Positions 1 to 64,000 of a DNA stretch of 64,000 nt are shown here, in pieces. A program made the position numbers and the translations under genes. Source of the stretch: Floccifex porci (GTDB lineage Bacteria > Bacillota_I > Bacilli_A > Erysipelotrichales > Erysipelotrichaceae); NCBI RefSeq assembly GCF_009696175.1, contig NZ_VUMM01000003.1, positions 62,001 to 126,000 on the forward strand, given 5' to 3'. The notes under the pieces were generated by a model. That model worked only from the letters and a program-made list of their open reading frames with translations. It ran no database searches and was not told the DNA's origin. Positions within the stretch are counted from its first letter, which is position 1. Every line of letters begins with the position of its first letter.

Positions 1-269
1 ATTTATCTACAGGCATATGCATCTACCCTTAAATTATGGCAATTCTCGCTTTGTGTCGTGGTATTTATCATGAAGTTCTGTTATGATTTTCACAAAAGGA
101 GTCTTGTGGAAGGACCAGCAAAAAAACAGATGAATTTCCTTATAAAGGTGCAAAAGAAATACTTCTGGTAAACGAAGTGGATAACAAAGAATTTTTACAG
201 GTTTGTTTAAAGCGATGTATAAAGAATTACCCGCTCTAAAGAAAAAATAGAATTTATGGAGGTGACAAG

Positions 270-1133
270 ATGAATTTTGATGCTTTTGTGAATGATATTA
301 TCAACAATCAATGGAAAGTACATGGAGTTCAAGTGTATTGTGACAAAGTATTGACACATTCTTACGGAGATACCTTTAAAACCAAATATCCAATTTACTC
401 TGCCACAAAAAGCATTCTGTCTATAGCTGTTGGAATTGCCTGTGATCAGGGAAAACTTGATCTTCAAAGAAGTATTCTCGATTATCTGCCCGAACGATTT
501 ATTGTATCGATGGAACCTGATCAAAAAGATGTCTATCAAACAATAACACTGCACCATCTTTTGACAATGTCTGTAAAAGGTTTTCCCTTTCGTCCAGAAG
601 GTGACAGCTATCTTCAATTCTCTTTGGCTTGTCCAATTAAAAAACAGGAACAAAATCAATTTTATTATGGCAATATTCCAGCCTACCTGGTTGGTGTTGC
701 CTTAAGCGAAGCGGTACAGGAGGATGCATGGACATTTATTCAACGAAACATTCTTAAACCGCTGCACATCACAGGTGCACAATACACTCGTTGTCCGGAT
801 GGATATTTCTATGGCGCATCTGGAATGAAACTTTCTGTAAATGATTTAAGCCAGATTGGTTTATTGCTCTTGAATGGTGGTATGTTTGAAGGAAACAGAA
901 TCGTTTCTGAAAATTATATTAAAACAGCTACTTCTCTTATACAGGCTAACCAGGAAGGTGGATATGGATACTTTTTCTGGAAATACGCAGATGGTTTCTG
1001 CATCAGTGGCAAATGGAAACAAAAGTGTTACGTTCTTCCCAGGCAAAATCAAATCATTACCTTTCTCAGTGATATCACTGATAGCTCTAACGATCTGATT
1101 CTAAGTATGGAAAAGAACCTTCTTAATTTATAA
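270..1133 (+). CDS. Serine hydrolase of the class C beta-lactamase family
   Basis: The 287-residue protein belongs to the serine beta-lactamase-like hydrolases (PF00144). The S-x-x-K nucleophile motif is SATK at residues 44-47, and a Y-x-N-type motif (YGN) is near residues 133-135. The family includes esterases, D-aminopeptidases and penicillin-binding protein homologues, so the substrate cannot be named. There is no clear signal peptide and the length is slightly short for the family, which suggests a cytoplasmic or divergent member. The start is set by GGAGGTGA eight or so bases before ATG. It stands alone; downstream lies a broken gene. Family confidence is high, function open. Confidence 0.85.
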   Translation: MNFDAFVNDIINNQWKVHGVQVYCDKVLTHSYGDTFKTKYPIYSATKSILSIAVGIACDQGKLDLQRSILDYLPERFIVSMEPDQKDVYQTITLHHLLTMSVKGFPFRPEGDSYLQFSLACPIKKQEQNQFYYGNIPAYLVGVALSEAVQEDAWTFIQRNILKPLHITGAQYTRCPDGYFYGASGMKLSVNDLSQIGLLLLNGGMFEGNRIVSENYIKTATSLIQANQEGGYGYFFWKYADGFCISGKWKQKCYVLPRQNQIITFLSDITDSSNDLILSMEKNLLNL

Positions 1134-1184
1134 ATTACTCTTAGATCGACAAATCGGGATTCTAAAGAAAGTGAGTGATAAGAT

Positions 1185-1438
1185 ATGGAGAAAAGGAGAT
1201 ATAGTAATTTAGCAGACTATCTGAATTCTCTGCAGGGAACCGAGAAGGAATTTATGATGTATTTTGTAGATTACATGAGGTTGAATCATTCCTAATTAGA
1301 AGAAGTTTTCTCTTTTCAAATGCCGACGTATAAGTTAGGGAAAGGTAAAGTGAAGAATTACATTACGTTTTCAGCAAAGGCAAAACAGAAGATTGAATAT
1401 TTAGCGTGTTTTGACAAATTCGGGTTGTGTGTATGTTA
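1185..1438 (+). pseudogene. DUF1801-like (YdhG/YjbR-type) protein, interrupted by a stop codon
   Basis: The frame opens at 1185 with MEKRRYSNLADYLNSL. It runs to an in-frame TAA at 1293-1295 and resumes in the same frame with a segment containing MPTYKLGKGKVKNYITF. That segment resembles the conserved core of small DUF1801 proteins (usual pattern: a Met-Pro-x-Tyr-Lys segment followed by a beta strand). The homology then dissolves into unrelated residues before the stop at 1438. The nonsense codon and the lost C-terminal third indicate a dead gene. The assignment rests on a short motif. Confidence 0.55.
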
Positions 1439-1486
1439 AAATTCGTTTTGCAAATAAAACCTGGCGTTTTATCAGGAGGTTTTAAC

Positions 1487-1822
1487 ATGAACAAGGAAGA
1501 AATACTCGAAAGAAGTAGAAAAGAAAACAAGAATCAGGATATCTATGAGAAAGAGGTCATCATTCAAGGCAATCGTTATGCATGCATTGCAGTAGGTGTG
1601 CTTGCAACGATATTTTTTGTGATTCAAATCTTCACTGGTGGAGATATGAATTACAGATTATATGCTGTTGTTTTTTCAATGCCAATGGCCGAATTCTGGA
1701 TAAAATATATAAGAATGTATAAAAAGCATGAATTATTAGTCGCTATTTGCTATACAGTCATGGTACTTATATTTTCTGCTGTACACATTTATGGTCTGGT
1801 TTCTGCATCGCAGATTTTATAA
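1487..1822 (+). CDS. Small membrane protein, DUF6442-like, paired with an XRE regulator
   Basis: The 111-residue protein has a charged N-terminal 25 residues with an ILERSRKENKNQD segment. About three hydrophobic helices follow, around residues 35-50, 58-72 and 83-105. The start at 1487 is preferred over an upstream in-frame start because AGGAGG sits just before it. The XRE regulator gene follows after 8 bp. This two-gene arrangement of a three-helix membrane protein with a tiny cytoplasmic XRE regulator is common in Firmicutes, where the regulator is thought to control the pair. Molecular function is unknown. Confidence 0.75.
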   Translation: MNKEEILERSRKENKNQDIYEKEVIIQGNRYACIAVGVLATIFFVIQIFTGGDMNYRLYAVVFSMPMAEFWIKYIRMYKKHELLVAICYTVMVLIFSAVHIYGLVSASQIL

Positions 1823-1830
1823 GGTGATTT

Positions 1831-2040
1831 ATGGAAAAAGAACTAATACTTAAAAATCGATTAAAAGAAATTAGAACTGAACACGGGTTATCCCAAGCAA
1901 AGCTTGCAGAAATTGTTGGTGTATCGAGAAATACGATTAGTTCGATTGAGACAGGTCAATTCAGCCCGACAGCCAAACTTGCGCTAGTCATATGCATAGC
2001 ATTAGACAAAAAATTTGAAGATATTTTTTATTTTGATTAA
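1831..2040 (+). CDS. Small XRE-family transcriptional regulator
   Basis: The 69-residue protein is almost wholly one helix-turn-helix domain: an N-terminal RLKEIRTEHGLSQ helix, the LAEIVGVSRNTISSIE recognition region and a final KKFEDIFYFD tail typical of stand-alone XRE repressors. It follows the membrane-protein gene by 8 bp and is probably cotranscribed with it. It most likely binds its own operon promoter, as related two-gene units do; no operator was identified. Confidence 0.85.
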   Translation: MEKELILKNRLKEIRTEHGLSQAKLAEIVGVSRNTISSIETGQFSPTAKLALVICIALDKKFEDIFYFD

Positions 2041-2080
2041 AAATGTAAAATTCTAGTTTATCTATCTAATAAAATATTAG

Positions 2081-2128
2081 AACTCCTTTACATATCCATT
2101 ACTACCTGGTGGTTATGGTAAAGGAGTT
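2081..2128 (+). promoter_or_regulatory. RBS-overlapping hairpin with T-run before the parA remnant
   Basis: The left arm 2081-2098 (AACTCCTTTACATATCCA) pairs almost perfectly with 2110-2128. The right arm contains the Shine-Dalgarno AAAGGAG and is followed by TTTTTT and then ATG at 2136. It could act as an intrinsic terminator/attenuator or as an RBS-sequestering stem. The same structure precedes the intact parA at 12177. Confidence 0.6.
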
Positions 2129-2135
2129 TTTTATT

Positions 2136-2545
2136 ATGTTCAAATGCACTAGTTATGCAGTAGCCAACCAGAAAGGTGGCGTTGGCAAGACTACTACAAC
2201 AGAGAATGTTGCGATTGGCTTAGCTCGAAATGGAAAGGAAGTATTGATTGCTGACTTTGACCCTCAGGGTGATCTGACTGCCTGCCTTGGACGGAAGGAG
2301 TGTGCACTGAAGAATACCGTTTCAATGATGCTCGATGATTACATCAATGATAAGGATATCAGATATACCTCTTTGATTCTGAAACATGAAGAGGATGTCG
2401 ATGCAATTCCAGCAAACATTGAACTGCTAATTTTTAGAAATGCGTTTTGTATCGGTCACAAACCGGGAACAGGGTTTAAGCAGCTATCAGGAACCATTAA
2501 GGAATTGATATGACTATATTTTAATCGATGCCTTGATGTCATTAA
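2136..2545 (+). pseudogene. parA: Truncated ParA ATPase copy
   Basis: The first 95 or so codons nearly repeat the intact ParA at 12177-12995, including the deviant Walker motif KGGVGKTT and the [13 protein letters not shown] segment. From about 2430 the reading diverges through small indels, and the homology fades out around 2545, still recognisable as DNA (AGGAATTGATATGACTATATT against the intact copy). The C-terminal two thirds are missing. It is a decayed second copy of the integrative-element partition gene, with the same upstream hairpin. Confidence 0.9.
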
Positions 2546-2741
2546 TAAGAATACTTCCAGCGCTATAAAAGCATCTACTATTATACCGAGTTTTCTGAAA
2601 TGTGTGGTGTATATATGTTGATATGCATTTATAGGCAAGCTATTAAAGAAAAATCACATATATTCATAATATACGGTTTAAAGTATACTTCTAAGCAATT
2701 TATAGTATACTTTAAAATATACTTTATTGCGAAGTGAGACC

Positions 2742-3900
2742 ATGGATAAATATGTCGATATTCTTGAAAACTTGCTAACATTCCATGAAGAATATGAATG
2801 GTTAGATTTTAAGGAGAATTGGTTCTAGCAAGGAACGTTTATCTAAGTATCCAGAATGGGAAATAAAGCTGAATAATATTTTAGTTAATGGCATTCCTAC
2901 CATTGTAAATACCCCTGCTCCTGATTATACTCAAGATCTTTCTTTTAATAAATTGTTTGTATATTATGCTTCTAAAGGAATAAATTTAAGAAGTGATACA
3001 TTTGAGAAAACTCTTAGGCTGAAAACTAAAAATAACGAATACAATATCATGGCATATGTCTTATCTGATCAAAATGAAATACCACTTAGAGTGTCTGTTT
3101 TTACAGGAACCGATAAAGCTTCACCTTTGTTCTCGGTTAAGGAATTTGGAAATACATGTATTTTATATTCAATGGAAAAAATTCTTGAATATGGAGATGC
3201 TATCAATATTATCCAAGCTGACGAAAGAAACAGGCAATCTGACAGAAAAGAAGTTCCATTATTTGATTTAGATGCTTTTAGGGAAGCAATAGTAAATGCT
3301 TTTGTCCATAATAAATGGCTTCTTCTTAACTCCCCATCTGTTACTATTTTTACTGATAGAATGGAAATATTATCTCACGGTGGACTGGCTATAGATCAGG
3401 ATGAAACGGGCTTCTTTAATGGTTCAAGTCTTCCAGTCAATGAATCACTTGCATCAATTTTTCTACAGCTTAGAATAAGTGAAAGATCCGGTCGAGGTGT
3501 ACCAAAAATTGTCTCAAAGTATGGCAAACAGGCAATAAAAATTGAGAAGAATAGGATAACAGTTACAATACCATTCAATAAAATTAATGTTAACAAATTT
3601 AATGTAGTACACAATAAAGTAGACTTTAAATTAAACAAAAGTCAAGATGCTATCCTCAAACTAATAAGGGATAATCCAAACATTACCGCAGATCAAATGG
3701 CTATCCAAATTGGAATATCTGTTCCTGCAATAAAAAAGAATCTTAAACAGTTAACTGATAATAACATCATAAAAAGAGTTGGTGCAAAAAAAGAATGGAT
3801 ATTGGGAAATAATTCAACAAGAAATTTCATAAAAAACGAGGATGATTTCCTCGTTTTCATTTTACTCAAACTCGATTGTATTATTTTCCAAATAGTCTAA
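2742..3900 (+). pseudogene. AlbA_2/HATPase-type regulator with internal deletion
   Basis: The gene starts at 2742 with MDKYVDILENLLTFHEEYEW and the AlbA_2-type LDFKEN segment. It then hits a stop (TAG) right after KENWF and resumes at about 2840 with LSKYPEWEIKLNNIL. Intact relatives have roughly 100 residues of AlbA_2 (Schlafen-like) domain between these points, so the core of that domain is deleted. The remainder is intact: an ATPase-like segment (FREAIVNAFVHNKW, DRMEILSHGG, GRGVPKIV) and a C-terminal winged helix near SVPAIKKNLKQL. A shortened protein could start at a non-ATG codon near 2953, but loss of the N-terminal domain makes normal function unlikely. Confidence 0.75.
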
Positions 3901-3990
3901 AAAGCGCCCTTTTTTGGTCATATTTATAGGTACAATTCCATAAAAGCAGCCCTTTTTCTCATGCGTCTGCAAAAAATGTTTTCACAGAAG
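3861..3990 (+). repeat. Dispersed repeat, copy A
   Basis: It shares with copies B, C and D the blocks ACTCGATTGTATTATTTTCC, TAGGTACAATTCCATAAAA and CATGCGTCTGCAAAAAATGT, ending in GTTTTCACAGA. It is the shortest copy: it has only one of the two tandem TGTTTTCA motifs. Its first 40 bases overlap the end of the preceding broken gene, whose last codons are therefore repeat-derived. The rest of the gene-free stretch to 4347 is AT-rich, with a hairpin at 4271 and nothing else recognised. Confidence 0.85.
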
Positions 3991-4270
3991 GCAAAAGTCG
4001 TGCAATTATGTCTTTATATAAATAAAATATACTTGCTTAAATGAAAATGAATATTGCTAATGTGCTGTATATCATTTTTCACAATATAAAATATAACTGT
4101 AACATCAACGCTTATTAAAACTGATTTTAACTGGTCAAAATTGTTGATCATAGGCACATTAGAAAATCATAAATAATGGTCCTTTCTCAAATATATACTT
4201 TTAAATCGTTATTAATCCAATTCTAATAACTGGTGTTTATGTGAAAACATAAATTGATAATCAATCAATT

Positions 4271-4307
4271 TTCGGCTGTTATAAGATTGTATCTTATATT
4301 AGCCGAA
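4271..4307 (+). promoter_or_regulatory. Inverted repeat just upstream of the ATPase gene
   Basis: The 17-base arms TTCGGCTGTTATAAGAT and ATCTTATATTAGCCGAA are separated by only TGT. The stem ends about 40 bp before the GTG start at 4348. There is no T-run after it, so an operator or a 5'UTR stem is more likely than a terminator. Confidence 0.5.
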
Positions 4308-4347
4308 AGATAGTGATATTTATGTATTTAGAAGACATATTGAGTCC

Positions 4348-5535
4348 GTGATTAGTGAATGCCTACAACAATTTCCTGTATTATTGGTTACAGGTCCTAG
4401 ACAAGTTGGTAAAACAACATTATTGCAGTACGTGTGCAAAAACTTTGGATATATAACATTTGATGATCCTCTAGTATTAAAAGAAGCCATAGAAGAAACC
4501 AATTTGTTCTTAATAAATAATAAACCTCCACTTTTGATTGATGAAGTTCAATATGCACCAGAAATATTTAGGTATTTGAAGATATATGTAGATAAGCATA
4601 AGATCAAAGGTTCTTTTGCACTGACAGGTTCTCAGGCTTTTGAACTTATGAAAAATGTCAGCGAAACACTGGCTGGCAGAATGGCAATTATCGAATTAAA
4701 AGGATTGTCATTAAGGGAAATGCATGGAATAGAATTTTATAGACCTTTTGTTCCAAATGAAGAATACATAGAAGAAAGAAAAAAATTTTTATCTGATTAT
4801 ACGAATCTTTGGGAAACAATCCATAGAGGATCCATGCCTGAACTTCAAGATAAGACTATCAATTGGGATAGATATTATTCATCTTATGTAAAAACATACA
4901 TTGAAAAAGATGTACGACAGATTGTCAATATTTCAGATGAATTAAAATTTATCAAGTTTTTAACAGCATTAGCAGTTCGTTGTGGAGAATTATTAAATAT
5001 TAATGCAATCGCCAATGAAGTTGAAACAAGCGCTGATACGATTAAAAGATGGCTATCTATTTTACAGACATCAGGAATCATTTTTCTACTAGAACCATAT
5101 TCTAACAATATCCTTAAAAGAGTTGTCAAAACGCCAAAAATCTATTTCTATGATTCAGGTTTGGTTTGCTATCTGGCAAGATGGACTTCACCTGATACCG
5201 CTAGAACTGGTGCTCAAGCGGGAAGCATTTTTGAAAATTTCGTTGTATCCGAAATCTTAAAAAGTCATTTGAACGCCGGGAAAACAATTTCATCTATTTA
5301 CTACTATCGAGATCGTGATCAAAGAGAAATAGATGTTGTAATAGAGGAAGATGGAAAACTATATCCAATTGAAGTAAAGATGACAGGTAACCCAACAAAA
5401 GCAATGGGAAAACATTTCTCAGTATTAGATAACATACCAGGCAAAGCAAGGCAGCCAGGTATTATACTTTGCCAGTATGATAAAAAACTATATCTTAAAG
5501 AGGACATGATTGCACTTCCAATAAACTATATTTGA
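4348..5535 (+). CDS. AAA_14/DUF4143 family ATPase
   Basis: The 395-residue protein has the two-domain layout of the family. An AAA_14 P-loop domain carries Walker A GPRQVGKTT at residues 16-24 and Walker B LLIDE near 62-66. A C-terminal DUF4143 domain has a PD-(D/E)XK-like signature, REIDVV near 327-332 and IEVK at 341-344. The substrate is unknown. Homology appears to extend upstream: RRHIESVISEC reads through the GTG at 4348, but no ATG precedes it in frame, so the native start may be GTG or lost. An ATG at 4322 is out of frame. It is convergent with a second DUF4143 ATPase at 5999. Confidence 0.85.
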   Translation: MISECLQQFPVLLVTGPRQVGKTTLLQYVCKNFGYITFDDPLVLKEAIEETNLFLINNKPPLLIDEVQYAPEIFRYLKIYVDKHKIKGSFALTGSQAFELMKNVSETLAGRMAIIELKGLSLREMHGIEFYRPFVPNEEYIEERKKFLSDYTNLWETIHRGSMPELQDKTINWDRYYSSYVKTYIEKDVRQIVNISDELKFIKFLTALAVRCGELLNINAIANEVETSADTIKRWLSILQTSGIIFLLEPYSNNILKRVVKTPKIYFYDSGLVCYLARWTSPDTARTGAQAGSIFENFVVSEILKSHLNAGKTISSIYYYRDRDQREIDVVIEEDGKLYPIEVKMTGNPTKAMGKHFSVLDNIPGKARQPGIILCQYDKKLYLKEDMIALPINYI

Positions 5536-5670
5536 ATGAATATGCTATCTTTAATCAGGTTTGTATATTGATTATTTTAGAATTACTATATCTATGTATC
5601 GCTTACTGATATATCAAAAGTGTGACATTGTAAATAGTTTAAAATGGCAAAGAGTAATCATAATAGTCGA

Positions 5671-5734
5671 GAGTGTAATATAAACCGTGTAAGTTGAGAG
5701 CGTACGGATCAACTTCACGGTTTTTATTACACTC
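5671..5734. terminator. Long hairpin between convergent ATPase genes
   Basis: The arms 5671-5697 and 5709-5734 form a near-perfect stem of about 26 bp (GAGTGTAATA...AAGTTGA with TCAACTT...TATTACACTC) around an 11-base loop, with an internal TTTTTATT. It lies between two convergent genes, which fits a bidirectional terminator. The stem is longer than terminators need, so a small mobile palindrome or structured RNA is possible. The rest of 5536-5998 holds nothing recognised. Confidence 0.6.
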
Positions 5735-5998
5735 TCATCCAGACAAAGAATTTATATTGGACTAATTAAAATTTTTTTAAAAAAGGCTAGCCAACTAGTT
5801 TTTTGTCATGCTTAAATGTCAATTCTAAAATTCTTCATTTTTTCTTGACATCTTCATAGTTGGTCTTGTATCAGTCATCAACCGCAATCAGGTTATACTA
5901 TACTGATTGAAAAGGCTTCGCCACCAAATTAACTGTTCGATAAAAACCGACGGATAATTTGACCACAACGACCAATTTAGTAGGCAATCTGCTCTGAT

Positions 5999-7228
5999 TT
6001 AAAAATCTTGATTATTTAGCATAAACTCAAGGATATTAACATGTTTAATACCATTTCTTCTTTGTAATATATAGTCTGTTGTAGCAACATATTTTGGATA
6101 ATTATCCTTAATCTGTTCTAAGGGCCTATATTCCCTATCTTCTGTTTCCTTGCTTAGAGCTATAGTATATGAAACTTGTACATAGCTATAGTTTAGTTCT
6201 GAATCACGTAAAATAAAATCACATTTCAACTTTCCTATTCTTCCAATAGAAACAGAATATCCCTTACTCTTTGAATAAATATAAACAATGTTTTCTAAAC
6301 TAGGTCCATAATTTAATTGATTATCTGTATTCATACTAAAATAAAATGATAAATCACTTAAATAATACTTTCTATCTCCTCTAATAGAACGCTTGGATTT
6401 CATATCAAATCTATTACATTCATAAAGTATTTTTGCATCTACCAACGTATTTACATATTTGTCCACTGTAGCTTCAGAAATAACAAATCCGCTTTTTACT
6501 AGAATAGTATGCAGAGATCTAATATTTGTTGTTGCAGCAAAATTATTTATCATGTATCTTGTTACATCATTAAATAGTTCTCTGTTCTTTATTTTTACTC
6601 TACGTCGTATATCTTTTTCAAATATTTCATCAACAATATTTGCTACATAATTCCTTTTATCTGCTATTTCATCAAAAAAAATTGTTCTAGGAAATCCACC
6701 TTCTATTATATAGTTATTTAATTCAATTATAGTGTTTGGTTGAATAGGCTTACCATAAAACTTCTTCATCTCTACATATTCACTAAAATTTAATGGAAAC
6801 ATTTCAAAAGAAATATATCTTCCTGTTAATTTGGTAGAGATTTCACTACTAAGTAAATAGGAAGTAGAACCTGTGATAAATATAGAATACCCACCATCTG
6901 TACGATATCCATTAATAAGACTTTCAAATCCTTTTACATTTTGAATTTCATCTATGAATAAATAATTTAATTCTTTTGATTTTATCTCTTGATCGATTAC
7001 TTTTTCTAATTGATCGGGTGTTTTAATTGATTTAAATCCTCTTTTATCTAAATCAATATAAATGATATTATCCCTCGATACACCGCGCTCTATTAATTCA
7101 TCTACAATAGTTTTCATTAATGAAGATTTACCGCATCTTCTTACTCCAGTAATGACTTTTATTAAATCATCAGCATCATAAAATCCTCTAATTTTTCTTA
7201 GATATTGTTCACGTTTAAAAAGCTTCAA
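5999..7228 (-). CDS. Second AAA_14/DUF4143-like ATPase
   Basis: The protein of about 409 residues has Walker A GVRRCGKSS early and Walker B-like YLFIDEIQ near residue 95. A winged-helix linker contains TNIRSLHTILVKSGFVISE. The C-terminal nuclease-like domain has the Asp in LKCDFILR, but the usual E-x-K is replaced by VQVS, so the nuclease site looks degenerate. The chosen start is a TTG at 7228 with GAAGG eight bases before it; a GTG three codons upstream overlaps that motif and is less likely. A TATAAT-like box lies a few bases further upstream. It is only distantly similar to the ATPase at 4348. Confidence 0.85.
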   Translation of the reverse strand: MKLFKREQYLRKIRGFYDADDLIKVITGVRRCGKSSLMKTIVDELIERGVSRDNIIYIDLDKRGFKSIKTPDQLEKVIDQEIKSKELNYLFIDEIQNVKGFESLINGYRTDGGYSIFITGSTSYLLSSEISTKLTGRYISFEMFPLNFSEYVEMKKFYGKPIQPNTIIELNNYIIEGGFPRTIFFDEIADKRNYVANIVDEIFEKDIRRRVKIKNRELFNDVTRYMINNFAATTNIRSLHTILVKSGFVISEATVDKYVNTLVDAKILYECNRFDMKSKRSIRGDRKYYLSDLSFYFSMNTDNQLNYGPSLENIVYIYSKSKGYSVSIGRIGKLKCDFILRDSELNYSYVQVSYTIALSKETEDREYRPLEQIKDNYPKYVATTDYILQRRNGIKHVNILEFMLNNQDF

Positions 7229-7440
7229 CAGAATCACCTTCTTACTATAACAATTATAGCATGGGTCATCGTTAATACAATGTTATCGTTGGTATTTTTT
7301 CTTTTTTATTAAATTTACATACGATAACTCCCATATATTTTAACAGACACATTTCTGTTGCGCATTTGAAAATATACTTCATTCTGATAAATCAACCACA
7401 AATTTAATGTCTTTTCCAGTTTTTTATGATTATTAAACAC

Positions 7441-7750
7441 TTTACTCGAACTCGATTGTATTATTTTCCTAATGATCGAAAATATGCCCTTTTTGGCCCT
7501 TATTTACATGTACAATTCCATAAAAACAGGCCGTTTTCCCATGCGTCCACAAAAAATGTTTTCAAAAATGTTTTCACGGAAATGGTTTTAAAGCGTTGCT
7601 ACATATTCTGAAAAGGAACTGCCCTCTTTAGGGATATGTATGATGCTGCGTTCACTGATAACAGTATTTCATATGCTATTCATGAAGTCCGATCTAAAAA
7701 ACAGTTAAAGCAACATCTTATAATAGCTTGCTGGAAATGTTATACTATGG
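7441..7750 (+). repeat. Dispersed repeat, copy B (long form)
   Basis: About 310 bp closely matching copy C throughout. It contains ACTCGAACTCGATTGTATTA, the TACAATTCCATAAAAACAGG block, tandem ATGTTTTCAAAAATGTTTTC and then GGATATGTATGATGC...AACAGTATTTCATA. It ends with CTTATAATAG and GTTATACTATGG, 55-57 bp before the start codon at 7805, so it may supply the promoter. No intact gene lies within it. Confidence 0.9.
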
Positions 7751-7804
7751 ATAAATTTATTCTATCATCTTATTTTTTATGACATTATGAGAGGAGTTGA
7801 TTAC

Positions 7805-8737
7805 ATGAACAATGATATTGTAATCTTTAAAAATGGAGAATTGGAATTGGAAGTATCTGTTAGTGAAGATAAAGAAACTGTGTGGCTATCGCTAGATCAA
7901 ATGGCTGAACTTTTCAAGCGTGACCGGAGTGTAATTGGAAAGCATGTGCGAAATATTTTCAAAGAGGGCGAGTTACAAAAAGAATCAGTGTGGGCAAAAT
8001 TTGCCTACACTGCTGCAGATGGAAAAGTATATGATGTCGATTATTATAATCTGGATGTAATCATTTCCGTTGGTTATCGAGTAAAATCCAAGCAAGGTAC
8101 ACAGTTTCGGATTTGGGCTACATCAATCCTGAAAGACTATATGATCAAAGGCTATGCTGTTAATCAGAAAAGACTGGAAGCTTTGGATCGAACAGTTAAG
8201 ATACAATCAAGGATTATCGCATCAACTCTGGAGTTGGATGAAAAAGAGGTGTTGAATGTTGTTGAAACATATGCTGATGCGCTTACAATGCTGGATGACT
8301 ATGATCATGGCTGTCTTGAAAAGCCAAATGGAAAAGATACAATATATCGCCTATCCTATGAGGAATGTCGAAACCTGATTGACAGCATGCGATTTGAATC
8401 GGATGTATTTGGTGTTGAAAAAGAGGCTGGTAAACTCAATGGTATACTGGCGGCTGTATACCAGAATGTATTTGGTACAGAAGTATATCCAAGCATCGAA
8501 GAAAAGGCAGCCAACCTGCTTTATTTCCTGATCAAGGACCATCCATTTGCGGATGGATGCAAAAGAATCGGTGCTTCTATTTTTCTTGAATTTCTGAACA
8601 AAAACAACCATCTGATTATTGATCATCGGCAGATCATTTCCAACAGTGCCCTGGTTGCAATTACTTTGATGATTGCCGAATCAAGACCTGAAGAAAAGGA
8701 AACCATGGTAAAACTGGTAATGAACTTTTTAAAATAA
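7805..8737 (+). CDS. RhuM-like N-terminal domain fused to a Fic/Doc domain
   Basis: The 310-residue protein has an N-terminal RhuM domain (about 1-130: WLSLDQMAELFKRDRSVIGKH, YDVDYYNLDVIISVGYRVKS, RIWATSILKDY). A C-terminal Fic/Doc domain (about 190-300) carries the core HPFADGCKR at 246-254. Fic enzymes usually have H-x-F-x-D-G-N/A-N/K-R and transfer nucleotides or phosphate to target proteins. Here a Cys stands where Asn is common. The start at 7805 is chosen because GAGAGGAG precedes it; an in-frame ATG at 7787 lacks a site. It sits alone between repeats B and C. A toxin or anti-phage role is plausible but not shown. Confidence 0.88.
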   Translation: MNNDIVIFKNGELELEVSVSEDKETVWLSLDQMAELFKRDRSVIGKHVRNIFKEGELQKESVWAKFAYTAADGKVYDVDYYNLDVIISVGYRVKSKQGTQFRIWATSILKDYMIKGYAVNQKRLEALDRTVKIQSRIIASTLELDEKEVLNVVETYADALTMLDDYDHGCLEKPNGKDTIYRLSYEECRNLIDSMRFESDVFGVEKEAGKLNGILAAVYQNVFGTEVYPSIEEKAANLLYFLIKDHPFADGCKRIGASIFLEFLNKNNHLIIDHRQIISNSALVAITLMIAESRPEEKETMVKLVMNFLK

Positions 8738-8781
8738 TAGTGTATAACGTAACGTGAGATGTACAAAAAGAGCCAACTATC

Positions 8782-9186
8782 ATGAGTGGCATTCAAACAT
8801 ACCGCAACCCAAGATTGGTTCATATCTTTGATAAACTCGGTTTAATCGAAAATTTTTGGACAGGCATTCCTAGGACATTCTATAGTTATAAAGATTATGA
8901 AATGCAACCAGAATTTAATGTTAGCGACAACTTTTTCGTCGTAACTTTACCAAATGTTAATTATCAAAATGACTCTATAATTGACTCTATAAACGATTTA
9001 GGTCTGGATATATTAAAATATATTAAAGAAAAACCAGGTATTAATGCACCCACATTAACAACACTACTAACAGGAAAATACCCTTCAATCACCCTATATC
9101 AGGTAAAAAATGAAATTAGAAGAAATTTGAATAATCATATTGAACACAAAGGATCTAAAAAGACTGGTGGATATCATTTAAAATAA
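8782..9186 (+). pseudogene. C-terminal fragment of an AlbA_2/HATPase-type regulator
   Basis: The fragment reads RNPRLVHIFDKLGLIENFWTGIPRT, matching the distal part of the ATPase region of AlbA_2-type regulators (usual ENFGTGIPR; here Gly is Trp). A divergent winged-helix tail follows. The N-terminal AlbA_2 domain and most of the ATPase region are absent, and no ribosome binding site precedes it. It is a second broken member of the family seen at 2742 and intact at 31352. Confidence 0.75.
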
Positions 9187-9194
9187 CTACTTAA

Positions 9195-9228
9195 AAACGT
9201 CGAGAAATTATCTCGACGTTTCTTGCAT
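9195..9228 (+). terminator. Intrinsic terminator
   Basis: The perfect 11-bp stem AAACGTCGAGA / TCTCGACGTTT has a 5-base loop. It is followed by a T-rich tail (TCTTGCATTTTG), directly after the gene fragment ending at 9186. Confidence 0.75.
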
Positions 9229-9231
9229 TTT

Positions 9232-9535
9232 GTCACTCGAACTCGATTGTATTATTTTCTAAATGGTCCAAAATTTGCCCTTTTTGGCCATATTCATAGG
9301 TACAATTCCATCAAAACAGGCCTTTTTCCCATGCGTTTTAGAAAAATGTTTTCAAAAATGTTTTCACGGAAATGGTTTTTAAGCGTTGTTACATATCCTG
9401 AAGAGCAAATAGCATCTTTAAGGATATGTATGATGTTGCATTCATTGATAACAGTATTTCATAAGTCGTTTATGATGTCTAGCCTGAAAACAGTGAACGC
9501 AATATCTTATAATGGTTTGCCAGAAATGTTATAAT
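9232..9535 (+). repeat. Dispersed repeat, copy C (long form)
   Basis: It is nearly collinear with copy B for about 300 bp, including the tandem ATGTTTTCAAAAATGTTTTC and the AACAGTATTTCATA tail. It ends in GTTATAATACTG, about 58 bp before the start codon at 9594. This is almost the same distance as copy B keeps from its gene. Confidence 0.9.
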
Positions 9536-9593
9536 ACTGTTGATATTTCAAAATTATTAATAATTTATAACTTAGTATTTAGGAGGTCAAGAA

Positions 9594-10619
9594 ATGAATG
9601 AATTAGATCATAACAAATTGATAACCCAAATAGAAAGTCTATTAGATAAAGCAAGAAACCAGGTTGCTGTACAGGTTAATAATACACTTCTTGTAACATA
9701 TATGGAAATTGGAAGGTTGATTGTTGAAGATATGATGGAACATCAGGATGACGAAAACTATCAAAAAGCTACTATCACCACTATTTCCAAAGATCTTACA
9801 AACAAGTTTGGAAAAGGATTTTCTCGTGCAAATATTTGGAATATGATGGCTTTTTATAAAGAGTATGGATCCGTTCAGACACTGTCTGAACGACTAAGCT
9901 GGTCACATTATTGTGAACTGTTATCCATTTCCGATAAGGATAAAAGACATTTTTATGAAGTAGAATGCATCAACTCTAAATGGAGCGTACGGGAACTGAG
10001 AAGACAGATATCTTCGTCTTTGTTTGAAAGACTGCTTCTATCAAACGGCGAAGCAAACAAACAGAAAGTACTTGATTTAGCTTTAAAGGGAAATGAAATC
10101 GCAAAACCTGAAGATATTGTAAAAGATCCATATGTGTTTGAATTCCTTGGTATACCAGAAGACAAGCCAATGATGGAATCAGATCTTGAAGAAGCACTGG
10201 TAAGGCAAATTGAGAAGTTCCTGCTGGAACTTGGCAAAGGATTCATGTTTGTTGGAACACAACAAAGAGTAACATTCGGCAACGTTCACTATTATGTTGA
10301 TATGGTATTTTACAATAAGATTCTAAGATCATACGTTCTTATTGAATTAAAGACAATCAAGCTAATGCCGGAAGCTGTTGGCCAGCTTAATATGTATCTC
10401 AATTATTATGCAGCTGAAGTAAATGATGAAAATGACAATCCGCCAATAGGACTGATTCTTTGTACAGATAAAGGAAATGTTGATATGCAGTATGCTTTAG
10501 GTGGATTAAGTAACAATATATTTGCTTCTAAATACGTTACTTATATGCCTGACAAAGAACAACTTCTAGCCCAAGTAGAAGCAGTCATTCTCAAAAATGA
10601 AGAAAAGAATAAAAAGTAG
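9594..10619 (+). CDS. DUF1016 (YhcG-type) PD-(D/E)XK nuclease
   Basis: The 341-residue protein has the DUF1016 N-terminal helical domain (about 10-165, including LTNKFGKGFSRANIWNMMAFY and LSWSHYCELLSI). A C-terminal PD-(D/E)XK nuclease domain follows, with Asp236 in YYVDMVFYN, Glu251-Leu-Lys253 and the QLNMYLNYY motif. Family members are small nucleases often found in defence islands and mobile elements. AGGAGGTC lies eight bases before ATG. It is the only gene between repeats C and D. A defence role is inferred from family and context. Confidence 0.9.
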   Translation: MNELDHNKLITQIESLLDKARNQVAVQVNNTLLVTYMEIGRLIVEDMMEHQDDENYQKATITTISKDLTNKFGKGFSRANIWNMMAFYKEYGSVQTLSERLSWSHYCELLSISDKDKRHFYEVECINSKWSVRELRRQISSSLFERLLLSNGEANKQKVLDLALKGNEIAKPEDIVKDPYVFEFLGIPEDKPMMESDLEEALVRQIEKFLLELGKGFMFVGTQQRVTFGNVHYYVDMVFYNKILRSYVLIELKTIKLMPEAVGQLNMYLNYYAAEVNDENDNPPIGLILCTDKGNVDMQYALGGLSNNIFASKYVTYMPDKEQLLAQVEAVILKNEEKNKK

Positions 10620-10689
10620 ATTAGACTGCATTAAATATGTTGGTAGAGGATATATCGGCCACTGGGAAATAGAGGAATAACTGATCATA

Positions 10690-10718
10690 AACGTTAGCAG
10701 AAGTTGCTAGCGTTTTTT
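10690..10718 (+). terminator. Intrinsic terminator of the DUF1016 gene
   Basis: The stem AACGTTAGCA / TGCTAGCGTT has a short loop and runs into TTTTTT. It lies 70 bp after the stop at 10619. Confidence 0.8.
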
Positions 10719-10780
10719 GTTTGCATTGCTATAGCTTGAATACCATTTGTTTTCACAGGTACAATCCCCAAGAAAGCGAG

Positions 10781-10923
10781 CGAACTCGATTGTATTATTT
10801 TCCAAATGGTCTAAAAAGAACTTTTTTTGGTCATATTTATAGGTACAATTCCATAAAAGCAGGACTTTTTCCCATGCGTCTACAAAAAATGTTTTCAAAA
10901 ATGTTTTCACGAAGATGGTTTTG
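10781..10923 (+). repeat. Dispersed repeat, copy D; candidate left att region
   Basis: It shares the core blocks with copies A-C from CGAACTCGATTGTATTATTT to the tandem ATGTTTTCAAAAATGTTTTC, then diverges after GATGGTTTT. It does not have the 160-bp tail of B and C. The segment 10924-11040 reads as a short open fragment (CYEDQAASQLDLHYILLLDY) that I cannot assign. The rest of the stretch to 11143 is AT-rich, with nothing recognised. It lies just outside the conjugative-element backbone. Confidence 0.85.
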
Positions 10924-11143
10924 ATGCGGTTATTGCATGTTATGAAGATCAAGCTGCTTCTCAGTTAGATCTTCATTATATTCTATTGCTTGATTATAGT
11001 ATTGCAGTTGAATCAGACGGAATCCATCATGGGATTTAGCGTATTTATACCGTCTATTCAGAGTTATATATAAATGTTATAATCTAGGTGATTTTAGATA
11101 AAGAGATTTATACAAATCGGAATTTGTGGGGATAGGATTTATA

Positions 11144-12013
11144 ATGGTGAGGTACAATATCGTGAAAAATATAAGAAAGCGAAAAATAATTATACTTGTG
11201 GTGCTTCTGATTTTAATTATGGTCAGTTGGGTAATTTGGGGAAATCTGTCGATAGAAACAAACCATTTAACAGTAACATCTAAAGACCTGCCTGAAGCGT
11301 TTGACAATTTTTCTATTGCCCATATTTCGGATTTGCATAATGCGGAATACGGGAAGAATAATGAAAAGTTAATTGATATATTAAAGGCAGAAAGCCCAAA
11401 TATAATCGTTATTACTGGGGATTTGATAGATTCCAACCATACAAATATTGAAGTTGCAATATCTTTTGCTCAACAAGCCGTAAAAATCGCTCCTTGCTAT
11501 TTTGTTACAGGCAATCATGAAGCATGGGTCGGCTCACAATATGAAGAATTAAGGACATCATTAGAAAATGCAGGAGTTACCGTTCTTCAAGATGAAGCCA
11601 TCGAATTGAACTATGGTGATGAGTGTATTCAGCTAATAGGCTTAAATGACCCTGATTTTTCGGAACGGGACAGTTTTTTATCGGAAAGTATTTTGGAAAC
11701 AAAACTTTCGCAGGTAAATATTAGCAATGGATTTACTATACTTTTGTCGCATAGACCAGAGTATTTCAATGTCTATCAAAATAAAAATATTGATTTAGTA
11801 TTGTCGGGGCACGCCCACGGCGGACAATTTCGACTGCCATTTTTGGGAGGAGTTATTGCTCCGAACCAAGGATTTTTCCCGAAATATGACGCAGGCATCT
11901 ATACAGAGAATGGAACAACTATGATTGTGAGCAGAGGTATTGGAAACAGTATTATTCCGGTGCGAATCAACAATCGACCGGAAATAGTTATCATAGAGTT
12001 GAACTGCGGATGA
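11144..12013 (+). CDS. Membrane-anchored calcineurin-like metallophosphoesterase
   Basis: The 289-residue protein has one N-terminal transmembrane helix (about 12-32). The metallophosphoesterase core has the metal ligands in order: the DLHN segment, TGDLID, GNHE, SHRPE and GHAHGG. This is the YkuE/YaeI group, predicted phosphodiesterases acting outside or at the membrane; the substrate is unknown. The start at 11144 (ATG after GGGGATAGGA) is preferred over an in-frame GTG at 11126. The next gene is parA of the conjugative element, about 160 bp on. Confidence 0.9.
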   Translation: MVRYNIVKNIRKRKIIILVVLLILIMVSWVIWGNLSIETNHLTVTSKDLPEAFDNFSIAHISDLHNAEYGKNNEKLIDILKAESPNIIVITGDLIDSNHTNIEVAISFAQQAVKIAPCYFVTGNHEAWVGSQYEELRTSLENAGVTVLQDEAIELNYGDECIQLIGLNDPDFSERDSFLSESILETKLSQVNISNGFTILLSHRPEYFNVYQNKNIDLVLSGHAHGGQFRLPFLGGVIAPNQGFFPKYDAGIYTENGTTMIVSRGIGNSIIPVRINNRPEIVIIELNCG

Positions 12014-12120
12014 ATAAGTCTATATCCTGATTTTACATGTTAGTATCAGGAGCACAAAAGGAATTTGTGAGAATATATAAATTCCAATTTGTCTATCCAA
12101 TAAAAACACCAAAAAACCAA

Positions 12121-12170
12121 AACTCCTTTTACATATCCACTGCTAGCTGGTGGTTATGGGAAAGGAGTTT
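12121..12170 (+). promoter_or_regulatory. RBS-overlapping hairpin with T-run before parA
   Basis: The left arm 12121-12139 and right arm 12151-12169 pair at about 16 of 19 positions. The right arm includes AAAGGAG and is followed by TTTTTT, with ATG at 12177. A small inner palindrome GCTAGC lies in the loop. Arrangement and sequence are conserved with the copy at 2081, which supports function as terminator/attenuator or translational switch. Confidence 0.6.
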
Positions 12171-12176
12171 TTTATT

Positions 12177-12995
12177 ATGTCCAAATGCAAAGTAATTGCA
12201 GTAGCCAACCAGAAAGGTGGAGTTGGCAAGACTACTACAACAGAAAATGTTGCGATTGGCTTAGCCCGAAATGGAAAGGAAGTATTGATTATTGACTTTG
12301 ACCCTCAGGGCGATTTGACTGCTTGCCTTGGATGGAAGAACAACGATGCGCTGGAAAACACCGTTTCAACGATGCTGGATGATTACATCAATGACAAGGA
12401 TATCAGGTATGCTTCCTTGATTCTGAAACACGAAGAGGATGTCGATGTGATACCGGCAAACATTGAACTGGCGGACTTCGAGATGCGTCTTGTATCCGTG
12501 ATTAACCGTGAACAGGTACTAAGCAGCTGTCTTGAACCATTAAGGAATCGATATGACTATATTCTGATTGACTGTCCCCCTTCTCTTGGCATGCTTACAG
12601 TAAACGCACTTTCGGCTGCTGACCAAGTATTGATACCGGTACAGGCTCAGTACTTGCCTGCTAAGGGAATGACTAAGTTACTTCAAACAATTAACAAAGT
12701 ACAGCGCAAGATCAACAGCAATCTCACCATTGCTGGAGTTGCTATTACCTTGGCAGATATGAAGACAAATCTGGCTAAAAGTACAATAGAGACGATCAGG
12801 GATAGTTTCGGTAGAAACATCAGGGTATTTGACTCGGTTATTCCAGTTGCTACAAAAGCCGGTGAAGCTTCCATTTCAGGGAAGAGCATCTATTCCTACG
12901 CCAAGGATTCCAAGGTTGCCAGTGCATATTCATTGCTTACTGATGAATTGATCTCATCTGGCAAGCCAAAACAGCGAAATGATTTTGAAAGATAG
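12177..12995 (+). CDS. parA: ParA/Soj partition ATPase
   Basis: The 272-residue ParA has the deviant Walker A motif KGGVGKTT at residues 13-20, [13 protein letters not shown], and the DCPPSLGMLTVNAL Walker B region. Lys13 marks it as a true ParA/MinD-type dimeric ATPase. With the ParB at 13539 it would keep the excised or replicating form of the element stable. The start is the ATG at 12177 behind AAAGGAG. The gene opens the element's operon and is followed by ssb after 14 bp. A broken copy lies at 2136. Confidence 0.95.
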   Translation: MSKCKVIAVANQKGGVGKTTTTENVAIGLARNGKEVLIIDFDPQGDLTACLGWKNNDALENTVSTMLDDYINDKDIRYASLILKHEEDVDVIPANIELADFEMRLVSVINREQVLSSCLEPLRNRYDYILIDCPPSLGMLTVNALSAADQVLIPVQAQYLPAKGMTKLLQTINKVQRKINSNLTIAGVAITLADMKTNLAKSTIETIRDSFGRNIRVFDSVIPVATKAGEASISGKSIYSYAKDSKVASAYSLLTDELISSGKPKQRNDFER

Positions 12996-13009
12996 AAAGA
13001 AGGTAGAAA

Positions 13010-13321
13010 ATGAACAAATCGAATTATGTGTCATTAAGCGGAACCCTTGTTAAGGATGCAATCATCAGGAAAAACGACAAAGGTTCCGATTATGTACTGT
13101 TTACACTGTCTGTTCCCCAGACTGGAACAAAATGGTACGACTATATCAACTGCATCGCATTTAATGAAAATGCTGCCATTATTGCAAAGAGCCCACTAAA
13201 AGGCACTCCCTATCATATTGAAGGAAGGATCCATACCAGTTCCTTTGACAGGAATGGCAAGAAGCATTATTCAACGGATGTTGTTGCTGAAAAGATCGAG
13301 ATGGTAAATCAAAATGATTAA
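13010..13321 (+). CDS. ssb: Short single-stranded DNA-binding protein
   Basis: The 103-residue protein is essentially one OB fold: LSGTLVKDAIIRKNDKG, the KWYDYINCIAF strand and HIEGRIHTSSFDRNG. It lacks the acidic C-terminal tail that recruits partners in chromosomal SSB. Such short SSBs are common in conjugative elements, where they coat the transferred strand. AGAAGG precedes the ATG. It overlaps the next gene by 8 bp, so the two are translationally coupled. Confidence 0.85.
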   Translation: MNKSNYVSLSGTLVKDAIIRKNDKGSDYVLFTLSVPQTGTKWYDYINCIAFNENAAIIAKSPLKGTPYHIEGRIHTSSFDRNGKKHYSTDVVAEKIEMVNQND

Positions 13322-13526
13322 GATAAGACTTAAGAAATGCCCTGTTTGCCACTCCGATGTCAAGGTGATCATCGACTGGGATGGTGGCAGGATCAATGGC
13401 AAGTTCAGACAGTTCGGATACTGTTCAATCTGTGGCTACCATTCAGATCCCAAGGACTCTTATGAAGAAGCTGCCAACACATGGAATGCTCAGGTATCCA
13501 GTGGTCATCAGCTTCCATTGTTCTAG
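13314..13526 (+). CDS. Lar-like zinc-ribbon protein
   Basis: The 70-residue protein has two CxxC pairs (CPVCH, then CSICG) and ends in the EAANTWN motif seen in the Lar (restriction alleviation) family of phage and plasmid proteins. Phage Lar modulates type I restriction. Here the role is inferred from motif and from its place among plasmid-type maintenance genes, with ssb upstream and parB downstream. Confidence 0.7.
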   Translation: MIKIRLKKCPVCHSDVKVIIDWDGGRINGKFRQFGYCSICGYHSDPKDSYEEAANTWNAQVSSGHQLPLF

Positions 13527-13538
13527 GAGGTGATCTGA

Positions 13539-14513
13539 TTGTCAAAACTAGATTTAGGCTTGCCAAATTATGATTCCCTTTTCTCTACTGAAGAGGAACG
13601 CCAGGAATCAAGACTTGAAAAGATTGTTTCAATCCCAATAGACAAGATATCGGATTTCAAGAACCACCCTTTCCATGTAACCATGGATGAGGATATGCTG
13701 AAACTCATTGATTCCATCAAGGAAAACGGGATTCTGATACCAGCACTAGTTCGTCCCAAGGATGATGGAACCTATGAGATGATATCCGGTCACAGGCGTA
13801 AATATGCCATGTCACACATCGGACTCACGGAAATGAATGTTATTGTCAGAGAACTTGATGATGACCAGGCAACGATACTGATGGTTGACTCCAACATTCA
13901 GCGTGAAAACATCTATCCATCCGAAAGAGGATATGCCTATAAATTGCGACTTGAAGCCATGAAACATCAGGGCAAGAAAATTGACTTGATTCCCGATGAA
14001 GAATTAGGCGTTGAATACAACAAGCAAACTTGTGGCCAACTTGACCACAAGTTAAAGTCGATTGATGTTTTAGCAAACGACATGGGCGAAAGCAGAAAAC
14101 AAATACAGCGTTTCATTCGTCTCACTTACCTGATAGAACCATTGCAGGAGATGGTGGATGGAAGACACGATAGCGAAATTAAGATTGCTTTCAATCCAGC
14201 TGTTGAGCTTTCATTCCTGACTGTAGATGAACAATATGATCTTGCGGATGCCATTGTTGCCAATGACCGTACACCATCGCTTGCCCAATGCCAGGAATTC
14301 AAGCGATTAAGCCATGATGGCGAACTGACAACCGAATTCATCCAGGAAACACTGGAAGCAGAAAAACCGAATCAGAAGGAAAAGCTGTCCTTCAAGATGT
14401 CGGAAATCGATAAATACTTTCCAAAGGACTTCACACCAAACAGGAAAAAGGATCTTATCATCCACCTGCTTGAAAACTGGGCCAGAAAGAAATCACGGGA
14501 ACAGGAACGATAA
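13539..14513 (+). CDS. parB: ParB-family partition protein
   Basis: The 324-residue protein has the ParB/Spo0J N-terminal nuclease-like domain: PIDKISDFKNHPF near 30-45, ENGILIPALVRP, and the GHRRKYA arginine patch that binds CTP in the family, followed by ERGYAYKLRLEAM. A central DNA-binding helical domain includes LANDMGESRKQIQRFIRLTYL. The C-terminal 60 residues are Lys/Glu-rich. TTG at 13539 is the start, set by AGGAGGTGA just upstream. It partners the ParA at 12177. Confidence 0.92.
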   Translation: MSKLDLGLPNYDSLFSTEEERQESRLEKIVSIPIDKISDFKNHPFHVTMDEDMLKLIDSIKENGILIPALVRPKDDGTYEMISGHRRKYAMSHIGLTEMNVIVRELDDDQATILMVDSNIQRENIYPSERGYAYKLRLEAMKHQGKKIDLIPDEELGVEYNKQTCGQLDHKLKSIDVLANDMGESRKQIQRFIRLTYLIEPLQEMVDGRHDSEIKIAFNPAVELSFLTVDEQYDLADAIVANDRTPSLAQCQEFKRLSHDGELTTEFIQETLEAEKPNQKEKLSFKMSEIDKYFPKDFTPNRKKDLIIHLLENWARKKSREQER

Positions 14514-14625
14514 TCGCATGTCGGATATCGAAATTTGCACCTGTGATTTTAACAGACTGAATGAAGGGGCAGTCTGCTTTGTGACCTGGCAGTTGTGACT
14601 CCATGTTTCCCCTAAAACCCCTTCA

Positions 14626-14653
14626 ACCTACCGAAAAGCTATTACCTACCGAA
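14626..14653 (+). repeat. Pair of direct repeats after parB
   Basis: ACCTACCGAA occurs at 14626-14635 and again at 14644-14653, 18 bp apart, in the 200-bp gap between parB and the secreted-protein gene. Helical-turn spacing and position suit a ParB or regulator binding site; this is inference. A weak hairpin (CAGACT...AGTCTG) lies at 14552-14575. Confidence 0.35.
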
Positions 14654-14716
14654 GAAAATGAACTGGTAATAGTAACTATCCAGATTATTAGTAGATTCTT
14701 ATAGGAGGAATAGTAA

Positions 14717-15397
14717 ATGAGAAAGAAGTTATTATTATCATGCTTATCAGTAATTGCTCTGGTAGCACTTGGTATTGGTGCTAATGCAGATATGTTTAAA
14801 CCATATGAACGATATGAGATGCCAGTAGAAACAGCAGAAATCATCGTAGAGGAAATGCAAGAGGATGAAGGAATCATTGAGGAAGCTATTGAAACCAATG
14901 GCACCAAAAAGGAAGAAACAATAGTTGTTACAGTTGCGGACAAGAAGAGCACTTTTTCTTCGGAAGGTAAAAAGGAAGAAAAACAGGTTGTTAATACATC
15001 GCCTGTCAATGAAGGCAAGACACAATCCAATAACAAACCACCAAAGAAAGCATCAAACGACCAGTCTTCTGCTGCAGAACCAGTAACACCTAAACCTGAA
15101 CCAACACCCGTGCCTGATCCAAAGCCTGTTGAAAAGCCATCGATGCCGGAATATGCATGTCCTGCTGGAATGGATCCAAACAAGCCATGTGATGTAATCA
15201 TGGACACAAACTTCTACTATTCAACATATTCCAGCCAGTCTGAAGCAGATAATGCTGGGCAATATTTCCTGGATGATGTTGTGAACATTGGCGATAAGGA
15301 AATCACCAACTATTCAGTACAGCCTGTTTATCGGAATGATGGTTCTGTTGCCTATTATGGTTTGAACCTATGGAGCTATGGATCTTTGATCCAGTAA
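14717..15397 (+). CDS. Secreted protein with Pro-rich linker, unknown
   Basis: The 226-residue protein has an N-terminal signal or membrane segment (residues 2-24), then an acidic stretch, a Lys/Ser/Pro linker (about 80-140, with PKPEPTPVPDPKP), and a compact C-terminal domain of about 80 residues. That domain has two Cys (YACPAGM and KPCD) and many aromatic residues. I do not recognise the family. The gene directly precedes the surface adhesin and sortase, so it probably belongs to the cell-surface part of the transfer apparatus. ATG follows AGGAGG. Confidence 0.7.
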   Translation: MRKKLLLSCLSVIALVALGIGANADMFKPYERYEMPVETAEIIVEEMQEDEGIIEEAIETNGTKKEETIVVTVADKKSTFSSEGKKEEKQVVNTSPVNEGKTQSNNKPPKKASNDQSSAAEPVTPKPEPTPVPDPKPVEKPSMPEYACPAGMDPNKPCDVIMDTNFYYSTYSSQSEADNAGQYFLDDVVNIGDKEITNYSVQPVYRNDGSVAYYGLNLWSYGSLIQ

Positions 15398-15433
15398 AGG
15401 CGGTGATTCATTACTGAACTATATAGATATTCT

Positions 15434-15457
15434 GACGAGTCAATCTCGTCTTTTTTT
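15434..15457 (+). terminator. Small intrinsic terminator
   Basis: The 6-bp stem GACGAG / CTCGTC has a TCAAT loop and is followed by seven T. It lies 37 bp after the secreted-protein gene and 32 bp before the adhesin start, so it may attenuate read-through into the adhesin gene. Confidence 0.65.
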
Positions 15458-15489
15458 ATTGAAAGAGTTAGAAAGAAAGGACAAAGAAA

Positions 15490-18400
15490 ATGAAGAATTT
15501 ATTTAAGAAAACGGGCAAGCTGTTCCTCACATTGCTTGTGCTTTTGAACAGTGCATTTCAAATTACTCCCGTCTTTGCTGAAGAAAACGATCCAATCGAT
15601 TATTCTGAAGCCGTTGAGACCATAACGGAACTTGGTCCAGCTGAAGAGGTTTTTCCTGAAATCTATGCAGAGGAAACGGAAAATCCCAAGCTTCGATTAA
15701 CTCCAGGATTTGGCAGTGACCGCATTGTCAGAATCAATGGCGTTGGCGTTTATGGATATGACTACATCCGAATCCTTACGGTTGGAGGAAATGTTGTATT
15801 CTGCATTGAACCATGGGCATTGTTTGCTACCGACCATGATTATCCAGTTAACACTACCAAATGGAATGATCTATCTGAATACCAAAGACAAGCCATCTGG
15901 GAACTCAACTACTATGGCTATTCCTATCCAGGACATCAGACAGAAAGATACTATGCTGCTACTCAGTTATTGATCTGGGAGGTTGTCGATAGATGGTATG
16001 ATCCTTACTATCCAGATGGTGTTACGCCAATTGATTTATCTCCTGAAATCAATGAAATCAATTATCTTAGAAGTCAGCCACAAGGTAGACCTTCCTTCAA
16101 CAACCAGACAGTCAAGATGGGAATCAATACTCCTGTTACCTTGACCGATACCAAAGGAACCCTGGGCAATTACAACGTCAATAGCGGCAACGGCATCAAT
16201 GCATCTGTTAGCGGCAACAATCTGACAGTATCCATTACCTCAGAAAACTATGATCGTACTCTTACCTTCTCAAGAAAGAATTCAGCAAGGGATGTTCATG
16301 TCATCTATGGAGCAGGAGGCGATCAGAAGGTCATCTTCATGGCTTCAAGAAGTGATCCAACGCCAAGCTTTAAGCTGAATTTTGAACTTCTTTATTCTGA
16401 TATTGAAGTGGAAAAGCAGGATATTGAAACAGGCGATAAAACACAAGGAGATGCGACCTTCAACGGTGCTGTATTTGAAGTAAAGGATGCTTCCGGCAAT
16501 GTCTTGGAAACAATTACTACAAATGGTAATAAAGTCAAGTCAAGGAAGTATCCTGTTGGTACGACGCTCAATGTCTGTGAAGTAACGCCACCTGAAGGAT
16601 ATCTACTTAATAGCAACTGCAGCAGCATTGAACTGAAGTTTTCTGGTGATAGTACCCCTTCTACTTTCTATACAACCTGCAAGGACCAGGTCATCAAAGG
16701 AAGAATCGAAATTACCAAGACAATCGAACAGGAACGAAAGGATCCATATGAATCGGTCATATCAAACCCTGGTGTTGGCTTTGTGTTTGATATCATCCTC
16801 AAGTCAAGTGGCGAAACCGTTGCTACACTGGTTACAGATGAAGATGGTCGTGCCATTACTAATTGGCTTCCATATGGAACCTATGTCGTCAAGGAACATG
16901 CTGTTACCGGTTATGATACCTTGAAGCCATTTGAAGTGAAGATCGAACAGGATCAGAAGACCTACTTCTACAACATCTACAACGATACCTTAAAAGCTGA
17001 ACTCAATATCTACAAAACCGATGCTGAAACCGGAAAAAGAATTCCAGCAGCTGGCGTTGAATTCAAGATCAAGGATGAAAACGGCAACTTCATCAAGCAG
17101 AAGGTAACCTATCCAAACAAATATGAAACCGATGTATTCGTAACAAACGAAGAAGGATCGGTTCATCTTCCAGAAACACTGAAGTTTGGCAAATACTGGA
17201 TTGTTGAAATCAAAGCACCTTATGGCTATGTATTAAGCAACAAGGAAATTCCAGTCAATGTTGATGGTACAGCAACTGAGATCTTCATGAATTTTGACAA
17301 TACTACGCAGAAAGGCCAGGTTTATGTTGAGAAGTATGGAGAAATGCTATCTGATGTAGAAACAAGTGAAACGGAATATGGAACGCTTTATACTCCAGTC
17401 TACGAAGAGAAGTTTCTTGAAGGGGTAACCTATCAGATTACAGCAAGAGAAGATATCATCACACCTGAAGGAACGCTCTGGTATAGCGCTGGAGATGTTG
17501 TAGATATCTTTACAACAGTTGATGGTGTAACCACTTCTTCTCTTCTCCAGCTTGGCAAGTATTCCATTACTGAAATTAATACACCTGAAGGCTTTGTACT
17601 GGATCCAACTGTCTACGACTTCGATATTGAGTATGGTGGACAGCTGATCGATGTAGTTGAAATCAAGCAATCCTACAAGAATGATCGACAGAAACTGGAT
17701 CTTGAAATCACCAAGACATTTGAGGACGAAGATCCTGATGCCTACAAGGATGTTGTATTTGGTGTCTATGCAAAAGATGAAATCATTGTAAGGGAACCAG
17801 TTGAAGAAGTGATACCTGTTATGTTATCTGACGATGAAGATGATGATAGCGGCAGAGCATGGATTCCAGCTGATGGACTTGTTGGAATTCTGACTTTGGA
17901 TGAAAATGGTCACAATGTTGAACAGCTTGATCTCCCTGTTGGCGATTACTATATCAGAGAACTTGAAACCAATGTTGGTTTTGTTCTTGATGAAGAAAAC
18001 CATGAATTCACATTTGAATATGGTGAAACAAGCCTGGAATCAATTCAAGTTGGAATGGTACTTCACAACGAAAAACGCCGTCTTGATCTGGAAGTAAACA
18101 AAGTAGACAGTGAACACAAGGACCATTTCCTGAATGGCGCCATCTTTGAAGTCTATGACAAGACAACTGGCAAATATGTTGCTTCCCTATGTTCTGGAAA
18201 TCTGATGATCAAAGGATCTGAAAAGGATGAAGAATATGAAATCGCCAAGGATGAAGCCTTTGAAGAAATCATCAAAACAGCCAAAACGGATGAAAACAAG
18301 GAAATCATCATTGATCTTGATGATGGTATCTACTATTCAAGAAAAGCGGATTCAGAAGAAGTTACAAAGCATATCGTAAAAGATGGAAAAGCAGTATTGG

Positions 18401-18570
18401 CTGATGCCATCTATGGCCATGAATATGAATTCAAGGAAATCAAGGCTCCTGTTTCCTACAAATTGGCTGACAAATCCAAAGCCTATAAAGTGGAAGCGGA
18501 TCGAGATAGTGACATTGTAATCGTCTATTTTGAAAATGACCGTATCATTGTTCCAAATACCGGAGTCTAG
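15490..18570 (+). CDS. Thioester-domain and Cna-B surface adhesin/pilin
   Basis: The 1026-residue protein has a signal peptide (about 1-30). An N-terminal thioester domain (about 75-190) has the reactive Cys in FCIEPWALF and the TQLLIWEV Gln partner that form the intramolecular thioester in such adhesins. About six Cna-B/SpaA-type beta domains follow. Each opens with a Lys-containing strand (such as LNIYKTDAETGK) and ends with an E-box (such as EIKAPYGYVLSN), which allow isopeptide bonds. The C-terminus ends VPNTGV and stops: there is a sortase-like motif but no hydrophobic helix or basic tail. A sortase gene follows after 2 bp. The role is probably donor-recipient or host attachment. Confidence 0.9.
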   Translation: MKNLFKKTGKLFLTLLVLLNSAFQITPVFAEENDPIDYSEAVETITELGPAEEVFPEIYAEETENPKLRLTPGFGSDRIVRINGVGVYGYDYIRILTVGGNVVFCIEPWALFATDHDYPVNTTKWNDLSEYQRQAIWELNYYGYSYPGHQTERYYAATQLLIWEVVDRWYDPYYPDGVTPIDLSPEINEINYLRSQPQGRPSFNNQTVKMGINTPVTLTDTKGTLGNYNVNSGNGINASVSGNNLTVSITSENYDRTLTFSRKNSARDVHVIYGAGGDQKVIFMASRSDPTPSFKLNFELLYSDIEVEKQDIETGDKTQGDATFNGAVFEVKDASGNVLETITTNGNKVKSRKYPVGTTLNVCEVTPPEGYLLNSNCSSIELKFSGDSTPSTFYTTCKDQVIKGRIEITKTIEQERKDPYESVISNPGVGFVFDIILKSSGETVATLVTDEDGRAITNWLPYGTYVVKEHAVTGYDTLKPFEVKIEQDQKTYFYNIYNDTLKAELNIYKTDAETGKRIPAAGVEFKIKDENGNFIKQKVTYPNKYETDVFVTNEEGSVHLPETLKFGKYWIVEIKAPYGYVLSNKEIPVNVDGTATEIFMNFDNTTQKGQVYVEKYGEMLSDVETSETEYGTLYTPVYEEKFLEGVTYQITAREDIITPEGTLWYSAGDVVDIFTTVDGVTTSSLLQLGKYSITEINTPEGFVLDPTVYDFDIEYGGQLIDVVEIKQSYKNDRQKLDLEITKTFEDEDPDAYKDVVFGVYAKDEIIVREPVEEVIPVMLSDDEDDDSGRAWIPADGLVGILTLDENGHNVEQLDLPVGDYYIRELETNVGFVLDEENHEFTFEYGETSLESIQVGMVLHNEKRRLDLEVNKVDSEHKDHFLNGAIFEVYDKTTGKYVASLCSGNLMIKGSEKDEEYEIAKDEAFEEIIKTAKTDENKEIIIDLDDGIYYSRKADSEEVTKHIVKDGKAVLADAIYGHEYEFKEIKAPVSYKLADKSKAYKVEADRDSDIVIVYFENDRIIVPNTGV

Positions 18571-18572
18571 AT

Positions 18573-19310
18573 ATGAAGAAGAAAACAAAGATCAGATTGA
18601 TTGTAGCAGTCGCTGCAGCAATTGGCATTACCGGAATCTGTACCTACAGTATTCTCAATACCAAGAAGGCTTATGACTATACTGATTACTATGTTGATAC
18701 TCCAGCAACCAATGAAACGAATAAGGATGAGGAAGCTTCTGAAAAGGAGCTTTCTTTGCCTTTATTGAAAAAGACAAATCCGGATGTTGTGGGAATCATC
18801 GAAACTGATGATCGCGTCATTTATGAACCTGTTGTCCAGGCACCTGACAATGACTACTACGTCAGAAGAAACATCGAACGAAAATATGCAGCTGCTGGCA
18901 TTCCCTACATCTCAGGTGATGGAAACATAAATGCCAAGAATGTTGTCATCTATGGGCATTCAAGCACCAGAAGCAATATCATCTTTACCCCACTGATGGA
19001 TTACATCAACAGTGATTACTATATGAAGCATCCAACTTTCCGATTCATCACAGAAGAAGAAACCAGAACCTATCAAATCTTTGCGGTAATGAACATAGAC
19101 CTTAACAATCTTGACCATTCACTCGAGTTCACTCAAAGCAGCTGGCGTTCCAATAATGACTTCCAGGCATTCATTTCCAATACAATAAACAACAGCCTGT
19201 ATCGGACTGGAGCATCTGTTTCAAATGATGATGAGTTGATGACTTTGGTAACATGCGACACAAGAGATGGAAACAAGAGGATCGTTGTCATTGGAAAGAA
19301 GGTTGCATAA
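18573..19310 (+). CDS. Sortase, probably class B
   Basis: The 245-residue protein has an N-terminal membrane anchor (about 6-28), an acidic linker and a sortase fold. Catalytic residues are visible: His129 in YGHSS, Cys228 in TLVTCD and Arg236 in NKRIVV. Sortases cleave LPxTG-like signals and attach the protein to peptidoglycan or to another pilin. The gene starts 2 bp after the adhesin stop, so the adhesin ending in PNTGV is its obvious partner. Confidence 0.9.
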   Translation: MKKKTKIRLIVAVAAAIGITGICTYSILNTKKAYDYTDYYVDTPATNETNKDEEASEKELSLPLLKKTNPDVVGIIETDDRVIYEPVVQAPDNDYYVRRNIERKYAAAGIPYISGDGNINAKNVVIYGHSSTRSNIIFTPLMDYINSDYYMKHPTFRFITEEETRTYQIFAVMNIDLNNLDHSLEFTQSSWRSNNDFQAFISNTINNSLYRTGASVSNDDELMTLVTCDTRDGNKRIVVIGKKVA

Positions 19311-19320
19311 ATGTATATGC

Positions 19321-19349
19321 TTGCAATTGCTTGCAAATATCTCTATAAT
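19321..19349 (+). promoter_or_regulatory. relBE promoter with direct-repeat operator
   Basis: The -35 TTGCAA is at 19321-19326 and the -10 TATAAT at 19344-19349, with 17 bp between. The octamer GCTTGCAA occurs twice, overlapping the -35 element and the spacer, as expected for autoregulation by the antitoxin-toxin complex. It partly overlaps the tail of the sortase operon. Confidence 0.65.
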
Positions 19350-19373
19350 GATAGTACAAAAGGAGTTGATTCT

Positions 19374-19676
19374 ATGAGTACTTCACCTGTTTATGCTCGT
19401 ATTGATACAGAATTAAAGGAAAATGCCGAAAGCATCCTGTCTAAATTAGGAATTACGCCATCAAGTGCCATCCAGATGCTATACAGCCAGATTGTTCTGA
19501 CAAACAGTCTGCCACTGGATCTAAGGCTCCCTGTTTCAAAGCCAACTTCCATCGGTGATATGACTCGTGATCAGATCGATGCTGAGCTTACAAAAGGTCT
19601 TAATTCCCTTCAGAAGGAAAGGACATATACTCCAGAGGAAGTGGATGCGATTCTGGCAAAAGAGTTCAACATATGA
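19374..19676 (+). CDS. relB: RelB/DinJ-family antitoxin
   Basis: The 100-residue protein has a ribbon-helix-helix N-terminus (VYARIDTELKENAESILSKLGI), then TPSSAIQMLYSQIVLTNSLP and a charged C-terminal toxin-binding part. ATG at 19374 follows AAAGGAG; upstream in-frame starts lack a site. The stop overlaps the toxin start in ATGA. It neutralises the RelE-type toxin next to it and with it should repress the promoter at 19321. Confidence 0.88.
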   Translation: MSTSPVYARIDTELKENAESILSKLGITPSSAIQMLYSQIVLTNSLPLDLRLPVSKPTSIGDMTRDQIDAELTKGLNSLQKERTYTPEEVDAILAKEFNI

Positions 19677-19996
19677 GCGAAACATATGCAATCAAATATT
19701 CAACTAAAGCAATAAATGATCTTAGAGACATCTATTCATATATTGCTTTTAATTTACAAGCTCCTGAAACAGCGGCGAAAATGGTAAGGCGAATACGAAA
19801 TTCCATCAAGGAACTAGACTTCATGCCTGAAAGAAACCCAATATTAGATTGGGAGCCATGGAATTCATTGAATACACATAAGATGCGTGTTGGAAAATAT
19901 CTGGTTTTCTATATCGTGGATCCTTTGCAATCAAGTGTTTCAATTGTTCGTATCGTCTATGGAAAAAGAGATATTGCCAAAGCATTAAGTGAATAA
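19673..19996 (+). CDS. relE: RelE/ParE-superfamily toxin
   Basis: The 107-residue protein has the compact RelE/ParE fold: YAIKYSTKAINDLRDIYSYIA at the N-terminus and HKMRVGKYLVFYIVD plus VSIVRIVYGKRDIAKAL at the C-terminus. RelE toxins cleave mRNA on ribosomes, while ParE poisons gyrase; the sequence alone does not separate them. It overlaps the antitoxin by 4 bp. The pair probably acts as an addiction module for the element. Confidence 0.88.
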   Translation: MSETYAIKYSTKAINDLRDIYSYIAFNLQAPETAAKMVRRIRNSIKELDFMPERNPILDWEPWNSLNTHKMRVGKYLVFYIVDPLQSSVSIVRIVYGKRDIAKALSE

Positions 19997-20002
19997 TTTA
20001 CA

Positions 20003-20028
20003 AGCATCAGCAATCGCTGGTGCTTTTC
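20003..20028 (+). terminator. relBE terminator
   Basis: The 9-bp stem AGCATCAGC / GCTGGTGCT has an AATC loop and is followed by TTTCTTTT, just after the toxin stop. Confidence 0.7.
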
Positions 20029-20051
20029 TTTTGGATGAAAGGAGGTCTGAA

Positions 20052-20468
20052 ATGGGATACAGAAGCGATGTAAGAATCATTTTATCAATCGATGGCTTCA
20101 ACGAACTTTCAAAGCATGTAAAAGAATATCTTAGACTGAATAAGCTGAATGATCACTATAATTACCTAAATTACATGGATGTGGTACATCGGACAAAGGA
20201 TGCCATCTATTTCGGTTGGAATGATATCAAATGGTATGAAACCTATGACGGTGTCTTCCCTATCATGAGCGGTCTTAAGAATCTACAGGAAAACCAGTAT
20301 TCCTACCGTTACATGCGCATTGGTGAATACTATGGCGACGTCGATGAATACTTCTTTGACGGAAAGAATGATGAAAATATCGATCTTGAATATCCATCAA
20401 TGATCAGAAGGTTTGATGACAAATATGTATTTCGATGCATGAACAGATCAAAAGAACAGGAACGATGA
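20052..20468 (+). CDS. Conserved ICE protein, unknown function
   Basis: The 138-residue protein is acidic and rich in Tyr/Asp. It begins GYRSDVRIILS and contains DAIYFGWNDIKWYETYDGVFPIM and YRYMRIGEYYGDVDEYFF. The pattern of a short first strand followed by aromatic-rich strands is common in small cargo proteins of conjugative elements; I cannot name the family. ATG at 20052 follows GGAGGTCTGAA. It lies upstream of the ArdC-like gene by 17 bp and is probably cotranscribed. Confidence 0.7.
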   Translation: MGYRSDVRIILSIDGFNELSKHVKEYLRLNKLNDHYNYLNYMDVVHRTKDAIYFGWNDIKWYETYDGVFPIMSGLKNLQENQYSYRYMRIGEYYGDVDEYFFDGKNDENIDLEYPSMIRRFDDKYVFRCMNRSKEQER

Positions 20469-20485
20469 AGAAAGGATGTGAATAA

Positions 20486-22138
20486 GTGACAAAAGAAGAA
20501 AAGACCAAACAGGCTTTTGAAATGATCGAACAGGGTGTCAAGGATGTTTACAGTTCAGACAACTTCAGGAAATACCTTTCCTGCTGTTCCAAGTTTCATA
20601 GCTATTCATTGAACAATACCCTATTGATACTGGCCCAGAAACCGGATGCAACACTGGTAGCTGGATACAACGCATGGCAGCACAACTTCAACCGTCATGT
20701 TGATAAAGGAGAAAAAGGGCTGATGATACTGGCACCGGTAACAAGCAAAATAACAAAGCTAATGGATAAGTCCGATGAAGATGGCAATCCAGTCCTTGAT
20801 GAAAATGGTGATCCAATCAAGGAAGAAAGAGTCATCAACCTGCTTCGCTTTACGACCACGACCGTCTTTGATATATCCCAGACTTCAGGCGAACCCCTTC
20901 CCTCTTTGATTCATAATCTGACCGGAAGTTCTGATGAGATACTGGCCTTCATTGATTCCGTCAAAGACATCTGCACCATTCCAATCGATTACCATTCACC
21001 TTCAAAAGATGCGGTTCTGGCTGGTGGTGCCAAAGGCTATTATTCAATCGCCGAAGACAGGATCGTGCTTAATATGGAACTGGAAGATATGCAGATTGCC
21101 AAAACGCTGATCCATGAATACTCGCATAGCATACTTCACAAGACAACCGATAAGGATTCCGACCAGCGGGAGATCGAAGCCGAATCTCTCGCTTTTATTT
21201 TGTGCGATCACTTTGGCATTGATACTTCCGATTATTCCTTCGGTTATATCGCCAGCTATGCTGCCCAGGATGAAGCAAAGATGAAGACCATACTATCCAA
21301 TATCCAGAGTACAGCTCATGAGATGATTGACAAACTGGAGCCAATGTTTGTGGAAAACCTGAAGAAAAGGACGATGGTTCATGAATATATCACACCGGTT
21401 GAAATGGATAAGATGGCAAATGACATCGTCATAAATGTGGTCAATGAATTGAAAGCAATTGATAATCCAGGACTGGATGATTCACTCATCTATCAGAACA
21501 TCGAAAGAAGCATCTACAGCTATTTTGATACAAACAAGAAAGCAATGAAAATCCAAGAACATCTTTACAACAATCACACAGATTTCAAAAGAGATCTGAA
21601 ACAGGCCATCTATAAAGCATTGAATAATCCATCATACAATCCGGAAACAGGCCATCCATTCATCGATGATTCGATTGAAAGAAGGAACTATGAGCAGTTT
21701 GAAGCAATAGCTGCACCTCTATTAAGTGGTGATGCCTGCTACATCAAATACGGAACACCGCACTTCATGGATCTGAATGTTGAAATCATTGATGATAACC
21801 GCTATGCCATGTCCCATAACTATGAACTTAATGGTGATCTAATGGCTGATCCGGATGTTGAATTCACTGTTGATAAGGATAACCGCTTGCTATATCCAGA
21901 GTCCTACCAACAGGACAATCTGCAATTCTATCAAAGAGTTGATAAGGATCCGGTTGCTGCTCATCAGCTAAACGAATTCATGGATGAATGGCTAAACAAT
22001 ATTCAAGAAAACCAGTATAAGGTTAAAGCTGTATATACAGAGGAGCAAGTTATTGAAAATGAAAATGACATTCGCAGATTTTGCAAGGAAAACAATCTGG
22101 CAAATATGGCGCCTAAGGTTAAGGAGAAAGAAAGATGA
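20486..22138 (+). CDS. ArdC-like antirestriction protein with zinc-peptidase motif
   Basis: The 550-residue protein starts with an ArdC-type ssDNA-binding domain (FRKYLSCCSKFHSYSLNNTLLILAQKP, then AGYNAWQ). A metallopeptidase-like segment follows with HEYSH at 210-214 and a downstream EIEAES glutamate. The C-terminal 200 residues form an extra domain seen in large ICE versions. ArdC proteins bind incoming single strands and protect against restriction. GTG at 20486 follows GAAAGGATG. The stop overlaps the toprim gene in ATGA. The assignment is firm for the N-terminal half. Confidence 0.85.
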   Translation: MTKEEKTKQAFEMIEQGVKDVYSSDNFRKYLSCCSKFHSYSLNNTLLILAQKPDATLVAGYNAWQHNFNRHVDKGEKGLMILAPVTSKITKLMDKSDEDGNPVLDENGDPIKEERVINLLRFTTTTVFDISQTSGEPLPSLIHNLTGSSDEILAFIDSVKDICTIPIDYHSPSKDAVLAGGAKGYYSIAEDRIVLNMELEDMQIAKTLIHEYSHSILHKTTDKDSDQREIEAESLAFILCDHFGIDTSDYSFGYIASYAAQDEAKMKTILSNIQSTAHEMIDKLEPMFVENLKKRTMVHEYITPVEMDKMANDIVINVVNELKAIDNPGLDDSLIYQNIERSIYSYFDTNKKAMKIQEHLYNNHTDFKRDLKQAIYKALNNPSYNPETGHPFIDDSIERRNYEQFEAIAAPLLSGDACYIKYGTPHFMDLNVEIIDDNRYAMSHNYELNGDLMADPDVEFTVDKDNRLLYPESYQQDNLQFYQRVDKDPVAAHQLNEFMDEWLNNIQENQYKVKAVYTEEQVIENENDIRRFCKENNLANMAPKVKEKER

Positions 22139-23079
22139 CAAGATATATACCTAAAGACAAGCTGAAGGAAATCAGAAGCCTGAGCGCAATTGATTATCTG
22201 AAGAACTACCATCCAGATCTATTGATCAAAAACGGTAGAACGGATTATATCCATGTTGATCATGATTCATTGCACTTTTCCAACGGAAAATGGTACTGGT
22301 GGTCAAAAAGGAAAGGTGGCACTTCCGCCATTGACTATCTGGTAACCGTTGAAGGATATACCTTCATGGATGCCTGTGAAACCATCATAGATGCGATGAA
22401 GATCAGCATACCAGTCATTACACATGAAAGGCCAAAAACAACTAAGCCGTTTGTGCTGCCGCCAAAGAATGAAACAAACGATGATGTGATCCATTATCTT
22501 TGTGATGAAAGGATGATTGACAAGGAAATTGTCAATTACTTTGTTGCAAGAGGCCAGATATACCAGAGCAGATATTACAAGAATGCAGTCTTTGTTGGAT
22601 TCGATGGCAACAAGCCAGCCTATGCCTTCAAAAGAAGCATCAATACCCCCATGAAACAGGATCATGCTGGAAGCAACAAGGCTTTCAGCTTTTCTTTTAC
22701 TACCATCCAATCAGATGAGCTTCACGTCTTTGAAGGAGCCATTGATATGCTTTCCTATATGACATTGCTAAAGATAAATGACATCCCCTTCTATTCCCAT
22801 AACTACCTGTCACTATCAGGAGCAACAGCTGGCATTGCTGCAAAAAAGGAAGCGGATGTTCCAATTGCCTTATGGAGCTATCTCAAACGAAATGATCATA
22901 TCAAGAAGATCATCCTGCATCTGGATAATGATGATACTGGTAAACGTGCAACCCAAAGTATCATTTCAATTCTTGATGAAACCTACAAATGCGTTGATGA
23001 ACATCCAACCTACTTCAAGGACATAAATGAAAAGCTGGTCTTTGCAAAAATGGACCAGCAGCGAAAGGAGAAATGCTAA
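22135..23079 (+). CDS. DUF3991/toprim-domain primase-like protein
   Basis: The 314-residue protein has a CHC2-like N-terminal part: LSAIDYLKNYHPDLL, then a KWYWWSKRKGGTSAIDYL segment typical of DUF3991. A C-terminal toprim domain has the Glu in HVFEGAIDMLSYM and the D-x-D in HLDNDDTGKRA. Such proteins are thought to prime or process transferred DNA. It overlaps the ArdC-like gene by 4 bp, and the next gene starts immediately after its stop. Confidence 0.88.
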   Translation: MTRYIPKDKLKEIRSLSAIDYLKNYHPDLLIKNGRTDYIHVDHDSLHFSNGKWYWWSKRKGGTSAIDYLVTVEGYTFMDACETIIDAMKISIPVITHERPKTTKPFVLPPKNETNDDVIHYLCDERMIDKEIVNYFVARGQIYQSRYYKNAVFVGFDGNKPAYAFKRSINTPMKQDHAGSNKAFSFSFTTIQSDELHVFEGAIDMLSYMTLLKINDIPFYSHNYLSLSGATAGIAAKKEADVPIALWSYLKRNDHIKKIILHLDNDDTGKRATQSIISILDETYKCVDEHPTYFKDINEKLVFAKMDQQRKEKC

Positions 23080-23322
23080 ATGGAATTTATGAAACAGGAT
23101 GAAGTCGAAAGACTGCGAAGACAATACCCTCTAGGAACCAGAATCAAATGCATCCACATGAATGATGACTGCCATCCGGTTCCTGATGAAACACTGGGCA
23201 CTGTCCAGTTTGTTGATGATGCTGGTACGATCCATATGGGTTGGGATAATGGTTCTTCCCTTGGTCTAGTACCTAATGAAGATCAATTCACTAAAGTTAA
23301 GAGAAAAGAAATGGAGAGATGA
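23080..23322 (+). CDS. DUF4314 domain protein
   Basis: The 80-residue protein has YPLGTRIKCIHMNDDCHPVP followed by GTVQFVDDAGTIHMGWDNGSSL. This is the small beta-barrel-like DUF4314 found in conjugative elements. It starts directly after the toprim stop and lies 3 bp before the next gene, within the same operon. Function unknown. Confidence 0.85.
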   Translation: MEFMKQDEVERLRRQYPLGTRIKCIHMNDDCHPVPDETLGTVQFVDDAGTIHMGWDNGSSLGLVPNEDQFTKVKRKEMER

Positions 23323-23325
23323 CAT

Positions 23326-23862
23326 ATGAACAAACAGTTTGATCTATTTGTGAAAATGAAGATCAAGGAACTGAGCGAAAACATTTCGCGAATGACCTAT
23401 GCCTATATCAATCCGGATACCAAGCAGCCAACAGTAGTTCCAGCCAAGCACTACAAGGATATACTGGATCAGCCTGTGGAAGTCATGGTAAATGATCAGG
23501 TAAAACGGCAGTTTCTGAACATTATGTTCAAGCAGATGAAATCATTAAAAGAAGAGGAACCGGTACTGTTCTATGAAACATTATTGCTGATGGACATGAA
23601 CAAGACACCGGATTCTTTGGAGCTCAACGAAGAAGCCGCCATCAAGATAACAGCCCAGGAACTTGTTGAAGATGAGAAAACCCTGAAGAAGAAATTCCAT
23701 CTAGTTGATTCTGAGCATCTTGATAAGTATGAGGATACGAAAAATGATTCCGAACTTATGGCTTCCCTGTTTGGTCAGGAACCAGCCGATAATGTCTACA
23801 AGTTTGAAATTACTGAAGACGACAAGATCAGAATCAAAAAGAAGAATGGCTTTGAAAGATAG
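23326..23862 (+). CDS. Conserved ICE protein, unknown
   Basis: The 178-residue charged protein has no membrane segment. It has a basic N-terminal helix (MKIKELSENISRMTYAY), a middle helical part with KRQFLNIMFKQMKSLKEEEP, and an acidic C-terminal half ending KNGFER. The family is not recognised. It is tightly placed in the operon after DUF4314, with ATG after GAGATGACAT. Confidence 0.65.
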   Translation: MNKQFDLFVKMKIKELSENISRMTYAYINPDTKQPTVVPAKHYKDILDQPVEVMVNDQVKRQFLNIMFKQMKSLKEEEPVLFYETLLLMDMNKTPDSLELNEEAAIKITAQELVEDEKTLKKKFHLVDSEHLDKYEDTKNDSELMASLFGQEPADNVYKFEITEDDKIRIKKKNGFER

Positions 23863-23874
23863 GAGGAAAACACA

Positions 23875-24192
23875 ATGAGCTATTACAATCCAAAAATCTA
23901 CAACTATTCCAACCTTCATCGTGATGATCAGATGACGGTTGATGTTATGAACTGGGCAATCGATGCAGTTGAGAATATGGAAATCGACTATAGGCCAACT
24001 GAAGATTCATCAATCATGGAAAAGATGTGTGATGAAATTGCACTGGAAGTTGTGGCTGAAGTCGAAGAACAGCTGATGCACGAAATCATTGAATTCATCG
24101 TTATGACCATCGACAGCTATGACCATGATGTGGATGAAATCGATACAACCGATTTTCTTTTCGGTATGGAAGGTCATCGTAATGATGAGTAG
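23875..24192 (+). CDS. Small acidic conserved protein, unknown
   Basis: The 105-residue acidic protein begins SYYNPKIYNYSNLHRDDQ. It has a long Glu-rich helix (CDEIALEVVAEVEEQLMHEI) and an Asp-rich end. There is no membrane segment. AGGAGGAAAACA precedes ATG. It lies in the same operon as its neighbours. Function unknown. Confidence 0.65.
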   Translation: MSYYNPKIYNYSNLHRDDQMTVDVMNWAIDAVENMEIDYRPTEDSSIMEKMCDEIALEVVAEVEEQLMHEIIEFIVMTIDSYDHDVDEIDTTDFLFGMEGHRNDE

Positions 24193-24200
24193 GTGCCAAC

Positions 24201-24425
24201 ATGATCCGCTATGAAGACATTATCCGCAAAATACATTTGCTGGAAAACCAGAAAATCAAAAACGAGGAAAGGATCAAAAAGTATTCTGAAGAAAACATTC
24301 TGATTGCCAACAAGCTTAAGCTTCTCAATCAGAAGAAAGAAATGATGGAGAAAATGGAATCAGACCTTTCCGATATCCTTTCTTCACAAAAAAATAACAA
24401 GGAGACAAAAGAAAATGAAAATTGA
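24201..24425 (+). CDS. Small coiled-coil protein
   Basis: The 74-residue protein is predicted to be almost entirely coiled coil (IIRKIHLLENQKIKNEERIK, then LIANKLKLLNQKKEMMEKME), with a polar Lys/Asn/Glu tail. It starts 8 bp after the previous stop and overlaps the next tiny gene by 11 bp. Function unknown. Confidence 0.6.
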   Translation: MIRYEDIIRKIHLLENQKIKNEERIKKYSEENILIANKLKLLNQKKEMMEKMESDLSDILSSQKNNKETKENEN

Positions 24426-24525
24426 AATTACCATCAGCGATATCAACACTTCTTCCAGTCATGACAGGCTGGATTTTTATTTGGAGCAATTAGAAAATGA
24501 GGATTCCAAGAATGATCATCAATAA
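24415..24525 (+). CDS. Tiny acidic ORF in the ICE operon
   Basis: The 36-residue product (MKIEITISDINTSSSHDRLD... ending SKNDHQ) has GGAGAC ten bases before its ATG. It overlaps both neighbours, which fits translational coupling. Its short length makes it tentative. Confidence 0.4.
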   Translation: MKIEITISDINTSSSHDRLDFYLEQLENEDSKNDHQ

Positions 24526-25198
24526 GAACCTCATTGCCAATATTTCCAATATCACCGATTACGATCTGATAAAGGACTATCTGTTCATACGCGTATGCAA
24601 TCTTGAACAAAATGAACTCAAAGATATGCCACATACCGCAATTGGCGATCTTGCGATAACCTATCACATTGTTATCAAATCATCCGATACGCAGATTTGT
24701 TCAGCAAAGATCACAAACAACCTGCTTAATGCCTATGGCATAACACTTGATCAGCTTCACGAGGATGCCATGATTTCATCGCCAAAAATGATTCCACCGC
24801 ATGTGCAGACCCTGGAATCCATGATACTTGGAATACCAGATGAAGTTGTTGAAAGTAACAGCAATGTCAAAATGTATATCGTCACAAATGAACACAACAG
24901 TGATGGAGCTGCATCCATCTTTTATCCAGAACTTCTGAATTCACTGTCTGCAAAGCTAGACAGCAGCCTTTATGTCATCCCTTCTTCAGTTGATGAATGC
25001 ATTGTCATTGCGGAAAACAAGAATGTCAAGCCAAAGGATCTCAAGGAGATGCTTTATATCGTCAATAGAAGCGATGCACTCAGTGAAGATAAGTTCCTTT
25101 CGGATACGGTATACCACTATGACAAGGATACCCGCCTTTTTGAAAGATATGATGATTATCAGAAAATGGTTAACAAGAACAGGTTCCAGTGTCATTAG
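24497..25198 (+). CDS. DUF5688-like ICE protein
   Basis: The 233-residue protein has the features of DUF5688: VCNLEQNELKDMPHTAIGDLAITYHIV near residue 35, IPDEVVESNSNVKMYIVTNEHN in the middle, and a C-terminal SLYVIPSSVDECIVI then VNRSDALSEDKFLSD. Known members are often about 300 residues with extra N-terminal sequence, so this one may be shortened. ATG at 24497 has GGAG about ten bases upstream; a second ATG at 24512 is possible. Function unknown. It is the last gene before a hairpin-rich gap. Confidence 0.7.
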   Translation: MRIPRMIINKNLIANISNITDYDLIKDYLFIRVCNLEQNELKDMPHTAIGDLAITYHIVIKSSDTQICSAKITNNLLNAYGITLDQLHEDAMISSPKMIPPHVQTLESMILGIPDEVVESNSNVKMYIVTNEHNSDGAASIFYPELLNSLSAKLDSSLYVIPSSVDECIVIAENKNVKPKDLKEMLYIVNRSDALSEDKFLSDTVYHYDKDTRLFERYDDYQKMVNKNRFQCH

Positions 25199-25318
25199 TC
25201 TGTAGACTATCTATGTCTACAGATGTAGCAAGCAACGTATTTGATCGACCACAAATACAGATATTTAGGGAATATCCCTAAGACCCTATCAAGGCAGTTT
25301 TGAAAGCTGCCTTTATTA
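25199..25318 (+). terminator. Hairpins ending the ICE operon
   Basis: CTGTAGAC / GTCTACAG forms a stem at 25200-25222 immediately after the DUF5688 stop. TAGGGA / TCCCTA follows. AAGGCAG / CTGCCTTTATT at 25291-25318 is the most terminator-like. No gene lies in between. Confidence 0.5.
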
Positions 25319-25338
25319 ATGCAAAGGAAGTGAATTTT

Positions 25339-25443
25339 ATGAATTCAATAATTATTGGTGTTACCTGTTTTGGTGCAGGTGTGATTATTACGACCTTGAT
25401 GTTCATGTTCTTTCTTGGTGCCAGCAGCAACCGTGAAAGCTGA
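25339..25443 (+). CDS. DUF3789-like single-span membrane peptide
   Basis: The 34-residue peptide MNSIIIGVTCFGAGVIITTL... has one hydrophobic helix and a short polar end (ASSNRES). Peptides of this kind (DUF3789) are frequent upstream of mobC/relaxase in Firmicutes ICEs. AAAGGAAGTG precedes ATG. Too short for strong proof. Confidence 0.6.
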   Translation: MNSIIIGVTCFGAGVIITTLMFMFFLGASSNRES

Positions 25444-25453
25444 TGCAAACGAT

Positions 25454-25597
25454 ATGAACCAGGTCATTTTCTATAGCTGCCTGATGTGCCTCTAGTTGAT
25501 TGGAATTGTCTTCAGCCTATCCATTCTCCATCATCTTCAAAAGGAAGAACATGAGGAAAAGAAACTACCGGATCGAAGTAAAGCTCGATCAAGATGA
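25454..25597 (+). pseudogene. Small membrane ORF interrupted by TAG
   Basis: The frame from 25454 reads MNQVIFYSCLMCL, then TAG (25493-25495), then LIGIVFSLSILHHLQKEEHE and a basic tail to TGA at 25597. Together these would be one membrane helix plus a charged tail, the usual form of the second small protein beside DUF3789. The TAG suggests inactivation. It overlaps mobC. Confidence 0.35.
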
Positions 25598-25910
25598 ATT
25601 CAATCATCTGATGAAACTGGTAAAACAGTCAAGGCTTTCTCGGGAATCCTATATCCGCATGCTGATAAGTGGTGTCATTCCCAAGGCTGCACCAAGTAAG
25701 GAAATGCTGGAGACAACAAGACTGCTTTGCAATATTGCGAGCAACATCAACCAGGTTGCAAAAGCAGCCAATTCAAATGATTCCATAGATGTGGAAACCT
25801 ACAAAACCAATTACATTGAACTGCAGAAACGGATTGATGAGATCATGCTACTGATCAGGGCACCAACAAAGATGGAGGACATATGGCAATTACCAAAATC
25901 TGGCCAGTAA
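25551..25910 (+). CDS. mobC: MobC-like relaxosome accessory protein
   Basis: The 119-residue basic protein starts MRKRNYRIEVKLDQDEFNHL (ribbon-helix-helix-like strand and helix) and has SRLSRESYIRMLISG and the LLCNIASNINQVAKAAN motif typical of MobC. MobC proteins bind and open oriT to load the relaxase. ATG at 25551 follows AAGGAAGAAC. It overlaps the relaxase start by 28 bp, as usual for mobC-mobA pairs. Confidence 0.88.
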   Translation: MRKRNYRIEVKLDQDEFNHLMKLVKQSRLSRESYIRMLISGVIPKAAPSKEMLETTRLLCNIASNINQVAKAANSNDSIDVETYKTNYIELQKRIDEIMLLIRAPTKMEDIWQLPKSGQ

Positions 25911-26920
25911 AGGATAATCTGAGCCGTGTCTATCGCTACATTTCCAATGAAGAAAAGACAACCGAAGAAATATCTGATGGCCTTAATGAAGTATTAACCT
26001 ATACAACTCAGGGTTACAAAACAAATGAGAAGGAATATATTACAGGAATCAACTGCTCCCCTGCCAGCGCAGTAAAGCAGATGATTCACACAAAGAAAAG
26101 CTATGGCAAGGATGATGGCGTCCTTGCCTTTCATGCTGTGCAGTCATTCAAGCCAGATGAACTGACTCCTGAACTTTGCCATGAAATCGGAGTCAAGCTT
26201 GCAGGGCTTATGTGGGGTGATCGGTTTGAAGTTGTCGTTTCAACGCATCTTGACAAGCATCACCTACACAACCATTTCGTGGTCAACTCAGTTTCCTTCA
26301 TGGATGGCAAGAAGTTTGACAACAACCGTAATGACTACATCCGATTCAGGAACCTTTCCGATGATCTATGCAATGGCTATAACCTGTCCGTTGTAAAGTC
26401 AAACGGCAAAGGAATGCATCATAGCGAATAGGAAGCCATGCAAAATGGCAAGCCATACTTCAGGGAACTGATCAAGCATGATGTTGATGTCGTACTGTCC
26501 TATGCCCGAAGCATGGAACAGTTTGTTGAAGGACTTGTGGAAATGGGATATGAAGTATCGACTGATCGAAAATACATTGCCATCAAGCACCCACAGGGAC
26601 AAAGGATGCGAAGGCTGAAAAGTCTATTAAGGGATGGACGATATGATGAGGAGCATATCGAGGAACGTTTATACAACAACCTGATTCTGCCAATGGTCAA
26701 GGTGCAGGATGCCATTCCCTCACACTTCTACAAAGGCGACTCAAAGAAGCTGAAAGGATTCAAAGCCTTGTATTTCAAATACATGTACATGATGGGAATC
26801 ATCCATGCAAACGATGCACCAAAAAGATATCCAAGCGCTGCATTAAGGAGGGATCTGATTTATATGGATAAGATAACGGAAGAAAATACATTCCTAGGTA
26901 AAAACAACCTAGAAAGAAGG
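25883..26920 (+). pseudogene. Relaxase (MobA/VirD2 type) broken by an amber codon and 3' loss
   Basis: The N-terminal 182 codons form a relaxase domain with the metal-binding triad HLDKHHLHNHF at residues 122-132 and candidate nicking Tyr residues near the N-terminus. A TAG at 26429-26431 interrupts KGMHHSE/EAMQNGKPYF. The same frame then continues with clear relaxase sequence (EQFVEGLVEMGYEVSTDRKY, LKSLLRDGRYDEEHIEERLY) until about 26905. There it runs in frame into azlD. A Trp codon (TGG) at the amber site would restore the gene; the normal C-terminus is also gone. Mobilisation by this protein is unlikely. Confidence 0.85.
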
Positions 26921-26926
26921 AAGAAA

Positions 26927-27229
26927 ATGTCTAATCCAATGATGTATGTAGTTACAATGGCGGTTTTCACATATTTGATTCGTGCCTTGCCGTTAACGCT
27001 TTTTAATAAACCTATTACCAATATATATGTTCAGTCATTTCTATATTATGTTCCTTATGTGACTTTGGCTGTGATGACCTTTCCTAATATATTATATGAA
27101 ACTAATTCTCAGTTAGCAGGACTTGCAGCGCTAATAGTTGGAATTATTTTGGCATGGAAAGACAAGAGCTTATTTCAAGTATCCATTGCATGTTGTTTAG
27201 TCGTTTTAACAATGGAATATATAATATGA
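26927..27229 (+). CDS. azlD: AzlD-like branched-chain amino acid exporter subunit
   Basis: The 100-residue protein has about four hydrophobic helices and the AzlD motif IRALPLTLF near residue 20. AzlD works with the larger AzlC in branched-chain amino acid efflux, but no azlC lies here. ATG at 26927 follows AAGAAGGAAG. The reading frame is continuous with the relaxase remnant upstream, so the gene sits at the left joint of a foreign block (about 26.9-29.4 kb) inside the conjugative element. Confidence 0.85.
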   Translation: MSNPMMYVVTMAVFTYLIRALPLTLFNKPITNIYVQSFLYYVPYVTLAVMTFPNILYETNSQLAGLAALIVGIILAWKDKSLFQVSIACCLVVLTMEYII

Positions 27230-27230
27230 A

Positions 27231-27261
27231 AATAATGCCACAAAAGTGACATTATTTTTTT
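27231..27261. terminator. Bidirectional terminator
   Basis: AATAATGCCAC / GTGACATTATT form an 11-bp stem around AAAA with a T-run on the plus side. It lies between azlD and the convergent methyltransferase gene, whose stop falls in the right arm. Confidence 0.8.
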
Positions 27262-28016
27262 AGTATATCTATTGTATGTGAACTTGCACCAATGAGTTCT
27301 TGTCTTTCACAAGTGGCAAGATGATATTTGATGAACAATTCAAATGTTTCATCATCCATCTTATTTAAAATTGGGCGCATATAATCACTTGGACCATCGG
27401 CTGCAATAATTTGGATTCGTTCTAAACCTACCTCTTCATTTAATTGATTGATTGTATCTAGACGAATGTAACTGTATAAATCATCTATATTCGTTTGCGT
27501 TTGAAATGTTTCATCGAGTTTTTTGGCTGCTAATGATTCTTTGATGTGTCCATCTCGAAAGCCGTGGACTAAGACGCTATATTCATTCATAACGTAAGCT
27601 ACAAAAATAATTCCATCTTTTTTTGTAACGCGTTTAGCTTCGGATAATGCTTTTAATTTATCTTCATAACTAAATAAATGGTACATGGGACCAAATAGTA
27701 GGGTGATGTCAAAAGTGTTATCTTGATATCTTGATAAATCTAAAGCGGTTCCTTGATAGGCTTTCACATTGCTTTTTTTAGCTTTTAAAACACCAAGATT
27801 ATATTTAACAAGTTCAATCGCATCGACTTGATATCCTTCATTACTTAAGGCAACGCTATATCTGCCGGTTCCGGCTCCAATATCCAATATGCGATCTTCA
27901 GGCTTTAAATATTTATGGATGTATTTCATGCTTGTAGTATATTCTACTTGACCGTGTCTTGATAGTAATCTTTTATCTTCACAAAATTTACCGTAATAAT
28001 TTTCTAATTTACTCAT
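27252..28016 (-). CDS. Class I SAM-dependent methyltransferase
   Basis: The 254-residue protein has the Rossmann SAM-binding motif ILDIGAGTGRYSVAL near residues 43-57, acidic VDAIELV at strand 2 and DITLLFGPMYHL at motif IV. The C-terminal region (YIRLDTINQLNEEVGLERI) resembles small-molecule methyltransferases. The substrate is unknown. ATG is preceded by GAGGAAATAATGC on the minus strand. It is convergent with azlD and divergent from the SGNH hydrolase gene. Confidence 0.88.
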   Translation of the reverse strand: MSKLENYYGKFCEDKRLLSRHGQVEYTTSMKYIHKYLKPEDRILDIGAGTGRYSVALSNEGYQVDAIELVKYNLGVLKAKKSNVKAYQGTALDLSRYQDNTFDITLLFGPMYHLFSYEDKLKALSEAKRVTKKDGIIFVAYVMNEYSVLVHGFRDGHIKESLAAKKLDETFQTQTNIDDLYSYIRLDTINQLNEEVGLERIQIIAADGPSDYMRPILNKMDDETFELFIKYHLATCERQELIGASSHTIDILKK

Positions 28017-28153
28017 GCATTATTTCCTCAACTTCTTTAATATAATAAGGTATATGTTTGGATTTTTGCAACGTTTCATGTATGATTATTTGTGGACAAA
28101 AACATATGTTTTATGAATGTAGAAATAGATAATAAATAATTTGGAGGTCAACT

Positions 28154-29293
28154 ATGGAAAAAGAATTTAAGGCGATATATGGACAGGCAATGTCGATTGT
28201 GACGCATAAGCCTAGTCAATACGCAAAGAATATCACATTGCGTTATCCTATGAAATCGACATTCAAAGGGGATAAGATACGTATTTGTTTAGACAACTTT
28301 ACAGGAAAAGAAGGCGTGGTCTTTGATTCAATCACAATTGGACGAGTTATTAGTGGACGTGATTTAGATCCAACATCCATTGTGGATATTACTTTTAATG
28401 GTTCAAAAGGACTTCATCTTGATGTGGGAGAACAATGTTATAGTGATCCATTGGATTTTAAAGTGCATGAACAAGAAACAATCGCAATTAGTTTCTATTT
28501 AAAAGAATTCACCCACTTACGTTGTGGCGTATATACACAAGGACCATTAAGTACGGGTTATTTTGGAGAAGGTGATTTCTCTCATGCAGGTATTATGGAT
28601 CATGCTTCAAGCATGAAGACGCCATGGGTGTTTTTCTTAAGCGAAGTGGCTGTTTTGACAGAACCAGAATATAAAGTTATTACTTGTTATGGTGATTCTA
28701 TTACTTCGCAGGATTGGCCCGATTATTTACAGAAGTTAATGTGGGAAAATAATAAAAAAGTGTCTGTAGTTCGAAAAGCCGTTAGTGGTACACGTATTTT
28801 AAGACAATATTCTTGTGTACAGTATGAAGCATATGGATTAAAAGGAGATTATCGATTTGGTCACGAGATGCATGTGGCTGGGAGTGATACTTTAATTATT
28901 CTGCAAGGAATAAATGATATTATTCATCCAGTCGGTGTTGAAAAGAATGAATTTAGACCATGGCAAGATCTTCCGTCAAGTAAGGAATTGATTGAGGGCT
29001 TAAGAAAATATGTAAAGCACGCGAAATCATTAGGAATGAAAGTCTATATTGGGACGTTGATTCCGATTGAAGGCTGGCGTACTTATGCATATTTTAGAGA
29101 GAACTTGCGTAATGAAGTCAATGAATGGATTCGTACAACGGATGAAATTGATGGCGTAATTGATTTTGATAAAGATATTTGCGATGGACATAAAATGCAA
29201 GATGCATTTGATAGTGGAGATCACTTACATCCAAGTGATGAGGGATATGCGCAAATGGCAAAAACTGCATACAATAAAATGTCCATGGAGTAA
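28154..29293 (+). CDS. SGNH/GDSL hydrolase with N-terminal beta domain
   Basis: The 379-residue protein has an N-terminal beta-rich domain (about 1-170) and an SGNH esterase domain. Block I is YGDSIT with Ser182, a Gly-containing block II is at VSGTR, block III is GIND, and block V has Asp356 and His359 in SGDHLHPSDEGY. There is no signal peptide, so it is likely cytoplasmic. Related enzymes deacetylate sugars or act on carbohydrate esters. TTGGAGGTC precedes ATG. A hairpin (TCCATGGA repeated) spans the stop codon. Confidence 0.9.
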   Translation: MEKEFKAIYGQAMSIVTHKPSQYAKNITLRYPMKSTFKGDKIRICLDNFTGKEGVVFDSITIGRVISGRDLDPTSIVDITFNGSKGLHLDVGEQCYSDPLDFKVHEQETIAISFYLKEFTHLRCGVYTQGPLSTGYFGEGDFSHAGIMDHASSMKTPWVFFLSEVAVLTEPEYKVITCYGDSITSQDWPDYLQKLMWENNKKVSVVRKAVSGTRILRQYSCVQYEAYGLKGDYRFGHEMHVAGSDTLIILQGINDIIHPVGVEKNEFRPWQDLPSSKELIEGLRKYVKHAKSLGMKVYIGTLIPIEGWRTYAYFRENLRNEVNEWIRTTDEIDGVIDFDKDICDGHKMQDAFDSGDHLHPSDEGYAQMAKTAYNKMSME

Positions 29294-29409
29294 TTCCATG
29301 GACATTTGTCATATGTGAAAGAAATAGGCAGAAAGAGAGAAGTATAGTGAGTAAATGAGGTAACTGCTTATTTCTATATACATATAGAATAAGGAGAAGA
29401 GCTTAAAGT

Positions 29410-29520
29410 AATCTTAAAAAGTTCTGTGAAGAAGCAAAGCATTATGGTGTTCTCTACTCTGTTTTAAAGGAGAAGAACAATACTGATGGAATCGTTGATA
29501 TCATGGTGCGTTCGGATCAA
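29410..29520 (+). pseudogene. PcfB (DUF3801) fragment
   Basis: The frame from about 29410 reads LKKFCEEAKHYGVLYSVLKE followed by KNNTDGIVDIMVRSDQQ. This is the core of PcfB/DUF3801, a conjugation protein normally encoded next to the VirD4-like coupling protein. The N-terminal and C-terminal parts are missing. It joins directly, within GATCAACAAAAG, to integrase sequence in another frame. It marks the deletion of the mating genes. Confidence 0.7.
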
Positions 29521-29935
29521 CAAAAGCTATCAGCGCATCAAAGGCGAGGATGTAATTACAGATTCAAAAACCATCAAAAGTAACCGTGTTGTCCAGATGC
29601 CAGATTTCCTGGCAGATGAAATGGAAGACTATTTATCCAGGCAATACGAGCTTAAACCAAATAACCGAATCTTTACAGTTACTAAATCCGGCATGCACCA
29701 TGAAATGGACAGAGGATGCAAGGAAACCGGAGTCAAAAGGATACGCATCCATGATCTTAGACACTCACATGTATCATTGCTAATCGAAATGGGATTCTCT
29801 GCCGTTGATATTGCCAACCGTGTTGGCCATGAAAGCGTAAAGATCACTTATCGCTATGCTCATATGTTCCCTTCCAAGGACAAGGCAATTGCTGATAAGC
29901 TTACTGATTTCAGAGGAGGTGCTTTCAATGAGTAA
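29516..29935 (+). pseudogene. Tyrosine recombinase (integrase), C-terminal fragment
   Basis: The fragment starts at INKSYQRIKGEDVITDSKT and keeps the catalytic domain's second half: RIHDLRHSHVSLLIEMG (R-x-x-H/R box), IANRVGHESVKITYRYAHM (His and nucleophile Tyr). The N-terminal arm-binding and core-binding domains and the first catalytic Arg region are gone. No translation start of its own is convincing. Integrase at the element end is the normal ICE arrangement, so this marks the original right end. Confidence 0.85.
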
Positions 29936-30257
29936 GAAGAATGTAGATCAGAAAGGAAGATTCAGAAACAAAATTATTTCCTTCCGTGTGTCCGAAGAGG
30001 AAGCCAAACTTCTGGAACGTCGTGTTTTGTTATCCGGATTAACAAAACAGGATTACATAATCAACTCGATTCTTGGCAAGGAGATAGTTGTTTATGGAAA
30101 TCCTTATGTTTTTAGAAGTCTTCATGATGAACTCATGAAACTGATTGACATATACGGAATGAAAATAGAAGATGAGGATGATGAGGAAATCATTGCCCTG
30201 ACACTTAAAACTATCCTGGCAATGCGTAAAAAAGGGAAAACTGAGATTTTTCCGTAG
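29928..30257 (+). CDS. MobC/ribbon-helix-helix-like small protein
   Basis: The 109-residue basic protein begins with a Lys-rich tail, then IISFRVSEEEAKLLERRVLL and SGLTKQDYIINSILGKEIVV, a ribbon-helix-helix or MobC-like pattern. The acidic second half ends in TLKTILAMRKKG. ATG at 29928 follows AGAGGAGG and overlaps the integrase end by 8 bp. Its location between int and the element end suggests an excision or relaxosome accessory. Assigned by pattern only. Confidence 0.6.
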   Translation: MSKKNVDQKGRFRNKIISFRVSEEEAKLLERRVLLSGLTKQDYIINSILGKEIVVYGNPYVFRSLHDELMKLIDIYGMKIEDEDDEEIIALTLKTILAMRKKGKTEIFP

Positions 30258-30690
30258 TAAAATGTTTTCAAAAAGTTTTCACAGATACATAGAAGAGTAT
30301 TCAAAAGCCCATGAAACAGGGCTTTTTTGTGTTGTGGGAACAACTATTCATAGATATACATTTTCTATGTTTTTAATGGGTGTTTTTGCATGTTCCAATG
30401 GGAAAAAGATGATAAATTCAGTGACAAACGGACAATTTGTACCTGAAAATGACCATTATCCTTGAAATAACGTCAAAAACGCTTGATATCAGGCTTACAC
30501 CCTCAATCCACCTCCAAACCATGGCTTGGAGGTATTTACTCAAAATCATGATTTTTTGGCAAAAACATATCAAAGTGAGCCAAAAACAACCCAAAAATGA
30601 CTGATTTTTACTGATTTTCGATGTTTTCACAATCAAAAATTCATCCAAATGTTTTCAAAATGTTTTCACGGAAACTATAGACATCAAAAA
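30258..30690 (+). repeat. Right-end region with TGTTTTCA motifs (candidate attR)
   Basis: No gene is seen. ATGTTTTCAAAAAGTTTTCA lies at about 30262, right after the last gene. GATGTTTTCAC is at about 30620 and AAATGTTTTCAAAATGTTTT with CACGGAAAC at about 30647-30675. These match the ends of repeats B-D. A terminator AAGCCC / GGGCTTTTTT is at 30305-30326, and a stem CCTCCAA / TTGGAGG is near 30509-30530. The conjugative element probably ends here. Confidence 0.55.
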
Positions 30691-30712
30691 AAACCGCTAA
30701 TATTAGCGGTTT
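30691..30712. terminator. Palindromic terminator
   Basis: AAACCGCTAATATTAGCGGTTT is a perfect palindrome flanked by A- and T-runs. It lies 16 bp after the stop of the minus-strand XRE gene and can work in both directions. Confidence 0.75.
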
Positions 30713-30727
30713 TAAGCACTTTCGGTA

Positions 30728-31006
30728 CTATTCGAACTCATTGATAACCTCCTCTATATTTCTATAAGGTACCTGCGTAAAAATATTTCTTAACTCATCC
30801 GCAATATCCAGAGCTATTGCGATCTTCGTAAGTGCTAAAAGCGAAATCTGGCCTGTAGTCTCAAAACGCTTGACAGAGCCATAGCTCACCCCACTTATGT
30901 CTGATAGTTTCTGCTGTGAAATTGAACGGCGCTTTCTTATATTACGTACCCTCATTGCCAGTTTCCTATCAAGCTCTTCCGGAGTCTCCCATATAAACTG
31001 TTCCAT
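30728..31006 (-). CDS. XRE-family regulator
   Basis: The 92-residue protein has an N-terminal 25-residue lead and a Cro/C1-type helix-turn-helix: RNIRKRRSISQQKLSDISGV then SYGSVKRFETTGQISLLALT. A C-terminal helix (ALDIADELRNIF) follows. Regulators with this pattern often pair with HipA-like toxins, but none is next to it. ATG at 31006 follows AAAGGAGAGCG; an in-frame ATG at 31039 has no site. It is the first gene to the right of the integrative-element end. Confidence 0.85.
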   Translation of the reverse strand: MEQFIWETPEELDRKLAMRVRNIRKRRSISQQKLSDISGVSYGSVKRFETTGQISLLALTKIAIALDIADELRNIFTQVPYRNIEEVINEFE

Positions 31007-31082
31007 TTCGCTCTCCTTTACAGATAATATAATATCCAAAATACCGTTTTTTAAATCAAAATATCTAATATTTTATCTATTA

Positions 31083-31268
31083 TTATATTATCATACTTCT
31101 AAAAAAATACAATAAATTTTTCCTTTTGATTCCACGAGCAAGTTCAATCAGATTTTCAATATGTTCCTTTTTCAATTTTAACAGCGTGATCTGCTGATCA
31201 AGTGCTTTTCCCCTGTCAAAAGAAGGACTTTCTATAATCTTCTTGATATCTTTTAAAGGAAATTTCAT
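31083..31268 (-). pseudogene. MerR-family regulator fragment
   Basis: The fragment reads FPLKDIKKIIESPSFDRGKA then LLKLKKEHIENLIELARGIK. This matches the end of the winged helix and the long linking helix of MerR regulators. The DNA-binding start and the effector domain are absent, so it is a remnant. No ribosome binding site or promoter is obvious. Confidence 0.65.
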
Positions 31269-31351
31269 TTACTGTCATCATTCGGCATTCCTCCTTCGTG
31301 GTAATTATAGCATAGACTATTACGCTGCGTAGGAACCATTTTTCTCAGTTT

Positions 31352-32794
31352 TTATTCACTATAATATAATTGCTTTGAACTCTTCGGTTTTTCTGGAATA
31401 CTTAATTTAATTTTTCCTTCTTCTACTAATGGCATTACATGGGTCTGAATCGCATATGTTACAGAAGATAACCCAAGATAATCACAGATCTCTTTTCTGG
31501 TTCTCGGTGTTCTACAAAACATAATTAAATTTTCCACTTCTTCCTCATTCACTACTATCTTTTCATCATCCGCAACTTCTTTATAAAATTTAACAACAAA
31601 TTTACCTCTCTCATCGGCAAACTTAGGTTCCGGCAGGCAATATTTTTTCATTTCTTTTTTAATTGTTGGGATTCCAGAATACCGATTTTCAGTAATTCCC
31701 AACACTTCCAGGGCGGATGCCAAAACCGGATTTCTGGTATCTGGCTGAACTTTCCCTAATTGATCTATCCGAATCCGACCATAAAGTCCGCCGGGGTTAG
31801 ATATTTCCATTCGATCTTCAAACATCACAATCTGAATTGGCATTCCTTCTGTATAAATACTGTAATCACGATGAACCAAAGCATTAACTACCGCTTCTCT
31901 TATCGCCGTAATTGGATAATCCGTCCGATCTTCTCTTTGCCCTGTATCAGGATTGATAATGGTCTTTGTTCTCATATTCCTTCGAACAAATTTTATTGCC
32001 ATGTCCAACATATCTGGAATGTTGCCTTCTATCCGCTGATTATCCAAAAACCGTTCTCCTGATTCTCCCAGTTCTCCAATCTCTTTCCCTGGTATTACAA
32101 CTGCTGTTATGCAAAGTTGCGGAAAATAGGCTTGCGGATACAGACTAAATAGCAATGTTGCACTCAAAGTAATTTCATCATTTCTTTTAATACTCATTAA
32201 TTCATAAATATCTTGATCCGCAATTGCTGCCAGATTCGGTTTCCCGCTTTTTAGCAATTGTATATATTTTTCCAGTGCACTTCGATTTAAAGATGTCATA
32301 GTTACCCTGTCTACCGTCCGAATATCATCCTGATATTTTTTTCGAAATGCTTCATAACTATAAATTTCATATTCGGTCATTGGTTCATCACTATCGCCAA
32401 CTCGAGTATAAGAACCTTTCAGTCGCCCCTGACCCTTATAGTGACACGGTCTGTCTACCAGATCAATGCCTGGAATTTCTGCTGACACAAAAAAACGATG
32501 ATCTTTTTCCACAACGGTTAGAAGCGGACGCACAATCGGTTCCATCTGCAGACATTGTTCATTTATTTTTTTCTGAATATCCTGTGGATTGTAAACTCCT
32601 ACTTCCTTATAATCGTGTTCTTCATCAATTCCAAAAACGATGATTCCGCCTTCATCCTGATTGGAGAAGCTGGACAAGGAATCATATAAACGCTTTGGAC
32701 ATCCATGCTCTGCACTCTTTAACTCAAGTGTTTGAGTTTCACATTTCATTTTTTGTATTTCATTTAATTTTTCAATTAACTCTTCCGTTGTCAT
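31352..32794 (-). CDS. AlbA_2/HATPase_c_4 DNA-binding regulator, intact
   Basis: The 480-residue protein has a full AlbA_2 domain (TQTLELKSAEHGCPKRLYDS, FSNQDEGGIIVFGIDEE). An ATPase-like region follows (AIREAVVNALVHRDYSIY, DRMEISNPGGLYG, GRI...NPVLASALEVLG, YSGIPTIKKEM). A C-terminal winged-helix part contains RTRKEICDYLGLSSVTYAIQ. Members are often annotated as transcriptional regulators near mobile DNA; biochemical function is unproven. ATG follows AAGGAGAAAC. It is the only intact member of three in this window. Confidence 0.88.
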   Translation of the reverse strand: MTTEELIEKLNEIQKMKCETQTLELKSAEHGCPKRLYDSLSSFSNQDEGGIIVFGIDEEHDYKEVGVYNPQDIQKKINEQCLQMEPIVRPLLTVVEKDHRFFVSAEIPGIDLVDRPCHYKGQGRLKGSYTRVGDSDEPMTEYEIYSYEAFRKKYQDDIRTVDRVTMTSLNRSALEKYIQLLKSGKPNLAAIADQDIYELMSIKRNDEITLSATLLFSLYPQAYFPQLCITAVVIPGKEIGELGESGERFLDNQRIEGNIPDMLDMAIKFVRRNMRTKTIINPDTGQREDRTDYPITAIREAVVNALVHRDYSIYTEGMPIQIVMFEDRMEISNPGGLYGRIRIDQLGKVQPDTRNPVLASALEVLGITENRYSGIPTIKKEMKKYCLPEPKFADERGKFVVKFYKEVADDEKIVVNEEEVENLIMFCRTPRTRKEICDYLGLSSVTYAIQTHVMPLVEEGKIKLSIPEKPKSSKQLYYSE

Positions 32795-32873
32795 TTTTAG
32801 TTTCTCCTTCCTTTATTTTAGATAATAACTCTATATTTTAGATTATGCAACCATTTACATCAATATTCCCACA

Positions 32874-32930
32874 GAAACTAAAACAGGAACTCAAATTTAA
32901 GTCAAAATTTGAGTTCCTGTTTTAGTTTTC
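32874..32930. terminator. Strong 25-bp hairpin terminator
   Basis: GAAACTAAAACAGGAACTC... at 32874-32898 is perfectly complementary to 32906-32930, with a loop of about 7 bases and A/T-rich ends. It follows the SDR fragment on the minus strand and can insulate both directions. Confidence 0.8.
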
Positions 32931-32940
32931 ATCTATTTTC

Positions 32941-33186
32941 CTATAGTTTCCACCCATAATCATCGTGATAGATCATCTGCCTCGTCATGCCTCCGTCTAT
33001 GCACACATTTTCTCCGGTAATGAATCCTGCCTTTTCGGAACACAGATACAGCACCATGTTCGCGATATCCATCGGGTTGCCGACTCTATGTACCGGCTGC
33101 TGGGTGGCATCGGGACCCTCATATTCCGTATAGGCCGTATCGATCCACCCCGGTGAGATTGAGTTCACTCTTACTTTTCCTCCCCG
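32941..33186 (-). pseudogene. 3' fragment of a short-chain dehydrogenase
   Basis: The frame reads GGKVRVNSISPGWIDTAYTE, then HRVGNPMDIANMVLYLCSEK and GFITGENVCIDGGMT. This is the well-known C-terminal third of classical SDR enzymes. The Rossmann motif and catalytic Tyr-Lys are missing. The frame is open only from a TGA within the end of the proX-like gene, to which it is joined. It is a 5'-truncated remnant. Confidence 0.85.
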
Positions 33187-33671
33187 CCATCACTCAATGA
33201 CACTGTAATATAATCATGATCCACTGCCTTCAGAACTTTCTGAAGCATATCTTCCGTTCGAAACCGGATGCTGGAAGTATTTACACATGGATGACAACCA
33301 AAATATTCTTCCTTCAGCACCTCTTCATCAATCAGAAGCTGTACCTTATGATCCGGATCAAAGAGCAGTCCCATGACTGTCGCTGACCCAGGTGATACAT
33401 TCAGATACCGTTCCATATCCTCTCCTGAAGCAAAGGATAACCGTGAGGTCGGAATCCGCTTCGACAATTCCTTCGTCTTAAGCGTCTTATCCCCCGGAAT
33501 CAACAGAAGATAATACGCCGTTTTCTGCCTGTTACAGAGGAACAGGTTCTTACAGATACGGACTTCCAGTATCCGGTCCACTTCCAGGCAATCTTCAATC
33601 GTCGCTACCGCTTTGTGATCCGTCCGCTGATAAGTGATTCCCAATGAATCCAGAAGATCGTATACCTTCAT
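33171..33671 (-). CDS. YbaK/ProX-type aminoacyl-tRNA deacylase
   Basis: The 166-residue protein belongs to the YbaK/prolyl-tRNA synthetase-associated fold: YQRTDHKAVATIEDCLEVD, KTKELSKRIPTSRLSFAS, SPGSATVMGLLFDPDHKV and FGCHPCVNTSS. ProX proteins remove alanine mis-attached to tRNA-Pro. The start at 33671 follows GGAGAAAG; a longer frame to 33725 has no site. The last bases overlap the SDR fragment, so the 3' flank was rearranged. Confidence 0.88.
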   Translation of the reverse strand: MKVYDLLDSLGITYQRTDHKAVATIEDCLEVDRILEVRICKNLFLCNRQKTAYYLLLIPGDKTLKTKELSKRIPTSRLSFASGEDMERYLNVSPGSATVMGLLFDPDHKVQLLIDEEVLKEEYFGCHPCVNTSSIRFRTEDMLQKVLKAVDHDYITVSLSDGGEEK

Positions 33672-33741
33672 TTCTTTCTCCTGCCGTCCACTGGATACTT
33701 CCGGACGGCCTTCGTACAATATCATAACCCATTTACCCGCC

Positions 33742-35124
33742 TTATCTCAATTCTCTGTCTACAATGTGCCTTGCGACATATACCCCGCTGGCTGATGCAT
33801 GGGAAAGGGAATGTGTTACCCCACTTCCGTCACCGATAATGTAAAGCCCCGGATACATGGTTTCCAGATTCTCATCTACAGACACTTCCATATTGTAAAA
33901 CTTCACTTCGACTCCATATAACAGAGTATCGTCATTCGCAGTCCCGGGCGCAATCTTATCCAGTGCATAAATCATCTCTATGATACCATCCAGTATTCTC
34001 TTCGGAAGGACCAGACTCAGATCTCCAGGCGTCGCATCCAGTGTCGGTGTAACCAATCCTTCTTCAATCCTGGAAGTCGTGCTTCGTCTGCCGCGGACCA
34101 GATCTCCAAATCTCTGCACAATGATACCTCCGCCCAGCATATTAGACAATCGTGCAATACTCTCCCCATAACCATTACTGTCTTTAAATGGTTCGGAAAA
34201 ATGCTTGGCAACCAGCAATGCGAAATTGGTATTTTCCGTCTTCTTGTCTTCTCCTTCATAGCTGTGTCCATTTACCGTTACGATCCCATTTGTATTCTCA
34301 TTTACTACAACGCCTCGCGGATTCATACAAAACGTACGTACATTGTCTTCAAACTGCCTGGTCCGATAGACAATCTTGCTCTCATAGAGTTCATCCGTCA
34401 GATCCGAGAAGATGACCGCCGGAAGTTCCACCCGGACTCCGATATCCACCCGGTTCGACAACGTCGGAATCTTCAAACTCCGGCACACAGATTCCATCCA
34501 TTTACTTTCACTTCTTCCTGCGGAAACAATGCAGTACGTTCCTTCATACTGCTCATGCTCCGTGCTGATCCGGAACCGCCCGTCTTCAAGACTTTCCAGA
34601 GTCTCTACCGGTGTATCAAAGTAAAAATCAACCTGTTTTTCCAGCACAGCATAGAGATTTTCAAGTACTACATAATTAATATCCGTTCCCAGATGACGCA
34701 CAGATGCCTCCAGAAGATGAAGACCATTCTGCATACAAATCTTCTTAAACCCAGAACCAGCCGTTGAATACAGCTTCGTTCCTTCCCCGCCATACTGCAG
34801 ATTAATTTTATCTACATATTCCATCAGTTCAATTGCATTTTTCTTACCAATATGTTGATACAAAGTTCCGCCAAAATCATTGGTGATATTGTACTTTCCA
34901 TCAGAAAACGCTCCTGCGCCTCCAAAACCACTCATAATCGAACACGTCTTACAGTGAACACAGCTTTTTATCTTTTCCCCGTCGATGGGACATTTTCTCC
35001 CTGCCAGACAATGACCGGCCTCAAATACGGCAACAGAAATCCCTTCTTTTTTCTGCAGCAGTTCATAAGCTGCAAAGATTCCTCCCGGACCGGCTCCGAT
35101 AATTATGACATCATATTTCTTCAT
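33742..35124 (-). CDS. FAD-dependent dehydrogenase (COG2509-like)
   Basis: The 460-residue flavoprotein starts with the dinucleotide motif IIIGAGPGGIFAAYEL. It has a Cys-rich segment CVHCKTCSIMSGFGGAGAFSDG near residue 65 and ends with YIIGDGSGVTHSLSHASASG, the second FAD-contacting motif. The family consists of uncharacterised NAD(P)/FAD-dependent dehydrogenases common in anaerobes. ATG at 35124 follows GGAAAGGAAT. It sits 70 bp upstream of the proX-like gene and may be cotranscribed. Confidence 0.88.
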   Translation of the reverse strand: MKKYDVIIIGAGPGGIFAAYELLQKKEGISVAVFEAGHCLAGRKCPIDGEKIKSCVHCKTCSIMSGFGGAGAFSDGKYNITNDFGGTLYQHIGKKNAIELMEYVDKINLQYGGEGTKLYSTAGSGFKKICMQNGLHLLEASVRHLGTDINYVVLENLYAVLEKQVDFYFDTPVETLESLEDGRFRISTEHEQYEGTYCIVSAGRSESKWMESVCRSLKIPTLSNRVDIGVRVELPAVIFSDLTDELYESKIVYRTRQFEDNVRTFCMNPRGVVVNENTNGIVTVNGHSYEGEDKKTENTNFALLVAKHFSEPFKDSNGYGESIARLSNMLGGGIIVQRFGDLVRGRRSTTSRIEEGLVTPTLDATPGDLSLVLPKRILDGIIEMIYALDKIAPGTANDDTLLYGVEVKFYNMEVSVDENLETMYPGLYIIGDGSGVTHSLSHASASGVYVARHIVDRELR

Positions 35125-35264
35125 ACTAATTCCTTTCCTTTCGTTTTCTATCATGCATCTTCTTTGCTGAAAATATCCGCAAGACTTCTTATTTTTAGTC
35201 TTTCTTTCAGATCAGCCGCATTCCGGAAACCAGCTCGACTTTTTCTCATACCAATTTTCCAATT

Positions 35265-37760
35265 CTATTTCTCTTTAAATGCGTTTGCAGTATCTCCGGG
35301 AGCCTTTCCGTTCTTTTCCACCAGTACGATCTCGATTCCTTCCAATCGCTTTCCATATCCGGCAGTTCCGGCTTCTGCACCATTTTTTGCCCAGCCAAGC
35401 CAGCCAAAAGTCTGCGCATGGACACGGTAATAGACGTCAAAATGCGCTTCCATCTCGCCCGTCAAACGTATACATATTGCTTCGAGCCGCCTGGATTGGC
35501 TTTCCGTTCCGCTTAAGGCACCATTCTTGGCCCATGTTCCTTTCCAATCCTCTTCCCAGCCATAGCCCTGGATATGCGTCTGATATTCAATATCACCTTC
35601 ATATTTCTCATCCGTATTCAGATTATCCGCCAGTTGGATCTCAATGCCTTCCAGACGTTTTGACTGTCCTTCCGTTCCACTCATTACGCCGTCATATTTC
35701 CAGTCCTGCCATCCTATCGTCTGTACATGCGTCCTGTATGTCACATAATTGGTGCTCTTCTCTCCAGAAGCGGAATTCGCTGTAACGTATGCTGCATCCG
35801 TATTTCCTTCTTGTTGTGGCTCCTTTCCGCCTTTTTCTACTAATACAATTTTTATACCTTCCAAACGCTTGCTTAATCCAGCTGTTCCGGCATATTCTCC
35901 ATTTTTAGCCCAGCCAAGCCAGCCATACGTCTGTGCATGGACGCAATAATAAACGTCGTATTTTTCTGCCATCTCACCCGTCAGATAGATCTTGATCGCC
36001 TCTAATCTCTTTGCTTTTCCTTCCGTTCCGCTGGTTGTTCCATTTTTCACTTCGCTTTGCCAGCCATACGTCTGTACATGCGTTTTATACACAATATCTC
36101 CGGTATATTTCTGATCTTTTAATTGAATCTGAATGGCCTCCAGACGTTTCGCCTGCCCTTCCGTTCCGCTTAAATCTCCATCTGATCTCCATTCCTCTTC
36201 CCAGCTGTACGTCTGCACATGCGTTCTATACTGGACACTGACTGTGGCAAGCTTTGGAATCGTTTCCGTTTCTTTCTTACTGCAGCCTTGATTCTGGCAT
36301 GCTCTTTCCTGAAGCCCTTCCTCTTGTTCCGTTGGCTCTTTCGTTATCACCCATTCTCCAAAATTGTGACCGGTTGCCGGAATCTTTTGCACGCTTTCTT
36401 CCTGGATCGCACCACACACGCTACAGTGGATGCTCTCGCTTCCTGCTTCCTCACATGTTGCTTCCTTGTCCACCGTATACTCTTCTTCCCAGGTATGATC
36501 TGCAACAGGGATCTCTACTTCCTTTTCACCTGTATAAGTCTTCTCCTCATAAGTCACTGTTGCAATGTAACTATCTTGTCCTGCTTGTTCGCAGGTTGCG
36601 GGAATGCTATTTTCTTCATCGTAAGCAACTTCTGCTTCCAAATTTCCAACCTCGTCTCCACAGACAGTACAGGTTAGAGTTGCTGTCGCACTGTATTGAC
36701 CTGTTCCATTCCCTTTTTCATCCGTAATTTCTGTCCATTCAAAGCTTGCTTCATATTGATGCTGTCCCGGTTCACAGATTTCTGGAATTACATAATCTTC
36801 TTCGGCCATCGGATAAGATGCATAGAATTCTTCTGTCGCATATTCTTCATCACGTTCATGACCTTTAAAGTTTGCATCACATTTTAAGAAATAGCTGTAT
36901 TCTGATTCTCCTGCATCCCAGGTGGTATCAAGATTATAATAAACATCATTTAGTTCCGTAATATTCCATCCGTGTGCTCCACCGTTCCCCGTTCCGGAAA
37001 TCAAACGGCTATCTACACCTAATTCTAATGCCAATCTATAAAATAATAATGCATATCCCTGACAAACTGCCTTCCCGTCAATCAACGCCGCATAGGCAGT
37101 GTATTTTAACTTATATTCATCATCCTCCAGATTATCATAATCATAAACTGTATGTTCACAAATATAATCATAAGTTGCTCGAATCTTTTGATAATCATTT
37201 TTATTCGTTACATCTAAATCCGTCAGAACTTCATCCACTTTTTCATCCACAGCAGCTTCCTGCTCACTGGTTGTATAGTAAGTGTATGTATAAGTAATAG
37301 TCATATAATCTGTACTGTCTTTCGTATAATAACTAGTACTGCTTGTCCAACTACCGTACTGCCATCTTAGATAATCTCCTTCTGTAGGATTCCCTGTATG
37401 TACAAGCGCCTGATTCGCAATTTCTACTAATAGCTCTTTGCTATATTCCGGGGCTTGGAAATATATAACGATCGATTCTTCTCTCTGCTTCATTCCTTCA
37501 CGAATCTTTGCCCCGGCTTCTTCCACGGAATCTGTATATTCCTCATTTGCATATGTCGCAATCGCCGATGCTTCATCCGGACTGGCTAAGTCAGATTCCC
37601 GAATCTCATCTGCATATAGTGGATTGATATAAGTTTCGGTTATCACACTACTTGTATTCTGATTACTTTTGTTTGCTTCTGCCCGGACACTGATTCCCTG
37701 TACCTGAGCCATCACCAACACCAGAATCAGTGCGATCACCCGTTTCCATGTCGCTTTCAT
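35265..37760 (-). CDS. Secreted transglutaminase-like protein with six ChW repeats
   Basis: The 831-residue protein has a signal peptide (about 1-27) and a transglutaminase/CPD-like domain with Cys233 (AVCQGYA), His263 (AHGWN) and Asp278 (NLDTTWD). A region of paired Cys modules follows (CTVCGDE, HCSVCGA). Six clostridial hydrophobic-W repeats run from about residue 510, with cores such as THVQTYGW, GTEGQAKRLEAI and HAQTFGWLGWAKNG. ChW repeats are thought to bind surfaces or each other. The C-terminus lacks a sortase signal. It is a shorter paralogue of the gene at 37961. The likely role is extracellular peptide or wall processing; substrate unknown. Confidence 0.9.
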   Translation of the reverse strand: MKATWKRVIALILVLVMAQVQGISVRAEANKSNQNTSSVITETYINPLYADEIRESDLASPDEASAIATYANEEYTDSVEEAGAKIREGMKQREESIVIYFQAPEYSKELLVEIANQALVHTGNPTEGDYLRWQYGSWTSSTSYYTKDSTDYMTITYTYTYYTTSEQEAAVDEKVDEVLTDLDVTNKNDYQKIRATYDYICEHTVYDYDNLEDDEYKLKYTAYAALIDGKAVCQGYALLFYRLALELGVDSRLISGTGNGGAHGWNITELNDVYYNLDTTWDAGESEYSYFLKCDANFKGHERDEEYATEEFYASYPMAEEDYVIPEICEPGQHQYEASFEWTEITDEKGNGTGQYSATATLTCTVCGDEVGNLEAEVAYDEENSIPATCEQAGQDSYIATVTYEEKTYTGEKEVEIPVADHTWEEEYTVDKEATCEEAGSESIHCSVCGAIQEESVQKIPATGHNFGEWVITKEPTEQEEGLQERACQNQGCSKKETETIPKLATVSVQYRTHVQTYSWEEEWRSDGDLSGTEGQAKRLEAIQIQLKDQKYTGDIVYKTHVQTYGWQSEVKNGTTSGTEGKAKRLEAIKIYLTGEMAEKYDVYYCVHAQTYGWLGWAKNGEYAGTAGLSKRLEGIKIVLVEKGGKEPQQEGNTDAAYVTANSASGEKSTNYVTYRTHVQTIGWQDWKYDGVMSGTEGQSKRLEGIEIQLADNLNTDEKYEGDIEYQTHIQGYGWEEDWKGTWAKNGALSGTESQSRRLEAICIRLTGEMEAHFDVYYRVHAQTFGWLGWAKNGAEAGTAGYGKRLEGIEIVLVEKNGKAPGDTANAFKEK

Positions 37761-37881
37761 CTTACTTTACTCCTCCGCCTTTTCACAACAAACTACATTA
37801 ATAATATTCCTTTTATTTCATACCACACATTTCTTCTTGAACCTATTTAATATCTACAAATTATATTATTTTGTCACAAAA

Positions 37882-37910
37882 AGAACTGCTGTGCATAACA
37901 CAGCAGTTCT
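37882..37910 (-). terminator. Terminator between ChW genes
   Basis: AGAACTGCTGTG / CACAGCAGTTCT is a perfect 12-bp stem around CATAA. On the minus strand it is followed by TTTTTGTG. It ends transcription of the 1824-residue gene before its paralogue. Confidence 0.8.
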
Positions 37911-37960
37911 CGGCAAACTAAATTATAACTTTTAATTAATATTTCATCGATTAAAAATAT

Positions 37961-40900
37961 TTACTTTTCTTTGTATGCACCTGAAGTGCTTCCAGGAGCT
38001 TTTCCTCCCTTTTCTACCAACACAATTTCAATACCTTCTAATCGTTTTGAATATCCTGCAGTTCCGGCTTTCGCACCATTCTTTGCCCATCCAAGCCAGC
38101 CGAAGGTCTGTGCATGCACACGATAATATATATCGTATTTATCAGCCATCTCGCCTGTCAGCTTAATTTGGATTGCTTCCAATCTTTTTGCTTCACCAGT
38201 TGTTCCGCTTGCATCTCCTTCTTCTACCCAGTCTTGCCAGCCATAGGTCTGTACATGTGTCTTATACTGAATACTTCCTTCATATTTTGGATCAACAAGT
38301 TGAATCTTAATAGACTCCAGACGCTTAGACTGTCCGGTTATTCCACTCATAACACCATCATACTTCCAGTCTTGCCAGCCATAAGTCTGAACATGAGTTT
38401 GATATCTTATAAGATTCTCATTGCTTTCTCCTGAAGCTGTAATGTACTCATCTTCTGTAGATCCAGGAGCATCTTCTCCCTTCTTAACCAATACAATTTC
38501 GATACCTTCCAATCTCTTGCTTAATCCGGCAGTTCCAGCACATTCTCCATTCTTAGCCCAACCAAGCCAGCCGTAAGTCTGTGCATGTACCCTATAATAT
38601 ACATCATACATTTCAGCTATTTCGCCAGTCAGTTTAATCTGGATTGCTTCCAGTCTCTTAGCTTGACCAGATGTTCCACTCATTTCTCCATCTGCTGTCC
38701 ATTCTTTTTCCCAACCATAGGTTTGGACATGTGTTCTGTACTGAATACTTCCTTCATATTTTGAATCTGACAGTCGGATTTCAATTCCCTCTAAACGTTT
38801 GGACTCACCAGTAGTTCCGCTCATCTCTCCATTGGATACCCAATTCTGCCAGCCATAAGTCTGAACATGTGTTCTGTACTCAACACCTGCTTTAGTAACA
38901 CTTACTTTACAGGTTGCTTTCTTTCCACCAACAGATGCAGTAATAGTTGCAGTTCCTTCTTTCTTTCCTGTTACTTTTCCAGCTTTAACAGTTGCAACTT
39001 TTTCATCACTACTCTTCCACTCGATCTCCGTTGAATCAACAGCTTCAGGATCGCATGTTGCTGTTAATGTAGCACTTTCACCAATTTCAAGTGCAAGCTG
39101 CTCTTCACTTAAAATAATGCTTTTAGCCTCTAATACTGGAATCGCTTCTTCGTCTACATCACCACATACTGAACAAGTTCTTTCTTTTTTTCCTTCATTC
39201 TTATATGTAGGTTCTTTTGTAGTCGTCCATTCACCATAATCATGTCCGGTTGCAGCAATTGTAACTTCTTTTGTGTCTGTAGCCGATCCGATAACCTTAC
39301 CATTCTCGTCCTTGGCAGTTGCTACTGCAACATAAACATCTTTACCTTCTTCTTCACACTTAGGCGCATAACTATTCTCGTCGTCATATGTTACTTCAGC
39401 TTCAACGTCTTTTTGTTCATCACCACAAACAGGGCAAGTCAATGTTGCTTTGGCTGTATAGGTCACTTCTCCAGTATCTTCATCAACAACTTTACTCCAC
39501 TTGAATTCACCTTCATATGGATGTTTATCAGCAGCTAAAATAATTTCTTTCGTATCTGTAACTGTCGTAATTTCATTGCCTTCATCATCTTTCACTACTG
39601 CAGTTGCAACATAAACATCCTTACCCTCTTCTTTACAGGTAGCTGCTTTACTATTTTCTTCATCTAATACTACTGTAGCTTCAACATTTTCATATTTTTC
39701 TCCACAGTTAGCACATGTTACAGTTGCCGTTGCTGTCTTATCATAACCTGTTATGTTGCCTTCATCATCTTTGATTTCAGTCCAGGTAAATTCGCTTTCC
39801 CACTTGTGCCCTATTGCATCGATTTTAATTTCTTTTTTATCAGTAGCAGTTCCAATTACATTTCCATTATCATCTTTTACGGTTGCTGTTGCTGTATAAA
39901 CATCTGCACCATCTTCTTCACACTTAGGCTCATTCTTTGTTTTTTCTACTACAGCTTCAACGCCTTCTCTTTTATCACCACAAACAGCACATTCCAGATC
40001 TGCAGTTACGGTATCTTCATACCCCGTTACATTACCTTCATCATCTTTGATTTCAGTCCAATGGAAAGTACCTTCATAGCTATGCTCTCCGGCAGGTTGA
40101 TCCACTTTATGGCTTACGGTATATCCATAACCATCTTCTGTTTCACCAGTTGCAGTATAAACAACTTTTGTACCTGTAGTACATTCGCCTTCGTAACCTG
40201 TAACCTTAGCTTCTGCAGTTGTTTCTTTACATTCAACAGAGATTGTCTCATCACTTAACAGGCAATCCAGATATGCTTTTCTATCCGGGCAGACAGATGA
40301 GCATTCCAGTTTAGAGAATGTTACAGAAGTAGAATCCTCACTCCAGGTTGCATCTGTTGGCTCATAAGAATGTCCAGCTGTTTCTACAGCGTTATCCCAG
40401 ATTGCTTTTTCTTTTTCGTATTCCTCTATCTCTTCTTCTTCTGCATCATCTCTTGGCTCATCAGGTTCTTCAATTGCAAATCCACATACTGTGCAGACAT
40501 AACATTCACCTGTGTTCCGTTCGCCATTATCAGCTTTTGTATAATATGTTTCATCGAAGTGAACATAATGATGTGCATCGAGTGCAGAGCCTTCATCCAC
40601 TACACGTGAATCAGCTTCTGCCGCACCACATTTCGTACATCTATTTTCTGTAAATCCATCACGTCCACAAGTCGGTTCAACTGTTACAGACTCATAAGTA
40701 TGAGAGCATGTAGAAGTCATATCCATCGTATCTACAAAAACAGCACTCCACATGAACTCATCATTGTCGTTTGTCTCTTCGCTATATCCCGCTTGCTCCA
40801 TCTGCGTACTGTCACCCGTCATATATGTACTATAATCAGGATTATAATTACTCTCCTCAAACTCATATCCATAGCTTGAAGAGTCATCTACACTACTCTT

Positions 40901-43435
40901 ACCAGAGATAAACGCATAGTTTGTTGCGATAGATACATACATCTGACCGTCATCTTTGATCGTCAATGCTGCAATCGGATGGTTAGTAACAGAAAGAGCT
41001 TCTTCCTCTGCACTGTCAACAACGCTGAATCCCATACCTCCAAAAGCAACCGTATCATCACGTTTTCCATATACGGTATTATACTCTCTTACCTTTTCAA
41101 CTGCACCAGATTCAAGATCATAACTCAGAATACAATTGCTTAAGTTGAAGTATAGCTTGCCATCATATAATGCAGTTGTCATTTTGATAGATGGATAAAT
41201 GTCACACTCATCTTTATACTGAGCAAATAATTCAGTCAGGAGCTCATTCTCTTCCATCTCATTAGTTCCCGGATTGTAAACTAATGCAACAGATCCTTCT
41301 TCCTCTGTATCCGTAGTTCCCTCTCCTTCTTCTGTATCAGCAGTTTCCTCTGCATCAGAAGACTCTTCTTCCTCTTCATGATTGAATTCGATCAATGTGG
41401 TGTAATCAGAGTCAGCCCCACCATCTTTAATATCATTCTCCGTAATCGGATGATAAACTAGTTTATAAGTCGGATCAGCACCTTCCATCAAAGCTGCAAA
41501 ATCCTCTTCACTAAAATCAGAACCTTCTGTACTATTCTGCAACTCTCTAAACTCTCTCATCATAGAAAGCTGATCGCTGGAATCATACATATAGTAGAAA
41601 TTGCTTCCGTCTGAATATGCGTTACTGGAAATACGTGCATACCAAGAATCTTCATAAGAAGTATCTGTTGCCACATCACTATACAGACTTGTGATCTCCT
41701 TCATATTTCCATTATACATCTCCTCAGCAGTTGAATGGCTGAACATGAAATACATATGATTCATTGTCCCGTCAATTTCTACACGGTCACGAGACATACA
41801 CTCTACATAGATATCTGTATAACATGGATCAACATAATACCACTGTCCCTTTACCTGAACAGCGTTCCAGAAATGAACCTCACCAAAAGGACTTTCCTCA
41901 CCAAACATCGTTACATTCGCATCAAAAGTAATACGAACCATATCAACAAGATAGCCCTTTGTAATGTCAAGATTTCCATCTTCATCATAGTACAGTTCTT
42001 CAGCTGTCTTCCAGTTCGACGAAACGCTCATGTCTGTTCCTGCACCGTTAACACCATAAATTTCCGGACTCATATACTGTAACAGATATGAAAATGCTTT
42101 AGAATAACCAGCACACACGCCAATTCCTTCCGCAAGAACACCAACGTGGTTTCCTTCCCATGCACCAATAATACCATTCGTCAATCCTTCTGCACCCTGT
42201 TGCGCGCCTGACTCAACAACCTGATTTGGTGTAGCTCCTCCTAAATCATCCGAAGCAGTATCCATAAATACTTCTTCCTGTGCCTTAAACTGCTCCGCCG
42301 CTTTAGAGCCAAATGTAGATTCAACAAACGCTTCAGGATCTTTGGAAATCTCCTCTTTTTGCTCCGTCATATAATCTTCTGCATATTGACTCGCAGCCTG
42401 CTTTTCCTCATCTGTTGCATCATCTTCAGATTTTCCTAATGCCTGTGAGTACACAGTCTGTTTAATCGCCCCTTCATAAAATGCCTGATGGAACTGCTTT
42501 TTAATCTGCTCCTTATACATGGCATACATATCATTATAAATATCCTGATAATGCTCATGTTCCTTAGGTTCTTCAGCAACCATAATAGGATTACCATCAT
42601 CATCTTTCATGATATAGGCCATATCAAAGTTTGTATTATGTGCTATCCAATCATTAATTACTAACATCTTTTGAACTAATGTTTTAGCCCCGGATTTCTC
42701 CACTTCTTTTACTACCGCAGCACGACTATTTTCAATATCAGAAGTGTAAAACTTAAGGGCATATTTGTCAGCATACAAGAAATTCTGTACCATTCCCATC
42801 AATTCGTCATACTTATATTTCCCGGCTCTTACATCTTCTACAGAATATCCAGCAAGAACTAACATCTCACCCATAACACCCAGGCCATCTTCACTATCTT
42901 CGTTGTAATTAAGGAAAAATGGCAGTTGCACTCCAAGTATATTCTTATTATCCGCCCACTGATCCTGATACTGTTGATAGATATACAAAAGTGACTGAAT
43001 CTGCTCTTCCGTTAAGGGAACTGGTTCGCCATCATCGTTTAAAACTTTGATATTTCCCAATTCTTCCTCAACAGTTGTCATTATCGGATCATTTTCATCA
43101 ACTACAACTTCTTCATCCACAACTACACCATGTGTAGTTACATCAGATACATCAATATCATCTGCATTGACTGTATATGTTGTAAAGCTTTCCTCAACCG
43201 TAGTAGTCTGCGGTTGTGTTTCTTCCGGCTGCGTGGTTTCCGGTTGTGTTTCTTCCGGCTGTGTCTCTTCTGCCGCACCCGTTGTATTATCTTCTGTCTC
43301 AGTTGTCTCTGATTCTACAGTCTGTTCCGATTCTGTACCGTCAGCAGGGGTTGCATATACAGGCATTGTGAACACACTGAAGACCATCGAAACCGAAATC
43401 AGAAGACTCATAAGTTTCTTCATTCTTCTTTTCAT
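37961..43435 (-). CDS. Giant secreted ChW-repeat protein with transglutaminase-like domain
   Basis: The 1824-residue protein has a signal peptide (about 1-30) and a Thr/Glu/Pro-rich low-complexity segment (about 35-90). A transglutaminase-like domain carries the Cys in GVCAGYSKAF, the His in EVHFWNAV and the Asp in YYVDPCYTD. About five serial Cys-pair beta modules (such as CAVCGDKREGVEAVVE, CANCGEKYENVEATV, CPVCGDEQKDVEAEV) and a Big_2-type Ig domain (VATVKAGKVTGKKEGTATIT) precede six C-terminal ChW repeats. ATG follows AAGGAAGGT. It shares its order of domains with the neighbour at 35265, so the pair arose by duplication. Confidence 0.9.
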   Translation of the reverse strand: MKRRMKKLMSLLISVSMVFSVFTMPVYATPADGTESEQTVESETTETEDNTTGAAEETQPEETQPETTQPEETQPQTTTVEESFTTYTVNADDIDVSDVTTHGVVVDEEVVVDENDPIMTTVEEELGNIKVLNDDGEPVPLTEEQIQSLLYIYQQYQDQWADNKNILGVQLPFFLNYNEDSEDGLGVMGEMLVLAGYSVEDVRAGKYKYDELMGMVQNFLYADKYALKFYTSDIENSRAAVVKEVEKSGAKTLVQKMLVINDWIAHNTNFDMAYIMKDDDGNPIMVAEEPKEHEHYQDIYNDMYAMYKEQIKKQFHQAFYEGAIKQTVYSQALGKSEDDATDEEKQAASQYAEDYMTEQKEEISKDPEAFVESTFGSKAAEQFKAQEEVFMDTASDDLGGATPNQVVESGAQQGAEGLTNGIIGAWEGNHVGVLAEGIGVCAGYSKAFSYLLQYMSPEIYGVNGAGTDMSVSSNWKTAEELYYDEDGNLDITKGYLVDMVRITFDANVTMFGEESPFGEVHFWNAVQVKGQWYYVDPCYTDIYVECMSRDRVEIDGTMNHMYFMFSHSTAEEMYNGNMKEITSLYSDVATDTSYEDSWYARISSNAYSDGSNFYYMYDSSDQLSMMREFRELQNSTEGSDFSEEDFAALMEGADPTYKLVYHPITENDIKDGGADSDYTTLIEFNHEEEEESSDAEETADTEEGEGTTDTEEEGSVALVYNPGTNEMEENELLTELFAQYKDECDIYPSIKMTTALYDGKLYFNLSNCILSYDLESGAVEKVREYNTVYGKRDDTVAFGGMGFSVVDSAEEEALSVTNHPIAALTIKDDGQMYVSIATNYAFISGKSSVDDSSSYGYEFEESNYNPDYSTYMTGDSTQMEQAGYSEETNDNDEFMWSAVFVDTMDMTSTCSHTYESVTVEPTCGRDGFTENRCTKCGAAEADSRVVDEGSALDAHHYVHFDETYYTKADNGERNTGECYVCTVCGFAIEEPDEPRDDAEEEEIEEYEKEKAIWDNAVETAGHSYEPTDATWSEDSTSVTFSKLECSSVCPDRKAYLDCLLSDETISVECKETTAEAKVTGYEGECTTGTKVVYTATGETEDGYGYTVSHKVDQPAGEHSYEGTFHWTEIKDDEGNVTGYEDTVTADLECAVCGDKREGVEAVVEKTKNEPKCEEDGADVYTATATVKDDNGNVIGTATDKKEIKIDAIGHKWESEFTWTEIKDDEGNITGYDKTATATVTCANCGEKYENVEATVVLDEENSKAATCKEEGKDVYVATAVVKDDEGNEITTVTDTKEIILAADKHPYEGEFKWSKVVDEDTGEVTYTAKATLTCPVCGDEQKDVEAEVTYDDENSYAPKCEEEGKDVYVAVATAKDENGKVIGSATDTKEVTIAATGHDYGEWTTTKEPTYKNEGKKERTCSVCGDVDEEAIPVLEAKSIILSEEQLALEIGESATLTATCDPEAVDSTEIEWKSSDEKVATVKAGKVTGKKEGTATITASVGGKKATCKVSVTKAGVEYRTHVQTYGWQNWVSNGEMSGTTGESKRLEGIEIRLSDSKYEGSIQYRTHVQTYGWEKEWTADGEMSGTSGQAKRLEAIQIKLTGEIAEMYDVYYRVHAQTYGWLGWAKNGECAGTAGLSKRLEGIEIVLVKKGEDAPGSTEDEYITASGESNENLIRYQTHVQTYGWQDWKYDGVMSGITGQSKRLESIKIQLVDPKYEGSIQYKTHVQTYGWQDWVEEGDASGTTGEAKRLEAIQIKLTGEMADKYDIYYRVHAQTFGWLGWAKNGAKAGTAGYSKRLEGIEIVLVEKGGKAPGSTSGAYKEK

Positions 43436-43656
43436 TCTTTACCTTCCTTTATCAATTATTTTTTAACAATAGTTACTAATTAAACTGTTACTTCACTGCA
43501 ACATTGCTGACTATAAATTCCCTATAGAAATCCCCCCTAATCACAGTAAAGAACATAAAAATGTCACTTTAAGATTACCATGATTTCCCGTTTATATCAA
43601 GGCAAAAACTGTCAAATATCAAGCTGTTTATTCCAGCAAACTGACAGTTATGAATA

Positions 43657-43696
43657 AATACCCTCCAGACCTTTATTACAAGGCGTGGAGGGTATT
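43657..43696 (-). terminator. Terminator of the surface-glycan operon
   Basis: AATACCCTCCA / TGGAGGGTATT forms an 11-bp stem around an 18-base loop, with A/T-rich flanks. It overlaps the end of the broken SGNH gene. The rest of the gap to 43435 holds only the upstream region of the ChW gene. Confidence 0.7.
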
Positions 43697-44036
43697 TGCT
43701 TCTGCAATCGTATGTCCCAGATGAATTCCATATTCCGATGTCGGATGCAACCCGTCAATGGTATACTTATATATATTATTCATATCTATTTTTCCAAGTG
43801 TATAAAAATCCAGCACTGGAAGTGAATATTTAACAGTTACTTCTTTAATTACATTTATATAATCTTCAAGGTACAGTCCACATACATTTGCTCCCACCCC
43901 GGTAGTTTCACCAGGATTATTCCGTACATTATGTTCCCTGAATAACCGTATCAATATAATAGCCCATATCTGTAATAGAATCTCCAAACGCAAACCAATT
44001 TTCCCCATTTTTATAACCGCTTTACTCCATTTACTC
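43676..44036 (-). pseudogene. SGNH hydrolase remnant at the operon end
   Basis: One frame carries NGENWFAFGDSITDMGYYID (block I of SGNH hydrolases, Ser in GDS) and then a TAA. A shifted frame carries LPVLDFYTLGKID and DGLHPTSEYGIHLGHTIAEA (block V, Asp and His). The middle of the enzyme is missing. It is the last gene of the glycan operon, so the intact version may have been a sugar O-acetyl esterase or transferase. Now it is non-functional. Confidence 0.8.
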
Positions 44037-44273
44037 TATTAATTTTTTAATCACCGTATTGCACAAATCCCCTGCCGTTCGTACATCTCGTAGGCAGGAT
44101 GCCGAAATATCAATCCCAAACGTTTCTTCCAGTTCTCCAACCATTACAACTACCTCTACAGAAGCCAAACCCATATCAGCGAATAGGCTGGTCTCCTCCG
44201 TCACTTTCAGCTCTGTTTCTGTTGACTCTTTGATGATTCTAAGTACTTCTTTTTTTACTTCTTCTATCGTCAT
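44031..44273 (-). CDS. Acyl carrier protein
   Basis: The 80-residue acidic four-helix protein has the phosphopantetheine site at Ser38 in DMGLASVEVV; the usual motif is D-S-L, here L-A-S. It would hold an acyl group as a thioester on the pantetheine arm. It overlaps the AMP ligase gene at TAATG, so the two are translationally coupled and the ligase is its probable loading enzyme. Confidence 0.88.
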   Translation of the reverse strand: MTIEEVKKEVLRIIKESTETELKVTEETSLFADMGLASVEVVVMVGELEETFGIDISASCLRDVRTAGDLCNTVIKKLIE

Positions 44274-45784
44274 TATCCTTCTCCTCCTGTCACACTATGA
44301 CGGATCATCTTTCCTACTGCGGTTTTTGCAAAGGGCTCCTCAAAGAAAATTACCTTCCGTATCTGCTTAGAGACAGGCGAATTCCCATTATATTCTGCAA
44401 TTTTCTTTTCAATTCGCTCTCTGACTTTCCATTTAGATTCCTCACTGATTCCTTCCTGATAATCTGGATATATTGCTGCAGTAATCAGATTTTGTTCTAC
44501 CCCTACCATGATTTCTTTGATTTCTTCGTAGTTACATAATTTGGTTTCTATCTCTTCTGGACTTACATTTTCTCCGTTCGAAAGAATAATTAGGTTTTTT
44601 CTTCTCCCTACTAGATAGAAATATCCTTTCTCATCCGTTCTACATAAGTCTCCTGTCGCATACCATCCATCGCAAAGAACTTTTTCCGTTTCTTTAGCAT
44701 CTTTGTAATATCCCACCATTACAGATTCACTTCGCAAATACAGCTCTCCATTTACAATCTTTGCTTCCAAACCTGCAGTAGGTTTTCCTATCGTATTCGG
44801 GCGATCTGGCGTCATCTCCCACAAGAATCCAATTGCACCAGCTTCAGATGCACCATATGCCTGAAGTACAGTAATATTCTGATCTCTCAACATCTGCAAA
44901 AATTCCGGATAGAATGCTGCTCCGCCACAACTGATGATATGAAGATTCCACCCTAGAAATTTTCCATTTGGCCCTGCTTTTTTCAATTTTCGTGCGAGCA
45001 TTTTGAGCATCGACGGCACCACAAATATATAATCTGGTTTCATTTCTTTCAGGTACCGGTAAAAGTATTTCAAATCCCCCGCTATACATACTTCTGCCCC
45101 CAGATACAAAGTATTTAGTATAGTAATAAATCCTGCCATATGATGAAAAGGCATGACCGCCAGTAGCGCTTCAAATTTCTGACTATTAAGCCTCGTACAT
45201 ACACTTGCAATCATTCCACGTCCAGACATCATAACTGCCTTGCTTTTACTCGTTGTTCCGGAAGTGAAGAAAATGCAGGAAAGATCGTCCGGTCCCAGTT
45301 CTGTACCGAATGTAATCTCTTTCGTTATAGATCTCTTTTCTTTCGCTTTGCAATGAGTCTGAGTTTTCCCTACATCACTCATGGATATGATCTGAACAGA
45401 TTCCAGAAGCCTTGCCTTTTGAACATGTTCTTCCGATGCTTCATCATATAGAATCGCATCCAGATCCACCCGTTTTGTAAGCTCAGATATTGTGTCCGCA
45501 TCAGATTCCCAGTCTAGTAAGACAGCTACTGCCTCCGTCCAGAATACAGCACAGAAACATATCAACCACTCATAGCTGTTTCTTCCTATAATCCCTATAT
45601 GCTTTCTCCTTAATCCCCGTCTCTCTAATTGACGGGACATAGTCCGCACCTGTCTGAAAAACTGCTCTGAAGAGATCTCGACAATCTCTGTTCCTACCAT
45701 ATATCGAATGATCCTGCGTTCCGCAAGTTTCTGTTCCATCTGTTCCAAAAGTTCCCTCATGTTTTTCAGATACTTTTCTTCCAT
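44273..45784 (-). CDS. AMP-dependent acyl ligase (ANL superfamily)
   Basis: The 503-residue protein has the ANL motifs in order: the nucleotide loop FFTSGTTSKSKAVMMSG, the YGASEAGAIGF aromatic motif, TGDLCRTDEKGYFYLVGRRKN and a C-terminal Lys in AKTAVGKM. It activates a carboxylic acid as acyl-AMP. With the ACP overlapping its 3' end and the acyltransferase overlapping its 5' end, it probably loads an acyl group for glycan modification, comparable in logic to DltA-DltC. The substrate is unknown. Confidence 0.9.
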   Translation of the reverse strand: MEEKYLKNMRELLEQMEQKLAERRIIRYMVGTEIVEISSEQFFRQVRTMSRQLERRGLRRKHIGIIGRNSYEWLICFCAVFWTEAVAVLLDWESDADTISELTKRVDLDAILYDEASEEHVQKARLLESVQIISMSDVGKTQTHCKAKEKRSITKEITFGTELGPDDLSCIFFTSGTTSKSKAVMMSGRGMIASVCTRLNSQKFEALLAVMPFHHMAGFITILNTLYLGAEVCIAGDLKYFYRYLKEMKPDYIFVVPSMLKMLARKLKKAGPNGKFLGWNLHIISCGGAAFYPEFLQMLRDQNITVLQAYGASEAGAIGFLWEMTPDRPNTIGKPTAGLEAKIVNGELYLRSESVMVGYYKDAKETEKVLCDGWYATGDLCRTDEKGYFYLVGRRKNLIILSNGENVSPEEIETKLCNYEEIKEIMVGVEQNLITAAIYPDYQEGISEESKWKVRERIEKKIAEYNGNSPVSKQIRKVIFFEEPFAKTAVGKMIRHSVTGGEG

Positions 45785-46866
45785 TAATGTATCCCCTCCA
45801 GGATGACCTTCTTTTTCTTTCTCTTTTTTTTCTTATTTACAAATTCCACTCCCCTGCATAGCAGATACACAATGATACACCGACCGATCATGGAACATAT
45901 AGCTCCCATAACAGGATGGTCAGCGAATAGTATGGGAATGCGATACCACGGAAAAATAATCTTTTCATAAGCATGAATGCAAAAAATTCTTATAGAATGG
46001 AATCCAATCTCCTCTAACATCCCCACGATTTTTCCATTCCATTCCCACTTCATAATATAAGCATACAGACGCAGAAGGAAAAAACCTACACAAAAGGTAG
46101 CCGCTACATCGATTAATCCCATTCTCCAGACACATGCCACCATATTTACGTTTCCAAATGTCAAAGACACAATAACGATCAATAACATAACTCCCCAACA
46201 CCAGATTGGTAATTTATCTGTCAGTAGATGATGCTTTCGAATAAAATTTCCTGCCGCAAGACAACCTACTGCAATCAATGCCAGGGGAAGACAAAAGATC
46301 CATACTTTTGAGATTAATGTCAGCAGATACCCCAGGATCACGCATCCCACGCATAGACAATTCTGAAGTTTCTCTGACTTTAAAAGCATAATTGCATTGT
46401 AAATGTTCCAGGCTCCGAATAATGCCAGAATAAACCAGCATACTCCGACAGACTCTATCGCAATTCCACGGATTTCTCCTCCGCCTTCTGCATTAAGCCC
46501 CAACAAATATGTAAGTACGAGTTCCCCACCATGGTCTTTAAATGATCTACGCTCCACAACAGCCAGAATAGTTTTCGTGATCAATATTGCTGCTGCCACT
46601 GTCCAATACGGATATAACAATAATTTTTTTTGTATGCAAAAACACTTCTTTGCACTACGTTTATAGAATCCAAATCCGCTGATCATAAAAAACATAACAA
46701 GGATTCCACCGCCCCAAATACTCCCCCACCCACTAAACAAATCTGTATTCGTTGTCCCGGGCAGAAAAAGAAGCAAAGAATGTCCTAGAAGGATCACCAG
46801 CATCCCTACTCCTCGGATTAAATTAAAATATCCCAGACTTTCTTCTTTTCCCGGACTATTCTCCAT
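45784..46866 (-). CDS. Acyltransferase family 3 membrane protein
   Basis: The 360-residue protein has about ten transmembrane helices, an N-terminal NLIRGVGMLVILLGHSL with the conserved His of the OafA-type acyltransferases, and MFFMISGFGFYKR. Family members transfer acetyl or other acyl groups to extracellular sugars. The C-terminus is very Lys-rich. ATG follows AAAGGAG and overlaps the flippase gene end. With the ligase and ACP it forms a likely glycan acylation unit. Confidence 0.88.
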   Translation of the reverse strand: MENSPGKEESLGYFNLIRGVGMLVILLGHSLLLFLPGTTNTDLFSGWGSIWGGGILVMFFMISGFGFYKRSAKKCFCIQKKLLLYPYWTVAAAILITKTILAVVERRSFKDHGGELVLTYLLGLNAEGGGEIRGIAIESVGVCWFILALFGAWNIYNAIMLLKSEKLQNCLCVGCVILGYLLTLISKVWIFCLPLALIAVGCLAAGNFIRKHHLLTDKLPIWCWGVMLLIVIVSLTFGNVNMVACVWRMGLIDVAATFCVGFFLLRLYAYIMKWEWNGKIVGMLEEIGFHSIRIFCIHAYEKIIFPWYRIPILFADHPVMGAICSMIGRCIIVYLLCRGVEFVNKKKKRKKKKVILEGIH

Positions 46867-48328
46867 TCTCCTTTGCTCCTTTTCGCATCTGTTTTAATAC
46901 ACCAAATAATTTTTTTCTAAGTCCCAAAAGTACCAGAATCTCCAGTACCAGAAGTACATACCGGAAGTAGGATAACTTATACATTCCTAACACCATAAAC
47001 GTTGCCAAAAGCACACATACAACCATTAAAAGCAGCATTTTTTCCGGAAAGATATTTCCCTGCAGGTTCTGCAACCTACAGGCTCTTTTCATCAATACAT
47101 AATGTAAAAATGTCAATAACATATAACAGACAAGCGTCGTCCACCCCGCTGCCATATATCCATAAATAGGAATAAAAATTGCATTTAGAATCAAATTAGC
47201 AGCAGAGCAGATAATGGAAATAACAGAAATCCCTTTATTTTCACCATAATACATCTCTACATTAGCAAATAACATATATATAAAGATAAAAAACACACTG
47301 GTGGACACTGGTGGAATAATCCAAAGCGCCTGATTATATTCTTTGGTTGCCAAAATATGAATCAAATCGGGAGCGAATGCACTTAACGCCAGCGTAGCTC
47401 CTGCAACTAATATGCACAATACAGTTACTGTATATTTAAGATCCTGATATTTTTTTGCTTTCAACTTTCTGTACATCCAAGGATTAAACGACCCATTTAT
47501 AGCTGATACCAGAAGCAACATTATCGTAGCAGCTGAATAAGCCACACTATAGATCGCAGCCTTTTCACTACCAGTAAAATAATTGATCATAATGCGGTCA
47601 GACTGATTCAGTATCATCTGAGAGACATAGAAGAAAAACAATGGCAGATTAAACCGCAATGCAAAACTCCAATACTCTTTTTTAAAAAATGTTTTTCCCT
47701 TGTGGAACAACACTCCGACCAGTATCACTCCGAAGAAAGTCTGAACTACAACCGGTGCAATGATACGTGCCTCCGCTTTGTAATTCGTATTTAATACTGC
47801 AAGAACAGCAATCACAGGATTCAGGATCGTACTGACTAATGTGACAATCACCGGCAGCTGATACTTAAAATCAAACCTTTCCCGGTTCGTCCACAGCATA
47901 AGCGGCGGATTAAAAAAAAGCTGTATAAACATTAACATCATAATAAAACTGCTAAGTCCGGTAATCTGGTCGATCCAATTGTGAAACAGCACATAAACTG
48001 CCGCCATAATCAACGTCATCACCATTATTAACCCCAGCATGGAAGATGTGTAGCCATCTTTATCTTTTTCATAACGGATCAAGCCATTGTTTAAGCCCTC
48101 ATATGGAATTTTTAATGATGTAACCAAAAGAAAAATATCGATCCATGCAAAATATACATTACAAATACCATATTCTTTTGTAGTCAGTAACCTGGTAAAA
48201 ATAGGTACCGTAATTAATGCAGTCCCTCTCTGCAGAAAATTACAGATTGTAAACCAGACAGAAGTCCGCACAGCGGATGACATTTTACTGTAAGCTTTTG
48301 TCAATTTTAGATTTAATTTCACAATCAA
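46856..48328 (-). CDS. Wzx-type oligosaccharide flippase
   Basis: The protein of about 490 residues has about 12-14 transmembrane helices. It starts near SSAVRTSVWFTICNFLQRGT and TRLLTTKEYGICNVYFAW, the conserved N-terminal pattern of polysaccharide flippases in the MOP superfamily. It would move lipid-linked repeat units across the membrane. The start is TTG at 48328 after AGGGGAC or an ATG 15 codons inside; it overlaps the polymerase gene by 44 bp. Confidence 0.88.
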   Translation of the reverse strand: MIVKLNLKLTKAYSKMSSAVRTSVWFTICNFLQRGTALITVPIFTRLLTTKEYGICNVYFAWIDIFLLVTSLKIPYEGLNNGLIRYEKDKDGYTSSMLGLIMVMTLIMAAVYVLFHNWIDQITGLSSFIMMLMFIQLFFNPPLMLWTNRERFDFKYQLPVIVTLVSTILNPVIAVLAVLNTNYKAEARIIAPVVVQTFFGVILVGVLFHKGKTFFKKEYWSFALRFNLPLFFFYVSQMILNQSDRIMINYFTGSEKAAIYSVAYSAATIMLLLVSAINGSFNPWMYRKLKAKKYQDLKYTVTVLCILVAGATLALSAFAPDLIHILATKEYNQALWIIPPVSTSVFFIFIYMLFANVEMYYGENKGISVISIICSAANLILNAIFIPIYGYMAAGWTTLVCYMLLTFLHYVLMKRACRLQNLQGNIFPEKMLLLMVVCVLLATFMVLGMYKLSYFRYVLLVLEILVLLGLRKKLFGVLKQMRKGAKENGE

Positions 48329-49577
48329 GTCCCCTATCTTTGCTTTCCTTTACATACTGTTCCGCAAACAAAAATCCCATCCAGAATGCAAACGGCACAG
48401 CAATCGGATTCGCGAACGCAGATTCGCTGCTGCTGGATATTAACAGATATAATAATGGAATCAGAGAAGATGCAAATGCGCTTTTACTAGATTTTAAAAT
48501 AAATACTTTCTTAACGATCAACGCACATACTCCGATAAATGCCAGAAGTCCAAAGATCCCGCACTCTCCAAGTATCATTGGCCAAAAGGTATCTGATACA
48601 AACTCATGGTACTCCGGTGAGATCCCCCACACTCCATCCATCTGATACATTCCATAGACAGGAGAATAAGGATCCGCCGAAAACGCAGAACCATATGTCC
48701 CCCACCCTGATCCAAATGGAAAATGATCCTTGGCAATAAACGGTGCCCCAATCGTCAATACGGCACGTGCAGATTCTGTTCCCATCATGATATAATAACT
48801 AATCACCTGATACACTCCTGCAAACAACGCAATCAACAACACACAGCCAGTAAATATCTTCACCTTTTTACTGAGCTTCTTTTCTTTATAAAAGACCAGC
48901 AAATAGACCATCAATATACAGGCCACTGCTCCTACACTCTTAATTCTTCTGGTACTTAACATGATAAATGCAAGCATCACTAGCGGCGGAATGATCTTTT
49001 TTCGCTTCTGTTCAAAAAACCATAGATAAATTGCGCTCAAAAATACGCATTCTCCAACCAGTATCGTATATGCAGAATAAAATAATTTAATCGCCCTCAT
49101 TCCATAACGGGTCTCTTTTGAAAAAATTCCAAAACACAGATCTGCCAGACAAAAGACAAATAAAATCACCACAATTCCATTCAATACAGGCCATAGTTTT
49201 TTCTTCAACTGTTCAAAATTAAGCTCTTTATCGGCAAATATCAAAAAAGAAGCACCTGCTGCCAAAAAAAACTTGAGATTCACATAAGCATCCTTCGCTG
49301 CATTCGACAATGGCTGATAATGATAAATAACATATCCGCCCCATCCACTTAACCAAAATATCGCCAGGAGCGCAAAGAAACATATTTGTTGCTTTGTCCA
49401 TGTAACTTTTTCTTTCTTCTTTATGATCCAGTATAGAAGAGCTGGGATAATCAGCAAAGCAAATAGTTCATCCAGATATTGAAACACTCCTGCCCATTGC
49501 TGCAGCCGGTTTTGTGCCAGAAAAAGTATGACAAAGAATATAAATATATATGTTTTTCGAGAAATAACTGATTTCAT
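48285..49577 (-). CDS. Wzy/O-antigen ligase-type polymerase
   Basis: The 430-residue protein has about 11 transmembrane helices and a large outside loop containing YGSAFSADPYSPVYG and SPEYHEFVSDTFWPMILGEC. The loop is followed by GIFGLLAFIGVCAL, the usual layout of Wzy polymerases/O-antigen ligases. It would join repeat units on the outer face. ATG is preceded by AGGTGTATAGAAG. It sits between the Stealth and flippase genes. Confidence 0.85.
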   Translation of the reverse strand: MKSVISRKTYIFIFFVILFLAQNRLQQWAGVFQYLDELFALLIIPALLYWIIKKKEKVTWTKQQICFFALLAIFWLSGWGGYVIYHYQPLSNAAKDAYVNLKFFLAAGASFLIFADKELNFEQLKKKLWPVLNGIVVILFVFCLADLCFGIFSKETRYGMRAIKLFYSAYTILVGECVFLSAIYLWFFEQKRKKIIPPLVMLAFIMLSTRRIKSVGAVACILMVYLLVFYKEKKLSKKVKIFTGCVLLIALFAGVYQVISYYIMMGTESARAVLTIGAPFIAKDHFPFGSGWGTYGSAFSADPYSPVYGMYQMDGVWGISPEYHEFVSDTFWPMILGECGIFGLLAFIGVCALIVKKVFILKSSKSAFASSLIPLLYLLISSSSESAFANPIAVPFAFWMGFLFAEQYVKESKDRGLDCEIKSKIDKSLQ

Positions 49578-49603
49578 CTTCTATACACCTTTTTCCTTCC
49601 TTT

Positions 49604-50611
49604 TCAGCTCTTTTTTTCATATTCTGATGGTTCCGGTAAGATCAATTCAAAGCTCCCTGATAATCTTCTTTGAATTTTTTCAAATTCAATTTCCACTTTA
49701 CTGTCATTCAAGCAAATTGTACGATATTTCTGCTTTTCAATACTTCGGCAAATTCCTTCTGTCGAATCTTCCCATAACTCAAAATGATGTCCCCACTTCG
49801 TACTTCTTGCAATAAAATTACCTTCACAGATCTGCCAACTCTTCATCAACCATTGAGTCAGATCAGACTTTGACCGAAAGCGATTCTGCCCGCAGCCCTC
49901 TAATAGTTCTCCTTCCAGCTCCCATACATGTTCAAATGTACTTTTCAAAAGCGAAGCCGGAAGATGCGGATCCCGAAAACAGGAAAAATTTTGGAATGGA
50001 AGCAGAAAAATATTCCTCATCACATCTTTTCCATATTTGAAGGTAAAAAACTTTCCTGCATTTTTTCTCAGGACTTCTTTCTTATTAAAATATTTATTAA
50101 TTACGGCAAAATTGTTAATTAGTATATGAGGAAAACAGTCCTCCGGATCAAGAGCCGTTACAATATCCATCAACGCAGATTCACAGGGAATCCCATTTTC
50201 AAAAAAATCTTCCACACAAACAGGTGCCGTAATAAATGTATCATCATTGAATAATACAAAGTGTTCACTCAGCTCCGGGATTCGATGGATCCGCAGCTCA
50301 ATGACATTCGCATTAAATGTCGGAAGATACTGCCTGGGAATGTAATCGTCGTGTCGTACCATCCGAAGTTTTGGATGCTCTGTATTCAGCCATTCCGGCA
50401 CCTGCCCATTTGTTATAAAAAAAATCCGATGGACCCATGGCGCATACTTTTCCACACCTCGAAACCAATATTTCATTAATCCCCAGTCACGATACCGATT
50501 TAAGCTCGATCCATTATCTAAATTGGGGGGACAGAAAAGTGCTCTTTCCTTCTGCCATACCGGATCAGCTCCATCTACCCAGGTAACTACAAAATCAATC
50601 TGATCTATCAT
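49604..50611 (-). CDS. Stealth-family capsule phosphotransferase
   Basis: The 335-residue protein has the conserved Stealth regions. CR1 is IDFVVTWVDGADPVWQKER at the start. CR2 is RYRDWGLMKYWFRGVEKYAP, then HRIFFITNGQVPEWLN and HFVLFNDDTFI. CR3/CR4-type elements lie towards the C-terminus. Stealth enzymes transfer sugar-1-phosphates, making phosphodiester-linked glycans. ATG follows AGGGGAGTGGG. It lies in the operon between a GT4 and the polymerase. Confidence 0.92.
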   Translation of the reverse strand: MIDQIDFVVTWVDGADPVWQKERALFCPPNLDNGSSLNRYRDWGLMKYWFRGVEKYAPWVHRIFFITNGQVPEWLNTEHPKLRMVRHDDYIPRQYLPTFNANVIELRIHRIPELSEHFVLFNDDTFITAPVCVEDFFENGIPCESALMDIVTALDPEDCFPHILINNFAVINKYFNKKEVLRKNAGKFFTFKYGKDVMRNIFLLPFQNFSCFRDPHLPASLLKSTFEHVWELEGELLEGCGQNRFRSKSDLTQWLMKSWQICEGNFIARSTKWGHHFELWEDSTEGICRSIEKQKYRTICLNDSKVEIEFEKIQRRLSGSFELILPEPSEYEKKS

Positions 50612-50638
50612 TTTCCCACTCCCCTTTTACCTGCATTT

Positions 50639-51838
50639 CTAAAGGTAAAGCTTACACATTTTTTCTCCATACTTCTCTAAAGTATCAAATTCTTTCTCCC
50701 TGCATGCCACCCTAAACAGTTCAGGTTCATTACTGTTCCAGATACTTTTAATTTTCTTTTTTAATGTCTCGACATCCCCTGCTGTAAACAGCCAGCCAGT
50801 ATACCCATTTTCAATCAATTCAGGGACACCTCCCTGGTCACATCCAAGTACCGGAGTCCCATTCATCATACTCTCTATAACCGAAAATGGACAATTTTCA
50901 TTGCATTCTGACGGACACACAGAAAATCTTGCTCCCTGAATCATTTCTTCCAAATCTTTGCCCTTTAGAAATCCTACATTTTCAACATTATCAAGTCCTG
51001 CCATCAAATATTCCAACGGCCCACTTCCTGCAAAAACAAAAGGAATCTGCGGCAATTCGCGGCAGACTTCCAATAGCGTACGTATTCCCTTTTCTTCTGA
51101 ATATCTTCCAAAATACAAGACATATTTTCCATTTTGCTCCTGTTTCGGAACAACAGGTTCAACGAAATTACGCATCGTGACCGTTTTTTTCGCAAGTACC
51201 GGATTTGTATCTAATTTTTCTTTCATAAAAGACGACGGACACACAATTACGTCAATATTTTCATAAACATTTCTTTTATTCCAATATATAGCCTCCAATG
51301 TACCAAGACAGCTTTTTAAAAAGGAATTGTGTATACATTTTTCCCGAATGCAATTTCCAAAACCACCGCCATTTAAACATTTTTCACATGTCCTGCGAAA
51401 TTTCGGTCGATACAGATAGTGATTCGGACAGACCAGCTGTGAATCGTGTGCCGTGTAAATAACTTTTACCTTTTTTCTGTATTTTCTCCGGTATTCTTTT
51501 ACAGCCAAAAGAATCGACGGCGTCAGTTGATAATTAAAATTATTAATATGTACGACATCCGGCCGAAATACGTCCAGTATTTTTCCAATCTTCTTTTTTG
51601 CTTCCATAGAATACACGATTTTCAAAGGGTTTGTAAAATATGACAGAAAGCCTTTCTTATGAAAATCCACAGAACCAGTATAGAGATCCCAACGATTTCC
51701 AACAATATTATCCGGATGGTACATTCCGAAATATTCCACCTCATACCCCTGCGATTTCAAGTATTCTCCTAACTTGAAAACATACGTTTCTGCTCCTCCG
51801 GCGGGATGCAGAAATTTATTGACCATTAAAACCTTCAA
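50639..51838 (-). CDS. Glycosyltransferase family 4
   Basis: The 399-residue protein has the GT-B fold: N-terminal FLHPAGGAETYVFKLGEYLKS and C-terminal VLYFGRYSEEKGIRTLLEV, then PSECNENCPFSVIESMMNGTP with the E-x7-E motif. A Cys-rich insert (CEKCLNGGGFGNCIREKC) occurs in some GT4 enzymes. It adds a sugar from a nucleotide or lipid donor; specificity is unknown. The start is a TTG after GAGGGATAT, close behind the upstream GT gene. Confidence 0.9.
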   Translation of the reverse strand: MKVLMVNKFLHPAGGAETYVFKLGEYLKSQGYEVEYFGMYHPDNIVGNRWDLYTGSVDFHKKGFLSYFTNPLKIVYSMEAKKKIGKILDVFRPDVVHINNFNYQLTPSILLAVKEYRRKYRKKVKVIYTAHDSQLVCPNHYLYRPKFRRTCEKCLNGGGFGNCIREKCIHNSFLKSCLGTLEAIYWNKRNVYENIDVIVCPSSFMKEKLDTNPVLAKKTVTMRNFVEPVVPKQEQNGKYVLYFGRYSEEKGIRTLLEVCRELPQIPFVFAGSGPLEYLMAGLDNVENVGFLKGKDLEEMIQGARFSVCPSECNENCPFSVIESMMNGTPVLGCDQGGVPELIENGYTGWLFTAGDVETLKKKIKSIWNSNEPELFRVACREKEFDTLEKYGEKMCKLYL

Positions 51839-51853
51839 TCTATATCCCTCATT

Positions 51854-52975
51854 CTATCCTTTTTTGTATAAAGCAAGCGTTTTCTCCGTAATCTCGTCCC
51901 AGTTATATTTCTGACATACATAATCACTTACCCGCTCTCTACATTCTTCGATCAATTTAGGGGTTCTGCAAAGTTTTTGAAGAACATTTCTCAAATCTTT
52001 TACATTTCCCTTTTCGAACAGATAGCCATACTCTCCCATCACTTCCACACATTCCGCAATATCAGAACATACGCAGCAATTTCCGTAACTCATAGCTTCC
52101 AACAAACTGATCGGCATTCCTTCTACTTCAGATGGCAGACAGTAAAGATAACTGTTACTATATAGTTCTTCCAACGCTACACCCTTCACAAAACCGGTAA
52201 ATACAATACGATCATCATCTTCTGCTAATTTCTGCAGTTTTTTATAAAATGCCTCCGTATCCGAGGGAGCCCCTGAAATCACCAGCTTTTTGTCCGTTTT
52301 TACATGCAAAAATGCCCGAATCAGATTTTCCAGGCCTTTTTCCGGAACAATTCTTCCAAGATAAAGAATATAATTATCCTTTTGAAGTCCCCATTGTCTG
52401 GTAATCACTCTGGCTTCCTTTTTCTCCGGTTTTTCAATTCCATTCGGTATTAATGATGTATCACGGTGATAAGTCTCCCAAAAATATTGCTGCATCGCAC
52501 GGCTCAACACAATAATCTCATCCGCACAGGCAACTGCGGTTTTTTCTCCATGCTTCAGATACCACGACGCAAATTTCCCCCATTTACTTCTTTGCCAGTC
52601 CAGACCGTGTATTGTAACAATCGTCCTGATTCCAAACCGATGTGGCAAAAATGCCATTGCGGACGGTCCTTCCGCATGAAAATGTATGCAATCATATTTT
52701 CCGCACACTGCACACACAGTTGCAAAAAACGACCTCGTAGCTGCTGACACACCTTTTATATTAATTACCGGCACCTCACAGATGCGAATCCCCCGATAGT
52801 TTCTTTGATGTCCTTTTTCTTTATTTAGTTTTCTCTCTTTCCGGCTTCTGCGCTGGTTATACAGTGTCACCTGATGTCCTTCTGACACCATCCGGGTGCT
52901 TAGAGCTTCCACTGCAACTTCAATTCCTCCTGCTCTGGATGGAATCTGCTTCTGCCCAATCATCGCAATTTTCAA
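51854..52975 (-). CDS. Glycosyltransferase family 4, first gene of the operon
   Basis: The 373-residue GT-B protein has QKQIPSRAGGIEVAVEALST at the N-terminus, the HGLDWQRSKWGKF motif typical of rhamnosyl-type GT4 enzymes with a DUF1972-like start, and ILYLGRIVPEKGLENLIRAF plus PSEVEGMPISLLEAMSYG for donor binding. It may build the second or third sugar of the repeat. TTG at 52975 follows GGAGAAAGG. A promoter lies at 53045-53073. Confidence 0.9.
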   Translation of the reverse strand: MKIAMIGQKQIPSRAGGIEVAVEALSTRMVSEGHQVTLYNQRRSRKERKLNKEKGHQRNYRGIRICEVPVINIKGVSAATRSFFATVCAVCGKYDCIHFHAEGPSAMAFLPHRFGIRTIVTIHGLDWQRSKWGKFASWYLKHGEKTAVACADEIIVLSRAMQQYFWETYHRDTSLIPNGIEKPEKKEARVITRQWGLQKDNYILYLGRIVPEKGLENLIRAFLHVKTDKKLVISGAPSDTEAFYKKLQKLAEDDDRIVFTGFVKGVALEELYSNSYLYCLPSEVEGMPISLLEAMSYGNCCVCSDIAECVEVMGEYGYLFEKGNVKDLRNVLQKLCRTPKLIEECRERVSDYVCQKYNWDEITEKTLALYKKG

Positions 52976-53044
52976 TTAAAACGCCCTTTCTCCTATTATT
53001 CCCCATAATGCCTCTACTGCATATATTTCCCTTATTATATACAA

Positions 53045-53073
53045 GTGTACGTGATTCTGCCTTTTTTGTCAAC
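53045..53073 (-). promoter_or_regulatory. Promoter of the glycan operon
   Basis: On the minus strand TTGACA (53068-53073) and TACACT (53045-53050) are 17 bp apart, about 70 bp before the TTG start. Directly upstream lies an imperfect inverted repeat (GACGACCTGCCG / CGGCTCGTC, 53081-53108) that could be an operator. Confidence 0.6.
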
Positions 53074-53131
53074 GTAATACAGACGACCTGCCGTTGGCGG
53101 CTCGTCTCGTATACTCGGTACTTAAAAGAAA

Positions 53132-53166
53132 AGACGGAGATATGATTTTCATCATACTTTCCGTCT
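53132..53166 (-). terminator. Terminator after the AMP-ligase gene
   Basis: AGACGGA and TCCGTCT pair at the base of a longer stem (GATATGAT / ATCATACT). On the minus strand it is followed by TTTTCTTTT, just after the stop at 53179. Confidence 0.7.
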
Positions 53167-53178
53167 CTTCCGCATATC

Positions 53179-54654
53179 TTATGCATATTTTTCCATTTTT
53201 TCTTTTTTCTTATTGAACTTTCTGTCTGCAAGCAGTTCGTTCTTCAAGCCGATACGGTTCGTCTTAAAGTGGAAGAACGGACGTTCCGGAAGTGCAATGA
53301 TCTGTACCGGCTGCATATGTGGATCCAGACAGCTGCGTACCTCTTTTTCAATATCCTCAACACGGTATCCATCTTCCAGCATGACATACAGGTATGGAAG
53401 GAAATATCCGGCATGTTTATCATCAGGAACTACAACGAAGAACTCATCATCAATTCCCTCGATGTTCGCATCTGCAACACAGTTTTCCATTGGAAGTGTT
53501 GCCAGATCACCGCCGCCGAAGCGAGGAGCTTTTCCACGTGTCAGTGTAAACAGGTTACCTTCTTCACTCATATATCCGATGTCACCGGTATGTAGCCATA
53601 TCTTTCCGTCTTCATGCATCTGAAGAGATTCTGCTGTTGCTTCCGGATTATCATATCCTAACATCACTCCAGGACCGCTGACGCAGATCTCACCCTGCTG
53701 GTTATAGCTTAACTCTTCCTGTGTTCCCGGCTTAAATACACTGATGGTTGTAAGTGGAAGCGGAATTCCTACATTGCCATCTGTCATTGCTCTCGTCGGT
53801 GAAGGGAAGTTCAAGTTAGAACCTGCTTCACTGCATCCGTACGCAACGCTGAACTGTACATTACAGTTATGATCATTCAGGAACTTCTGCGCATTTTTCA
53901 CCTGCTTATTGTTGTAGGATTCACATCCTATACCAGAAGCCAGTAAGTGAGACATATCATAATCATCCGAAACACGGCCATTTCTCATTACATTCTCGAT
54001 GAACATTGGAATGATCGGCCATGCATTCGGACGATAGCGCATCATCTCAAGATCTACATCTTCCGGATCACAGAATGGATCCAGAATTAAAAGCCTATTA
54101 GATGCCATAGGCATTAATATCATAGATACTACAACAGCTACCAGTGCCGGTGGCAGAATCGTTACTAACCAAGTTGGACGGAATTCATCTGAACTAGCAT
54201 AAAAGTTCATCTGATGGATCACACCGATCATCGTATGTGCTGAGTGGATGACCTGCTTGGACGGTCCGGTAGATCCGCTTGTATAAGCGCGGAACAACGG
54301 ACGATCGACATCAACCGCTGCGTCAACCTTTCCGAAATAGGTCTTACCAACTGTCAGGAATCTATCCCAGCTGATGATCTCTGCTCCATTAGCAGTTGTC
54401 TCTGGGTAGTTGCTGTCCAGACATTTCTGAACGTAATCCGGCATTGCATCTCGACTGCAGGAATTACAGGTATCCAGAATGATCACTTTTCTGACATCGC
54501 TTCCTTCCAGATATGCTTCCAGCTCATCCTGTGCAAGGTAATCATGTGCAAAGATTGCTCTTGCGCCGGCTTTAGCGGCAGCTTCCACATTTTCTTCCAA
54601 TGTATTGTCACGGCACAGTAAAGATGCACCGATCTTTTCAGCCGCAAGGAGCAT
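53179..54654 (-). pseudogene. Second AMP-ligase module, separated by an amber codon
   Basis: These 491 codons continue the second module of the duplicated ANL-type ligase: nucleotide loop AYTSGSTGPSKQVIHS, VAYGCSEAGSNL, TGDIGYMSEEGNLFTLTRGK and the C-terminal PFFHFKTNRIGLKNEL. The first 80 or so residues of this module lie upstream of a TAG at 54694-54696, in the same frame. An internal ATG at 54654 has no clear ribosome binding site. Restarted translation would make an N-terminally truncated enzyme lacking part of the large domain, so it is scored as inactive. Confidence 0.75.
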
Positions 54655-54693
54655 ATAAACAAATTCCGGTACTGAACGGAGGAATACAGGAAT

Positions 54694-56691
54694 CTAATCT
54701 CCTTCTTCAAATCCCAACGCTCTTAATGAGCGTGCCACTGCTTCTGTCTTCTCAAATACAGTACTCCACGGAATATCGTTTCCATAATAGTGGATTGCAG
54801 CAACATCCTCTCCTGGACAGTTCTTTTTCAAGTATTCCAGAAGCGTACATTCTGGAATCTGAATATTACGAATCATCTCAGGATAGTATCTCATCCATGG
54901 ACGATCAATACTCGGTCTGCCAGTCATTCCTTCTGGAAGCGCTTTCTTCAAAGCTTTCTTCTTGCTGCGTTTTCTTGCTGCAAGTATATCACTCTTCAAA
55001 CCGATACGATTCGTCTTGAAGTGGAAGAACGGGCGCTCTGGAAGTGAGATGATCTTTACTGGCTGCATGTGTGGATCCAGACAGCTGCGTACTTCTTTTT
55101 CAACATCTTCAACACTGTATCCATCTTCCAGCATGACATACAGGTATGGAAGGAAACACTCTTCATGCTCATCATCCGGAACTACAACAAAGAACTCATC
55201 ATCAATTCCCTCGATGTTCGCATCTGCAACACAGTTTTCCATTGGAAGTGTTGCCAGATCACCACCGCCATAGCGTGGTGCCTTTCCACGAGTCAGTGTA
55301 AACAGGTTACCTTCTTCACTCATATATCCGATGTCACCGGTATGCAGCCATATCTTTCCGTCTTCATGCATCTGAAGAGATTCTGCTGTTGCTTCCGGAT
55401 TATCATATCCTAACATCACTCCAGGACCACTGACGCAGATCTCACCCTGCTGGTTATAACTTAACTCTTCCTGTGTTCCCGGCTTAAATACACTGATTGT
55501 TGTAAGGGGAAGCGGAATTCCTACATTGCCATCTGTCATTGCACGTGTCGGTGAAGGACAGGTCAAATTAGAACCTGCTTCACTGCATCCATAAGCAACG
55601 CTGAACTGCACATTACAGTTATGATCATTCAGGAACTTCTGAGCATTTTTCACCTGCTTATTGTTGTAGGACTCGCATCCTACGCCTGAAGCCAACAGGT
55701 GGGACATATCATAATCATCCGGAACACGTCCATTTCTCATCACATTCTCGATGAACATCGGAATAATCGGCCATGCATTCGGACGATAGCGCATCATCTC
55801 AAGATCTACATCTTCCGGATCACAGAATGGATCCAGAATTAAAAGCCTATTAGATGCCATAGGCATTAATATCATAGATACCACAACAGCTATCAGTGCC
55901 GGCGGAAGGATCGTTACTAACCAAGTTGGACGGAATTCATCTGAACTAGCATAAAAGTTCATCTGATGGATCACACCGATCATCGTATGTGCAGAATGGA
56001 TGACCTGCTTGGACGGTCCGGTAGATCCACTTGTATAAGCGCGGAACAGCGGACGGTCAACATCAACCGGAGCCTCTACTCTTCCAAGATAGTTCTCCCC
56101 GAGTGATAAAAACTTCTCCCAATCCATCGTTGCACGTCCATGAGCAAGATTTTCCGGATAATTGCTGTCCAGACATTTCTGAACGTAATCCGGCATTGCG
56201 TCACGACTGCAGGAATTACAAGTGTCCAGGATAATTACTTTCTTCACATCACTTCCTGCAAGATAAGCATCTAACTCCTCCTGGCTGAGATAATCGTGTG
56301 CAAAGATTGCTCTTGCCCCTGACTTAGCGACAGCTTCTACATTTTCTTCCAGTGTATTGTCACGGCATAATAAAGATGCGCCAATCTTCTCAGCTGCAAG
56401 AAGCAGATATACAAATTCCGGTACAGAACGAAGGAATACCGGAATCTGGTCACCTTCTCCAAATCCCAGAGCCTTCAGAGAATATGCCGCAGCTTCTGCC
56501 TGTTCAAAAACAGTACTCCACAAAATTTCATTTCCATAATAGTGAATTGCTGCTACATCCTCTCCCGGACAATTTTTCTTTAAATAATCCCAAAGTGTAC
56601 ACTCCGGAATCTGTATCTTACTGATCATTTCCGGATAATATCTCATCCAAGGGCGATCGATACTCGGTCTGCCAGTCATCTTCTCATTCAT
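54694..56691 (-). CDS. ANL-superfamily acyl-AMP ligase fused to the start of a second copy
   Basis: The 665-residue product has a complete ligase module (about 1-575) with AYTSGSTGPSKQ, YGCSEAGSNLTCP, TGDIGYMSEE and a basic linker RSKKKALKKALPEG. The linker leads straight into a second start, MTGRPSIDRPWMRYYPEM, and 75 more residues ending GFEEGD before TAG. In module one the matching place reads GFGEGDQIPVF, so a CAG-to-TAG change explains the stop. The acid substrate is unknown. The gene lies 140 bp downstream of an XRE-type regulator gene that may control it. TGAGGAG lies before ATG with a wide spacing. Confidence 0.82.
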   Translation of the reverse strand: MNEKMTGRPSIDRPWMRYYPEMISKIQIPECTLWDYLKKNCPGEDVAAIHYYGNEILWSTVFEQAEAAAYSLKALGFGEGDQIPVFLRSVPEFVYLLLAAEKIGASLLCRDNTLEENVEAVAKSGARAIFAHDYLSQEELDAYLAGSDVKKVIILDTCNSCSRDAMPDYVQKCLDSNYPENLAHGRATMDWEKFLSLGENYLGRVEAPVDVDRPLFRAYTSGSTGPSKQVIHSAHTMIGVIHQMNFYASSDEFRPTWLVTILPPALIAVVVSMILMPMASNRLLILDPFCDPEDVDLEMMRYRPNAWPIIPMFIENVMRNGRVPDDYDMSHLLASGVGCESYNNKQVKNAQKFLNDHNCNVQFSVAYGCSEAGSNLTCPSPTRAMTDGNVGIPLPLTTISVFKPGTQEELSYNQQGEICVSGPGVMLGYDNPEATAESLQMHEDGKIWLHTGDIGYMSEEGNLFTLTRGKAPRYGGGDLATLPMENCVADANIEGIDDEFFVVVPDDEHEECFLPYLYVMLEDGYSVEDVEKEVRSCLDPHMQPVKIISLPERPFFHFKTNRIGLKSDILAARKRSKKKALKKALPEGMTGRPSIDRPWMRYYPEMIRNIQIPECTLLEYLKKNCPGEDVAAIHYYGNDIPWSTVFEKTEAVARSLRALGFEEGD

Positions 56692-56800
56692 AACTATATA
56701 ATATACTCCTCACTCATTCGTAATTATTGCCGCTGTACGACTGGACTTAGTATAGCACAGGCTAAAAAGGAATACACAGGAATCTTTTTGCAAAAAAATG

Positions 56801-56833
56801 GAAAAAAGTGATTCACAAAGAATCACTTTTTTC
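56801..56833 (-). terminator. Terminator after the XRE-type regulator
   Basis: GAAAAAAGTGATTC / GAATCACTTTTTTC is a perfect 14-bp stem with an ACAAA loop, giving T-runs on both strands. It begins 2 bp after the regulator's stop. Confidence 0.85.
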
Positions 56834-56834
56834 A

Positions 56835-58313
56835 TTATTCCATTTGTGAGATCAAATGGATACCATGCATCATATGCTGAATGTACTCCAGAATAGCCGA
56901 TCTGTCTGAAATGACCACATTATCTCCATAATTCCAGAACTCTTCAAATGATCGCTCAAAGATCTTCTGAACATCGGAGCGGTTCACAATCATGCAGTTA
57001 TTCAGGCTTCCGATATTTTCCAGTCTCAGGCAGGTAATCGTATCAGATATGAAAGTACTCTGGTTATCCAGATATTCAAAATCCGAAACAAATTTTCCAT
57101 ATACCAGGCGGACTTCCAGATTTTCATTATTTTCACACAATGAAAGAAGATGCTTCATATATCTCATTCTCTGATCCACACTAAGGTACACTTTATAATT
57201 GTAAAAATCGATTTTATGAGCTACAACCAGATTGGAAAAAGCTGTCTCATAGATCAAAAGTCTGATATTGGATTCCTGCATCACATTCTGGGTCAGCTTA
57301 TGAATTGCCCGCAGCTCATCCGGATCAATCTCCAGTTTTCTGGTGATAATCAGTTCTTCCAGAATCTCTTCAAACAGATCATCCGGAAGAAAGTGCTCCG
57401 TCAAATGGCCGATTGCCCATCTTAAATTCGGGGCAAGCACAGAGTGAAGATACTCACGGCCTGAAATCATTGCATTCATCGACACCTTACGGAAAAGCAG
57501 TCTTTCATGAGTACAGAGCGTCCTGATATTTCGGAATACTGTATTACAGTTTTCTTCTTCCTCACTTATCATAACCGAGATACATCTGTCATTGTTGATC
57601 AAAATTCCAGAAATCATAAAATCATCTTTAACTGTAAAGATCAGATGCCCGGCAGCCTGATCATCTCCATACAGTTGAAAATCAATTGCTGTATTATTCG
57701 TAAGCAAATGGAACAAAAACAAGGTATCGTTAATATAGTCCCATCTTTCCGGCCGGATATGAATGACCATAGAATAATGCACATCCGGATATCCTCCGAA
57801 TGTTGGCATATGCTCATTCTCGATCACCGTAAACTGAATCCGCTGCTCATGCTCAATATTCATCAGATCCAGAACTGCTATGACATCCAGTGACTTTACT
57901 CTTCGCAGAACCGGATGATGCATTCTTGATATGTACTGCAGAAGACTCAGTTCCGGGAAACAGAATGTCTTTGGAGCAATATCCGTCCCGGTATTCTTCT
58001 GCATCTCTTTCACATACTGGTATTCTACCTCCAGATTGTCAAAGATAGCCAGCTTTAAATCCTCTATGTTCTCGACCTGGTAATCGGATAATAAATTTCT
58101 TCTCCCAGTTTCACTGGCTACATCTACGATACATCTGCTAATTCCTTCCAGGATTTTCTTTGCCGACTTTTCCGCCGGAATCATCCGCCCACTCACCCAT
58201 TTACTGATGTAGGACACATCGTACTGAAGCTCCTGGGCGAGCATATAGTTTTTAAGCTCAGCTTCTACCATCAGATCTTCCAACAGCTTACTGAATCTAT
58301 TTTTTTCTGCCAT
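56835..58313 (-). CDS. Large regulator with N-terminal XRE-like domain
   Basis: The 492-residue protein begins with a helix-turn-helix of about 60 residues: FSKLLEDLMVEAELKNYMLA, then LQYDVSYISKWVSGRMIPAE. A long sensor-like region without membrane segments or known motifs follows. Proteins of this layout occur beside ANL-type ligase genes in Lachnospiraceae, so it may regulate the duplicated ligase downstream. ATG follows AGGGGTTATAAA. The function of the large domain is unknown. Confidence 0.7.
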   Translation of the reverse strand: MAEKNRFSKLLEDLMVEAELKNYMLAQELQYDVSYISKWVSGRMIPAEKSAKKILEGISRCIVDVASETGRRNLLSDYQVENIEDLKLAIFDNLEVEYQYVKEMQKNTGTDIAPKTFCFPELSLLQYISRMHHPVLRRVKSLDVIAVLDLMNIEHEQRIQFTVIENEHMPTFGGYPDVHYSMVIHIRPERWDYINDTLFLFHLLTNNTAIDFQLYGDDQAAGHLIFTVKDDFMISGILINNDRCISVMISEEEENCNTVFRNIRTLCTHERLLFRKVSMNAMISGREYLHSVLAPNLRWAIGHLTEHFLPDDLFEEILEELIITRKLEIDPDELRAIHKLTQNVMQESNIRLLIYETAFSNLVVAHKIDFYNYKVYLSVDQRMRYMKHLLSLCENNENLEVRLVYGKFVSDFEYLDNQSTFISDTITCLRLENIGSLNNCMIVNRSDVQKIFERSFEEFWNYGDNVVISDRSAILEYIQHMMHGIHLISQME

Positions 58314-58663
58314 TTTATAACCCCTGTTTCATATAAAATATGAAATTCCTCATCTTTCAAATTTACAACATATAGAAAACCTCTAATCACTTTACTATAT
58401 CATTATTTGCGAAACTTGTAAATTATTGACACATAAAGTAATCGTGTCTATTTTTTTACCATTGTCTTTTATGACAACAAATGATTTTTGGTGCATTTCC
58501 ACCGGGGTCAATATAACTTTCGCTATTACTGCTGCATATTCCATATTCCTTTTCTTCCCTTATAATATTCTTGCAAAAAATACAAAAAGAGGCTTGCAAT
58601 TGTCAATCATTACAAACCCCTTCACTTCTTTTATTCAATTAAAATTATTTGATACGCCTGCTT
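58314..58663 (-). other. Gene-free stretch with the glgA terminator
   Basis: No convincing gene is seen. On the minus strand a G-U-rich hairpin (AGGGGTTTGTAAT with AATTGCAAGCCTCT) at 58583-58622 is followed by TTTTTG and probably ends glgA transcription. The AT-rich remainder upstream of the regulator start should hold its promoter; I could not fix one. Confidence 0.5.
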
Positions 58664-60295
58664 CTATCTTGCAAGTTCCAAATACAGATCCTTATACTGT
58701 TTTGCGGAATTATCCCAGGAACAATTCTTTTCCATATCACGCTGTACCATCTTATCCCAGCACTCGCGCTCTGTGAAATACAGTGTCTTTGCTCTGTTAA
58801 TTGCATCCAGCAACAAACCAGTTTCATAGCGGTCAAATGTAAATCCATTTCCGGAGTCTTCAAACATATTATATGGTTCTACGGTATCCTTTAATCCGCC
58901 TGTCTCACGAACGATCGGAATCGTACCATAATGCATAGCTGTCAGCTGTGTTAATCCACAAGGTTCAAACTGTGAAGGTACTAATAAAGCATCTGCACCT
59001 GCATAGATCTTGTGAGCTCTTGTCTCATCGTACATAATATTAGAGCATACTCTTCCTTTATATGCATTCTCATAATAACGGAAGGAATCTTCATATTCGG
59101 CATCTCCGGTCCCCAGCACTACAACCTGTGTATGCTCGTCCATTACCTGCGGAAGGATTGCATTCACCAGATCCAGTCCCTTCTGGTTGGTCAGTCTGGA
59201 GATCAGTCCAATGACAAACTTGTGATCATCCTGAACAAGTCCCAGTTCTTCCTGTAAGTTGAGTTTATTCTCTTTCTTCTTCTCAATTACATTCGTAACA
59301 TCATAGTTTGCAAATAATCTGGAATCCGTAGCGCTGTCCCATACCTCGTAATCAATACCATTCACGATACCTCTTAACTTACCGGCATGATATCTCAAAT
59401 GCGCATCCAGAGTCTCACCATAATATGGGGTCTGAATCTCTCCTGCATATGTATTGCTGACCGTTGTGATAATGTTGGCATATGCAAGTCCGCCCTTTAA
59501 CATATTGGCATCATTATAATTTACTTTCAATACATCTTTGTTAAATACATAATCCGGAAGACCTGTCCAATATTTGATCGTTGGGATATTATAAATACCC
59601 TGGAACCGTAAATTATGGATTGTAAGAATCGTCTTCGCAGATGTCAGTTTTGTATTTTCGAACATCGTTCTCAAATATACAGGAACCAGAGCTGCCTGCC
59701 AGTCATGACAGTGAATAATGTCCGGTATCCAGTCCATATAGTTCAACGCTGCCAGTGCTGCTTTTGCAAAAAAGCAGTATTTCGGAATGTCATCGATCAG
59801 GTTCGTATACGGATTTCCACTGCTGAAAAACTCTTCATTATCAATGAAATCATATACAACGCCATCCCATACATATTCCATGATTCCTACATAGAATGCT
59901 CTGCCATCCAGGCACAGATCCATCTGGAAAGATCCTTTATATACCATCTTCTCCTGATATTTCCATGGAATGCATTTATAACGCGGAAGAATTACTTTCA
60001 CATCACAGTTCTGTTTTACCAGAGCTTTCGGAAGAGCATACATAACATCTCCGAGACCTCCGGTCTTTACAAACGGATAACACTCAGAACCGATAAATGC
60101 AATACTTTTTCTAGGTGTCGTAGGTATTTCTGTTTTTGGTTCTTCTTTCACCTTTTCCTCAACCTCTTTTTCTTCTTTAACTTCTTCTTTTTTTGCTTCC
60201 TTTGGTTCCACTTTCTTAGCTGCCTTCGGTGCCGCTTTCTTCGGCTCTTCTATCTTCTTCGGTTCTTCTGTTTTTGCTGCCTTTGGCTCTTCCAC
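58664..60295 (-). CDS. glgA: Glycogen synthase with Lys/Glu-rich N-terminal extension, 5' truncated
   Basis: The 543 residues comprise a charged repeat-like extension (about 1-65, units like EEPKKAAPKAAKK) and a full GT5 glycogen synthase. The latter has FIGSECYPFVKTGGLGDVMY with the ADP-glucose KTGGL motif, IIHCHDWQAALVP, GIDYEVWD, LISRLTNQKGLDL and VPSQFEPCGLTQLTAMHYGT. The frame stays open and in character for 22 more codons upstream (VEEPKAIKAEAAKK...) to exactly the transposon end at 60362, with no ATG. The native start was therefore removed by the insertion. GTG at 60295 is a nominal start. Catalytic parts are intact; expression is uncertain. Confidence 0.9.
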   Translation of the reverse strand: MEEPKAAKTEEPKKIEEPKKAAPKAAKKVEPKEAKKEEVKEEKEVEEKVKEEPKTEIPTTPRKSIAFIGSECYPFVKTGGLGDVMYALPKALVKQNCDVKVILPRYKCIPWKYQEKMVYKGSFQMDLCLDGRAFYVGIMEYVWDGVVYDFIDNEEFFSSGNPYTNLIDDIPKYCFFAKAALAALNYMDWIPDIIHCHDWQAALVPVYLRTMFENTKLTSAKTILTIHNLRFQGIYNIPTIKYWTGLPDYVFNKDVLKVNYNDANMLKGGLAYANIITTVSNTYAGEIQTPYYGETLDAHLRYHAGKLRGIVNGIDYEVWDSATDSRLFANYDVTNVIEKKKENKLNLQEELGLVQDDHKFVIGLISRLTNQKGLDLVNAILPQVMDEHTQVVVLGTGDAEYEDSFRYYENAYKGRVCSNIMYDETRAHKIYAGADALLVPSQFEPCGLTQLTAMHYGTIPIVRETGGLKDTVEPYNMFEDSGNGFTFDRYETGLLLDAINRAKTLYFTERECWDKMVQRDMEKNCSWDNSAKQYKDLYLELAR

Positions 60296-60361
60296 TTTTT
60301 CTACCTTTGGCTCTTCTACTTTTTTCGCAGCTTCAGCTTTTATTGCCTTCGGCTCCTCTAC

Positions 60362-60381
60362 TGTTGATTACCAAATTAATT
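60362..60381 (+). repeat. Left terminal inverted repeat
   Basis: TGTTGATTACCAAATTAATT matches the right end with one mismatch over 17 bp. The motif CAAATT recurs twice more within about 65 bp (near 60396 and 60427), resembling the serial transposase-binding sites of Tn7-like ends. Confidence 0.8.
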
Positions 60382-60475
60382 GCTAACACAGTATTCAAAT
60401 TAAATTGTACACATAATTAGGTAACTTCAAATTGTTTATACATATATATTCATATTAAATGTGAAACCCCATCAT

Positions 60476-60509
60476 AAAAAAATGGATACTCAATTTAGAA
60501 TATCCATTT
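60476..60509 (-). terminator. Terminator of the transposon operon
   Basis: AAATGGATA / TATCCATTT pair around a 12-base loop. On the minus strand they are followed by TTTTTTT, overlapping the end of the last gene. Confidence 0.75.
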
Positions 60510-60879
60510 GGTGTTGATATAAATATTTTAAGGCGTATGAAATTGAGCAGGCGCTCTTTTCACATGGTAATTTCTTATAGATTTTTTGACTGTTTTTTTG
60601 TGTTTCGTGCAAATTATCAAGTTCAACTTGGAGTGAGTTCACAAAATATGATTCATCTTCACATTCCATGAATTCATTTATTTCAATTCCTAACAGCCAT
60701 TTTAGATTGTCTTTTACTAAATGGCATAGATAAGTATGTTCTAAGTTAACGCTATCTTCAACAGTTACTTTAAAATCAACACTTCCTTCAAAATGCACTT
60801 CTTTTAATTCGGCAATTTCACTTTTTCTTGATGCGGATCCTGTTTCATATATGATCATTTGGTTTGTTTCTAATATCAT
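60490..60879 (-). CDS. Small unknown protein, last gene of the transposon
   Basis: The 129-residue acidic protein is not recognised. Its first half looks beta-rich (MIIYETGSASRKSEIAELKE, SVDFKVTVEDSVNLEHTYL) and its second half helical, with NSLQVELDNLHETQKNSQK and SACSISYALKYLYQHQMDIL. There is no zinc motif as in TniQ. GAGGTC precedes ATG, 11 bp after the ATPase stop. Position suggests a targeting or accessory role in transposition; this is inference. Confidence 0.7.
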   Translation of the reverse strand: MILETNQMIIYETGSASRKSEIAELKEVHFEGSVDFKVTVEDSVNLEHTYLCHLVKDNLKWLLGIEINEFMECEDESYFVNSLQVELDNLHETQKNSQKIYKKLPCEKSACSISYALKYLYQHQMDILN

Positions 60880-60890
60880 TCTATTGACCT

Positions 60891-61694
60891 CTAACTCAAT
60901 TCATTGTCGTTTATGGCATCCATTACAGTTTCCATACTGATTATCATTTCCTGCTTCTGCTCACCAATCAATAAACTTTTATTACAGATTTGATTGATCA
61001 TTCGAGGAATACCATTCGATGCGTTGATAATTGCGGTCAGTGCATTATTATCGAACACTTCCTGATGACATCCTACACCATCTAATTTTTCTTTTATATA
61101 ACGTTTTGCCTCTTCTTCATTTAGATTTTCTAAATTGTGTGACATGATTATACGCTGCCTTAATGGTTCATGGCTTGATAAGCGCAGCTGATTGTTTAAC
61201 TGTGGCAATCCAACCAGTAATACGACTGCATAATCTTTTGAATCCATTTCAAAATTGAACAGTATTTTTAAATCATTCAAGATCCCGCTTTTCATATAAT
61301 TAGCTTCATCAAATATAAATACAGGTGTAATTCTTTTTTCACGTTTGTATTTTTCTATAATTGTCTGAATGGCTCGGAAATTGTCGACTTTTTTATAGTA
61401 TGGTTCGATTCCAAGATTCAATGCCATCTGTCTGTAGAATTCTATAACAGTAACTGTAGACAGTGATATATATACTACCTTATAGGCGGCAGGATTCAAT
61501 TCGTTTGCCCATTGTCTTACGCTTGTTGTCTTGCCTCGGCCTGCACCTCCTGTCAATACGCCAAAGCCTTTTGTCTGCAGAAGATAATTCAATCTGAATT
61601 TCACTTCTTTATATTCATTTGTTTCTACTAAAACATCTTTTCCATTTTTTATAAATGGATTGATTTCCAATCCATATCTTCCTGTATAATTCAT
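60891..61694 (-). CDS. TniB/ExeA-like AAA ATPase of the transposon
   Basis: The 267-residue AAA+ protein has Walker A GGAGRGKTT at residues 49-57, Walker B VFIFDEANY at 125-133, a sensor-like VVLLVGLPQLNNQLR and the arginine-rich LRQRIIMSHNLENL. It resembles GspA/ExeA and TniB/MuB-like ATPases, which select target DNA and activate the transposase. It overlaps the transposase gene in TAATG, so the two are made together. Confidence 0.9.
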   Translation of the reverse strand: MNYTGRYGLEINPFIKNGKDVLVETNEYKEVKFRLNYLLQTKGFGVLTGGAGRGKTTSVRQWANELNPAAYKVVYISLSTVTVIEFYRQMALNLGIEPYYKKVDNFRAIQTIIEKYKREKRITPVFIFDEANYMKSGILNDLKILFNFEMDSKDYAVVLLVGLPQLNNQLRLSSHEPLRQRIIMSHNLENLNEEEAKRYIKEKLDGVGCHQEVFDNNALTAIINASNGIPRMINQICNKSLLIGEQKQEMIISMETVMDAINDNELS

Positions 61695-62914
61695 TATTGC
61701 CCTCCCAGCTCACTAAGCTTCAGTTTATGTCGATGCATCGTTGCATTTTTATTTTTATCCAACAGTTGAATAGGTTCCAACTCTTTTGAAATAGAATCTA
61801 CCACATATACTTTTTTCAAATCTGGTGAATAACGAATCAATAGTTTCTGTCCCTGATATTTATAGTTTACTTCATATTCCTTTTCGTCAATTACGATCAC
61901 ACTGTCATTAGATACTTTACGTTCGATTTCAAGTAAAAAGCTGCGTTCAACCTCCTGATCAGACATTCTAATAATCAATGTACTTTCTGAAAAGAAACGT
62001 TCCATCGGTGATTTTCCATTCAATGATGAATGAATGCGTTGATTATATTCCTGTACATAGGCAAACAATGATTTTCTTAATTCTTCAATATCTTTAAAAT
62101 CATTCATACAAAGCTGTGACATCCACTGATCTTTCAGAGTTCGAAACCAGCGCTCAATTTTCGCCTTTCCAGTTGGAGTTCGAGCGGGATTATAATGAAT
62201 GATTGTTCCTATTCGTGCTGCCAGAAGGTTCATCTGACTGCTTCTGTAGTTGGCTCCATTATCAAAGTTGAATTTTTTTGGCTTTCCATATTTAATGACC
62301 GCTCCACGAATCACACTCATCAGATTCACAAAATTATCGTTAAAGAATATATCGATTCCGACAATCATACGACTTGCATCATCTATAAGTGCAATAATAT
62401 AAGTCCTCTGCTTCTTTCCGTCTACTTTTAGATAAGGACCTACACTTGAATCTCCACACCACACTTCGTTTATATGTTCACATTCGTATCGCCTCATATC
62501 TTTTATAGGTGTGATTCCTTTTGAATCCTTATATTTCTGCACAAATCGATTTACTGTAGACAAAGAAACATCTTTTTTTACGATTGTATTTGTGTCAAGA
62601 AGTCTCTGGTAGACTATCGTAGCTGGAAGTTTTGGGTATTCAGACAATATATAAATAATTTGATTTTGAACATCCCCATCTAGCTTACGATATTGATTAG
62701 AATCATTTCGTGGCTTTGGGATCAATCCATCAAATCCGAATTTTAAATACCGGTTATACCACCTTCTTACTGTATGAGGGTGCACCCCAGCCTTTGAACC
62801 TGCATCTCGAAAGAAATCACTTTTTGATTTGTACGTATCTATATTTCCAGATACAAATGGTGCAATAAATCCATACCTTTTTAAAGCTATTTCCTGTGCT
62901 GTTTTATGATCCAT
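61694..62914 (-). CDS. D,D35E (rve) transposase
   Basis: The 406-residue protein has N-terminal helix-turn-helix segments (SKAGVHPHTVRRWYNRYLKF, then LSTVNRFVQKYKD). The integrase catalytic core has Asp155 (WCGDSS), Asp218 (NFDNGANY) and Glu254 (KAKIERWFRTLK), with 35 residues between the last two. A C-terminal beta-barrel part (EKEYEVNYKYQGQKLLIRYS) follows. The fold is that of TniA/Mu-type transposases. AAGGAGG precedes ATG. Confidence 0.93.
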   Translation of the reverse strand: MDHKTAQEIALKRYGFIAPFVSGNIDTYKSKSDFFRDAGSKAGVHPHTVRRWYNRYLKFGFDGLIPKPRNDSNQYRKLDGDVQNQIIYILSEYPKLPATIVYQRLLDTNTIVKKDVSLSTVNRFVQKYKDSKGITPIKDMRRYECEHINEVWCGDSSVGPYLKVDGKKQRTYIIALIDDASRMIVGIDIFFNDNFVNLMSVIRGAVIKYGKPKKFNFDNGANYRSSQMNLLAARIGTIIHYNPARTPTGKAKIERWFRTLKDQWMSQLCMNDFKDIEELRKSLFAYVQEYNQRIHSSLNGKSPMERFFSESTLIIRMSDQEVERSFLLEIERKVSNDSVIVIDEKEYEVNYKYQGQKLLIRYSPDLKKVYVVDSISKELEPIQLLDKNKNATMHRHKLKLSELGGQ

Positions 62915-62974
62915 TATAAATTTTCCTCCTTACAGCGACATAATATACAAGGAAACGACATAATTCCTCACACC

Positions 62975-63487
62975 TTATGTGGAGAGGGATAAAAAAATAT
63001 TTCTAGTGCATTTAACCTGCATAAACTGTAATGAAAAAAATTTAAAACAGCTCTTAAAAAGATCAGGATTCAATCTCATACGTTCAGACATCAGTCGCTC
63101 TTTCCAATACTTTTGAAACTGGGATCGAATATAATAATACGAATATTCATTAATTCCTTCATTCCATTCTATCCAGTCAATGAATTTATTAAGAAAGTCT
63201 GATTGAAGAGCTTTTAGATGAACTTCCAAAGCATATTGAGAATAAGGAACGATAAAATACAAAAGCACTGCATGAGTGGATTTACAACTCATACATTTAA
63301 CACGAAGGATCCGCAAAGTGACTGAATGTTTTCTGTATTTAACTTTACGAGTATAATAGCCATGTTTTTGAAAATCATGATGTTTACATTTAGGACATAT
63401 TAAGGAATACAGATTTAAAGTCTCTGTGAATTTTTTATACGATTCAGCATCTACCTGGTTGACGTTAGCCTTATAAACAGTTATCAT
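62975..63487 (-). CDS. DUF6431-like zinc-ribbon protein, first gene of the transposon
   Basis: The 170-residue protein has a zinc ribbon with CPKC near residue 35 and CMSC near residue 84, separated by a beta-rich HGYYTRKVKYRKHSVTLRILR. A helical basic C-terminal half follows, with NKFIDWIEWNEGINEYSYYY and YWKERLMSERMRL. DUF6431 proteins are known beside transposase/ATPase pairs. It may bind ends or target, in the place TniQ fills elsewhere. ATG at 63487 lacks a strong ribosome binding site. The gene ends 60 bp before the transposase start. Confidence 0.8.
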   Translation of the reverse strand: MITVYKANVNQVDAESYKKFTETLNLYSLICPKCKHHDFQKHGYYTRKVKYRKHSVTLRILRVKCMSCKSTHAVLLYFIVPYSQYALEVHLKALQSDFLNKFIDWIEWNEGINEYSYYYIRSQFQKYWKERLMSERMRLNPDLFKSCFKFFSLQFMQVKCTRNIFLSLST

Positions 63488-63506
63488 AATCTTGTTCGTA
63501 AGAGCG

Positions 63507-63638
63507 GAGAGTAAAAAGAACTCATTGGCGTGCGTTGGTTTTACTCTCTTTTCTTTTTCTCACTTTCTATAGGAAATATTATAAAAGTCATAACACATAA
63601 TTTGAATAAATTTTATTCAAACTTGTGCTATGACTTTT
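63507..63638. other. Two hairpins in the transposon right end
   Basis: GAGAGTAAAA / TTTTACTCTC at 63507-63548 encloses a 22-base loop. AAAAGTCATAACACA... pairs imperfectly with ...TGTGCTATGACTTTT at 63583-63638 over about 27 bp. They lie between the DUF6431 start and the right terminal repeat and could block read-in transcription or shape the end. No gene lies here. Confidence 0.6.
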
Positions 63639-63674
63639 TCATTTAATGTGATTAGATTATTCACTTTCATATTC

Positions 63675-63694
63675 AAATAATTTGGCAATCAACA
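63675..63694 (-). repeat. Right terminal inverted repeat
   Basis: Read from the outside on the minus strand it is TGTTGATTGCCAAATTATTT, one mismatch from the left end over 17 bp. A further CAAATTA motif lies inside near 63602. Confidence 0.8.
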
Positions 63695-63720
63695 AAAGTG
63701 AACGGAAAAGGAGGTCTGCT

Positions 63721-63833
63721 GTGGACAGTTAGGAGCGAAAAAAGCCTTGATTTATCAGGCTTCGCAAGCCCCAAACCGGGGCTGGTGGTATAAAGTATCG
63801 CCCGCCCCGGAAAACGGGCTTCTAACCGTCCAC
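63721..63833 (+). ncRNA. Structured leader upstream of repA
   Basis: GTGGACAGTTAG (63721-63732) and CTAACCGTCCAC (63822-63833) can close a 113-base structure. It contains three inner stems: AAGCCT/AGGCTT (63742-63762), AGCCCC/GGGGCT (63767-63783) and GCCCG/CGGGC (63800-63819). It ends 10 bp before the repA start, so it may control RepA synthesis. No T-run follows. Structure was judged by eye. Confidence 0.45.
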
Positions 63834-63843
63834 AAAACGCACT

Positions 63844-64000
63844 ATGACAAATACCATCTATATCCATCAGCCGGAAAAGGCGTTCAGCTTCACCCGGCTC
63901 CCGAATTTCCTCTTTGAAGCCCCCACATTCAAGCCCTTGTCCAACGAGGCAAAGGTTCTGTACGCCTTTATCCTGCGCCGGACAGAGTTATCCCGCAAGA
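63844..64000 (+). CDS. repA: Replication initiator protein A, N-terminal part
   Basis: Only the first 52 codons are inside the window: TNTIYIHQPEKAFSFTRLPN then FLFEAPTFKPLSNEAKVLYA and FILRRTELSRK. This is the RepA_N-type start found in plasmids and Tn1549-like elements of Clostridia. The base composition is clearly more GC-rich than everything to its left. A ribosome binding site is not obvious, although the preceding structured leader may matter. Confidence 0.85.
   Translation, partial: MTNTIYIHQPEKAFSFTRLPNFLFEAPTFKPLSNEAKVLYAFILRRTELSRK

Follow-up and report, generated by a model that had tools for sequence, protein, structure and literature searches.

Target choice in Tn7-like elements has been studied via TniQ and its guide-RNA versions. 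Tn5053, which has TniQ, inserts into res sites, and ISL3 elements are single-transposase elements without an ATPase. TniQ/TnsD is ubiquitous in the Tn7 branch (PMC10293859), and IS21, with its IstA/IstB pair, comprises a transposase and an AAA+ protein with no known selector (PMC10293859, PMC11208146). TGT/ACA ends are described for the IS481 family (PMC11406308) and subterminal repeat arrays for Tn7, Tn5053 and Tn552 (PMC8649781); our comparison with the latter two is drawn partly from the same sources (PMC8649781, PMC11406308).

The locus presented here comes from Floccifex porci (GCF_009696175.1, contig NZ_VUMM01000003.1, positions 62,001-126,000, forward strand); this whole stretch of 64,000 nt was analysed and is referred to as the window. 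At 60362-63694 it contains a complete transposon of 3333 bp with TGT/ACA inverted ends and four minus-strand genes: DUF6431 comes first, followed by the transposase, the ATPase and a 129-aa protein. The list of open reading frames holds no further noteworthy ORF inside these coordinates, and the transposase is present as one copy in the genome. An earlier sequence-only reading had placed the element at the same coordinates, which proved exact, with both ends defined by independent junctions. The features of the locus are as follows.

58664-60361, minus strand: left flank, glgA, split within the K/E-rich N-terminal extension (glgA is longer in relatives within the genus)
60362-60382, plus strand: terminal inverted repeat on the gene-4 side, TGTTGATTACCAAATTAATTG; three copies, each at a site of its own, share its end base
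60396-60402, plus strand: inner transposase-type site (core CAAATTA), 24 bp inward of the terminal site, offset kept
60471-60518, minus strand: hairpin and T run 3' of gene 4, probable terminator
60490-60879, minus strand: 129-aa protein (gene 4), a diverged member of a family of ~100 aa encoded after the ATPase gene in many relatives
60891-61694, minus strand: AAA+ ATPase of MuB/TnsC type, 267 aa (AAA_22, 72.7 bits), one-base overlap with the transposase gene
61694-62914, minus strand: D,D35E transposase, 406 aa (rve, 48.9 bits), invariant triad
62975-63487, minus strand: gene 1, DUF6431 protein (PF20020), 170 aa, zinc ribbon C31, C34, C65, C68 plus helices
63583-63638, minus strand: long hairpin just inside the gene-1 end, putative read-through terminator or insulator
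63644-63650, minus strand: inner transposase-type site (CACATTA), 34 bp inward of the terminal site, offset kept
63674-63694, minus strand: gene-1-side terminal inverted repeat TGTTGATTGCCAAATTATTTG, break against eight uninserted copies of the flanking element
63695-64000, plus strand: right flank, integrative mobilizable element (repA/mob), upstream of repA

At the left end, homology between the window copy and two near-identical copies with different neighbours, L034 (JALFSR010000031) and L074 (G073), ends at one and the same base, the last of ...GGTAATCAACA. On the right, the flanking mobile element serves as reference: in other genomes eight copies of it read GCAGAAAACAGAAAGTGAACGG uninterrupted and without an insert, and the window sequence departs from them at precisely the inverted repeat's ACA. 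Both junctions are thereby fixed to the base. The inverted ends TGTTGATTACCAAATTAATTG and TGTTGATTGCCAAATTATTTG (complement, from 63694) are alike at 16 of the first 17 bases and at 19 of 21 overall. The sequence at 60362-63694 is a small intact DNA transposon that has been mobile recently. Each end carries more than its terminal site: the subterminal core (CAAATTA, at most one mismatch) recurs at fixed offsets of 34 bp on the gene-1 side and 24 bp on the gene-4 side in five of six divergent elements, compared with a maximum of three reached in 500 shuffles. In the window copy the predicted transposase sites are 60372-60378, 60396-60402, 63644-63650 and 63678-63684. A strong hairpin with a T run lies immediately inward of the gene-1 end; 10 of 11 elements have it in the same place with unrelated stem sequences, and it is likely to form a barrier to read-through from the host.

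The catalytic residues of the transposase, D155, D218 and E254, are invariant in 16 relatives and keep the spacing of 35, confirming the D,D35E enzyme of the sequence-only reading. Its best NCBIfam model is that of IS481 (NF033577; 166 bits, below the cut-off of 224), the IS21 model reaches 58.5 bits (cut-off 160), and among solved structures the transposase profile finds TnsB of ShCAST first (2e-24). For the ATPase profile MuB is the best match in the PDB (4e-10), followed by VchTnsC and ShTnsC with weaker values (3e-4 to 6e-4), and PHROG 296, a DNA transposition protein, is matched at 3e-24. These profile matches agree with the Mu/Tn7-like type proposed before. The ATPase, which had been read as an overlapping TniB-like protein, does overlap its neighbour by one base and appears to be an AAA+ protein of MuB/TnsC type, but no TniB or IstB model of Pfam matched it. 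As the transposase stays under the IS481 and IS21 cut-offs and the ATPase is without a TniB or IstB match, the functions of both, and with them the Mu/Tn7-type assignment, are to be read as remote homology. A domain search found no TniQ among the four genes, as expected from the earlier reading; the genome likewise yielded none, in a search whose controls gave no signal either.

Among the described systems phage Mu resembles the element in combining a DDE transposase with an AAA+ activator (MuA/MuB) without TniQ, and provides the best solved relative of the ATPase. In contrast to Mu, the four genes within 3333 bp include no phage structural genes, the end sequences are the element's own, relatives show duplications of 5-8 bp, and DUF6431 and the fourth gene are present. 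With Tn7-like elements and CASTs (TnsB/TnsC/TniQ) it shares TGT/ACA ends, several transposase sites per end and the match to ShCAST TnsB; the ATPase profile also finds TnsC, but scores better on MuB. It lacks TniQ/TnsD, TnsA and cargo, and the 5-bp duplication of Tn7-like elements stands against 5-8 bp in the relatives in genome G262 and none in the window copy; by the TniQ criterion it is not a Tn7-like transposon. IS21 is similar in its two-protein system of transposase and AAA+ without a known selector, IS481 in being the top NCBIfam match and in its TGT/ACA ends; yet the IstB match is missing, and unlike IS481 the element has constant neighbours (DUF6431, ATPase) and multi-site ends. Judged by the curated cut-offs of their models, it would belong to neither family. 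Tn5053 and Tn552 likewise have a transposase, an ATPase and subterminal repeat arrays, and insertion into features of other mobile DNA (res sites for Tn5053) is a further likeness; the element differs in having no resolvase and no TniQ, which Tn5053 has, and in target positions that are scattered within the genes entered. We class the element and its relatives as a variant of the type made up of a DDE transposase plus an AAA+ activator, without a TniQ-type selector.

The order DUF6431-transposase-ATPase is common to about 25 relatives with transposase identities of 31-72%, and the three core genes are conserved from the element's own order as far as Geobacillus. There, a plasmid copy has an inverted repeat matching at 18 of 20 positions, a 6-bp duplication and no fourth gene. 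A DNA search of a plasmid collection did not find the element, and the family was undescribed in the open literature searched. The sequence-only reading had tied its proposal to the conservation of the first and last genes in copies that still move: gene 1 is present in every copy where the sequence is available, and gene 4 is swapped or missing in some.

The two flanks of the window copy belong to different loci, the N-terminal coding region of glgA on one side and the repA/mob element on the other, and since they do not match there is no target-site duplication. The right-flank mobile element terminates next to the 3' end of guaA, beyond the window, and its remaining part is absent from the assembly of 44 contigs. 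Such flanks could have arisen by recombination between copies, by an adjacent deletion or through mis-assembly. In G262, copy L201 has its left flank in common with L231 and its right flank with L232, and duplications are also missing from L202 and L203; these mixed or duplication-less copies make exchange between copies, deletion and mis-assembly all possible for the window copy. We rate it at somewhat under even that metagenome assembly wrongly joined glgA to the mobile element at the transposon: a single copy with two unrelated flanks, a genome in 44 contigs and a missing part found nowhere in the assembly all fit an error, whereas the mixed flanks of L201 are what recombination between copies predicts, even if they too could stem from assembly.

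Genome G262 contains 33 full-length copies of 3321 bp that are identical over the first 800 bp compared, which points to a recent burst. Target duplications of 5-8 bp were found for 30 of these 33 copies, with 6 bp the commonest length, and for 6 of 7 copies in G118. When the insertion sites were compared, as had been suggested earlier, the duplications of the G262 copies showed no consensus; what emerged instead was an excess inside other mobile elements. In G262, 12 of 27 unique sites fall into genes that belong to other insertion sequences; of 34 random positions taken at even spacing in 400 kb, one does so (Fisher p 9e-5). The genes entered comprise five TnpB, two IS1182, two IS66, two IS1380 and one IS4, as identified by running family models on representatives. 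An annotation-free test in the same 400 kb, based on coverage by another repeat, gave 8 of 27 sites versus 79 of 1500 (p 5e-5). In G118, five of seven sites are within mobile-element genes, and by reading of translations single copies were found within tnpB (L034), an ISL3 transposase (L074), a tyrosine recombinase (L061) and an IS4 transposase (Geobacillus). Positions within the entered genes are scattered.

The excess could reflect biased insertion or the purging of insertions from host genes. Purging of harmful insertions is general among insertion sequences, and we give a nearly even chance to the reading that selection is the whole explanation, insertion being random and copies in useful host genes being lost. 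This is in keeping with targets that have no consensus and with the host genes that were entered too, named from their translations as mnmE, luxS and 6-phosphogluconate dehydrogenase; however, the burst is recent, and purging would have to remove most host-gene insertions to produce an excess of this size. IS1380 was of no use as a selection control in G262, as there are too few intact copies, and the same applies to the other IS there. No self-insertion occurred among the 33 G262 copies, whereas the insertion density in other IS genes predicts about six; the probability of finding none is 0.0009 at that density and 0.69 if insertion is uniform, and the estimate thus depends on the insertion density assumed. 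The smallest gap between G262 copies is 9.3 kb (P 0.08). A stronger proposal, which we regard as rather unlikely, is that this TniQ-free Mu/Tn7-type family actively steers into other mobile elements and spares its own copies, the ATPase together with DUF6431 and/or the exchangeable fourth protein responding to some feature of mobile-element DNA or of proteins bound to it. An active bias would represent a distinct route to safe targets.

The DUF6431 protein matches PF20020 with 42.2 bits (gathering cut-off 26.6), and its cysteines C31, C34, C65 and C68 are conserved in relatives. Weak matches fall on the N-terminal regions of transposases (ISH6, 6e-6; structure of ISCth4, E 0.15, not significant). 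A search of the PDB with its AlphaFold2 model (pLDDT 70) returned the ISCth4 transposase at the top, nothing significant and no match to TniQ, and a TniQ-like structure was rejected for this protein. In the open literature searched DUF6431 is named in a single paper, merely as a neighbour gene. Of 295 genomes of the order, 62 contain it, and at many loci it lies directly upstream of an ISL3 transposase without an ATPase, including one in the F. porci genome itself (G000:C13). In these ISL3 elements, too, a gene of this accessory family precedes the transposase gene, but their transposase is unrelated (NF033550) and an ATPase is missing. Given that ISL3 elements need a single transposase, DUF6431 is not specific to the ATPase-driven system; rather than substituting for TniQ, it probably serves as a general accessory protein that binds DNA. 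One accessory protein links two unrelated transposon families. It had been suggested that the zinc-ribbon protein may take over target choice; on this reading it would bind target DNA through the ribbon and recruit the ATPase in place of TniQ. Its first position in every copy with sequence there, and a zinc ribbon with predicted helices as in TniQ, in an element that itself has no TniQ, would suit such a role. The ISL3 loci, the missing consensus among target sites and the absence of a TniQ match for its fold speak against it, and we consider it quite improbable.

The fourth protein of 129 aa scores 22.9 bits against a profile of seven homologues from the same slot in relatives, while the best of 2000 shuffles reaches 8.9. 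It has no relative in Pfam, NCBIfam, PHROG or PDB. The structural search proposed for it was run with a predicted model of four strands and two helices (pLDDT 68) and gave no significant relative in PDB or BFVD; as a TniQ-like protein it was rejected by the same comparison. The ~100-aa family occupies the slot after the ATPase in many relatives, but a TIGR04540-like protein is found there in G262 and G092 and short ORFs in L035 and L007, and the gene is missing in L006 as well as in the Geobacillus copy. Diverged pairs show dN/dS < 1 for gene 4, yet the highest dN among the genes of the element; between L009 and L053 the fourth protein is 49% identical and the ATPase 87%. By these comparisons the slot is exchangeable and the ~100-aa family fast-evolving. 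An exchangeable module after the ATPase gene might govern target choice or confer target immunity. It is in this position that Tn7-like elements have their selectors, gene 4 evolves fastest, and unrelated small genes such as the TIGR04540-like one replace it in other copies; nevertheless, the elements of G262 and G118 have mutually unrelated fourth genes and both favour mobile elements, two copies do without the gene, and it has no structural relative. We hold this role to be possible with considerable doubt.

Taken as a whole, the observed ends, sites, duplications in relatives, gene conservation and target statistics are probably best explained by a transposon of the Mu/Tn7/IS21 superfamily that is self-contained and carries no cargo, for which we infer the following steps. 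At each end the D,D35E transposase would bind one or more subterminal sites in addition to the terminal one (spacing 34 bp and 24 bp); it would then pair the ends and join them to target DNA with a stagger of 5-8 bp. The MuB/TnsC-like ATPase would capture target DNA, activate the transposase and keep it away from the element's own copies. No TniQ-type selector would take part: targets share no sequence, but sites are unusually frequent in other mobile elements. DUF6431, of a family common to ISL3 elements, would act as an accessory zinc-ribbon DNA-binding protein, probably end-binding or regulatory, and the fast-evolving fourth protein as an exchangeable modulator of ATPase or transposase, while the terminator inside the gene-1 end would block read-through from the host. 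With an ATPase and a transposase but no TniQ, two accessory genes, mapped ends and one genome with 33 fresh insertions, this 3.3-kb family allows one to ask what the ATPase alone can choose as target and offers a simple model for how Mu/Tn7-related transposons pick insertion sites.

In five relatives the transposase is split by an insert; a group II intron was considered and ruled out, as the insert encodes three tyrosine recombinases.

In five relatives of the window's transposon, which share its gene order of DUF6431, transposase and ATPase, the transposase gene is interrupted by an insert of 3-4 kb (L068, L069, L070, L071 and L050-L052, from genomes G096, G112, G110, G092 and G120). The insertion point lies at or just before the codons for the catalytic motif K-x-K-I-E-R. 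Where complete, the inserts encode three tyrosine recombinases of the recombinase-in-trio type and have palindromic ends like TTATGTGGAATTCCACATAA. The catalytic motif of these transposases seems to be the target of a site-specific element. On G092:C1, the ATPase gene of a relative is broken by a 519-aa IS transposase-like ORF (L071:12318-13994).

Small proteins encoded after the ATPase include one (L035:2878-3057) whose last residues, DDLPF, resemble the C-terminal tip through which bacterial single-strand binding proteins recruit factors for replication and repair. A 169-aa ORF in L118 ends in EELPF. In genome G262, with 33 copies of a related element, the copies at 2342037, 2413043 and 2484049 of G262:C1 have the same flanks and are spaced by exactly 71,006 bp, reflecting either a 71-kb tandem triplication or an assembly artefact.

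The window's genome carries a second DUF6431 gene (G000:C13:3805-5787, locus L075), immediately upstream of an ISL3 transposase. The right flank of the window's transposon is a mobile element of the following kind:

L033:5696-12015, integrative mobilizable element adjoining the 3' end of guaA

It contains repA and a mobilization gene, encodes a serine recombinase and a tyrosine integrase, and has a MazF-like gene with a pemK RNA motif in front of it. Several genomes have close copies of the repA-mob part. Elsewhere in the window, a 665-aa AMP-binding-type ORF (54694-56691) has an N-terminal sequence, MTGRPSIDRPWMRYYPEMI, that recurs near its own C-terminus; this repeat is a tandem duplication in which the ORF continues into a second copy that is cut short.
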